DNA from: Desulfitobacteriaceae bacterium
Lineage (GTDB): Bacteria; Bacillota; Desulfitobacteriia; Desulfitobacteriales; Desulfitobacteriaceae
DNA: 39,454 nucleotides
Assembly (NCBI GenBank): GCA_028704155.1
Contig: JAQVLN010000008.1
Location: 1 to 39,454, forward strand
Direction: 5' to 3'
Shown piece by piece: positions 1 to 39,454 of the stretch (its first letter is position 1; every line of letters begins with the position of its first letter). The position numbers were made by a program, and so were the translations under genes. The notes under the pieces were generated by a model that saw only the letters and a list, made by a program, of their open reading frames with translations, had not been told where the DNA came from and did no database searches.

Positions 1-279
1 GAACTTGCGCGTTGTCAGGCTGGAGCGCAGCCGGTGGGTGCCGCACAAGAAACACGACATCGTTGCCCCACCAAAACTAGCGGCGACAACCGGTATTAAA
101 TACTGATCACCATGATATTTAAATATTCTTTCCAATAAAAACCCCATAATTAACACAGCTGAAAAAATTATTGCCTGCCAAAGAAGCTGAGTGTTCATTT
201 TTCCGTCAGCTTTCATTAAAATAAGTCCTGTCCACAAGAGAGCAATAATCAAGGCCCGCGTCAGCAAACAATTAAACAT
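1..279 (-). CDS. Probable SEDS-family (FtsW/RodA-like) protein, N-terminal fragment
   Basis: The reading frame starts at ATG 277-279 and runs off the window edge, giving about 93 N-terminal residues. It begins with a hydrophobic stretch (residues 5-22), has a second one (about 33-48), and then a GDQYLIPVVA segment followed by RLRSSLTTRK. This resembles the start of the SEDS peptidoglycan polymerases, which often read YLLP..A...G followed by R(L/N)P. A Shine-Dalgarno sequence GGAGTAAT sits 3 bases before the ATG, at the end of the PP2C gene. In many Clostridia and Actinobacteria a SEDS gene follows FHA-PP2C genes and precedes a PBP and a Ser/Thr kinase. The family call rests mainly on that context and is tentative. 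Confidence 0.5.
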   Translation of the reverse strand, partial: MFNCLLTRALIIALLWTGLILMKADGKMNTQLLWQAIIFSAVLIMGFLLERIFKYHGDQYLIPVVAASFGGATMSCFLCGTHRLRSSLTTRKF

Positions 280-283
280 AAAA

Positions 284-1003
284 TTACTCCATTATACAGC
301 ACAGAGCTGTATAATTATCCGGAGCTCCCCTTTCCAGAATAAGCCCCTTTAACCTATCGAAGCGGGTTTCCCATGATTCCTGCCGTTTGAATTTTTCCGC
401 AAGTTCCTCATCACTCAAAAGATTGGAAAACCCATCTGTACAAAGCAAGAAAACATCACCAGACTGCAAATCACATGTCCGATAATCGATTTCAATCTTC
501 CTGGAAGCTCCCAAAGCCCTCATTAAAACATGTCTTTGCGGGTGTTTCTCCGCTTCCTCAACAGTAATCTGACCCCTGCGCACTAACTCTTCGGCCAAGG
601 AATGGTCATCTGTCAACCTTAGTAATTCCCCATTCCGCCACAAATAAGCCCTGCTGTCACCAATATGGGCTACAAATCCCTGATTCTGTCTCAGCACCAA
701 CATTGTTAAGGTTGTTCCCATACCCTGATTTTCCGGAGAACAAACGGCACTTTCATAAATAACTTTATTGGCCTGGCCAATTACCTCTTTTAACCAATAT
801 TCCAGCCTGTCATTAGTAATTTCCCGGAGTTTAACAGCCTGTTTTTTTATTTCACTTACGGCAGTATTTGAGGCAATTTCACCTGCCTGGTGGCCTCCCA
901 TGCCATCAGCAACAGCAAACAGTCCATCTCCTGACAAAACAAGCAAAGCATCCTCATTATTTTTGCGTACCTGCCCGGTTTCACTGAAACTTAGAACTCT
1001 CAT
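284..1003 (-). CDS. prpC: PP2C-type Ser/Thr protein phosphatase (Stp1/PrpC family)
   Basis: This is a soluble metal-dependent phosphatase that reverses phosphorylation by PASTA-type Ser/Thr kinases. All PP2C motifs are visible: NNEDA (residues 15-19, metal-binding Asp), VADGMGGH (31-38), HIGDSRAYL, DDHS, a CTDGFSNLL block and the C-terminal GAPDNYTAL. Its 239 residues are the usual length. I chose the ATG at 1001-1003 because GAGGTGGG lies 4 bases upstream and the protein then starts MRVLSFSETG like the family; an in-frame extension upstream has no such support. Its start overlaps the end of the FHA gene by 23 bp, which suggests translational coupling. The kinase itself is not in the window and may lie beyond the left edge. 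Confidence 0.95.
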   Translation of the reverse strand: MRVLSFSETGQVRKNNEDALLVLSGDGLFAVADGMGGHQAGEIASNTAVSEIKKQAVKLREITNDRLEYWLKEVIGQANKVIYESAVCSPENQGMGTTLTMLVLRQNQGFVAHIGDSRAYLWRNGELLRLTDDHSLAEELVRRGQITVEEAEKHPQRHVLMRALGASRKIEIDYRTCDLQSGDVFLLCTDGFSNLLSDEELAEKFKRQESWETRFDRLKGLILERGAPDNYTALCCIME

Positions 1004-1433
1004 CTTCCCACCTCGAGTATTGAAAAGTAACGCTTCCAATTTTTACATAGTCACCTGCCACAAGTTGTACAGGAGAATGGATGCGTTCACCGTTAACCCA
1101 TGTTCCGTTAGTGCTTCCCAAATCCTCAAGCATCGTTACTCCTTTTTGCTGCCTGAATAAGGCATGTTCGATTGATGCAAAATGATCCGGCAGCACAATA
1201 TCATTATTTTTGCCGCGTCCGATCCGCAATCCTTTGCTGTCGATCCGTAAAATACGTCCCTTAGGCAGAAGATCGGCCCCGGTAAGAACTTCCAACCGTC
1301 CAAACTCCTGACCTGACCGGACCATTATACCTCTTTCTCTTAAATCGGCTAACAGTGCGGTTAAGAAACGAAAAAACAAGAGATATACCAAACCTAAAAA
1401 TATAAACCGGCCTATAACCAAAACGATTTGCAT
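981..1433 (-). CDS. Membrane-anchored FHA-domain protein (FhaB-like)
   Basis: The protein has 150 residues. An N-terminal hydrophobic helix (about residues 3-28) is followed by a linker and one forkhead-associated domain (about 65-140). The FHA signature residues are present: LRIGRGKNNDIVL, the SIEHAL segment, and LGSTNGTWVNGERI. FHA domains bind phosphothreonine, so this is probably a reader of the Ser/Thr kinase whose phosphatase is encoded next. In Actinobacteria the comparable FhaB (FipA) recruits cell-wall and division proteins. The RBS is an AGGGGG run just before the ATG, which begins 8 bp after the stop of the upstream FHA gene. The binding partner is inferred. Confidence 0.9.
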   Translation of the reverse strand: MQIVLVIGRFIFLGLVYLLFFRFLTALLADLRERGIMVRSGQEFGRLEVLTGADLLPKGRILRIDSKGLRIGRGKNNDIVLPDHFASIEHALFRQQKGVTMLEDLGSTNGTWVNGERIHSPVQLVAGDYVKIGSVTFQYSRWEDESSKFQ

Positions 1434-1442
1434 AGGTACCCC

Positions 1443-2255
1443 CTACACCCGTTTAATCGCCAGGACACTTTGACCCAATTGAATCCGGTCACCAGGCGAT
1501 ACCAGTTGACGAGAAATTCTTTGACCATTGATAAGGGTCCCATTGGTACTTCCCAGGTCATCAAGCAGCCAGCCGTCGTTACTTCGGGTCATTTTAATAT
1601 GCCGACGGGACACTTCAGGATCATTAATTGCGAGTTCACACTGGGCATGACGTCCAATATAAATGCTTTCGGCATTAAGAGGAATCTGCTTTCCCCCATC
1701 CGGTCCTTCAATGATTTCGAGAATGTATTGTAAATTCCTGCTGCCTGAACTTTCTTCCTGGAAGATTATCAGGTCTTGATCATTAAAAATAGTTGTATGG
1801 TTACGCCATAATTCCTGCTCCTGATGCTTATTTTCCGCAAGCTCATCTTCCGGAAAACCAGCTTCCTTTTCTCCCCACTCGATTTCCAGAGAATCATCAA
1901 AATCAACTTCAATTGACATTTCGCGTAATTTTATTGTTTCATCAGCATGCAGTTCAACTAAAGGCTTGCTAAGAAAAGTATAACCATTACGCTCTCCCTC
2001 CAAATATATATGCCTGGATAATTCAAGCATGAAAGTCTCCCCGAAACTTGCCAATGGCCCCCAATCCTTAGGATGAAGAAACACTCTGTAAATATTAGGT
2101 ACATAAACCTGGGAAATACTGACCTGTTTATGGCGCAACATCTCTTTCACAAGTTCTTTAGCAATTTCCACCGGCTGAAGACGGGTTGTTTTTCTTTTAA
2201 ACGGTCCTGTAAAAAGAAGTTCGGCAACCTCTTCAAAGCGAGCTAAAAGACTCAT
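1443..2255 (-). CDS. DUF3662 + FHA domain protein (FhaA-like)
   Basis: The protein has about 270 residues. An N-terminal DUF3662 domain (about 1-115, starting MSLLARFEEVAELL) is followed by an acidic Glu-rich linker (about 115-185) and a C-terminal FHA domain with IYIGRHAQCELAI, SRRHIKM and LGSTNGTLINGQRI. This is the FhaA architecture, a phosphothreonine reader linked to cell-wall synthesis and division in Actinobacteria and some Clostridia. The start at 2253-2255 is chosen because GGAAGGTGG precedes it and the family begins at this point; a longer in-frame start at 2366 would lie inside rlmN. It overlaps the rlmN stop by 23 bp, the same overlap length as between the second FHA gene and the phosphatase. 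Confidence 0.92.
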   Translation of the reverse strand: MSLLARFEEVAELLFTGPFKRKTTRLQPVEIAKELVKEMLRHKQVSISQVYVPNIYRVFLHPKDWGPLASFGETFMLELSRHIYLEGERNGYTFLSKPLVELHADETIKLREMSIEVDFDDSLEIEWGEKEAGFPEDELAENKHQEQELWRNHTTIFNDQDLIIFQEESSGSRNLQYILEIIEGPDGGKQIPLNAESIYIGRHAQCELAINDPEVSRRHIKMTRSNDGWLLDDLGSTNGTLINGQRISRQLVSPGDRIQLGQSVLAIKRV

Positions 2256-3315
2256 TCCTATCCACCTTCCATTGACCACGGAGCTGGCCGCAGGCCGCAT
2301 TAATATCCGTGCCTCGTTCCTCCCGAATTGAAACCGGAATAGCGTAGCTTTCCAGAATTCCGGCAAATTGAGATATCTCTTCAGTCTTCGGTTTAAGCAT
2401 ATTTGTTTCAGCCACCGGATTCACTGGTATTAGATTTATATGCGCAAGACAGCCCTTTAATAGCTTTCCCAGTGCTTCGGCGCTTTCCCGTTTGACATTT
2501 TCGGAGGTTAAAGCTACCTCAAACGTAATACGCCTGTTTGTTAAGCGAATATATTCAGTGCAAGCAGCCATTAGTTCTCTTAAAGGATAACGACGATTAA
2601 TAGGCACCAGAACATTCCTTACACTATCGAGAGCAGAATGGAGAGAAACAGCCAGCCCCACCTGAGGATTATCACGCCCTAATTGTCTGATTTTAGGTGC
2701 CACCCCACTTGTCGAAAGTGTCATCCGGCGCATGCCAATATTTTGGCCTGTCTCCCGGTTAAGGATTTCCAGACTTTTAAGTACAGCTTCATAATTTAAT
2801 AAAGGCTCCCCCATCCCCATAAACACAAGATTAGTTACCTTGGCCGGCGGATCTTTCCGGGCAATAGAACGGCTGATTTCCAAAACCTGGCCAACAATCT
2901 CGCCAACACTTAAATTCCGGCGAAAGCCACCCAAGCCCGTTGCACAAAAAGCACAACCAACCGCACAGCCTACCTGGGTAGAAATACAAACCGTATGCCG
3001 GTTACGGGAAAGCTCCCGTTCATAATTCATCAGAACGGATTCAATGCATTCGCCATCCTCCAAACCAAACAGATATTTGTGGGTCCCATCCCGGGCTTGC
3101 TGCTCCCTTAATAATTTCAAAGGAGACAAATAAAGCATTGTCTGTAATTTTCGGCGTTCGGACTCCGGAATATTATGCATTTCCTCCCAGGAACGGACAG
3201 CATTCAGCTGTACCCAACGAAATAATTGCCCTGCCCGAAAACTTTTCAGACCAAGTTTTTGACATGCTTCGCTAAGCTCTTTCTCCAAACACCCGCGTAA
3301 TTCCAAGCTTGCCAT
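2233..3315 (-). CDS. rlmN: Dual-specificity 23S rRNA/tRNA adenine-C2 methyltransferase RlmN
   Basis: This radical-SAM enzyme makes m2A at 23S rRNA position 2503 and at tRNA position 37. The radical-SAM cluster is CAVGCAFC (Cys117, Cys121, Cys124), followed by the family sequence ATGLGGF. FMGMGEPLLN and the TLSTSGV segment are also present. The C-terminal Cys in NAACGQL (about residue 342) matches the methyl-carrying cysteine. The 360 residues are full length. The start ATG is preceded by GGGTGA with 6-bp spacing. The gene lies 24 bp downstream of rsmB, so two rRNA methyltransferases sit together, and its 3' end overlaps the FhaA-like gene. Confidence 0.97.
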   Translation of the reverse strand: MASLELRGCLEKELSEACQKLGLKSFRAGQLFRWVQLNAVRSWEEMHNIPESERRKLQTMLYLSPLKLLREQQARDGTHKYLFGLEDGECIESVLMNYERELSRNRHTVCISTQVGCAVGCAFCATGLGGFRRNLSVGEIVGQVLEISRSIARKDPPAKVTNLVFMGMGEPLLNYEAVLKSLEILNRETGQNIGMRRMTLSTSGVAPKIRQLGRDNPQVGLAVSLHSALDSVRNVLVPINRRYPLRELMAACTEYIRLTNRRITFEVALTSENVKRESAEALGKLLKGCLAHINLIPVNPVAETNMLKPKTEEISQFAGILESYAIPVSIREERGTDINAACGQLRGQWKVDRNESFSSL

Positions 3316-3339
3316 TAGTATTCACCCAATTCATTCCAG

Positions 3340-4698
3340 CTAAACTTCCCGGCGCCGGAATTTTGCCAGGAAAAAGCCATCAGTTCCGTGTCTTTGAGTA
3401 AGCAGCTGTAACATCCCCTTCCGGGCAGGTTTGAGATCCTGTTCTTCCAGCGGCATAAAAGGTATGGTCCCGGTGATATCCAGGACTTCAAACTCAGGAT
3501 GGTTCAGCCTGAAAGTTTTAGCAACTTCAAAGTTTTCCTCCGGTTCAATCGTACAGGTCGAGTAGACTAACTCGCCGCCCACCACCACACACCTGGCCGC
3601 CTGCTCCAGGATCTGCAGCTGCAGTTTTGCCAAAACTTGAATATCAGTCTCCTGCTTTTGCCAGCGTAAATCTGCTTTTCTTCTGATAATTCCTAATCCT
3701 GAACAGGGAGCATCAACCAATACCCTGTGCATCGACCGGGTTTTTACTCCCGGCAATTCGCGGGCATCTCCCAAAACAGGCTGAATAATTTTTATTCCCA
3801 AACGTTCGGCCAGCTTCCTTACCAGTTCGAGTTTATGAGGATAAATATCATAAGCCAGGATCTGACCTCTGTTGCCCATTAACTGGGCTATATGGGTCGC
3901 CTTGCCCCCGGGTGCACTGCAAGCATCCAGCACAGTTTGCCCTGACCCGGGCTGCAGGATATGGGCAACCAACTGTGAGCTCTCATCCTGAGCGGTAAAA
4001 TTTCCGGCCTGATAACTCTCCAAACGTTCCAGGGCCCCAAAGTCCTGAATAAGCAAACTTTCCGGCACCCTGGCCCCCAGTTCCACTTTCACTCCTTCAC
4101 CCTGAAGGTTTTCAACCAGTTCTTCGCGGGAAATCTTCAGGGTATTGGTCCGGATCCAGGTTGGAGACGGTTCATTATTTAAGCGGCAAAGTTCTGCCGT
4201 TTGGCTGAAGCCCCAGCGTTTCCACCAACGCCGCACCATCCATTCAGGATGGGAATACCGTACACTCAGATAGCGTACCGGCTGCTTTTCTTTATCCGGC
4301 CAAGGCAAATTCCACCCCTGCAGCATTACCCGACGCAAAACACTGTTTACCAAGCCCGTAAATTTAAAATCCTGTCTTTTGGCCAGTTCTACCCCTTCAT
4401 TTATAGCCACAGCGGCCGGTATCCTGTCAAGGTAGAGTATCTGGTAAGCGGTGACTCTTAAAATCTCCCGTACAGGGGCCGGCAAAGCTGAGATCGGTTT
4501 CCGCAAATGCTGCCGCAGGGCAAAATCCAGGGTTTCCCGGTTTTTAAGCACACCGTTAACCAGCAGCGTAATTAATTGGCGGTCGCGGGAATCTGCGGTT
4601 TGCCGTAAAGTATTCTTCAGAACAAGATTGGTATAGGACCCCTGATAAACGCGCAGCAAGATCTGCACCGCCTGCCAGCGTGCATTTTCCTTATTCAT
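3340..4698 (-). CDS. rsmB: 16S rRNA m5C967 methyltransferase RsmB
   Basis: The protein has about 452 residues. A NusB-like RNA-binding domain (about 1-135) is followed by a Rossmann-fold SAM methyltransferase domain. Visible motifs are the SAM-binding DACSAPGGKATH, the catalytic DAPCSGLG and the second cysteine motif STCTIEPEEN, as in m5C RNA methyltransferases of the Nol1/Nop2/Sun family. I place the start at ATG 4696-4698; a GTG one codon earlier is possible, but AGGAAG fits the ATG better. It overlaps the stop of the zinc peptidase gene by a few bases, which suggests coupled translation. Confidence 0.96.
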   Translation of the reverse strand: MNKENARWQAVQILLRVYQGSYTNLVLKNTLRQTADSRDRQLITLLVNGVLKNRETLDFALRQHLRKPISALPAPVREILRVTAYQILYLDRIPAAVAINEGVELAKRQDFKFTGLVNSVLRRVMLQGWNLPWPDKEKQPVRYLSVRYSHPEWMVRRWWKRWGFSQTAELCRLNNEPSPTWIRTNTLKISREELVENLQGEGVKVELGARVPESLLIQDFGALERLESYQAGNFTAQDESSQLVAHILQPGSGQTVLDACSAPGGKATHIAQLMGNRGQILAYDIYPHKLELVRKLAERLGIKIIQPVLGDARELPGVKTRSMHRVLVDAPCSGLGIIRRKADLRWQKQETDIQVLAKLQLQILEQAARCVVVGGELVYSTCTIEPEENFEVAKTFRLNHPEFEVLDITGTIPFMPLEEQDLKPARKGMLQLLTQRHGTDGFFLAKFRRREV

Positions 4699-5389
4699 CA
4701 CTTCTTCCTTGAGCTATAATAATAAACCGGGCTAATTCCAAAACAGCAGCTAAAGCCGCAGCAACATAGGTCAGGGCAGCGGCATTCAGCATTGAACGGG
4801 CACCCCGAACCTCATCCCTGTCCAACATTTCGCCGTCTACTAAAAGCGCCATGGCCCTGTTGCTGGCATTAAACTCCACCGGCAAGGTTATCAGTTGAAA
4901 AAGCACTGCAAAGGAAAAAGCTATAATACCCAGCTGCAGCAAGAAATTAAAAGCCGGCATAAAGAAGCCCACTAAAATCAGAATTGGTCCCAAACTGCTG
5001 CCGAAACTTGCTACCGGAACAAAGGTTGAACGCAACTGCAGGGGAAAATAACTTTCAGCATGTTGTAAGGCATGTCCGGTCTCATGGGCGGCAACGGCTA
5101 CCGAAGCCAGAGAAGTACCATGATAAATATCCTCACTCAGACGCACAACCCTTGTTCTCGGATCATAATGGTCAGATAACCTTCCCTTGACAGATTCGAT
5201 CTGCACATCATAAAGGCCTTCGCTTTGCAGGATCATCCGGGCAACCTGGGCTCCGTTCAAGCTCTTTCGAGAAGGAACCTTGGAATAACGCCGAAAGGCT
5301 GCAGATATTTTAAACTGTGAATATACTGATAAGAGAATTGCCGGAATCAACAAAATCAAGGTTGGATCCCAGCCAAAACCAAAAAACAT
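4691..5389 (-). CDS. Membrane zinc metallopeptidase, YugP family
   Basis: The protein has 232 residues with a hydrophobic N-terminus (about 9-27). The zinc site HETGH (His102-His106) lies in the family sequence AAHETGHALQHAE, and two or three hydrophobic segments follow in the C-terminal half. This matches the neutral zinc metallopeptidase family (PF04298; B. subtilis YugP), whose substrate is not established. The SD sequence is GAGGAGG. The position between fmt and rsmB is common in Clostridia and gives no functional clue beyond co-transcription with translation genes. Confidence 0.9.
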   Translation of the reverse strand: MFFGFGWDPTLILLIPAILLSVYSQFKISAAFRRYSKVPSRKSLNGAQVARMILQSEGLYDVQIESVKGRLSDHYDPRTRVVRLSEDIYHGTSLASVAVAAHETGHALQHAESYFPLQLRSTFVPVASFGSSLGPILILVGFFMPAFNFLLQLGIIAFSFAVLFQLITLPVEFNASNRAMALLVDGEMLDRDEVRGARSMLNAAALTYVAAALAAVLELARFIIIAQGRSDE

Positions 5390-5440
5390 AAGTCTTTCCT
5401 CCTCGAAAGTTTAATTATAATGATTTACTAACCTCAGGCT

Positions 5441-6415
5441 TTAAATCCCGAGCTTTTCGCCGATTTGGCCATGTCTGCCCAGGAAAAAGTCGCGGGCAGG
5501 CATAATCCGCTTGCCGGCAGGCTGTACTTGTCTTAGCAGGAGTTCCCCTTCGCCTGTCCCTATAATAATTCCCCCGTCAACTATCCTCAGGACTTGGCCA
5601 AATTCCCGGGCCGGACTTTCCTGCGCCAAATCTTCAGGATTTGATATATCCCCGGCCAAAGCCTGGGATACCAGGGAGCTTTGCCATATTTTTAAATTTT
5701 CTCCCTTATATTTGGTAACTGCACCTGGCCAGGGATTCAGACCCCGGATCTGATTATGCAGTTCAACTGCTTTACGTGACCAATCAAGCCATTCATGCTC
5801 TCTTTTCAGCAGAGGAGCGTAACTGCTCTCTCCTGTTTGAGCAACTCCTTTTAAATCACCCCGGCTGTAGGCAGCAATCGTTTCGAGCAGCAGTTCCCCG
5901 CCTATTTCAGCCAAAGCATCATGAACTTCTCCGGTTGTCGCCTCACCGGAAACCGGAAAAACCTTCTTTAACAGGATATCCCCGGTATCCAAACCCTCAT
6001 CCATCAGCATCGTAGTTATCCCGGTTTGAGTTTCCCCGTTTATAATCGCCCAGTGAATAGGGGCCGCTCCCCGATAAGCCGGAAGCAAAGAAGCATGTAC
6101 ATTCAGACAACCCTTCTCCGGTATCTTCAAGATCTCCGGAGGAAGCTTTTTTCCGTAAGCAACTACAATTATCAGCTCCGGCTGTAAGCTTTTTAACAAT
6201 TCGATTATTTCAGGAGTATTTATCTGCCCGGGCTGCCGAATAGTTAAACCAAGTTTTTGAGCTGCAACTTTTACCGGACTTTTCCTTGGCTGTTTTCCCC
6301 GGCCGGCCGGCCGGTCCGGTTGAGTAAATACTGTCAAAATCTCATGTCCTTCTTTAAATAAGTATTCTAATGAAGGAACTGCAAAATCCGGAGTTCCCAT
6401 AAATATGATCCGCAT
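5441..6415 (-). CDS. fmt: Methionyl-tRNA formyltransferase
   Basis: The enzyme transfers a formyl group from 10-formyl-THF to initiator Met-tRNA. The catalytic triad is in place: Asn105 and His107 in LNVHASLLPAYRG, and Asp143 in LDTGDIL, each one residue off the E. coli numbering. The N-terminus MRIIFMGTPDFAVPSL is canonical, and a C-terminal OB-like domain follows after about residue 205. The 324 residues are full length. AAGGGGG precedes the ATG. It follows def by 89 bp, so formylation and deformylation are encoded together. Confidence 0.97.
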   Translation of the reverse strand: MRIIFMGTPDFAVPSLEYLFKEGHEILTVFTQPDRPAGRGKQPRKSPVKVAAQKLGLTIRQPGQINTPEIIELLKSLQPELIIVVAYGKKLPPEILKIPEKGCLNVHASLLPAYRGAAPIHWAIINGETQTGITTMLMDEGLDTGDILLKKVFPVSGEATTGEVHDALAEIGGELLLETIAAYSRGDLKGVAQTGESSYAPLLKREHEWLDWSRKAVELHNQIRGLNPWPGAVTKYKGENLKIWQSSLVSQALAGDISNPEDLAQESPAREFGQVLRIVDGGIIIGTGEGELLLRQVQPAGKRIMPARDFFLGRHGQIGEKLGI

Positions 6416-6431
6416 CCTTAACCCCCTTAGC

Positions 6432-6500
6432 CTTATTTCATATTCTCCGAGCAGGGGTATCCCCCGTACTCTGCTTGATGTTCAACTTTAGTTGAACGAG
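6432..6500 (-). other. Two short hairpins in the def-fmt gap
   Basis: The 89-bp gap between def and fmt contains a G/C-run hairpin (GGGG-GATA-CCCC on the minus strand, about 6449-6470) and a second inverted repeat GTTCAAC/GTTGAAC (about 6480-6498). Neither is followed by a T-run on the minus strand, so I do not call them terminators. They could modulate readthrough or mRNA stability between the two genes. This is inference from base pairing only. Confidence 0.3.
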
Positions 6501-6504
6501 TTCA

Positions 6505-6957
6505 TTATTGCCTGTAGGTCTTCCTGGCAATATCCACAAATAAAATCCCATCCAAATGGTCTATTTCATGCTGAAAGGCCCGGGCCAACACACCCTCACC
6601 CATCAGCTCAACCAGTTCACCCTGACGGTTCAAAGCCTGAATCCTGACCTTGGCGGCCCTGGCTACTTCCCCGGTAGTCCCGGGAATACTGAGACATCCT
6701 TCAGCAGCTGCTTTATTGCCGCGTTTCTCCAGGATAACGGGATTAATCAATTCCAGAAGACCATCTCCGACATCAATTACAACAACCCGTTTGGGAACAC
6801 CAATTTGGGGTGCCGCCAAGCCTAATCCTTCGGCCGCATATAAAGTATCAGCCATATTATTTAACAATTTCTCAATGGCAGGTGTAATTAGTTTTACTTC
6901 AACAGCCTTTTCCCTTAAGACCGGAGAACCTATTTTAACTATTTGATAAACAGCCAT
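6505..6957 (-). CDS. def: Peptide deformylase
   Basis: This Fe2+/Zn2+ enzyme removes the formyl group from nascent N-formyl-methionyl proteins. All three motifs are present: GLGLAAPQ (44-51), EGCLS with the metal ligand Cys88, and QHEIDHLDG with His130 and His134. At 150 residues it is a type-1-like short deformylase. AGAGGAAG lies before the ATG. It lies between priA and fmt, its usual partners. Confidence 0.97.
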   Translation of the reverse strand: MAVYQIVKIGSPVLREKAVEVKLITPAIEKLLNNMADTLYAAEGLGLAAPQIGVPKRVVVIDVGDGLLELINPVILEKRGNKAAAEGCLSIPGTTGEVARAAKVRIQALNRQGELVELMGEGVLARAFQHEIDHLDGILFVDIARKTYRQ

Positions 6958-7028
6958 TACTTTCTTCCTCTCTTTAACCCGGATTATTACCTTAAACTCA
7001 ATTCTTAAATATTTTTGACCTTTAAGTT

Positions 7029-9332
7029 TCAGCTGGAAAGCGGATCAACCTCAATGTTCAGGTTAATCCCGTTACTCGACGGCGAATTATATAAATCTTT
7101 GACCCCCAGGTGTAAAAAAGCTCTTAAAATATCCATTCTTTTGGCTTTAACTGCTACTTGCCAGCGATATCGATTCTTCAAACGCAGAAATAATGCCGGA
7201 GCAGGACCCAGGATATCGATTTCAGTATTCCCATATTCTGGGCCGGTCATTCTTGCCCTCAGGAAGGCCGCCAGATCATGAGCCGCCCTGATTACCTTTT
7301 CTTCAACTTCGTGTAAAAGTAAGACCCTGATTAAGTGAGTAAAGGGAGGATAACCTAAATTTTGGCGATAACGGATCTCATCCCAGAAAAATCCGGCAAA
7401 ATCATGGGCTGCCGCTTTGACAATGGCCCGGTCTGCCGGGGAATAAGTCTGAATAACGACTTCCCCGGCCTTTTTGCTTCGGCCGGCCCGGCCCGATACT
7501 TGGGTCAGTAATTGAAAGGTCCTTTCCCGCGCCCGAAAATCAGGCATATTTAAGGCCTGATCGGCGGCAATAACTCCTACCAGGGTCACATTAGGAAAAT
7601 CCAGTCCTTTGGCCATCATCTGTGTTCCTACCAAAACTTGAGCCTCCTGCCTTCTAAAGCTTTCCAGGATCAAACGATGTGCTTCTTTGGAGCGGGTAGT
7701 ATCCCAGTCCAGGCGCATTATCCTGATATCCGGCTGCAAGCTTTGGAGATCCTCTTCCACCCGTTGTGTCCCCTGGCCAAAAAAGCGGATATAACGGCTG
7801 CCGCACTGGGAACAGCGCAGCGGAGGCTCTTCTGCATGATTACAATAATGGCAGCACATTTTATGTCCTGCACTATGAAAGGTTAAAGAGACATCACAAT
7901 TTGGGCAGCGTACAGTGTAACCGCATTCCCGGCGAACTACAAAGGTTGAATAACCGCGGCGATTAAGGAAAAGCATGCTTTGCTCACCCTTAATCACCCT
8001 GTCCCTGAGTTTGGCTTGCAAACTATCGGAAAATATACTTCTGTTGCCTTGCAATAACTCCTGACGCATATCCACTATCTCAACAGGAGGAAGTGAACTG
8101 CCCCCGGCACGCTTTTTCAGGACTATAAGGTTTACCTTGCCGGTTTGAGCCGCCGCATAGGCCTCTAACGAAGGAGTAGCACTGGCCAGCAAAACAACTC
8201 CATTTTGCTGTTCCATCCGTTTTCGGGCCACATCACGAGCATGGTATTTGGGGTTTTCGCTTTGCTTATAGGCACTGTCATGCTCCTCATCCATAATTAT
8301 CAGTTTTAAATTCGGTAAAGGGGCAAAGACTGCCGAACGGGCTCCTATCACCAGCCGTTTTTGGCCGGCAATTATCTCTTCCCAAACCCTAACCTTTTCT
8401 GTTGCTTTCAGACCGGAATGCAGGACAGCAACCCGTGAATCAAACTGAGCCTGAAAATAATCCGAAATTTGAGGGGTGAGGGCAATCTCCGGGACCAGCA
8501 GGATTACATCCCCACCCTCTGCCAGCAACCTGTTAATGACCTGCAGATACACCTCTGTTTTTCCGCTTCCGGTAACTCCATGCAGCAAAAGTGTCCTGGA
8601 AGTCTTTTGTTCAGCGGCAATTTGCAGGGCGGCAAGTATCCCGGCAACTGCAGACTCCTGTTCAGGGGTTAACTGCTTGCTCAAGGCCTGATCGCCAATA
8701 AACCCTTCGTTGAACCCGGCATCAAAGGCTTCCTCTGCTGCCGGCAAGTGCCGCTCTGAAACCGCCGGTAAATTCCAGCGTGAGATAAAACGGAATTCCT
8801 GTCTGAGCCACCCCTGGTTTTCCAACTCCTCCAGAGCAGGTTTCGCTAATTGGGCCCGTTTCAGGTAGGTTGCCAGCGGCAAAGCCTTGCGCCGGGAACG
8901 CTGCAGGACTGCCAGGGCTTTAAATGTTTCCTGATCCAATAATTTAAGAGCCTGAAAATCATTGTCTGCAGACGTAAACAGGGGAACTACCCATTTCTCA
9001 ACTTTCCCTTTAAATAATGGCCATACCGTATGCAGGCTTTGGGCTATCGAACAGATTGTCGTCTCAGCCAGCCAGCGGGCCAGGAAGATTAAATCTTCCG
9101 GAACTGCAGTTTCTCTCTCCAAGGCCTTAAAAACAGGCCGAATTTGTTCAGCAGTTAATTCTGCGGGAAGCTTAGCTGTGATATCTATAATCAAACCCTG
9201 AACCAAACGATGTTTTAAGGGAACAAGCACCCTCATGCCAACCCTATAATTTATGCCTTCCGACAACAAATAATGATAACTGCGATCCAGACGCCGGTTT
9301 GCTACATCCACCAGAACCTCTGCATATAACAC
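7029..9332 (-). CDS. priA: Primosomal protein N' (replication restart helicase PriA)
   Basis: This 3'-5' DNA helicase reloads the replisome at stalled forks. It has 767 residues. An N-terminal DNA-binding domain (1-200) precedes helicase motifs: Walker A GVTGSGKTE (252-260), DEEH (348-351), ASATPS, and later VLVGTQMMAKGLDFPNVTLVG and QVSGRAGR. A zinc-binding insertion carries cysteines at about 470, 476, 479, 494, 497, 507 and 510. The start is GTG 9330-9332 with GGGAGG upstream; the protein then begins MLYAEVLVDVANRRLDRSYHY like other PriA proteins. metK lies 209 bp upstream, a longer gap than elsewhere in this run. Confidence 0.97.
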   Translation of the reverse strand: MLYAEVLVDVANRRLDRSYHYLLSEGINYRVGMRVLVPLKHRLVQGLIIDITAKLPAELTAEQIRPVFKALERETAVPEDLIFLARWLAETTICSIAQSLHTVWPLFKGKVEKWVVPLFTSADNDFQALKLLDQETFKALAVLQRSRRKALPLATYLKRAQLAKPALEELENQGWLRQEFRFISRWNLPAVSERHLPAAEEAFDAGFNEGFIGDQALSKQLTPEQESAVAGILAALQIAAEQKTSRTLLLHGVTGSGKTEVYLQVINRLLAEGGDVILLVPEIALTPQISDYFQAQFDSRVAVLHSGLKATEKVRVWEEIIAGQKRLVIGARSAVFAPLPNLKLIIMDEEHDSAYKQSENPKYHARDVARKRMEQQNGVVLLASATPSLEAYAAAQTGKVNLIVLKKRAGGSSLPPVEIVDMRQELLQGNRSIFSDSLQAKLRDRVIKGEQSMLFLNRRGYSTFVVRRECGYTVRCPNCDVSLTFHSAGHKMCCHYCNHAEEPPLRCSQCGSRYIRFFGQGTQRVEEDLQSLQPDIRIMRLDWDTTRSKEAHRLILESFRRQEAQVLVGTQMMAKGLDFPNVTLVGVIAADQALNMPDFRARERTFQLLTQVSGRAGRSKKAGEVVIQTYSPADRAIVKAAAHDFAGFFWDEIRYRQNLGYPPFTHLIRVLLLHEVEEKVIRAAHDLAAFLRARMTGPEYGNTEIDILGPAPALFLRLKNRYRWQVAVKAKRMDILRAFLHLGVKDLYNSPSSNGINLNIEVDPLSS

Positions 9333-9541
9333 TCTGACGCCTCCCTTGGATAAAGTTAACAGATAATTAGGTTACCTAAAAAATTCGACATATTAATTAA
9401 ACCTCCTGCCAAAACCAACAGATCAGGTAAAGTGAAAAAGAGCAGAGAACCACCCACCCGGCTTCCCTACTCATTAATTATCCCAACTGGCAAAATTAAC
9501 ACTTGTTTGACCTCTGCATCAGCCATGAAATCGTTGGACTT
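9333..9541. other. metK-priA intergenic gap
   Basis: The 209-bp gap has no open reading frame or clear terminator. A short dyad TTAGGT-T-ACCTAA at about 9370-9382 is the only symmetric feature. A weak promoter for priA could lie here, but I find no convincing -35/-10 pair. Confidence 0.3.
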
Positions 9542-10732
9542 TTAAAGACCTGCCAATTTTCTGAGTTCCTCAGCTTTGTCTGTTTTTTCCCAGGGAAGAT
9601 CCAGGTCTGTACGCCCAAAATGTCCGTAGGCTGCAATTTGTTTATAAATCGGACGACGTAAATCCAAGTCCTTGATTATACCCGCAGGACGGAAATCAAA
9701 CATAGTCTTAATAATTTCTCCAATTTTTTCATCAGGAATTTTTCCCGTATCATAAGTTTCTACGGAAACAGAAACAGGATGCGCTACTCCAATAGCATAA
9801 GCCAACTGAATTTCACAGCGCTCGGCTATCCCGGCTGCCACAATATTCTTGGCGGCATAGCGGGCAGCATAGGCGGCAGAACGGTCAACCTTTGTAGGGT
9901 CTTTCCCGGAGAAAGCCCCCCCGCCATGCCTGGCCATTCCTCCATAAGTATCTACAATAATCTTGCGGCCGGTTACTCCGGAATCACCTTGCGGTCCTCC
10001 AATCGCGAAACGTCCCGTTGGATTGACAAAATACCTGGTCTGGTCATCCAGCAGCTCTGTAGGAACAGTCGGGAAAATAACATGATCCAGGATATCGCGA
10101 CGAATTTGTTCCTGCGTAACCTCGGGATGATGCTGAGTCGAAACAACAATCGTATCAATCCGGACAGGTTTATGGTCCTCATATTCTACAGTAACCTGTG
10201 TTTTGCCATCAGGACGCAGATAGTCAAGCTCCCCATTCTTCCGGACTTTGCACAGGCATAAAGCCAGACGATGGGCCAAGTCTATCGACAGGGGCATATA
10301 ACTTGCCGTCTCATTGGAAGCATAGCCAAACATCATCCCCTGATCACCGGCACCGATTGATTCAATATTTTTCTCGGAAACATCCCCGGTTTTGGCCTCT
10401 AAAGCCTTATCAACTCCGAGAGCAATATCAGCAGACTGTTCCCCAATTGAAATCAGGACTGCGCAGGTATCGGCATCAAAACCGAATTTGGCACGTGTGT
10501 AACCAATATCCCTGATTGTCTTGCGAACGACAGCAGGAATATCAACATAGCATTCAGTTGTTACTTCACCGCAGACAAGCACCAGGCCGGTTGTAACAAC
10601 AGTTTCAATGGCAACCCTGGCATAAGGATCCAGGGCCAGCATGGCATCAAGTATCGCATCCGCAATCTGGTCACAAATTTTATCCGGGTGCCCTTCTGTA
10701 ACCGACTCGGAAGTAAACAGTTTCTTAACCAT
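9542..10732 (-). CDS. metK: S-adenosylmethionine synthetase
   Basis: The enzyme makes SAM from ATP and methionine. The 396-residue protein carries the ATP-binding GHPDK (14-18), [12 protein letters not shown], and the active-site loop [21 protein letters not shown] with the following KDPTKVDRS. It is full length. The RBS GGAGG overlaps the coaBC stop codon and is about 13 bases from the ATG, a loose spacing. I find no SAM riboswitch upstream; the gene is 8 bp from coaBC and appears to be expressed from the operon. Its product supplies methyl groups for RlmN and RsmB downstream. Confidence 0.97.
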
Positions 10733-10740
10733 CTAAATAT

Positions 10741-11952
10741 TTATTCCTCCTTCTTCTCCAAACCCATCATAACTGCAATCTCATGAACCAGCTGGCGGGC
10801 AATCTCAATTTTGGGCATTTTAGGCCAATCTATTCTTTTCCCATCCCGGAACAGAAAGCTGACTATATTAGTTGAGCTGCCAAATCCTGCTCCGGGTTTG
10901 GTCACATCATTAGCAACCAACAAATCAACATTTTTCCGGTTCATTTTCTCTTGGGCATATTTTAATAAATTTTCTGTTTCCGCAGCAAAACCAACCAAAA
11001 ATTGATGTGTTTTCCGCTGGCCGATTTGTTCCAGGATATCGGGATTAGAGATCAGTTCCAGATGTAAATTGGATTTCTGTTTCTTGATTTTCTGGCCGGA
11101 AATATCAACCGGCCTGTAATCGGCTACTGCCGCAGCCTTGACAATAATATCGGTTTCGGCAAAGCGTTCCATAACAGCCTCAAACATTTCCAGGGCTGTT
11201 GTCACTGATACCGGCCGAACCCCAGCCGGAACCTCGATTGATGTCGGAGCGCTTACCAGGGTAGTTTCAGCCCCCGCTTCTTGCAAAGCCTGGGCCACGG
11301 CGTAACCCATAATCCCTGAGCTTCTGTTTCCCAGATAACGTACAGGATCCAAAGGTTCCTGCGTTCCGCCGGCAGTAACCAAGGCTTTCTTCCCTTTCAG
11401 GCATTTGGCAGCAGAGAAATATTCCATTACCTGCTCCACAATCTCCTGCGGCTCGCTCATCCTGCCGTCGCCCTCGGTCCCACAGGCCTGGAATCCTGCT
11501 GCCGGTCCGATTGTCCGGACATTGCGCTTGCGCAGGCAAGCCAGGTTCTCCTGAGTTGCCGGGTGATGATACATAGCATGATTCATAGCCGGGGCCACGA
11601 AAATCTGTTTGCGCATAGCCAACAGGACTGTCGATAAAAAGTCATCGGCCAACCCGATAGCCATTTTAGCCAGGATATTGGCTGTTGCCGGTACAACAAG
11701 GGCAGCATCGGCTTGTTCAGCTAAAGCAATATGTGCCACATTCCAAAGTTTTGGTTCTTCAAACATCTCAAGATGAACGGGATTTGCCGAAAGGATCCGC
11801 AGGGTTAACGGAGCAATAAATTTAGTTGCCGACTCAGTCATAACCACATGGGTCTCCGCTCCGCATTTACGCAAACGGCTTACAACCTCGGCAGCCTTAT
11901 AAGCAGCAATCCCACCCGAAACGCCAATAAGAATTGTTTTGCCCTGAAGCAT
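10741..11952 (-). CDS. coaBC: Bifunctional phosphopantothenoylcysteine decarboxylase/synthetase CoaBC
   Basis: It catalyses two steps of coenzyme A synthesis: CTP-dependent joining of phosphopantothenate to cysteine, then FMN-dependent decarboxylation. The CoaC half (1-about 185) has His75 (VAHIALAE), Asn124 (PAMNHAMY) and Cys157 (ACGTEGDGRMSEP), matching the E. coli catalytic residues within one position. The CoaB half follows with GGTQEPLDPVRYLGNRSSG and KIKK. The 403 residues are full length. GAGGGC lies upstream of the ATG. rpoZ ends 17 bp upstream. Confidence 0.97.
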   Translation of the reverse strand: MLQGKTILIGVSGGIAAYKAAEVVSRLRKCGAETHVVMTESATKFIAPLTLRILSANPVHLEMFEEPKLWNVAHIALAEQADAALVVPATANILAKMAIGLADDFLSTVLLAMRKQIFVAPAMNHAMYHHPATQENLACLRKRNVRTIGPAAGFQACGTEGDGRMSEPQEIVEQVMEYFSAAKCLKGKKALVTAGGTQEPLDPVRYLGNRSSGIMGYAVAQALQEAGAETTLVSAPTSIEVPAGVRPVSVTTALEMFEAVMERFAETDIIVKAAAVADYRPVDISGQKIKKQKSNLHLELISNPDILEQIGQRKTHQFLVGFAAETENLLKYAQEKMNRKNVDLLVANDVTKPGAGFGSSTNIVSFLFRDGKRIDWPKMPKIEIARQLVHEIAVMMGLEKKEE

Positions 11953-11969
11953 AATTACATAGCCCTCAC

Positions 11970-12167
11970 TTATTCGTTTAATTGTTCAATCCGGACCTTG
12001 CCTTGGACAATTTCTTCTAAAGCAATGCTTACAGGCTTGGCACCTTTAGAACAGCCTTCATGATTTAAGGTCTCCATCAAATGACGGGCATGTTTGGCAG
12101 TAGCTACTACCAGGGTATATTTGCTTTCCACTTTTTCCATCAGAAGATCGAGAGATGGTTGTTGCAT
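11970..12167 (-). CDS. rpoZ: RNA polymerase omega subunit
   Basis: The small 65-residue omega subunit helps beta' folding and assembly. It starts MQQPSLDLLMEKVESKYTLVV and contains the helical AKHARHL (R..L) and KPVSIALEEI segments typical of Firmicutes RpoZ. Its ATG overlaps the gmk stop by one base (TAATG). The location directly after gmk is the standard one in Bacillota. Confidence 0.95.
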   Translation of the reverse strand: MQQPSLDLLMEKVESKYTLVVATAKHARHLMETLNHEGCSKGAKPVSIALEEIVQGKVRIEQLNE

Positions 12168-12784
12168 TACTTGATATCCCCCTTAAAATACGGGCAATTC
12201 CTTTTGACCCGGCACTTTTCAGCAATAATTATACTTTGCAGTTTATCCACTCCGTTAAGAATTTCATCGTTAACTACCAGATAATCATATTCTGAAAGAC
12301 AGTTCATTTCCTGAATAGCCTTGGCCAGACGTTCCCGGATAATTTCCTCAGATTCTGTGCCCCGATCATGTATCCGTTGGGAAAGTACGGCAACTGAAGG
12401 AGGTGCTATAAAAATAAAAACTCCCTCAGGATAATGCTGCTTGACCTGGTGAGCACCTTGAATATCAATTTCCAGGACAACATCATATCCGGCCTCAAGC
12501 AACTGCTGCACTGCAAAACGCGGAGTCCCATAAAAATTCCCGCAAAATTCTACCCACTCTAACATTTGATCATTTTTGATCAAATGTTCAAACTCCTCCC
12601 GGGTTCGAAAAAAGTAACTGATCCCCTCTGTCTCACCAGGACGCGGTGCCCGGGTAGTGCAGGATACAGAAACTTTAACAAACTTTTGCCGCCGCAGCAA
12701 CTCCAGGCATAAGGTACCCTTGCCGGTTCCGGAAGGACCAGAAATAACAATTAGTAAACCTTGCTTTTTATCTTTCATAATCAT
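12167..12784 (-). CDS. gmk: Guanylate kinase
   Basis: The enzyme phosphorylates GMP to GDP. The P-loop GPSGTGKGT is at residues 16-24. SCTTRAPRPGE and the GMP-binding YGTPRFAVQQ and VVLEIDIQGAHQVK segments are present. The length is 205 residues. Two in-frame ATGs (codons 1 and 3) are both possible, and the SD is weak for either. It lies between remA and rpoZ as in many Firmicutes. Confidence 0.96.
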   Translation of the reverse strand: MIMKDKKQGLLIVISGPSGTGKGTLCLELLRRQKFVKVSVSCTTRAPRPGETEGISYFFRTREEFEHLIKNDQMLEWVEFCGNFYGTPRFAVQQLLEAGYDVVLEIDIQGAHQVKQHYPEGVFIFIAPPSVAVLSQRIHDRGTESEEIIRERLAKAIQEMNCLSEYDYLVVNDEILNGVDKLQSIIIAEKCRVKRNCPYFKGDIK

Positions 12785-12804
12785 TACCCATAATCCTATT
12801 ATCC

Positions 12805-13080
12805 TTAATCAGCAGGATCATCAACATGGGCGGCAGCCTCTTTTGTTGAAAGACGATGAGCTACTGTTTCCGGCTGTACAGCTGAGAGTATAACATGATG
12901 ACTGTCACAGATAATCACTGCCCGCGTCCGCCGCCCGTATGTAGCATCAATCAGCATACCCTCATCCCTGGCTTCCTGAATAATTCGTTTGATCGGAGCC
13001 GATTCCGGACTAACAATAGAAATAATCCTGTTAGCTGAAACAATATTGCCAAAACCGATATTAATAAGTTTAATATCCAA
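12805..13080 (-). CDS. remA: RemA-like DUF370 DNA-binding regulator
   Basis: This 91-residue protein begins [33 protein letters not shown] and carries [12 protein letters not shown], which are hallmarks of RemA. In B. subtilis RemA is a DNA-binding activator of biofilm matrix genes. The start codon is TTG (13078-13080) with GGAGA at good spacing. Its usual neighbours yicC and gmk flank it. A link to the sipW-type operon at the right end of the window is only speculative. Confidence 0.93.
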
Positions 13081-13106
13081 GAGTAATTCTCCTTTCCGGT
13101 CTCATT

Positions 13107-14021
13107 CTATTCAACATTCTGAATTTGCTCACGTACCTTTTCCAGCTCACTCTTAAGCATTACAACAGCCTGAGAGATTGCCAGATCATTCGCTTTGGAG
13201 CCAATGGTATTGATTTCCCGGTTCATTTCCTGAATCATAAAATCCAGCTTACGCCCAAGTACATCATCACTCTTAAAAGCCGAGCGGCACTGCCTTAAAT
13301 GACTGTCCAGCCGGACCAGTTCTTCGGTTATCGAAGCTCGTTCGGCAAAAATCGCCACCTCATTGGCCATTCTTGCTTCATCAACAACCGCTTCACCAAT
13401 CAGGACCTGAAGGCGTTCTTTAAGCCGGTTTTGGTAATCAATAACAACCTGGTCTGAGCGGGCAGCAATTTGGGCAATCTCCGCTGCCAGCAAATCCAAT
13501 CTGCTTAAAATGTCCTCTGCTAATTTCCCTCCCTCAGTACGACGCATAGCTCTTAAATCGTCTAAAGCCGGGACCAGGGCCTGGGAACAAACTTCCCAGA
13601 TACTTTCCAAATCTATTTCCGGTTCTTCAATAACCAGAACCTCAGGTAAACTTGCCAAATTAAAAATATCTGCTTGATATACTGTATCCAAAACTGCTGC
13701 CAGTTCCTTCAAAGTCTTATCATACGATAGTGCTAAATCTTTGTCAACCTTAACTAATCTCTTTCTTTCTTCCGTTTCCGTGATATTAAGGTAGACTTCA
13801 ACGCGTCCCCGCCTGACATTTTGCTGGATAATCTTTCTGATGCGGTCTTCGAATATCCCATAGTTTTTGGGAAGACGGACTTTAACTTCCAGAAAACGAT
13901 GATTAACAGATTTCAACTCTACAGTAAAATGGCAGCCGTTGCCGTTCGCCTCTCCGCGTCCGAATCCAGTCATGCTATTTGCCACATTCTGCCCGGTCCA
14001 GCTTGCTGTTAACCGGGACAT
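13107..14021 (-). CDS. yicC: YicC/YloC-family endoribonuclease
   Basis: It belongs to the YicC family, recently recognised as endoribonucleases. Visible are NSMTGFGRGE near the N-terminus, ELKSVNHRFLEVKVRLP, and the C-terminal GRKLDFMIQEMNREINTIGSKA. The start is ambiguous. ATG 14019-14021 has AAAGGGGTGA immediately upstream (short spacing), but homologues start near SMTGFGRGE, which would use GTG or ATG 12-16 codons later with no good SD. The length is about 290-304 residues. It is the first gene of the long minus-strand operon. Confidence 0.93.
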   Translation of the reverse strand: MSRLTASWTGQNVANSMTGFGRGEANGNGCHFTVELKSVNHRFLEVKVRLPKNYGIFEDRIRKIIQQNVRRGRVEVYLNITETEERKRLVKVDKDLALSYDKTLKELAAVLDTVYQADIFNLASLPEVLVIEEPEIDLESIWEVCSQALVPALDDLRAMRRTEGGKLAEDILSRLDLLAAEIAQIAARSDQVVIDYQNRLKERLQVLIGEAVVDEARMANEVAIFAERASITEELVRLDSHLRQCRSAFKSDDVLGRKLDFMIQEMNREINTIGSKANDLAISQAVVMLKSELEKVREQIQNVE

Positions 14022-14115
14022 TCACCCCTTTAGCTAAATTTATCTTCTATATTAAGTATTCAGAATAAGGCCGGCATTCTTCCAGGAAAACTTGTTTCTG
14101 ACCCCTGATAGTTAA

Positions 14116-14149
14116 AGTATACCAACTAATATGTTTATCATAACATATT
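14116..14149 (-). promoter_or_regulatory. Extended -10 promoter and operator-like dyad for the yicC operon
   Basis: On the minus strand TGGTATACT (TG-N-TATACT, -10 hexamer at 14116-14121) is a good extended -10 element about 95 bp before yicC. The -35 region is poor. It overlaps a perfect inverted repeat, AATATGTT-6-AACATATT (14128-14149), where a repressor could block polymerase. The regulator is unknown. Confidence 0.5.
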
Positions 14150-14187
14150 CAGGCAGGTTTAAAAAACTTTTGCCTCTCAACGAACAG

Positions 14188-14217
14188 AACGGACCCTGGT
14201 CTAATACCGGGTCCGTT
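14188..14217 (-). terminator. Hairpin downstream of dapL
   Basis: An inverted repeat AACGGACCC/GGGTCCGTT with an inner GGT/ACC stem lies 5 bp after the dapL stop. Only short T-runs follow on the minus strand, so it is a moderate-strength terminator candidate. Confidence 0.6.
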
Positions 14218-14221
14218 TAGC

Positions 14222-15394
14222 TCAAAATTCCAACTGCCCTAAATTGTCTTTCATCCGTTTAATCGCTTCCTTTAACCGGTCAGTACTGACTGTTAAGGAA
14301 ATACGGAAATAACCTTCACCATATTCACCATAACCATTTCCCGGAGTTACTACTACACCGGCCTTTTCCAGAACATATTCACAAAACGAAGCCGAAGTAT
14401 ACCCTGTTGGTACTTTTGGCCAAATATAAAAGGCTGCCTTAGGTCTTTCCAGTTTCCAGCCCATCCCAGTCAAACCCTCGATTACTATATCCCGGCGTTC
14501 CTGGTAAACTTTATTGATCTCTTTCAGTGAATCCTGGTTCCCCAGCAGACCCTCAATCGCCGCTTCCTGAACTGCCTGAAAAACTCCCGAGTCAACATTT
14601 GATTTTAACCTGCCCAGGGCTTTTATAACTTTAGCATTGCCTGCTGCCCAACCAATTCGCCAGCCTGTCATATTATAGGTTTTAGACATTGAATGGAATT
14701 CAATTCCTACGTCTTTGGCCCCGGGTATTTCCAGGAAGCTCAAAGGCCTGTAGCCATTAAAGGCAATTTCTGAATACGGACCGTCATGACAGATGATGAT
14801 ATTATATTTTTGGGCAAAATCAATTGCTTTTAGATAGAAACTTTCATCAGCAACAGCACCTGTAGGATTATTCGGATAATTTAAAAACATCAATTTAGCC
14901 TTTTGAGCGATGTCGGCAGGTATCGCCTCCAGATCAGGCAAGAAACCGTTTTCTTCTTTTAAAGGCATAGCATAGGAGATACCGCCAGCCAGCAAAGCCC
15001 CGATACTATATACAGGATAACCCGGATCCGGAACCAGCGAATAATCGCCGGGATTAAGATAGCAATAGGAAATATTGGCAATTCCTTCTTTGGAACCTAT
15101 CAGGGTCACAACCTCAGTCCGGGGATCCAAATCAATATTCGCCCGGCGTTTATACCACTGGGCTACAGCTTCCCGGAATTCCACCATACCTACATAAGAT
15201 GGATAACGATGGTTCTCCGAATTATGAACAGCCTCAACCAGCCGGTTAATAATATTATCCGGAGTCGGCAGATCGGGATCGCCGATTCCCAAGCTGATTA
15301 CATCTACTCCATTCGCTTTGGCCATGGCAACCTTTTCATCAATCCGGGCAAATAAATAGGGGGGAATAGCTTGCATTCGTAATGCTTCTTCCAC
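14222..15394 (-). CDS. dapL: LL-diaminopimelate aminotransferase
   Basis: This PLP enzyme converts tetrahydrodipicolinate directly to LL-diaminopimelate, bypassing the acylated route. It is a fold-type I aminotransferase of 390 residues. [23 protein letters not shown] (Asp204) and the PLP lysine Lys238 in [15 protein letters not shown] are present. Its close neighbour dapF, the next enzyme for meso-DAP, supports the DapL call over other aminotransferases; the family can be hard to split by motif alone. The start is GTG 15392-15394 with AAGGAGG 8-10 bases upstream. The 61-bp gap from dapF has no terminator. Confidence 0.88.
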
Positions 15395-15455
15395 TGTGAG
15401 ATCCTCCTTAAATGTACTTGTTGTTTTAGCTTATTAATAATCAATATTCTTTCTA

Positions 15456-16289
15456 TTATAACAATACACCACGGAAAGTGTAAACCGCCGGTCCGGTCAT
15501 ATAGAGATGATTATTTTCAGCCCATTCAATTTGCAGGTCTCCCCCAGGCAAATGTACTGTCACCGACCTCTCTGTCAAACCATTAAGTACTGAAGCAACT
15601 ACTGCCGCACAAGCCCCGGTCCCGCAGGCCAGGGTAAGCCCGGTACCACGTTCCCAGACCTGCATGGTGATTTCCCCGGGGGAATCAACACGGATAAACT
15701 CAACATTGGTTTTATTAGGAAACAAGGGATGTTCTTCGATTGCCGGTCCCAGCCTTTCCAGATCCAGGGTTGAAAAATCCTGCCGGAAAATAATACAGTG
15801 GGGATTACCCATAGAAACCGCAGAATATTGCAGGTTAAGACCTGCAATTTCCAGGGACGCTTCAAGCACCGGTTCCAGCAGAACATTAACCGGAATGTCT
15901 TGAGGTTTTAAAACAGGCTCCCCCATATCTACTCTAACCGCACTTACCTTATCTGCGTCGAGTATAAGCTGCAGGGAAAGTATACCCGACAAAGTTTCTG
16001 CCGTTAAAGGATTAGTTTTGGCATATCCTCGTTCATAAACAAAGCGGGCAAAACAACGGATTCCATTACCGCACATTTCCGGTTCCGAACCATCCGGATT
16101 GAAAACACGCATCCTGGCATCGGCAACAGAAGAAGGAAGCACCAGGATAAGTCCGTCCCCTCCGACACCGAACTGTCGATGACAGAGTTGCCGGGCTAAT
16201 TCCGGATAGTTGAAATCGCCTGCGGCCATCGAAAACTGATCCAGGAAAACAAAATCATTCCCAAGACCATGCATTTTCCAAAATTTCAT
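15456..16289 (-). CDS. dapF: Diaminopimelate epimerase
   Basis: It converts LL-DAP to meso-DAP for peptidoglycan and lysine. Both catalytic cysteines are present: Cys73 in EMCGNGIRCFARF and Cys222 in TLACGTGACAA. The N-terminus KMHGLGNDF is canonical. The 277 residues are full length. It is upstream of dapL in the same orientation, so the two probably form an operon. AGAGGGG precedes the ATG. Confidence 0.97.
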   Translation of the reverse strand: MKFWKMHGLGNDFVFLDQFSMAAGDFNYPELARQLCHRQFGVGGDGLILVLPSSVADARMRVFNPDGSEPEMCGNGIRCFARFVYERGYAKTNPLTAETLSGILSLQLILDADKVSAVRVDMGEPVLKPQDIPVNVLLEPVLEASLEIAGLNLQYSAVSMGNPHCIIFRQDFSTLDLERLGPAIEEHPLFPNKTNVEFIRVDSPGEITMQVWERGTGLTLACGTGACAAVVASVLNGLTERSVTVHLPGGDLQIEWAENNHLYMTGPAVYTFRGVLL

Positions 16290-16312
16290 GTTGCAACCCC
16301 TCTTTCAATGCC

Positions 16313-16355
16313 TAAATTCACAATGCCCGATTTTAAAGCAGGCATTGTGAATTTA
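16313..16355 (-). terminator. Hairpin between the Ca2+-ATPase gene and dapF
   Basis: A perfect 15-bp stem, TAAATTCACAATGCC with GGCATTGTGAATTTA, closes a 13-nt loop. It lies downstream of the ATPase gene on the minus strand. The flanking T-tract is weak, so it may act as a bidirectional or leaky terminator. A second perfect palindrome AAAGCAGG/CCTGCTTT (16398-16413) overlaps the ATPase stop codon. Confidence 0.55.
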
Positions 16356-16411
16356 ATTTAGCATACTATGCCCCGGGCGGCGGGTCAACAGTTTAACAAA
16401 GCAGGCCTGCT

Positions 16412-19165
16412 TTAACGCCGGGCCAGGGAAGCTTTGGCCAACCAGGTATTTTTGATCAAGTGCACGAAACCCATAAAAAGCGTAGGGGCACAGGCTACGG
16501 ACAAAATCAGGACCCATTGCCAGCCTGCCAAAGGAGTCGTCTTGAAGATCACTTGTAAAACAGGTACATAGACAACAGCCAATTGCATGAGGATTGAAAC
16601 CGTTACCGCTGCCACAAGGTAAATGTTGCTGAAAAAGCTCATCTCAAAAATTCCCCGTTTTTCCGAACGACAGTCAAAAACATGAATCAACTGGAAAAAT
16701 ACTATTGTACAAAAAGCCATTGTCCGGGCACTTTGCAAATCCTCACCAAGGAAAAGGGCAGCTGCAAAGACAACGAGTGTCCCCAAGCCAATAATAGTTC
16801 CCAACGTAGCAATTTTGGCAGTCAGGCCCCGGGCAAAAATGCTTTCTCCCGGAGGGCGCGGAGGACGATCCATAATCCCCGGTTCGGTCCGGTCAATACC
16901 TAAGGCCATCGCCGGCAGACCATCTGTCACAAGATTCATCCAAAGAATCTGAATTGGCAGCAAAGGCAGAGGCAAGCCAACTAAAGTTGCCAGGAACATC
17001 AGCAAGACTTCTCCCAAGTTACAGGAAAGCAGGTAGCGGATAAATTTTCGAATATTTTCGTAGATTCCCCGGCCTTCCTCTACTGCGGCCACGATTGTGG
17101 CAAAATTATCATCAGCCAGGATCATTGCCGAAGCTTCTTTAGTCACATCTGTTCCTGTTTTACCCATGGCCACTCCAATATCAGACTCTTTTAGGGCAGG
17201 AGCATCGTTAACTCCGTCACCTGTCATAGCTACAACCTGATTAAGCTTTTTATAGGCCCTGACAATGCGTAACTTATCTTTAGGAGTAACCCGGGCAAAC
17301 ACTGCGGTACCCATAACTGAACGGGTTAACTCCTCCTCATTCATTTGTTGCAGTTCTGCTCCTGTCAGAATTTCAGCCGAATTATTCCCGGACGAATAAG
17401 GCCTGAGTATGCCCAGTTCGCGGGCCACAGCTTCAGCAGTCAAACGATGATCACCTGTAATCATAACGGGCTTGATTTTAGCCCTGCGGCAAACCTGAAT
17501 AGCCTCGGCGGCACTGGCCTTGGGCGGGTCAATCATCCCTGCAAGTCCAACAAAAGTAAGGTCTTGTTCAATCTGCTCATCTGGTTTGTCAAATTCTGAC
17601 AAAGGTTTTTCGGCCAAAGCCAGGACCCGTAAAGCCTGTCCGGCCATTTTATCATTAGCCAGCAGGATTTCCCTTTTGCGTGAATCTGTCAGTTCTGTCA
17701 AACCCTTAGAGGTTAATTCCCGGTTGCAGAACTTTAAAATCACATCCGGAGCACCCTTGATATAGGCCTTTTTCCCTTGTTTGGCCTGATAAATCACACT
17801 CATCAGCTTACGGTCTGAATCAAAGGGGATTTCCCCGATCCGTTTCTCCTTGCGCTCAAGAATCTCCCGCCAGATCCCGGCCTTAGCAGCGGCTACCAGC
17901 AGGGCCCCTTCCGTAGGGTCTCCCTTAATTCCCCAGGGAGCTTCTTTATTGGCGGAACGAAACAGGCCGGCAACCCGGACCCCCTTCTTGGTGAGAGTTG
18001 AATTATTGCAGAGAGCCGCAATTTTCAGGCCGCTTCTCAGGGGATCCTTTTCCTTGCCGGGGTCAGCCCCCAGAAAATCCCCTTTGGGATCATAGCCATA
18101 ACCACTGACTTCAATCAGGCGCCGGTCGGAATAAATTTGCCGGACAGTCATTTCGTTTTGGGTTAAGGTCCCTGTCTTGTCCGAACATATGACTGTAGTA
18201 CAACCCAGCGTTTCCACTGCCGGAAGTTTACGGATAATTGCCTTTTTCTTCACCAACCGCTGAACACCGATAGCCAAAACGACCGTAACGATAGCAGGCA
18301 ATCCTTCAGGTATGGCCGCAACTGCCAAAGAAACACCGGCAAAAAACATCTTATAAAAACTTTCCCCCCGCCAAATACCGGTTATGACTACCAGGATACA
18401 AATAGCCAAACAAATTGTCACCAGCCACTTGCCCAGTTGGGCCAAACGTTTCTGCAGGGGAGTCTCTTCCTCTTCGACATCCTGAATCATTTCGGCAATA
18501 ACACCCATTTCGGTATTCATACCGGTGGCAATAACTACCCCGGCTCCCTTACCGTTAACTACGCTGGTACCCATGTAGCCCAGATTACGGCGGTCAGCCA
18601 TAGGGGTCAGTTCATCCTGCATCGATGTGATAAATTTGGTTACGGCCAGGGATTCACCTGTCAAAGCCGATTCCTCTACACACAAATTCACAGCCTGAAT
18701 CCAGCGAACATCCGCCGGGATTCGATCTCCGGCTTCCAACAAAACAATATCCCCAGGGACAAGGTCGGCTGCCGGAATTAGTTTTTCGACACCCTCCCGC
18801 AACACACGGGCTTCGGGTGCTGTCAGCAAGCGCAGGGACTCCATCGACCGTTCTGCCCTGTATTCCTGAATAAAACCTAAAACAGCATTAATAATAAGTA
18901 TAATCATAATTGTGACAGCGTCTGCAATTTCGCCCAACAGTCCTGCAATAAAGGTTGCGGTCAATAATACCAGGACCATAAAATCCTTAAACTGGCCCAG
19001 AAATAAGAATACAGGGTTAATCTTTTTTTTAGATGTCAGGATATTCCCGCCAAATTCAGCGAGGCGTCGCCTGACCTCCCTTAAACCCAGTCCTTTTTCC
19101 GGATGGACTTCCAGTATTTTTGCCACTTCCAGCCAAGGCAAAACATGCCATGCCCTCTGCCGCAT
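16412..19165 (-). CDS. Calcium-transporting P-type ATPase (P2A, PacL/SERCA-like)
   Basis: A 917-residue cation pump. Visible are the cation-ATPase N-terminal domain, TGES (169-172) in the actuator domain, PEGL in M4 (286-289), the phosphorylated Asp329 in [22 protein letters not shown] in the hinge, and about ten membrane segments. VAAIPEGLP in M4, [11 protein letters not shown] in M5 and [13 protein letters not shown] in M6 match Ca2+ ligands of SERCA-type pumps, so Ca2+ export is the best prediction. AAGGAGG precedes the ATG. It is divergent from rqcH. The substrate is inferred from these residues. Confidence 0.92.
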
Positions 19166-19243
19166 AAACTACTCCTCCTTATCAAACTAAATATAGCTAG
19201 TCCATGCTTATTCTACTTCCTTGAAAAAAATAACCTGGAAAAA

Positions 19244-19252
19244 TGCTATAAT
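19244..19252 (+). promoter_or_regulatory. Extended -10 promoter for rqcH
   Basis: TGCTATAAT (TG-N-TATAAT) lies about 45 bp before the rqcH start. A TTGAAA upstream is 20 bp away, too far for a normal -35, so the extended -10 probably dominates. Confidence 0.6.
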
Positions 19253-19295
19253 TAAAGAAGTACAATTTACATGATTGGAAAGGGGATTTGTTAAT

Positions 19296-21149
19296 ATGGC
19301 TATGGACGGAGTTACCATTGCCCATTTAGTAAAAGAACTTATGCCCCGACTGGTCGGAGCCCGCATCGATAAAGTCTATCAGCCGGAAAAGGAAGAAATA
19401 CATCTCTTGCTCAGAAATTCAGGCCGGCACTTTCGCCTTCTGCTAAATGTTAATGCCACCGCAGTACGTTTTAACATTACCGCTGAACACAAGCAGAATC
19501 CCCAAACTCCCCCGATGTTCTGCATGATTCTGCGTAAACATATCGAAGGAGGCCGAATTATTGCCTTGGTGCAAAAAGATTTGGAAAGGATAGTCACCCT
19601 GGGAATCCAGAACCGCAATGAAGCAGGTGACCAGGTTTCCCTGGACCTTCATCTGGAAATCATGGGCAAACACAGCAACCTTATCCTGGTTGACCCTGTG
19701 AAAAACTGTATCCTGGATGGCCTGAAACGTTACAGCCATAACTTAAGCCGGCACCGGGAAGTTTTACCGGGACGTGCTTTTGTCCTCCCACCCTCCCAGG
19801 GCAAATTTAAGCCCATCACAGATGAGACACTCTGGCGCAAACAGCTATATACCGAACCCCTGGAAAATCGGCTGGCCCAGATTCTGGTCGACAAATTCGC
19901 GGGAGTCAGCCCTGAATTAGCCAGGGAGCTTATCCTTCAGGCTGGTTTGGAGGACAACATCCGACTGCAGGAGTGTGGGGAAATCGATCTGGCCCGCCTG
20001 TTCCAAAGCTATTCCAGGCTGGCAGTTCCGGAGGGAACAGGACTGGTTCAACCTTGTCTGTATTACGCTACTGAACCCAACTACCGGCAACCCAATATCA
20101 GCCCGACAGCTTTCACCTTTGTGCCTTTCCAGCAATACCTGGGTTTGACACTCGTTTCTGTTCCCACCCTTAATGAAGCTGTGCAACGTTTCTACAGTTT
20201 AAAAACAAACAATAATACCCTGGAAGCCAAACGAGGGTCCTTGAAAAAGATTATCCGGAATTATGCCAAACAGCTGAGCAAAAAACTTAACCTTTATGAA
20301 GAATCCATAGCCTCCTCCCAAAAGTCCTTTAACTACCGGAAGTGGGGAGAACTGCTTACTGCCAACCTTTACCGTGTACCTGCCGGGGCCAAAGAGGTAA
20401 TTGTTGAAGATTACTTCCAACCTGAGTTTCCTGTACTCACTATCCCGCTTGACCCAAATTTGACAGCGATTGAAAACGCCCAGCGCTATTATCGTCTTTA
20501 CAACAAAGCGAAAACTACTATCCAAAAAACCGAACCCCTTAAAACAGCGACCCTGCAGGAACTAAGCTATTTGGATTCTTTAATAGTAAGCATAGACCAA
20601 GCCGTTAATCTGGCTGAGCTGGCCGAAATCTACACTGAACTGGTTAAACAGAAATATCTTACCGGCAAACAAATCAGCAAACAGCGATCAAACCCTAAAA
20701 AACCACAAAAAAAGGAAAGTCCCCAGCCGCGAACTTTCCTTTCCGGTACCGGCAGAATAATTATTGTTGCCAAGAACAATTTTCAGAATGACTGGCTTAC
20801 TTTGCGCAAAGGCAAACCAGACGATCTTTGGCTTCACGTTAAAAATATTCCCGGCTCCCATGTGCTTGTCCCGCTCCGGGAGGGCGAGGAGTTTCCAGAT
20901 GACACAACTCTGGAAGAAGCAGCCGCCCTGGCCATCTTTTACAGTCAGGCCCGCAGTTCCACCCTTGTTCCTGTCGACTATACCCATGTCAAACACATAA
21001 AAAAACCTTCCGGAGCCAAACCGGGCATGGTAATCTATGACAAAAACTGGACACTTTATCTTACACCCGAACAAAACACTCTGGAAAGATTATTATCCCC
21101 AGAGAACCAGCCAAGCACCGGCGCAGGAACCCAGTCCTGCCTGAATTAA
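19296..21149 (+). CDS. rqcH: RqcH-type NFACT protein (ribosome-associated quality control)
   Basis: It belongs to the NFACT/Rqc2 family (older label: fibronectin-binding protein A), which adds C-terminal alanine tails to stalled nascent chains on 50S subunits. An N-terminal NFACT-N domain (MAMDGVTIAHLVKEL, PPMFCMILRKHIEGG, EIMGKHSNLILVD) precedes a coiled middle part (about 290-440) and the C-terminal NFACT-R domain (DLWLHVKNIPGSHVLV, SGAKPGMVIYDK). The length is about 617 residues. I chose ATG 19296 because homologues begin MxxDG; an upstream TTG at 19275 would overlap the SD-like AAAGGGG. The conserved DR pair is ER here (Glu97-Arg98). Confidence 0.94.
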   Translation: MAMDGVTIAHLVKELMPRLVGARIDKVYQPEKEEIHLLLRNSGRHFRLLLNVNATAVRFNITAEHKQNPQTPPMFCMILRKHIEGGRIIALVQKDLERIVTLGIQNRNEAGDQVSLDLHLEIMGKHSNLILVDPVKNCILDGLKRYSHNLSRHREVLPGRAFVLPPSQGKFKPITDETLWRKQLYTEPLENRLAQILVDKFAGVSPELARELILQAGLEDNIRLQECGEIDLARLFQSYSRLAVPEGTGLVQPCLYYATEPNYRQPNISPTAFTFVPFQQYLGLTLVSVPTLNEAVQRFYSLKTNNNTLEAKRGSLKKIIRNYAKQLSKKLNLYEESIASSQKSFNYRKWGELLTANLYRVPAGAKEVIVEDYFQPEFPVLTIPLDPNLTAIENAQRYYRLYNKAKTTIQKTEPLKTATLQELSYLDSLIVSIDQAVNLAELAEIYTELVKQKYLTGKQISKQRSNPKKPQKKESPQPRTFLSGTGRIIIVAKNNFQNDWLTLRKGKPDDLWLHVKNIPGSHVLVPLREGEEFPDDTTLEEAAALAIFYSQARSSTLVPVDYTHVKHIKKPSGAKPGMVIYDKNWTLYLTPEQNTLERLLSPENQPSTGAGTQSCLN

Positions 21150-21186
21150 ACTGGAGCAAAATATATTGTATTGAGGAGGAATATAA

Positions 21187-21396
21187 ATGGATAACCTGAT
21201 TCAATATTTTCAACCAAATAGCCCTGTCTTCTATCTGCTGATCACCTGGGCAATTATCTGGAAAGGCATAGCCCTTTGGCACGCTGCCCGGGGCAGACAA
21301 TTAGCCTGGTATATTACTATTTTAATAATTAATACCGTTGGTATTCTGGAAATTATTTATCTTATTTTCTTTCGAAAGAAAGATCAGATCTGGTAA
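21187..21396 (+). CDS. Small membrane protein, DUF5652-like
   Basis: A 69-residue protein with two hydrophobic segments (about 13-27 and 40-60) separated by WKGIALWHAARGRQLAWY and ending in a basic FRKKDQIW tail. The pattern W..K..ALW.AAR followed by NT.GILEI.YL fits the DUF5652 family of two-helix membrane proteins of unknown role. The SD GAGGAGG precedes ATG 21187. It follows rqcH by 37 bp and could share its transcript. It converges on larA with 8 bp between the stops. Confidence 0.8.
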   Translation: MDNLIQYFQPNSPVFYLLITWAIIWKGIALWHAARGRQLAWYITILIINTVGILEIIYLIFFRKKDQIW

Positions 21397-21404
21397 CTCC
21401 CAAA

Positions 21405-22682
21405 TCAACGGTCAACAATTACCGCAACACCATCCGGAATAACAACCGTATGGGCCTTTAGCCCGACAATTTCCTGGGCCATTTTATAGGCTGTTTCCAA
21501 ATCGGGGGCATAATGCATCTTCATTTCCGCAATCCTGCCGGCTATTTCCGGACAGGCCACAATAATAACCTGATGCTTTTCTAAAATCCGCACCAGTATC
21601 TGATACTCCCATTGATCCGGTTTCGTAGCATTCATGGGAATCTGCCGGATTTCCTTTAATAAATCGGCTGGGCTTGAACAATCGCGTAAAGCCCGGTAAA
21701 AGCTTTCACCGCCGGCACCATCTTCACAACGCGCACAAATAATTAAAACAGCCTGCTCCGCCGCCGCAGCTTCCGCAGCCGTTAAACCCTTAACCGCCTG
21801 ATACACATTTTGGTCCAGGGGAGCCCCCCCATTTGAAGTAATAACAATGTCCCCTTTCTGACGCGGCTTAACCCGGCAATAACTTTCCAAAAAGGCACAG
21901 CCGGCAGAATGGGCACTTTCAGGCTCACCGGCAAAAGCTTGCACAACCTTTTTGTCCTTATCAATAACTACATTTACAATATAAGCAAGACCCGCTAATT
22001 TTGCGGCAGCAAGCATATCTTTTTGAATCGGATTATTTTTTAAAATTCCCGTTCGGGCATAAGGGCTATCAATAAAAGAAGCACAATGATTCCCCATAAC
22101 AGTAACAAAATCACAAATACCCGGTAAGACACTTTTGCGCCCGCCGGAAAATCCGGCAAAAAAATGGGGTTCAATAAAGCCCTCAGCTACCAGTAAGTCA
22201 GTTTTTGCAGCATAAGCAGAAATAACTAAATGCGCTCCTGACGGCAGAATCCCTACATCAACATTGGTCTCTTGATCAAAGCAATCATGTACAACTATCT
22301 TTTCTTCCGCAACTATTTTTTCACCAAGCTTATTGACCAGTTCTTTAACAGTAGTGCCCCGATGGCAACCGGTAGCTACAAGCAGGGTAAGATCTATCTT
22401 CGGATTGTTTTGGCGCAGCTCAGCCAGCATAAAAGGAATTATATGCCGGCTGGGTACCGGTCGGGTATGATCACTGATAATAAGTATTGCCGTTTTTTTG
22501 TCAGCTGCCAAATCATTCAGACGAACACCGCCATAAGGCTTGGCCATTGCCTGTAAAACGATTTTATCTTCATTAGCCGGGCCCTTGGCTTGAGGCGATT
22601 CAGTTTCCAGCACTTCCAGGGAAGAGGCAGCCGACAAATCCAATATTTGTCTGGTATCACCATAAGGGATAGTTATGCACAT
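21405..22682 (-). CDS. larA: LarA-family nickel-dependent lactate racemase
   Basis: LarA interconverts D- and L-lactate with a nickel-pincer (NPN) cofactor. The Lactobacillus plantarum active-site residues are conserved one position lower: His107 (ATGCHRG), His173 (EPHFF), Lys183 (GGRKSVLPG, cofactor-linked) and His199 (GNHCASF), plus SDHTRP (Asp71, Arg75). The start at 22680-22682 has GGGAGGG 6 bases upstream; a longer in-frame start lacks support. It lies 50 bp after the dehydrogenase gene, so racemisation feeds the enantiomer it uses. The cofactor-making genes larB, larC and larE are not in this window. Confidence 0.88.
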   Translation of the reverse strand: MCITIPYGDTRQILDLSAASSLEVLETESPQAKGPANEDKIVLQAMAKPYGGVRLNDLAADKKTAILIISDHTRPVPSRHIIPFMLAELRQNNPKIDLTLLVATGCHRGTTVKELVNKLGEKIVAEEKIVVHDCFDQETNVDVGILPSGAHLVISAYAAKTDLLVAEGFIEPHFFAGFSGGRKSVLPGICDFVTVMGNHCASFIDSPYARTGILKNNPIQKDMLAAAKLAGLAYIVNVVIDKDKKVVQAFAGEPESAHSAGCAFLESYCRVKPRQKGDIVITSNGGAPLDQNVYQAVKGLTAAEAAAAEQAVLIICARCEDGAGGESFYRALRDCSSPADLLKEIRQIPMNATKPDQWEYQILVRILEKHQVIIVACPEIAGRIAEMKMHYAPDLETAYKMAQEIVGLKAHTVVIPDGVAVIVDR

Positions 22683-22732
22683 CTTCAACCCTCCCAATTA
22701 CAATCATCTGTTCCTATTCAGACCACGATCCT

Positions 22733-24130
22733 CTATTGGCATACTTTACCGGGATTAAGAATATTATGCGGATCGAAGACAGCTTTAATACCGCGCATAA
22801 GTTTCATCAGTTCCTCTCCATACTGTTCGGCCATATAACTTTTTTTGGCATAACCGATGCCATGCTCACCGGAGACCAGGCCACCCAATTCGGAAGCCTT
22901 AGCGTACATAAGTTTAAAAACCTCAGACAGCTTCTCCCTCCATTCACTCTCCGACAGATCATCGCGGCAGAGATACACATGGAAATTACCATCCCCGGCA
23001 TGTCCATAGCTTGGCATACGCATATTAAAAAAATGTTCCAGTTTATGAGTATACTTAATAAAATCAGCGACTTTGTTACGTGTCACCACAACATCACATT
23101 CATCCATCTCAGTAGTCGAGGATTTGATAGCCTCCAAAAAAGCACCCCTTGCCGACCAAACGGAGTCTTTGCGTTCTTCGGTATCAATAATATATACATC
23201 AAGAGCGCCATTTTCCAGGCATAGATCTGCTACGGCTTGATATTCATTTTCCACAGTCTCAGGACTACTCCCGTCAAAAGTAAGCAGTAAATAGGCGTCA
23301 CTGCTTTTGTCAGGAAATTTTTTTCCCAAATAATCCTCAGCAAACAGGATACATTGACGCGAAAAATATTCAAGAGCGGTAGGGGTGGCCTTAGCCTTAA
23401 CAATCTTCGGCACTGTTTCCAAAGCCGCATCCATAGTCGGGAAGGGCATCAGCAAGCTGATACTGCGATTTGGCAGGGGCAGCAACTTCAGGATAGCTTT
23501 AGTAACAATCCCCAAAGTACCCTCAGAGCCGATAAGCAAATCCTTAAGACTATAGCCGGAGCTGTTTTTAACCACCTTCCCCCCCAGCTCGACTATTTCA
23601 CCATTGGGTAAGACTACCGTCAGACCGCGAACATAATCGCGGGTTACACCGTATTTGACGGCACGCATTCCCCCGGCATTAGTACTGATATTACCACCGA
23701 TTGTCGCCGATTTTTCCCCGGGATCAGGCGGATAAAGAAAACCATGCGCCTGGGCGAATTCAGCTAATTCCATTAGCAGCACACCTGGTTCCACGGTAAT
23801 CGTCAGGTTTTCTTCGTCTAACTCCAAGATCCGGTTCATCAGCGTAGTTTCCAGCATGATACCCCCTTCCAAGGCCACCGCCGCTCCCACCAGGCCGGTA
23901 CCGGAACCACGTACTACTACCGGGATCCGTTCTTGATTAGCATAGTGCATGATCGCGGCGATATCTTCGGTCGAGCGGACCTTAATCAGTACTTCCGGGT
24001 AGTTTTTAATTCCGCCCAGTTCATCGTGACTATAATCTTCACTAATCTGCTCACCGTAAAACAGATATTCAGCACCTGCAATATTCCTCAAAAATCTTAT
24101 ATCGGCGGCGTCAATTTTTTTATAAGCCAT
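22733..24130 (-). CDS. lctD: FAD-linked lactate dehydrogenase subunit (LctD/GlcD family)
   Basis: A 465-residue FAD-binding oxidoreductase of the GlcD family. The PCMH-type FAD domain is marked by [13 protein letters not shown] and [23 protein letters not shown]. The C-terminal FAD-oxidase domain carries [11 protein letters not shown] and [11 protein letters not shown]. Next to etfA and etfB it matches LctD of the Acetobacterium woodii electron-confurcating lactate dehydrogenase, which oxidises lactate with NAD+ while consuming reduced ferredoxin. The start overlaps the etfA stop by about 11 bp with AGGGGAGCAGGAG upstream. The family also includes glycolate and other 2-hydroxyacid oxidases. 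Confidence 0.88.
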
Positions 24131-25322
24131 GCTCCTGCTCCCCTCTGATCATTTCAAGCAGCTGCGGTATTATCTCGTTAAGATCACCGCATATGCCGTA
24201 ATGAGCAACATCGAATATTGGGGCATTTTCAGCCTCATTAATGGCAATGATACAATCAGAATTGCGCATCCCAGCGACAAACTGCACTGAACCGGAAATA
24301 CCGACCGTAATAATAAGCTTGGGTTTAACTGTACGCCCTGATAAACCAATCTGTCGTTTAGGGTCAAACCAGCCGTTCTCCACCAACGGACGGGTACAGG
24401 CTGAAACACCACCCAGTAATTTGGCTAATTCCTCAATTAAAGCCACATCGTCCTTACTTTTCAGCCCCCGACCGGCGGCTACAATAATTTCCGCCTCAGA
24501 AATATCCACTTCGCGCGGTTTTTCTTCAATGCTTAAAATTTCATACACACTTTGCAGCTGCTCCGGCAAAAGCTCCAAAAGTACAAGTTCACCGTTAAAA
24601 TGCTCCAGCGGTGCAGGTGTAGAAAACACTTTATAACGCACAGTACAAAACTGCGGGCGATGCTTCGGGGTTACAATTTGGGCCATAATATTTCCGCCGA
24701 AGGCCGGACGTATCTGTACAAGGTCACTGTTTTCCTTCATTTCCAAACGGGTACAGTCGGCAGTCAAACCGGTACGCTGCCTTGCTGCTACCCGCGGAGC
24801 CAGGGTACGACCAAGATTGGTCGCCCCGACCATGATAGAAGATGGCTTGACCTTATTAATAAAATCACTAAAAGCATTGGTATAAAGATCAATCTTAAAA
24901 TCGGCCAGCTCAGGATAATCATAAACAAAAACCTTGTCTGCACCATAGTGGAGAAGCTTAGCAGCGGCTTCTTTGATATCGCTGCCAAGCATCAGGGCGT
25001 AGACAGGATGTCCGGTAACCAGAGCCAGCTCACGTGCTTTACCGATTAACTCCAAAGTCACATTGTGGATCTCACCTTTGTTATGCTCGGTAAAAACAGC
25101 AATTCCGCGCCATTCATCCTTATTTAGGGTTATTTCTTCGTCTTCTACCAGTTCAATAACCCCTTGCGGCCCTTTTTTTATACAAAGCTTGCACATTTTA
25201 CAGGCAGCACTAATCTCCAACCGGCCATTTTCAGAGCTTATGGCTGAAAAAGGACAAATATCTTTTAAAAGAGCTGCTTTTTCAGGATCAATCAATTCCT
25301 GATTAATTTTAAAATATGCCAT
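24120..25322 (-). CDS. lctC: Electron-transfer flavoprotein alpha subunit with N-terminal [4Fe-4S] domain (LctC-like)
   Basis: A 400-residue ETF alpha. An extra N-terminal segment carries Cys23 (DICPFSA) and Cys41, Cys44, Cys47 (CKMCKLC), sufficient for one [4Fe-4S] cluster. The usual alpha-subunit domains follow, ending with the FAD-binding [19 protein letters not shown] and [12 protein letters not shown]. Iron-sulfur-extended ETF alpha proteins are typical of confurcating lactate dehydrogenases. The SD is GAGGCGG. It lies 10 bp after etfB. Confidence 0.9.
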
Positions 25323-25332
25323 ATTTTCCGCC

Positions 25333-26124
25333 TCAATCTACAAATTTTTGTTCGTGCAATAAAGCATACACGTTCGCGGCCAATTCAGTTCCACTGCCAT
25401 GGAACATCTGCTTTTCCTGGTTTTTTTCAGGAGGGAAAATCCGTTCCACTTGGGTCGGAGAACCTGATAAACCATAATGACTTTCGTCTTTGTCGTCGAA
25501 ATCCTCCAGTGAAATAAAGACTAAGGAGGCTTCATTAAATTCTTTTTTCCGTCTATACGAAGGAAGCCGCGGGGTATTAATATCCCCATCCGTACAGATC
25601 AGACAGGGTAACGGCAGCTTTTGCCGCACTATTGAGCTATCAAGATTGACTTTCACCACAATTTCCCTGTTCTTGATCTCTTCTACGGCCAAAACATTAC
25701 CAATATGCGGCAGCCCCAGAAATTCGGCAATCTCCGCACCTACCTGGCCAGTATCGCCATCAGTAGTTTGTTTACCGCAAATAAGCAAATCAAAATCAGC
25801 CATCTTGCGCAGGCCCTGAGACAAAGTGTAACTCGTTGCCAAGACATCTGCACCGGCAAAACGTCTGTCACTTACCACCTTCCCGCCGACTGCTCCCATA
25901 AATATAGCTTCCCGCACCACGGCTCCCGCTTGCGGAGGTCCCATCGAAATAACCGAGGTCTGACCGCCATCCGCGGCGTTCAACTGCATTGCCAGTTCCA
26001 GAGCAAATAGATCATAAGGATTGAGTTTGCTTTCTACGCCATCACGGATCAGCACACCGGTGAGCGGATCAACCTCAACATTTGTTGTACCAGGTACTTG
26101 TTTGATACAGACAATTATATCCAC
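25333..26124 (-). CDS. lctB: Electron-transfer flavoprotein beta subunit (LctB-like)
   Basis: A 263-residue ETF beta that begins MDIIVCIKQVPGTTNVEVDP and carries the conserved nucleotide-binding CGKQTTDGDTGQVGAEIAEFLGLPH. In bifurcating and confurcating ETFs this subunit carries the flavin that splits or merges electron pairs. The start is GTG 26122-26124 with AAAAGGAG 8 bases upstream. It is the first gene of the lactate operon. No lactate permease or GntR-type regulator gene (lctE, lctA in A. woodii) is adjacent. Confidence 0.9.
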   Translation of the reverse strand: MDIIVCIKQVPGTTNVEVDPLTGVLIRDGVESKLNPYDLFALELAMQLNAADGGQTSVISMGPPQAGAVVREAIFMGAVGGKVVSDRRFAGADVLATSYTLSQGLRKMADFDLLICGKQTTDGDTGQVGAEIAEFLGLPHIGNVLAVEEIKNREIVVKVNLDSSIVRQKLPLPCLICTDGDINTPRLPSYRRKKEFNEASLVFISLEDFDDKDESHYGLSGSPTQVERIFPPEKNQEKQMFHGSGTELAANVYALLHEQKFVD

Positions 26125-26154
26125 TATTTTACTCCTTTTCTGCTTAAAATTTAT

Positions 26155-26214
26155 TTCACAAATATTTTACAAATATCCAATTTATATTATAAATGTATAC
26201 TTCTATTAGATCAA
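26155..26214 (-). promoter_or_regulatory. Sigma-A promoter and tandem repeat of the lactate operon
   Basis: On the minus strand TTGATC (26209-26214) and TATAAT (26186-26191) are spaced by exactly 17 bp. Just downstream is an imperfect tandem repeat, ATATTTGTAAA then ATATTTGTGAA (about 26155-26177), in the 5' leader, where a repressor might bind. The repeat role is inference. Confidence 0.7.
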
Positions 26215-26255
26215 TAACAATCAGCAGCGGTATCATAAAGATCAGATCTCAAAGT

Positions 26256-26291
26256 GACCCCCGGCTAAATTCTACAATTTAGCCGGGGGTC
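26256..26291. terminator. Strong hairpin between cotF-like gene and lactate promoter
   Basis: A perfect 16-bp stem, GACCCCCGGCTAAATT with its complement, closes a CTAC loop. It lies 20 bp after the coat-protein gene stop on the minus strand and separates it from the lactate promoter. The 3' T-tract is short on both strands, but the stem is very stable. Confidence 0.75.
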
Positions 26292-26310
26292 TTTGGCCCA
26301 AGACTTGCAA

Positions 26311-26775
26311 TTACTGGATTACATAAGCGCCTTTGCTCTTGAGATAGTTAAACAGGTCCTCCCCATGCTGCTGCTCTTCTTTTTGAATATGATTCAGGGC
26401 CTGACGGACATTATGATCCTGACATTCAAAAATAGTTGTATCATAAGTCCCTGAAATGTACTTTTCGGTAGTCAGCATATCCTTTGCCATAGCAACATCA
26501 TCCGGGTTCACTTGCTGTCCGTTTGAGCCGGACAGCGGCTGAGTTTGATTTGCTGAAAATTGCTGGCCCTGGCCACTCATATTCGGAGCTTGCCCGTTCA
26601 GAATCTGGTTTATAGTATTAAAATGCTGTTTTTCATGGGAAGCATGCATGGAAAACAACTGTTTTAATTGTTGATCCTGGGCCTCATTAGCGTATTTTGT
26701 GTATTTTTGGATGCACATTTCCTCATGACTTTTTTGATCTTGAAGGAGCAGCTTCTCTTTTTGACTTAAATACAT
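26311..26775 (-). CDS. CotF-family spore coat protein
   Basis: A 154-residue helical protein. Its N-terminal half reads LSQKEKLLLQDQKSHEEMCIQKYTKYAN and HASHEKQHFNTINQIL; the C-terminal half has DMLTTEKYISGTYDTTIFECQDHNVRQAL and KEEQQHGEDLFNYLKSKG. This ferritin-like pattern of two helices with repeated E..H is that of the CotF spore coat family. A Gln/Ser/Asn-rich linker (about 62-88) separates the halves. AAAGGTGG precedes the ATG. Expression in the mother cell is expected, but I see no secure sigma-E or sigma-K promoter. Confidence 0.85.
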   Translation of the reverse strand: MYLSQKEKLLLQDQKSHEEMCIQKYTKYANEAQDQQLKQLFSMHASHEKQHFNTINQILNGQAPNMSGQGQQFSANQTQPLSGSNGQQVNPDDVAMAKDMLTTEKYISGTYDTTIFECQDHNVRQALNHIQKEEQQHGEDLFNYLKSKGAYVIQ

Positions 26776-26810
26776 AAAAAAACCACCTTTCAGATTTGTT
26801 TATTGATCAC

Positions 26811-26966
26811 ATGTATAGTACCCAATCCTCTGAACCTTATGCTAAAAATCAGCTTATAAGGGAAGCAAGTTATCTTTCAAATGCAATTAAGGTCAATAGT
26901 GCCACTATGGGAATCATTGACGCCGGTGATAAATACATATTTAAAATAAACTCAAATATCTATTGA
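26811..26966 (+). CDS. Possible 51-residue ORF of unknown function
   Basis: An ATG-to-TGA frame between the divergent coat and GH18 genes encodes MYSTQSSEPYAKNQLIREAS and a further 31 residues ending KINSNIY. The amino-acid composition looks protein-like, but there is no Shine-Dalgarno sequence. I recognise no family. It could be a decayed gene or chance. Confidence 0.25.
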   Translation: MYSTQSSEPYAKNQLIREASYLSNAIKVNSATMGIIDAGDKYIFKINSNIY

Positions 26967-27027
26967 ACTAAGCAACCCTATAAGTTTTGAACAAAAACCG
27001 GTTTATACTGAGAAAGAGGTGAATATC

Positions 27028-28335
27028 TTGACAACTTTACGACGGGGAGCACGTGGGCCTGAGGTACGGGAACTTCAGCAACTGCTGATAAATTGGGGTT
27101 ACAATCCCGGGCCGGTCGACGGAATTTTTGGTATTAGGACTGAACAGGCTGTCCGTTTATTTCAAAGGGACCGCGGTTTAGCCGCAGATGGTCTTGTCGG
27201 ACCCCAAACATGGCCGGCCCTCCTGTTTCAACAACCCGGCGGCCAGTTATACACAATTCAGGCCGGTGACACCTTCTACAAACTAGCTCAAAGATTCAAG
27301 GTCAGCCTGGAAAATCTGCTGGCGGCTAATGCAGGTGTTAACCCCAACAATTTAAGAATTGGCCAGGTGATCGGGATTCCTGCCCCCGGACCCGGCCTTA
27401 CACGTACTGTCAGCAGCTGGATACCTTATTGGGTCCAAACTCAGGCCTTCCAGGCCCTGCAGAACCAGGCAGAACTGTTCAGCTCAATTTCTCCCTTCTG
27501 GTATCAGTTGTCTGAATCCGGAGATCTCCTGGCCTTCAGCGGCGCCGAAGACAGCAGTCTTCTTGCTTTGGCCGCTGCTCATGGAATTAAAGTTATTCCG
27601 CTTATCTCCAATGAATTCAACAGCCAACTTGCCTCATCCGTTCTTAACAATCCGCTGATTCGTCAGAGACACATTCAGAACATCTTAAATAAAGTAAGTC
27701 AAATGAACTATGCCGGAATAGAGATTGATTATGAGAATTTGCTGGTAAGCGATCGGGAAATCTTCGTAGTATTTTTGCAGGAGCTTAAAAGAGCACTTGC
27801 CGGTCTCAACAAACTACTCGTTGTGACAATTCACGCCAAAACCGAGCCAACAGGCGGCTGGAGCGGTGCCGAAGCCCATGATTATGTTGGGATTGGCCAA
27901 AACACCGACCTTGTTCGTATCATGGGTTATGATTATCACTGGCGCGGGGGACCTCCCGGCTCCATTGCTCCGGCAGCCTGGATAGACAGTGTCCTGGCCT
28001 ATGCCGTCTCCGCGATTCCCAGAAACAAGCTTGAACTGGGTGTCCCGGCCTATGGTTATGATTGGCCTCAGGATCAGCAGGCAGCAGGCGTAACTTATGA
28101 TGAAGCGATTGCTACAGCAAACCGGTACAAGGCTTCCATTATCACCAATGCCCAGCTTGGTCCCCATTTTACCTATACTGCCAATGGAGTGGTCCACGAG
28201 GTCTGGTTTGTTGATGCCCTTTCATTCAGCACGCTCTTAGACCTGGTCAATAAATATGAGATCCAGGGGATTTGTATCTGGTATCTGAGTGCCGAAGATC
28301 CGGAAATCTATACTGCCATCCGAAACAAGTTCTGA
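27028..28335 (+). CDS. Peptidoglycan-binding/LysM/GH18 glycosidase (spore cortex hydrolase-like)
   Basis: About 435 residues in three modules. First is a peptidoglycan-binding domain 1 (about 3-65: RRGARGPEVRELQQLL, DGIFGIRTEQAVRLFQ, GPQTWPAL). Next is one LysM (about 72-115: YTIQAGDTFYKLAQRF, NPNNLRIGQVIGIP). Last is a glycoside hydrolase 18 domain with the catalytic-strand motif YAGIEIDYENL, as in SleL/YaaH-type N-acetylglucosaminidases of spore germination. There is no signal peptide, consistent with a mother-cell-made coat or cortex enzyme. I chose TTG 27028-27030, which has AAAGAGGTGA upstream; the GTG at 27019 lies within that SD. The role in germination is inferred from architecture. 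Confidence 0.88.
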   Translation: MTTLRRGARGPEVRELQQLLINWGYNPGPVDGIFGIRTEQAVRLFQRDRGLAADGLVGPQTWPALLFQQPGGQLYTIQAGDTFYKLAQRFKVSLENLLAANAGVNPNNLRIGQVIGIPAPGPGLTRTVSSWIPYWVQTQAFQALQNQAELFSSISPFWYQLSESGDLLAFSGAEDSSLLALAAAHGIKVIPLISNEFNSQLASSVLNNPLIRQRHIQNILNKVSQMNYAGIEIDYENLLVSDREIFVVFLQELKRALAGLNKLLVVTIHAKTEPTGGWSGAEAHDYVGIGQNTDLVRIMGYDYHWRGGPPGSIAPAAWIDSVLAYAVSAIPRNKLELGVPAYGYDWPQDQQAAGVTYDEAIATANRYKASIITNAQLGPHFTYTANGVVHEVWFVDALSFSTLLDLVNKYEIQGICIWYLSAEDPEIYTAIRNKF

Positions 28336-28368
28336 AGCAGGGGTCTGACAATTGCTGAATTGAGCACA

Positions 28369-28430
28369 AAAAAGACTGCACCCCCCTTTAACCAGACAGA
28401 TTCTGGCACATCTGAGATCCGGGGTGCAGT
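28369..28430. terminator. Bidirectional terminator between GH18 gene and ncRNA copy 1
   Basis: A 10-bp stem, ACTGCACCCC (28375-28384) with GGGGTGCAGT (28421-28430), has an inner structured loop. On the minus strand it is followed by CTTTTTTG, so it can end the ncRNA copy 1 transcript. On the plus strand it follows the GH18 stop by 39 bp with a weaker TTTAAT. Confidence 0.8.
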
Positions 28431-28473
28431 TTAATATGATTTAGGCATAAATTAAAATATTCCAAAAATAAGT

Positions 28474-28806
28474 ACGCCCCAACGAACCTTTATCAACAGA
28501 TCCCCTCCATTACCTTCAACTCCCGTTTCCCATTTATCAAGCTTCTCCCAAGACCTTCGTCTTCCCGGTTATTCAGTTACTCATCATTTACCGCAGTTTA
28601 ACTCCATTTCCACTCTAATTTACTCAAATCCTCACAGACTTTGGTATTTCATAGTTTCTATGGCGCCAGACCTGCGCTAAACTCTTTTCTTTGAACCCTT
28701 TCCGATATAGTGAATTTATTGTTCACCAGTCTTAAGTTCAGTTGTTAATGTTCCGTTTCCGTTGTCGACCCTGCAGGTTTTCCGTCTTAGGAATTCCTTG
28801 GAGCGT
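28474..28806 (-). ncRNA. Unidentified structured small RNA, copy 1
   Basis: One of three related 320-335-nt sequences in this window. On the minus strand it starts ACGCTCCAAGG and ends GTTGGGGCGT; these ends pair (ACGCTCCAA with TTGGGGCGT, one U-G wobble that is a mismatch on the plus strand, so the minus strand is the likely RNA). Conserved internal elements are AGGAATTCCT near the 5' end, a GTGAA/TTCAC hairpin, and an AAGAC-GAAG-GTCTT hairpin (28550-28563). A promoter places +1 at 28806, exactly at the terminal helix. No long open frame is shared with the other copies. I do not recognise it as RNase P RNA, tmRNA, 6S, SRP or a known riboswitch. Confidence 0.75.
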
Positions 28807-28812
28807 GTTTTA

Positions 28813-28841
28813 AATATACTATAGGATAAGTTGGCTGTCAA
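28813..28841 (-). promoter_or_regulatory. Promoter of ncRNA copy 1
   Basis: Minus-strand TTGACA (28836-28841), 17-bp spacer, TATATT (28813-28818). The last five spacer bases TATAG are shared by all three copies. The predicted start 7 bases downstream coincides with the first base of the RNA's terminal helix. Confidence 0.8.
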
Positions 28842-28880
28842 AACTGGAAAATTGTTGTATTTGCATATTAGCACTACTTT

Positions 28881-28920
28881 TCTGAATTGTTTGAATATTC
28901 TCTCTTTATTCCTTACTTTT
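28881..28920 (-). repeat. Conserved upstream element of ncRNA copy 1
   Basis: A block reading AAGGAATAAAGAGAGAATAT then TCAAACAATTCA on the minus strand lies about 75-115 bp before the predicted start. It recurs at the same distance in copies 2 and 3, although the roughly 40 bp between it and the -35 box are not conserved. It may be a regulator or UP-like binding site. Confidence 0.7.
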
Positions 28921-29024
28921 TCATAAACTAATGGTCAATCAAGATAATTGACTCAAAATAAACTTAAAAAAGCATTAGATATTATGATATTATATATTGG
29001 AAACGTAAAGCGGAGGTTCAAACA

Positions 29025-30641
29025 ATGAGGATAAAATTTTTAGGAGCAGCCAGCACTGTTACAGGTTCATTTTATGTAATTGATACTGAAAAAGTACGCT
29101 TCGCGCTGGACTGCGGTATGTTCCAGGGAGCAAAAGCTATTGCCGAACGAAATTATGGTGCTTTTTCAGTAGAGCCAAAATCGATCGAATTCTTAATCCT
29201 GTCCCATGCTCATATCGATCATTCCGGCTTAATCCCCAAACTTTGTAAAGCCGGATTCAAGGGTCCTATTTATTGCAGTTCGGTCACTGAGGAATTATGC
29301 CAGGTAATGCTGCCGGACTCTGCTCACATCCAGGAATTTGAAGTCAAAAGGAAAAATCGTAAATTAAGCCGGATTGACAAGGTACCGCTGGAACCTATTT
29401 ATACAATCCAGGATGCCCTCAACTCCTTGTACCAGTTTGTAAGCTTGAATTATGATGAAGTCCATGAGGTTGCCGAAGGTGTAGAACTGCGGCTGCGGGA
29501 CGCCGGCCACATTTTGGGTTCCTGTATTACAGAGTTATGGATCGAAGAAGGAGAGGACAAAACCAAACTTGTCTACAGCGGTGACATAGGCCATGGCGAC
29601 CAGCCTTTTGTTAAAAACCCCACCGTTATCGAGGAGGCCGATTACCTGCTGATAGAATCGACCTATGGCAATCGAAAGCACCAGGAGATGACAGACCGGT
29701 CGGAAAGACTTAAGCAGATCATCGATGATACCATGAACCGCGGCGGTAATCTGATCATACCTTCCTTCGCGGTAGAAAGGACCCAGGATTTGCTCTATGA
29801 TTTAAGCATTCTGCATAGTCAGGGACGTCTTGATCCCAGCATTGCTGTCTATATAGACAGCCCCCTGGCCATTGCCGCCACTGAAATATTTGAACACAAT
29901 CAAGCCCTCTACGACCAAAAAACTATCGATATGGTCAAGAACGGGTTTCATCCTTTGAAATCACCTTATCTGAAATTTTCCCGCACCCAGGAAGATTCGA
30001 TGAGACTTAACAAGATCACCGGCAATGCTATAATAATTTCCGCCAGCGGTATGTGCGAAGCCGGGAGAATCAAACATCATCTTAAGTACAATTTGTGGCG
30101 TCCCGAATGTACCATCCTCTTTGTCGGCTATCAGGCTGAGGGTACACTGGGCCGCCGCATCCTGGATGGTGAGAAAATGGTAACTATTCACGGTGAACAG
30201 GTAATCGTGAAGGCCAGGATCGAAAACATCCAGGCTTATTCAGCTCATGCCGATCAAACAGCATTAATGGACTGGCTGGGCAATTTCAGCAGCAAACTCA
30301 AAACAGTTTTTATTGTCCATGGAGAAGAAAAAGCCCAAAAAGTATTTGCCGAGCTTATCGAAAATGAACTGCACATACCTACGGATATTCCTACATGGCT
30401 GGAAGAAGTAGCACTCAAACAGATTGAAGTTGTTCAGCCTATCCAGATTATCAGCGGAACCCAGGAAGCTAAACTGCCGTCCCATGACTGGAGTGAAGCC
30501 CTGGCCGCCGAGGAGATCTATCTCCGGGTCAGGGGCAAGTTGAACCAGCTCTTTGAGGCCCGGTACGACAATGCCCAGTATGAAAAGCTGATTGAAGAAC
30601 TTAAAGAGCTGGAATATCAACTTAATAACAGTTACAGTTAG
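29025..30641 (+). CDS. Beta-CASP metallo-beta-lactamase-fold RNase-like protein
   Basis: A 538-residue protein of the MBL/beta-CASP family (YSH1/CPSF73-like). The zinc motif is SHAHIDHSG (His61, His63, Asp65, His66); others are DAGHILGS, VYSGDIGHG, ESTYGNRKH, the beta-CASP motifs SGMCEAGRIKHHLKYNL and VGYQAEGTLGRRI, and the C-terminal AYSAHADQT. Such proteins process RNA, but substrates of this bacterial subgroup are not well defined. GCGGAGG lies upstream of the ATG. It is convergent with the kinase-like gene (4-bp overlap). It is bracketed by ncRNA copies 1 and 2. Confidence 0.9.
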   Translation: MRIKFLGAASTVTGSFYVIDTEKVRFALDCGMFQGAKAIAERNYGAFSVEPKSIEFLILSHAHIDHSGLIPKLCKAGFKGPIYCSSVTEELCQVMLPDSAHIQEFEVKRKNRKLSRIDKVPLEPIYTIQDALNSLYQFVSLNYDEVHEVAEGVELRLRDAGHILGSCITELWIEEGEDKTKLVYSGDIGHGDQPFVKNPTVIEEADYLLIESTYGNRKHQEMTDRSERLKQIIDDTMNRGGNLIIPSFAVERTQDLLYDLSILHSQGRLDPSIAVYIDSPLAIAATEIFEHNQALYDQKTIDMVKNGFHPLKSPYLKFSRTQEDSMRLNKITGNAIIISASGMCEAGRIKHHLKYNLWRPECTILFVGYQAEGTLGRRILDGEKMVTIHGEQVIVKARIENIQAYSAHADQTALMDWLGNFSSKLKTVFIVHGEEKAQKVFAELIENELHIPTDIPTWLEEVALKQIEVVQPIQIISGTQEAKLPSHDWSEALAAEEIYLRVRGKLNQLFEARYDNAQYEKLIEELKELEYQLNNSYS

Positions 30642-31291
30642 CCCATTTCGGGGTGGATTTCCCTGACCCCAAATTGATCCTTGATATAATTAACTATCAT
30701 ATTCACTGCATTATCTATCCCCATCCCGCCCGTGTCTATACACAGTTGATAATTACAGGCATTAAGCCAGTCGAGACCCGAAACCTGCCTGATATATTTT
30801 GCTCTTTCATTGTCATATTGCTCAATCATTTTGAGTGCTTGTTTTTCCGATACTTCATACAGATCCACAATCCGTTTCTGCCGGAATGGAATGCCCGCAT
30901 GAATAAAAATACTTAAATGCTTGGGCCTGTTCCTGAGGATGTAATGACCCCCGCGGCCGATAATTACAGCAGACCTTTCATCTGCCACTTTGTTAATAAT
31001 ATCAGCCTGGGTTTCAAAGACATTAGCGGCAGAAGGCACGAATAGTTTTGGGGGAACATAGGAAATAGTATCTATAAACTCGGTTGGAAATATCATTTGC
31101 CAGAATGAGGCAGCCTTTTCATCATATTTATCCAAGGCCTGCTCTGATACCTGAAGCCTTTGGGCAACTTCCCTGAGAATTTCGCGGTCCAGATAGTAAA
31201 TCCCCATACGTTTGGCAATATTCCGCCCAATATAAGAACCACCACTGCCTAACTGACGGCTTATTGTGATTACGTAAGGTGAAGCTTTCAT
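30638..31291 (-). CDS. Cytidylate-kinase-like P-loop protein
   Basis: A 217-residue protein of the cytidylate-kinase-like family (AAA_26 type). The P-loop region is ITISRQLGSGGSYIGRNIAKRMG; later segments include DREIL, VIIGRGGHYIL and a C-terminal helix (NAVNMIVNYI). The actual substrate is unknown. I chose ATG 31289-31291, with GGAGGG 7 bases upstream; longer in-frame starts run through that SD. The 3' end overlaps the beta-CASP gene stop. Confidence 0.85.
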   Translation of the reverse strand: MKASPYVITISRQLGSGGSYIGRNIAKRMGIYYLDREILREVAQRLQVSEQALDKYDEKAASFWQMIFPTEFIDTISYVPPKLFVPSAANVFETQADIINKVADERSAVIIGRGGHYILRNRPKHLSIFIHAGIPFRQKRIVDLYEVSEKQALKMIEQYDNERAKYIRQVSGLDWLNACNYQLCIDTGGMGIDNAVNMIVNYIKDQFGVREIHPEMG

Positions 31292-31358
31292 TATGTATCC
31301 CTCCATTTTATCTGACTTGCGGTCTTTTCCCGGCAACCCGGACCCCCGGTCGGATATT

Positions 31359-32054
31359 TCAGATTATTATCTCCTGCCCTTCCTCGGAAAATGCCAGAAT
31401 CCTGGTGCTGGACCCCTTCATTTTTTCAATAAACCTCCCGGTGCTCTCAGGTTCGGCAAAGTGCATCGGAACGAAAAACCGGGGGACAAGTTCGCGGATG
31501 AAGTACTCGGCTCCACCACTATAGTGTTCCCGCAGCCGCGGGTCAACCGGGAAGAAAGCAAGATCGATCTTTTGTCCCTTGATTTTTTCAATCTCATTAA
31601 TAAAGTCTCTTTCGGCCGTCCTCCTGCCCTCCGGGGTATCATCATACCAGTACCAGCGGTTCAAATCACCGGCATGAAAGACAACCGTTCCCTCAACCCT
31701 GACCAGAAAGGCTACTCCCAGGTCTGTGGAATTATAGGCTTTAATCTTCAAATCAGCTATTGCCAAACTCTCGTAGGGCGCCAGATAATTAATATTTTTA
31801 AACCTGGTGGAAACACTGATCTCATGGCTGAAGATATAGCGGATGTCCGGTCGTTCCTTTTGCCATTCCAGGATTACCGGATTAAAATGATCAGGATGAC
31901 TGTGCGAGCTGAAGATAAAGACATTTTTAGGGCTTTCTTTGACTAAACGTTCTGCCTGGCCTTGATAATAATCAAATAAAAGCAGGTTTTTAGCAGTTTC
32001 AACAAAAAAACCGCTGTGATCTAAATATTTTATTTTAATGTTTTGCTTTTCCAT
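31359..32054 (-). CDS. MBL-fold metal-dependent hydrolase
   Basis: About 231 residues. The zinc-binding motif SHSHPDHFNP, HAGDLNRWYWYDDTPEGRR and a late VPMHFAEP (His ligand) identify a metallo-beta-lactamase-fold hydrolase of the UlaG-like broad family. Substrate unknown. The start ATG 32052-32054 has GAGGTGA upstream, which overlaps an in-frame GTG that I rejected. It is in the same orientation as the kinase-like gene 67 bp downstream. Confidence 0.85.
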   Translation of the reverse strand: MEKQNIKIKYLDHSGFFVETAKNLLLFDYYQGQAERLVKESPKNVFIFSSHSHPDHFNPVILEWQKERPDIRYIFSHEISVSTRFKNINYLAPYESLAIADLKIKAYNSTDLGVAFLVRVEGTVVFHAGDLNRWYWYDDTPEGRRTAERDFINEIEKIKGQKIDLAFFPVDPRLREHYSGGAEYFIRELVPRFFVPMHFAEPESTGRFIEKMKGSSTRILAFSEEGQEIII

Positions 32055-32107
32055 TTCTATCACCTCATAATTAATCCAGTATCAATTCTGAACCTTTAGC
32101 CAATCGT

Positions 32108-32137
32108 AAGACTCCCACTTCCTGTAAATAGGAGTGG
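32108..32137. other. Hairpin upstream of the MBL hydrolase gene
   Basis: CCCACT-T-CCT pairs with AGGAGTGGG (one bulge) around a short loop. It lies about 55 bp before the MBL gene start, on the path of any readthrough from ncRNA copy 2. It has no clear T-run on the minus strand. Confidence 0.4.
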
Positions 32138-32160
32138 GTCTCTGATTTTCTATATTCTAT

Positions 32161-32274
32161 TCAGAAATGCTGTGAAAAACCCGTTTCCCAGGAATAAACA
32201 AGTTCCAAATATTCTTCACCTTCATAGCACCAGGCGCCAATTATCTTATAATTCAAATCTAAAGAAGCTGATAA
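32161..32274 (-). pseudogene. Possible C-terminal gene remnant next to ncRNA copy 2
   Basis: A minus-strand frame without a start codon reads SLDLNYKIIGAWCYEGEEYL and continues to GFSQHF before TGA. It is only 37 codons, so chance is possible, but the composition is protein-like. It is cut off by an in-frame stop about 10 bp from the 3' end of ncRNA copy 2. I recognise no family. Confidence 0.3.
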
Positions 32275-32279
32275 CTATA

Positions 32280-32291
32280 AAAAAAAAGAAG
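32280..32291 (-). terminator. T-tract at the 3' end of ncRNA copy 2
   Basis: On the minus strand the terminal helix strand TTGGAGCC is followed by TTC and nine T residues. A local GGCTC/GAGCC pairing can also form here. This places transcript termination right at the end of the conserved RNA. Confidence 0.65.
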
Positions 32292-32623
32292 GCTCCAACG
32301 AACCTTTATCAACAGAGCCCCTATCATTACCGTCAACTACTGTTGCCCATTATCAATCCTTTCCTAAGACCTTCGTCTTCCTGGGTATTCATTTACTCAT
32401 CACCTGCCGCAACCTTAGCCTCCATTTCTGACCTTACTTCACCAAAGTGCTGTTGACCTTCAGTGTTTCATTACTTCCATGTCTCAGACCTGCGCCAGAT
32501 TCTTTTCATTGAACCCGATCAGATATAGTGAATCTGAGTTCACCGACCTTAAGATTCAGTTGTAATGTTCCGTTTCTATCTCCGGCTCTGAAGGTTTTCC
32601 GTTTTAGGAATTCCTTGGAGCGC
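32292..32623 (-). ncRNA. Unidentified structured small RNA, copy 2
   Basis: The second copy, with the same order of conserved blocks as copy 1. Block A (GCTCCAAGGAATTCC and following bases to GGAAAAC, 32594-32621) is nearly identical. The GTGAA-CTCAGA-TTCAC hairpin and AAGAC-GAAG-GTCTT (32366-32379) are present, and GCTCCAA pairs with TTGGAGC at the ends. Outside these blocks it differs by many substitutions and small indels from copies 1 and 3. The predicted start is near 32623. It points toward the MBL hydrolase gene but ends in its own T-tract, so it is probably a free RNA rather than a leader. Confidence 0.75.
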
Positions 32624-32629
32624 ACTTTT

Positions 32630-32658
32630 ACTTTACTATACATAACGGTTTCAGTCAA
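32630..32658 (-). promoter_or_regulatory. Promoter of ncRNA copy 2
   Basis: Minus-strand TTGACT (32653-32658), 17-bp spacer ending TATAG, then TAAAGT (32630-32635). The geometry is the same as at copies 1 and 3. Confidence 0.75.
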
Positions 32659-32698
32659 AACCCCAAAAACCCCGTTAAACAGATTTATAAGCTATCTT

Positions 32699-32740
32699 TT
32701 TGAATTGTTTGAATATTCTCTCTTTATTCCTTGCCTTTTT
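32699..32740 (-). repeat. Conserved upstream element of ncRNA copy 2
   Basis: Nearly identical to the copy 1 block (minus strand AAGGAATAAAGAGAGAATAT, then TCAAACAATTCA), about 42 bp upstream of the -35 box. It lies just after the thiD stop codon. Confidence 0.7.
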
Positions 32741-32749
32741 ATTTTTTTC

Positions 32750-33529
32750 TTAGAGATAATAACAGTGATTAAGCGGACCACTGCCTTTACCAAGGTCAAG
32801 CCCGGCTCGCAAAGTACCGGTAACATAGGCCTTAGCATTCATGACGCTTTGCTTAAGGGAATGGCCGGCGGCCAAATTGCAGGCTATTGCCGAAGACAGG
32901 GTACAGCCTGTCCCGTGAGTATTGGGATTATTGATTCTTTCTCCTCTGATCCAGGTTGCCTCACCATTGGCGTAAAGCAGATCATCAGCAACATCGGCCA
33001 AATGTCCTCCTTTGATCAACACTGCCCCGGAAAGCATTCCGGAGATTTTTTCGGCAGCTTCCAGCATCTCAGCGGGAGTTGCAATCTGTAGATTGCAGAG
33101 TGCTTCTGCCTCGGGAATGTTGGGCGTGATGATGTCTGCAACGGGAATAAGCCTGGTTATCACGGCATCCATAGCCTCAGCATTGAGCAGCCTGCTGCCG
33201 CTGGTTGCTATCATCACAGGGTCAACTACAATTTTCCGGGCTTGATATTGTTTCAGTTTCTCAACAATCACATCAATAATTCTGCTGTTCGACACCATCC
33301 CGATTTTAACCGCATCCGGAAAAATATCCGTAAAAATGCAGTCCAGCTGTTGTCCCACAAATTCCGGGGTTGCTTCCATAACACCATAGACACCGGTCGT
33401 ATTTTGGGCTGTCAAAGCGATAATAGCACTCATGGCATACATTTTATGTGCTGTCATGGTTTTAATGTCGGCCTGAATTCCAGCACCTCCGCTGCAATCC
33501 GAACCTGCAATTGTTAATACCTTTTTCAT
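32750..33529 (-). CDS. thiD: Hydroxymethylpyrimidine/phosphomethylpyrimidine kinase
   Basis: It phosphorylates HMP twice for thiamine synthesis. The 259-residue ribokinase-fold protein begins MKKVLTIAGSDCSGGAGIQADIKT, has LIKGGH, and the anion-hole/catalytic motif THGTGCTLSSAIA. The start ATG 33527-33529 has GAGGTG upstream. It lies 37 bp after cytX in the TPP-riboswitch operon. No other thi genes are present in the window, so this operon appears to be a salvage unit: imported HMP is phosphorylated. Confidence 0.95.
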   Translation of the reverse strand: MKKVLTIAGSDCSGGAGIQADIKTMTAHKMYAMSAIIALTAQNTTGVYGVMEATPEFVGQQLDCIFTDIFPDAVKIGMVSNSRIIDVIVEKLKQYQARKIVVDPVMIATSGSRLLNAEAMDAVITRLIPVADIITPNIPEAEALCNLQIATPAEMLEAAEKISGMLSGAVLIKGGHLADVADDLLYANGEATWIRGERINNPNTHGTGCTLSSAIACNLAAGHSLKQSVMNAKAYVTGTLRAGLDLGKGSGPLNHCYYL

Positions 33530-33566
33530 TTTCACACCTCAAGATTTGAAATATTTCAGCAAAAAT

Positions 33567-34763
33567 TTATGCTTCTTTTATGGTTTGCCTGTTTACAAAC
33601 TTATTGATAACAATGCAAAGCAACATAACAATTACTACAACCGGAATTGTACTTCCGATAATTGTTTCAATCCCAAGGAAGATCCTGTAAATAATAAAGC
33701 CAATAACCCAAAGGAATGCATTCACAAAATTAAGCTTCCTCCTGGTATTATCCCGATTTTTCAGAATAAAGTAATCTGTTATTAATATTGTCACCATAGG
33801 GACAAACACCGAACCGATCAAATACAAAAAATTCTCGTATTGGCCAATCGGAATAAACATGGCCATGAGAGTTCCGATTATACAAACGATTATGGCGACA
33901 AGCTTGTCGTTCAACTTCCGATTAATGTTGACAATACTTATACCTGCTGAATAAACATCCAGAAAAGTGGTTGTAACAGTTGAGAGGATCACAATAAGCA
34001 TTGCCGAAATACCGAGTCCTGCGCTCATCAGTATCTGGACAACATCCGAGGTGCCTGCAAAGATCGCCGCCCCCAAGCCTATAATATACATAAAACAGCT
34101 GCCGATAAAGTAGGAGGCTGTGCTTATGAAAGTAAATCCAACCGGTTTGTCGCTGTGTTTTGTGTAGTCAGAGATAAGCGGCAGCCAGGAAATCGGCATG
34201 GCAATCGATAATTCGAGGGCAAGCCCAAAGCTCATCATTTCCGTTGTTATGGCGAATTCTCCGCTCCTGAATACGGTAATTCCAAGGATTGCTGTAAGGA
34301 CAAAAAGTGTACCGACTGCAACTACGCTTAGTTTTCCAATGTTTTTTAGACCTGCAACAATCCAGACAATAATCAACAGACCTATAAGTATACACCAGGG
34401 GATATTATTCATAAAACCCAGTTTGGCATTGATAGTCTGTCCGAAGGCATTGGCTCCGTTAATGATCATAACAGCAGTCCAGCCTACCAGCTGCAAGACA
34501 TTAAGCACCGAAAAAAATACCGAACCATATCTGCCAAAAGACAAGCCTACGCTTTGCATAGAGGACATGTTGCTCTTGGCGCCAATCAGTCCTGCAAAAA
34601 AGAAGAGCATGCAACCGATTAAATGGCCGACAATTATTGCTGTCATCCCCAGTCCGAAACCGAGCGGGGCCAGCAAGGCACCCGTTAAGATCTCGGCAAT
34701 AGAGATTGCTGCCCCAAACCACAACAGTGAACCACTTAATAACGACATCCTGTTTTCAACCAT
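33567..34763 (-). CDS. cytX: HMP transporter CytX (NCS1 family)
   Basis: A 398-residue polytopic membrane protein with about 12 hydrophobic segments. It starts SLLSGSLLWFGAAISIAEILTG and has AMPISWLPLISDYTK, typical of nucleobase:cation symporter-1 members. CytX members are linked to hydroxymethylpyrimidine uptake through TPP riboswitches and thi genes; both are seen here. GCAGGAGG lies 7 bases from the ATG. Confidence 0.9.
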   Translation of the reverse strand: MVENRMSLLSGSLLWFGAAISIAEILTGALLAPLGFGLGMTAIIVGHLIGCMLFFFAGLIGAKSNMSSMQSVGLSFGRYGSVFFSVLNVLQLVGWTAVMIINGANAFGQTINAKLGFMNNIPWCILIGLLIIVWIVAGLKNIGKLSVVAVGTLFVLTAILGITVFRSGEFAITTEMMSFGLALELSIAMPISWLPLISDYTKHSDKPVGFTFISTASYFIGSCFMYIIGLGAAIFAGTSDVVQILMSAGLGISAMLIVILSTVTTTFLDVYSAGISIVNINRKLNDKLVAIIVCIIGTLMAMFIPIGQYENFLYLIGSVFVPMVTILITDYFILKNRDNTRRKLNFVNAFLWVIGFIIYRIFLGIETIIGSTIPVVVIVMLLCIVINKFVNRQTIKEA

Positions 34764-34770
34764 AAAAATT

Positions 34771-34833
34771 CCTCCTGCAAAATATTAATGAGATATGCCC
34801 AAGTAAAGCATATCCCACTTATTTCACAGGAGT
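34771..34833 (-). promoter_or_regulatory. Expression platform of the TPP riboswitch
   Basis: The cytX SD CAGGAGG (34771-34777) can pair with ACTCCTG (34827-34833), located just after the TPP aptamer. A hairpin GATATGC/GCATATC lies between them. No T-run is present, so control at translation initiation by SD sequestration is more likely than termination. Confidence 0.55.
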
Positions 34834-34842
34834 CAGTGTTCA

Positions 34843-34922
34843 TCCCTACGTTGGCATTATCCACATCAGGTTCAAGGGTCGAAACCTTTTGGTTTCCTCT
34901 CAGCCTGCACACACAAGCTCCC
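34843..34922 (-). ncRNA. TPP riboswitch (thi-box) upstream of cytX-thiD
   Basis: On the minus strand the aptamer shows GGCTGAGAGGA (pyrimidine-sensing helix), CGACCCTTGAACCTGATGTG and GATAATGCCAACGTAGGGA, all hallmark TPP-box sequences in the correct order. It lies about 80 bp before cytX. Binding of thiamine pyrophosphate would lower cytX and thiD expression. Confidence 0.96.
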
Positions 34923-35032
34923 TTTTTTTTAGTTCAGTTCACATTACCATGAAGGACCAAGTTTGTCAAGATTTTTTAACTAACATTCACACGCGAGGGC
35001 CTTCTCTAAACTTTCATAAGGGATATAATCCC

Positions 35033-35260
35033 TTATTTTAATCTATAAGTTACTACGGCACCACTGCCCATTTTCTGAATAATCTTCTTATCATTAAAAC
35101 TTAAATCTTGACAGGATGCTTTTCTTTCCTCATAATCCAGATTTATTCCTTCTATGGCTAATCTGCGTAGTTCAAATCTATCTGCCTCTACGGTAGAAGT
35201 ACTTGATCTTTTATAAGCCTTTCCTTGGTCTCCATCATTATAATTAGCATATGCAACCAG
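35033..35260 (-). pseudogene. Truncated gene fragment of unknown family
   Basis: A 75-codon minus-strand open frame has no start codon. It reads NYNDGDQGKAYKRSSTSTVE, then EADRFELRRLAIEGINLDYE and ends VVTYRLK. The charged, helix-prone composition looks like a genuine C-terminal remnant. Its 5' end meets the 5' end of the truncated decarboxylase gene on the other strand at about 35250, so both appear cut at one junction. I recognise no family. Confidence 0.4.
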
Positions 35261-35790
35261 TCACTTACTGTGATAGTTTATTTGTGACCGCTGAGACAGG
35301 TCTTATGGGCGGTCGGGAACCATACGGCTTTCCGAAACTTTTCGCTAATATTGAGTGGGTGAGAGAAAGAAATTTAATTTCAGCATATGCGGAACGTCCG
35401 ACAGGTAAGAGGGTATGTACAGGCGTCTTACGCCCACGTGATATTTTATCACCCCAAGATATAGTAAGCAATCCACTAGTCACTTTAAAAGTAATACCTA
35501 GTCCAGAAGAAAATGCACCGCCTGAAGTTTGTGAATTGGTACTTACTCCTACCAGTTTCGAATTGCTTACTGGTGCAGATGGTAGAGGAGAAGGTTTCTC
35601 CGGACCTGGTAACCTCACCTTTGATTCAGATTCAGTACTCAATTCCTTCTTCCGTTTGCCAGTCAAACGAATGATTTCTTCATCATGGGGACGTTATAAT
35701 ATGATGTTGCCCTGTGGCAAGGTTATTAAACGTTACAAACCTGTTGTGCCGGCTGTTTGTAATGAGATTGGAGATCCTCAACCCAGCTAG
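35251..35790 (+). pseudogene. 5'-truncated acetoacetate-decarboxylase-like gene
   Basis: The 179 residues match the C-terminal two-thirds of the ADC superfamily: VTAETGLMGGREPYGFPKLFANIEW contains the GGRE.YGFPK signature with the active-site lysine region. Family members are about 240-260 residues, so roughly 70 N-terminal residues are missing. An in-frame TAG lies one codon before the first ATG, and there is no SD. A junction with an unrelated minus-strand fragment lies at the truncation point. The stop codon TAG lies inside the 4-bp CTAG next to a MITE-like element. Confidence 0.7.
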
Positions 35791-35919
35791 GAGCCTGTTG
35801 CAAAAATAGTTTCACTGAAAGTTGATGTCCGTATTTAGTACAAATGGCATATTTGTAACACTATATATTGTGGCTTTTAAGACGTGCAAAATTGATTTCT
35901 GGTGTTATGAAACAGGCTC
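35791..35919. mobile_element. 129-bp MITE-like element flanked by CTAG
   Basis: The ends are inverted repeats: GAGCCTGTTGCAAAA at the left and the complement of GAGCCTGTTTCATAA at the right (nine perfect pairs, then scattered matches). Both sides carry CTAG (35787-35790 and 35920-35923), which may be a target duplication or a palindromic target. There is no coding capacity. The end sequence resembles those of IS1182-type elements, from memory and unverified. Confidence 0.65.
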
Positions 35920-35982
35920 CTAGGGTTAATAATCAAAACACCATCAGGTGGAGTGACTCTCTTCAAGTGGAGGCACAAAAGT

Positions 35983-36022
35983 AAAGACTGCACCGAAGGA
36001 TAAAACCTTTAGTGCAATCTTT
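35983..36022 (-). terminator. Terminator of the DUF1254 gene
   Basis: On the minus strand AAAGATTGCAC pairs with GTGCAGTCTTT (one U-G wobble), with an extended AAAGG/CCTTC inner stem. It is 40 bp after the stop codon and followed by ACTTTTG. The wobble is a mismatch on the plus strand, which supports the minus direction. Confidence 0.7.
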
Positions 36023-36061
36023 CTTAATGTTGTGTTATTTTTAGATAAATACTCTATAAGG

Positions 36062-37384
36062 TTAATACCTGACACGTTTTACTCCCGGCACTTCATATGT
36101 GCCGTTTAATATTTTAGCAGTGGGTTGATACAATCTTAATACTAAGTTGAAGTCATCCTTCGGCGCCGGCAGCCAATTCGATTCGTGATTTATTGGTGGA
36201 CATTTTTGAATATAGATATCAAGTGAACCATCATCATTATACTCAAGCCCCGGGGTGTAATCCGCAATAGCATAACGATTGATATCATTTGGCACTAAAA
36301 AGAAATCCTTGTCATACATTGTTACTGACCAGAAAGCTTCTACGGGGGGCAGCTGGTCTTTATTGAACTGCAAAATGTATTTATACTCTCCATTTAGCTG
36401 ATTTCCCTGTTCGTCTTTAAATGTTCTTGGCAAAGTGGCCTCTTCATCCACATTTGCTCCAAGACCGCTAAAAGCAACATAGGCTCGTTTAAGAAACTGG
36501 TCCCCATACGTTCCCACACCAGTATATATCATCCACCCGTTACTAAATCGGGGGTTTAATTCTTGTTGACTATTTGAAATTATTAAAAATGCGTCTGTGG
36601 CAGCTCGATTTAGCCCCGCAATCGTATCCGCATCTAATTTGTTAGCATCAAAACCGTACGTAAGATCAATACCGATATGCTCAAATTGTTTTTCATAGGC
36701 TTCATAATCAGTAGTAGGATTCAAAATCATTAAGTCTGTCATGGTTTTGAAGAAATCAATCGCACATAGGTCTTCAACCTTGTTTTCTAAAAGTAATTTA
36801 TTTACAGACTTTATCACATATGGGCTGCTATTTTCATCCAGCGAGGTCAATGTGAATTGCTTTAGTATTTTTATTGCATTATCCATATCATTCTCACCTT
36901 TTGCCAGGACACGGCCTATAATCCATGCGGTGTTCATGGGGGATTTAACCGCTTTCAGCCCTGAAGGCAGAACACCTTTCCAATCTGGCCCCACGATGGC
37001 AAACTTTCCGGCATTCGTTCCTGTAGTGCGGCGCCCTATACTAGAAAAGGTATTTGTATATGCATCCATAATTTGCATTACATAATACCTGTCATCAGTA
37101 TCTGGAACATTAAGAACTACAGGGTTTAGAGTAAGGTCCAGCCAGGCAGTGCAATAAACAGTATCAACATTGGGCGAAACTACATCTTTGAAATCCGGCG
37201 TAATTAATTCATAAAAAAACACATTGGACGCAGTAAGAGCCGGTTGGATTGACATGTCTAATATCGATTGCAGCTGCCTTGTCCTTTCCATTAAAACTAG
37301 GGAATATCCATATATATAGGCTTGTACGCCTAAACTGTATGCATAATTTTCACGATACGAGCTTAAAGAACATTTTTCCTGCAT
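36062..37384 (-). CDS. DUF1254/DUF1214 domain protein
   Basis: A 440-residue protein. The N-terminal DUF1254 domain (about 10-160: LGVQAYIYGYSLVLMERT, VVSPNVDTVYCTAWLDL, DRYYVMQIMDAYTNTF) and the C-terminal DUF1214 domain (about 320-435: PPVEAFWSVTMYDKDFFLVPN, NRYAIADYTPG, NWLPAP) are complete. The biochemical role of the family is not established. The start codon lies inside a 42-bp perfect palindrome and has no SD, and no signal peptide is seen although many relatives have one, so the true 5' end may have been lost. The gene stands alone in a scarred region and may be acquired. Confidence 0.85.
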   Translation of the reverse strand: MQEKCSLSSYRENYAYSLGVQAYIYGYSLVLMERTRQLQSILDMSIQPALTASNVFFYELITPDFKDVVSPNVDTVYCTAWLDLTLNPVVLNVPDTDDRYYVMQIMDAYTNTFSSIGRRTTGTNAGKFAIVGPDWKGVLPSGLKAVKSPMNTAWIIGRVLAKGENDMDNAIKILKQFTLTSLDENSSPYVIKSVNKLLLENKVEDLCAIDFFKTMTDLMILNPTTDYEAYEKQFEHIGIDLTYGFDANKLDADTIAGLNRAATDAFLIISNSQQELNPRFSNGWMIYTGVGTYGDQFLKRAYVAFSGLGANVDEEATLPRTFKDEQGNQLNGEYKYILQFNKDQLPPVEAFWSVTMYDKDFFLVPNDINRYAIADYTPGLEYNDDGSLDIYIQKCPPINHESNWLPAPKDDFNLVLRLYQPTAKILNGTYEVPGVKRVRY

Positions 37385-37417
37385 ATTATAATAATATATT
37401 ATTATAATATGCAGGAA
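37376..37417. repeat. 42-bp perfect palindrome at the DUF1254 start
   Basis: TTCCTGCATATTATAATAAT begins a perfect inverted repeat of two 21-bp arms with no spacer. The arms contain TATAAT on both strands. It covers the first codons of the DUF1254 gene. It could form a cruciform or mark an end-to-end joining event. Confidence 0.9.
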
Positions 37418-37438
37418 GGTTTACTGCCGTGATTATGC

Positions 37439-37540
37439 TTGCCATTATACAACCTGCGTGTCACGGATATCAATTCTAAAAATATGTTGATTCGGGTGAA
37501 TCATGGTAAGGGGAGCAAAGATCGCCTTACACCAACGATC
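37439..37540 (+). pseudogene. Tyrosine recombinase (integrase) fragment
   Basis: The frame encodes NLRVTDINSKNMLIRVNHGK followed by GSKDRLTPTIL. This matches the core of phage-integrase/XerC-like recombinases (L.V.DI.....I.V..GKG.KDR). Only about 34 codons remain; the catalytic HxxR and Tyr parts are absent and the frame then runs into unrelated sequence. It is a relic of a mobile element and supports past insertion near ncRNA copy 3. Confidence 0.75.
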
Positions 37541-37629
37541 CTAAATTCCTCAGCGCCACCACGGGGTGACCGCTGTCATTTTGAAACGATAAAATCGCCC
37601 TCGTTGGATAGCGATCTGCAATGATAAAT

Positions 37630-37664
37630 AAAAAAACCCGGAGTTAATTTCCCCGAAGGTTTTG
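37630..37664 (-). terminator. Rho-independent terminator downstream of ncRNA copy 3
   Basis: On the minus strand AAAACC-TT-CGG pairs with CCGGGTTTT around an 11-nt loop and is followed by a run of T. It lies about 50 bp beyond the conserved 3' end of ncRNA copy 3 and could terminate it. Confidence 0.7.
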
Positions 37665-37710
37665 TCAGTTTAGCGAGGGCATTTGCTCCTGCTCTCATTT
37701 TTCGAAAGTA

Positions 37711-38029
37711 AAGCTCCAACGAACCTTTCTCGACAGATCCCCTATCATTGCCTGCTGTTACCCATTTCAATCCTCCCCTAGGACCTTCGTCTTCCGGGCA
37801 TTCATTTACTCATTGTCTACCAGCACTTGGCTTCATATCCACTCTTACTTCACTCGAATCCTCACCGGCTCTTGTTTTTCATAGCTTCCATGTCGCCAGC
37901 CCTGCGCTAAACTTTTTTCTTTGAACCCCTTGAGATATAGTGAGTCTTTAGTTCACTAGCCTTAAGTTCAGTTGCCATGTTCCGTTTCCGGCTCTGTAAG
38001 TTTTCCGTCTTAGGAATTCCTTGGAGCTT
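37711..38029 (-). ncRNA. Unidentified structured small RNA, copy 3
   Basis: The third copy, 319 nt. Its ends AAGCTCCAA and TTGGAGCTT pair perfectly over 9 bp. Compared with copy 1 (ACGCTCCAA/TTGGGGCGT) the outer bases change on both sides while pairing is kept, which is covariation-type evidence for a real helix. The 5' block (38000-38027), the AGTGA/TCACT hairpin, the GAAG-loop hairpin (37780-37793, one mismatch) and the GATCTGT..AAAGGTTCG 3' block are conserved. The predicted start at 38029 coincides with the helix. The neighbours are an integrase relic and an empty stretch. Confidence 0.75.
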
Positions 38030-38035
38030 AATAAT

Positions 38036-38064
38036 AATCTACTATATTTTTGGGTTGCCGTCAA
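38036..38064 (-). promoter_or_regulatory. Promoter of ncRNA copy 3
   Basis: Minus-strand TTGACG (38059-38064), 17-bp spacer ending TATAG, TAGATT (38036-38041). The weaker hexamers suggest lower basal activity than copy 1. Confidence 0.7.
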
Positions 38065-38102
38065 AGCCCAAAAAGCCCTGTTATTCGGATTCAAAGTTCA
38101 TT

Positions 38103-38143
38103 TTCTGAATTGCCTGAATATTCCCTCCCCATTCCTTGCTTTT
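38103..38143 (-). repeat. Conserved upstream element of ncRNA copy 3
   Basis: Minus strand AAGGAATGGGGAGGGAATAT then TCAGGCAATTCA. The same frame of conserved bases as copies 1 and 2, with A-to-G changes in the variable parts. It is about 40 bp before the -35 box. Confidence 0.65.
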
Positions 38144-38149
38144 CAGCCA

Positions 38150-38360
38150 AGGTTTATTCACTATTTGCCTATTTTCCCTCATAAATCAAGCGCCAATGCA
38201 TATAATGCATAAATGAAAAATAAAGCTTTGGAGAAATCATGGCCAGACTTGAAAAGACAATTGAGAATCTGCACTTCAGGCTGGAGTTTATTTCACTAAC
38301 TTGAGCAGTTGCCCCTTTTTTCATTTTTAGAATAAAAATCATATAAAATATTCCAGGATT
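38150..38360. other. Intergenic stretch with one possible short ORF
   Basis: This AT-rich stretch contains no convincing gene. A 21-codon plus-strand frame (38239-38304) has an SD-like GGAG and encodes MARLEKTIENLHFRLEFISL, vaguely like the first helix of Spo0E-type phosphatases but far too short. An ATGCAT-ATA-ATGCAT dyad lies near 38197-38211. Confidence 0.3.
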
Positions 38361-38364
38361 ATCG

Positions 38365-38393
38365 TTGACTTTCGACAAATTATATCTTATATT
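38365..38393 (+). promoter_or_regulatory. Sigma-A promoter for the sipW-type operon
   Basis: TTGACT (38365-38370), 17-bp spacer, TATATT (38388-38393). The predicted start near 38400 gives a leader of about 220 nt before the signal peptidase gene. Confidence 0.65.
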
Positions 38394-38498
38394 GTGATTA
38401 TGCGAGATAAAATATTCCATTAGAAGAAATATTTCGACAATTTTCTTTAAGATGTATTCGTTATTGTATACCTACTGCAGCACACGGAAAGCTCTGAT

Positions 38499-38584
38499 CT
38501 GTGAGTGTGAAAATTGGGCGTCTGACTCACAGCAGCGAGTGACGCAACCGGCCGTATATTCAGCAAGATATGTTGGCCTTTTTT
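38499..38584 (+). promoter_or_regulatory. Attenuator-like leader of the signal peptidase gene
   Basis: Two hairpins share bases 38525-38528 and exclude each other: CTGTGAGT/ACTCACAG (38499-38532) and GCGTC..ACTC/GAGT-GACGC (38518-38545). A third, GGCC..TATAT/ATAT..GGCC (38550-38578), is followed by six T residues, forming an intrinsic terminator 35 bp before the start codon. This is the layout of a riboswitch or protein-controlled attenuator. I could not match a known aptamer. Confidence 0.5.
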
Positions 38585-38618
38585 GATTTCTATAATTCAA
38601 AAATTGGAGGAATTACAT

Positions 38619-39287
38619 ATGAAAAACCAGCCTCACGAAAGAACAATTTTTAGAAAAGTCTTCAAAAAGGCTTTAAATATCAGCGGTATTCTGGTCTGTA
38701 TCTTGCTTACCTTTATTATCATAGTCAACGGAACCATGATTGTGAAGTCTTACATTTACCCGGATAAGGTGCCGGACTTCCTGGGTTATAAGCCATTTAT
38801 CGTTTTGTCGGGCTCCATGGAGCCGACCATCTTGACCGGAGATCTGGTTTTGACCAGGGAAATAGCCGCCGAGACGATTACCAAGGATGATATCATCACT
38901 TTCAGTACCGACAAGAATACCGTAGTTACCCATAGAGTTACCGAGGTCGTGAATCAAGATGGTGCTCTCTCCTTTCTGACTAAGGGAGATGCCAATATCG
39001 GTTCCGATGCCAGTGTCGTAAAACCGGAGAATCTGGAGGGCAAATATCTGGGGCGGGTCGGTGGTCTGGGACGGTTTGCCATGTTCCTGCAGACCCCCAT
39101 CGGGATGCTGATCTTTGTAGTCACCCCGCTGTGTTTGTTCATTGTTTACGATCTCCTGGGTCGCAAACGGCGCAGTAAGCAAAAAGGGAATCGGGAAGCT
39201 GAACTGGAAGCCGAGCTGGCAGCTCTCAAAGCAGCCCAAAAGGAAAATTCCGAGCCGGAGGCCAAGGGCGAAAATTTCCCGAGCTGA
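38619..39287 (+). CDS. sipW: SipW-type (ER/archaeal-type) signal peptidase I
   Basis: A 222-residue membrane protease. TM1 is at about 21-40; the catalytic Ser66 lies in VLSGSMEPT and the general base His105 in VVTHRVTEV, where other bacterial SPases use Lys; this Ser-His pair defines the SipW type. TM2 is near 168-190, followed by a long basic then Glu/Ala-rich tail. SipW enzymes process TasA/camelysin-like matrix proteins, whose genes usually follow. GGAGG lies 8 bases before ATG 38619; an upstream in-frame ATG is rejected. The window ends just before the next gene. Confidence 0.9.
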   Translation: MKNQPHERTIFRKVFKKALNISGILVCILLTFIIIVNGTMIVKSYIYPDKVPDFLGYKPFIVLSGSMEPTILTGDLVLTREIAAETITKDDIITFSTDKNTVVTHRVTEVVNQDGALSFLTKGDANIGSDASVVKPENLEGKYLGRVGGLGRFAMFLQTPIGMLIFVVTPLCLFIVYDLLGRKRRSKQKGNREAELEAELAALKAAQKENSEPEAKGENFPS

Positions 39288-39376
39288 CGGCATGATACAT
39301 GATATTTAATCTATCAAAATGTGTATTTTGCCCTCATTCATATTCAATCTTAAACAGCAGCTTAAGACATGACAAC

Positions 39377-39419
39377 CCTCTGCACTTTCGGGATGGGCCT
39401 CGAAAGTGGGAAAGAGAGG
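39377..39419 (+). other. Hairpin between sipW and the next gene
   Basis: CACTTTCG (39383-39390) pairs with CGAAAGTG (39401-39408), with an outer CCTCT/AGAGG stem. No T-run follows. It could be an RNA-processing or stabilising element that lets the downstream gene be expressed at a different level. Confidence 0.5.
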
Positions 39420-39433
39420 CTGATAAAAATTAA

Positions 39434-39442
39434 GGGAGGTGA
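39434..39442 (+). promoter_or_regulatory. Shine-Dalgarno of a gene starting beyond the window
   Basis: GGGAGGTGA is followed by AAGGGCCACAAA at the window edge, so a start codon probably lies immediately outside. By context the gene is likely a TasA/camelysin-like secreted protein. Confidence 0.6.
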
Positions 39443-39454
39443 AAGGGCCACAAA

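Follow-up and report, generated by a model that had tools for sequence, protein, structure and literature searches.

The 3' end of the window (by which we mean the whole stretch of 39,454 nucleotides that was analysed) comprises a leader and one gene, both on the + strand (Table 1). The leader runs for about 220 nt, from a promoter-like site to the ATG at 38619 (+), and its extent agrees with the one given in an initial annotation of this DNA, as does the G+C stem with six T residues which that annotation had noticed ahead of the Shine-Dalgarno sequence.

Table 1. Features of the leader and its gene, and the GGDEF-type protein discussed in the text
Feature	Position	Strand	Detail
Promoter-like site TTGACT-17-TATATT	38365-38393	+	10/12 consensus matches
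c-di-GMP-II-type aptamer	38478-38561	+	RF01786 match, 84 nt
P1 5' strand	38480-38487	+	pairs imperfectly with 38552-38559; mismatches marked in the model alignment
P3 stem-loop	38499-38532	+	38499-38506 with 38525-38532, 8 perfect pairs
Pseudoknot 5' strand GCGTC	38518-38522	+	pairs with 38541-38545
Pseudoknot 3' strand GACGC	38541-38545	+	conserved AACCGG core directly after
Intrinsic terminator	38550-38584	+	stem 38550-38578, six T 38579-38584
Shine-Dalgarno GGAGG	38606-38610	+	sequence
SipW-like (ER/archaeal-type) signal peptidase, 222 aa	38619-39287	+	TIGR02228 match
ODP-GGDEF-receiver protein	L098 (G000 contig C131) 501-2558		degenerate GGDEF site

The transcript start is predicted near 38400. 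The scanned region yields nine promoter-like sites, against 3.9 expected by chance, so that the site at 38365-38393 is weak evidence when taken alone; its counterpart in Desulfosporosinus sp. Tol-M, TTGACT-17-TATAGT, has a distance to the aptamer of -103, compared to -113 in the window. The listed + strand promoter-like sites near the gene are all predicted upstream of the aptamer, and a start downstream of the terminator, which the initial annotation had considered, has no counterpart among them. In the window, the promoter-like site lies between two exact ATAAAATATTCCA boxes (38343-38355 and 38407-38419) at a distance of 64 bases; in Tol-M, the same box follows the promoter and a related box precedes it. 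Such boxes could serve as an operator at which another regulator acts.

The gene encodes a signal peptidase that matches TIGR02228 with 101.1 bits (cut-off 51.85). Its score against NF046067, the equivalog model of Bacillus SipW, is 111.6 bits, below the cut-off of 190, and hence we call it SipW-like and do not file it as an ortholog of Bacillus SipW. The nearest solved relatives of the peptidase are SEC11 subunits, and the catalytic pair, formed by the serine of SGSMEP and the histidine of THR, is invariant in 6/6 aligned peptidases. Thus, the SipW-type peptidase of the initial annotation stands, whereas its biofilm-matrix-type operon is no more than a candidate: the window contig ends at 39454, 167 bases after the gene, and searches of the window's genome gave neither a Peptidase_M73 or TasA/camelysin match (PF12389, E <= 1) nor SipW-cognate signal peptides (TIGR04088, E <= 10). 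A search with the last 155 bases for an overlapping contig yielded none, the best other match being 21 bases long (E = 0.3). Both at 39425-39454 of the window and after position 10642 of L087, a GGGAGGTGA...GGGCC motif follows sipW, and then the contig ends; the motif is perhaps the Shine-Dalgarno sequence of the next gene of the operon.

An Rfam search, the check proposed in the initial annotation, returned zero matches in the window at gathering scores, and a full-length match to RF01786 at relaxed settings: positions 38478-38561 (+) align to model positions 1-84 of 84 with 35.2 bits and an E-value of 4.4e-6. The gathering score of RF01786 (53.5) is a curation line and not a property of the RNA; since 35.2 bits is below it, the element is missed by a default Rfam scan. 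The statement that the leader has no match to the c-di-GMP consensus was therefore wrong in the case of class II, the element having the appearance of a diverged c-di-GMP-II aptamer. In the whole genome, the same segment (E = 6.8e-6) is the sole RF01786 match, with no second copy at E <= 10, while the control genomes yielded RF01786 in 0/14 cases at E <= 0.001 and in 10/14 at E <= 10. In the window, RF01786 also scored higher than the single competing match from its clan. The T-box, SAM, TPP and similar leader classes gave no match in the relaxed Rfam scan.

We then compared the window aptamer with others in an alignment of 51 sequences, comprising the four aptamers before sipW, 26 of the 27 from a genome of the window's genus (G001; one of the two in its locus L043 was excluded) and 21 others. 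The core nucleotides UGA, the A before the 3' strand of P2, and GCAACCG are kept in the window row, as are the columns that are nearly invariant across the 51 aptamers, and the four aptamers from sipW leaders share an unchanged GACGCAACCGG core. The element looks like a diverged member of the c-di-GMP-II riboswitch class, with c-di-GMP as its probable ligand; the assignment is based on the testable structural features, which are present, and the element falls short only of the Rfam curation cut-off.

The pseudoknot, in which the P3 loop pairs with the strand ahead of AACC, does not enter the score of the covariance model and is hence an independent test of the assignment. In the window, all five pairs form between its two strands. 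The same is true for 50 of the 51 aptamers, the remaining one (Tol-M) having four pairs of five, and the strands occur in 14 distinct pairs with compensatory changes on both sides. With one representative per strand pair, 69/70 pairs form. When the 3' halves were permuted, 53.3 pairs formed on average and 66 at most, and 0/1000 permutations attained 69/70; the pseudoknots were counted over all 51 rows with the best anchor chosen per row, and the permuted control was given the same freedom. The initial annotation had held that a lack of conserved pairing in homologous leaders would speak against its proposal; the pairing is conserved.

A search for the peptidase in the family produced a match in 19/45 genomes, the window's own included. 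By far the closest protein (86-87% identical) is that of Tol-M (G064), where an aptamer precedes the start of the peptidase by about 54 bases and the DNA spanning aptamer and gene is 84% identical to that of the window. The Tol-M aptamer, which is mismatched in P3 and at one pseudoknot pair, scores 23.7 bits (E = 0.016 in its own genome); given this E-value and the matches at E <= 1 in 3/14 control genomes, the Tol-M copy alone is a weak match. An orthologous peptidase with 75% identity was found in a metagenome-assembled genome (MAG), Syntrophomonadaceae bacterium STCSWMC_231, and its leader contains two tandem class II aptamers (39.6 and 47.5 bits), each with its own terminator, and no further copy was found in that genome. 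The covariance match (E = 4.4e-6 in the window, 6.8e-6 in the genome) and the recurrence in two other lineages place the leader above chance. In the window, Tol-M and the MAG alike, no more than about 170 bases separate the end of the peptidase gene from that of the contig, which may reflect repetitive sequence downstream.

In three further genomes the peptidases are only about 30% identical to that of the window. In one of them (G028), a related aptamer (28.8 bits) is followed by genes for a histidine kinase, two response regulators and a SipW-like peptidase and by TasA/camelysin-like genes, with PF12389 in 2/4 downstream proteins scanned. In the second (G035), a similar aptamer precedes a kinase and regulators, approximately 20 kb from a sipW cluster, and in the third (G007), RF01786 did not match at the kinase-regulator-sipW cluster. 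Thus, the association between the aptamer and sipW recurs, but it is not universal.

The terminator stem folds at -9.4 kcal/mol; this bulged stem was not listed by a simple terminator scan. Its 5' strand shares 38552-38561 with the aptamer core and the 3' strand of P1. In 4/4 aptamers from sipW leaders, the 3' strand of P1 is where the terminator stem starts, and in the Syntrophomonadaceae MAG the overlap is kept although the sequence of the P1 3' strand differs. As P1 and the terminator share 38552-38561, helix P1, and with it ligand binding, and termination are mutually exclusive, and this exclusion predicts an ON switch.

The proposed regulation would proceed as follows. RNA polymerase would start near 38400. 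If the ligand is absent, 38550-38578 would fold as a terminator, and transcription would stop at about 38584. Conversely, the bound ligand, most likely c-di-GMP, would hold P1 and the pseudoknot 38518-38522/38541-38545 in place, so that 38552-38561 would be unavailable to the terminator, and the resulting antitermination would allow transcription of the sipW-like gene and anything after it. According to PMC6366702 and PMC3649979, the class II c-di-GMP riboswitches of C. difficile are ON switches, and the one of pilA1 is described as controlling a terminator. We consider it probable that the leader is a c-di-GMP-II-type riboswitch that acts by transcription antitermination as an ON switch; the initial reading as a ligand-controlled terminator thus gains support from a c-di-GMP-II-type aptamer and a terminator predicted to overlap its P1. 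The aptamer match, the pseudoknot covariation, the overlap of P1 with the terminator and the occurrence of the arrangement ahead of one and the same gene in three lineages were computed; the identity of the ligand, the ON direction, the transcript start and a role in the export of surface or matrix proteins are inferred.

In folding energy, the leader does not surpass shuffled sequences (z = -0.46 for 226 nt and +0.63 for 121 nt), and hence we did not use this energy as evidence. For the isolated aptamer, RNAfold gives another fold at -20.0 kcal/mol, compared to -10.3 kcal/mol for P1, P2 and P3 without the pseudoknot. When the pseudoknot is ignored, the program favours a hairpin of 38518-38528 with 38537-38545, which in the folds excludes P3 (38499-38506/38525-38532). 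The mutually exclusive hairpins described in the initial annotation do exist in this form; judged by eye, the hairpin that competes with P3 is not kept in relatives.

Another question is the supply of the ligand. The window's genome, rated 100% complete, has one GGDEF match (E <= 0.001), an ODP-GGDEF-receiver protein with LEGPVF where GG[DE]EF is expected, and a GGDEF profile search together with reading of the motif found no intact diguanylate cyclase in it. The open frame adjoining the gene of this protein in L098 is, by eye, HEAT-repeat/glycosyltransferase-like. Intact GGDEF motifs were observed in 2/2 proteins of Tol-M and in the one protein inspected in each of G001 (of 6) and the MAG (of 7). 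There are three possible variants: an intact enzyme may be missing from the assembly or divergent, the switch may be decaying, or the aptamer may respond to another ligand.

If the riboswitch were decaying, it would bind poorly, and the leader would act mainly as a fixed attenuator. The low score of 35.2 bits, the mismatches of the Tol-M copy and the failure to find an intact GGDEF enzyme in the window's genome would fit this variant, but the window pseudoknot is perfect, P3 consists of eight perfect pairs, the four sipW aptamers do not differ in their GACGCAACCGG core, and the overlap of the terminator with P1 is kept despite sequence changes, and we regard decay as unlikely. Still less likely is a class-II-like aptamer for another ligand, such as a different cyclic dinucleotide. 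An intact diguanylate cyclase was not found in the window's genome, and Rfam lists variant c-di-GMP-II families (PMC12452182); on the other hand, RF01786 outscored the one competing clan match, the near-invariant core columns of the 51 aptamers are kept, and intact GGDEF motifs do occur in Tol-M and the MAG, which share this leader. We give similarly little credence to the variant where the class II fold would have moved to another signal in the window's organism with the terminator logic kept. If that were true, a switch of changed specificity would gate the SipW-type peptidase, and hence an entire group of surface proteins would have its export controlled via the processing enzyme rather than via the structural genes. 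Finally, a chance likeness of an ordinary terminator or a protein-controlled attenuator to the aptamer, with which the presence of a terminator and the unexceptional folding energy would agree, is highly improbable given the genome-wide E-value of 6.8e-6 with no second match at E <= 10, the covarying pseudoknot and the tandem aptamer copies before the orthologous gene in the MAG. The points against the preferred reading, a c-di-GMP-II-type ON switch, are the score of 35.2 bits versus the gathering score of 53.5 bits, the mismatches in P1, the other fold that RNAfold prefers, the unexceptional folding energy of the leader, the weak Tol-M copy and the GGDEF protein of the window's genome with its degenerate motif.

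The leader is similar to the C. difficile elements Cdi2_4 (pilA1/CD3513) and Cdi2_3 (CD2831), having the same P1, P2, P3 and pseudoknot, the same position in the 5' leader, an overlap with the terminator, an expected ON switch and a target gene for surface or exported proteins. It differs from them in that the window aptamer is below the threshold (35.2 versus 53.5 bits) and in that the target is a processing enzyme (SipW-like) and not a pilin or adhesin itself. In STCSWMC_231, sipW is preceded by two successive units, each a complete aptamer with its terminator; they resemble tandem c-di-GMP-II riboswitches, of which a survey (PMC9481103) describes 59 doublets and 9 triplets, mostly before the gene of a COG4932 surface anchor in Paraclostridium and its relatives; unlike these, the gene here is sipW, and the window has a single copy. 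Neither the riboswitch class nor its ON logic nor the tandem arrangement of class II switches is new (PMC9481103). Apparently new is sipW as a c-di-GMP-II target. In the literature searched (mostly papers available without subscription), no c-di-GMP riboswitch linked to sipW was recognised.

The sipW-tasA/camelysin and sipW-bsaA operons are controlled by protein regulators. As in these operons, of Bacillus and of C. perfringens (PMC7395162), respectively, the peptidase of the window is of the SipW type and a dedicated secreted substrate is expected, but no TasA-like gene is seen in the window, whose contig ends after sipW. If the riboswitch reading is true, c-di-GMP would directly control, via RNA, the peptidase that would mature SipW-class substrates in Desulfosporosinus-like and Syntrophomonadaceae bacteria, and a messenger of the sessile lifestyle would be linked to protein export at the processing step. 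As diverged class II switches (35 bits here, 24 in Tol-M) score far under the Rfam cut-off and are missed by default scans, counts of c-di-GMP regulons in these groups may be too low.

Matches to the c-di-GMP-II model were also counted in other genomes with 11 candidates scored per genome, so that the counts are lower bounds: at least 20 of the 61 relatives have a match, and the highest count among 398 genomes of the phylum is at least five. The 2.3-Mb genome G001 has 27 matches at E <= 0.001 (L014, L024 and L026-L046). The downstream genes in G001 include those for CWB2, Big and fn3 surface proteins, a subtilase, ferredoxins, desulfoferrodoxin, rubrerythrin and CDGSH proteins, and metK, and the genes after the 27 leaders mostly differ. 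The aptamers are alike in 321/351 pairs of these leaders, and the upstream promoter-like stretch of about 65 bp in 42/351. This looks like a promoter-plus-riboswitch cassette copied ahead of unrelated genes. A terminator ACCGACC...GGTCGGTTTT is common to 17 of the 27 leaders, and in seven of the 27 an extended Shine-Dalgarno sequence (e.g., AGGAGGTGA) stands right after the terminator. Could it belong to a leader peptide, or be an mRNA-stabilising Shine-Dalgarno sequence? Examples are found at about 258 in L026, 2732 in L034 and 3043 in L041, and several of these sequences lie well before the likely start codon.
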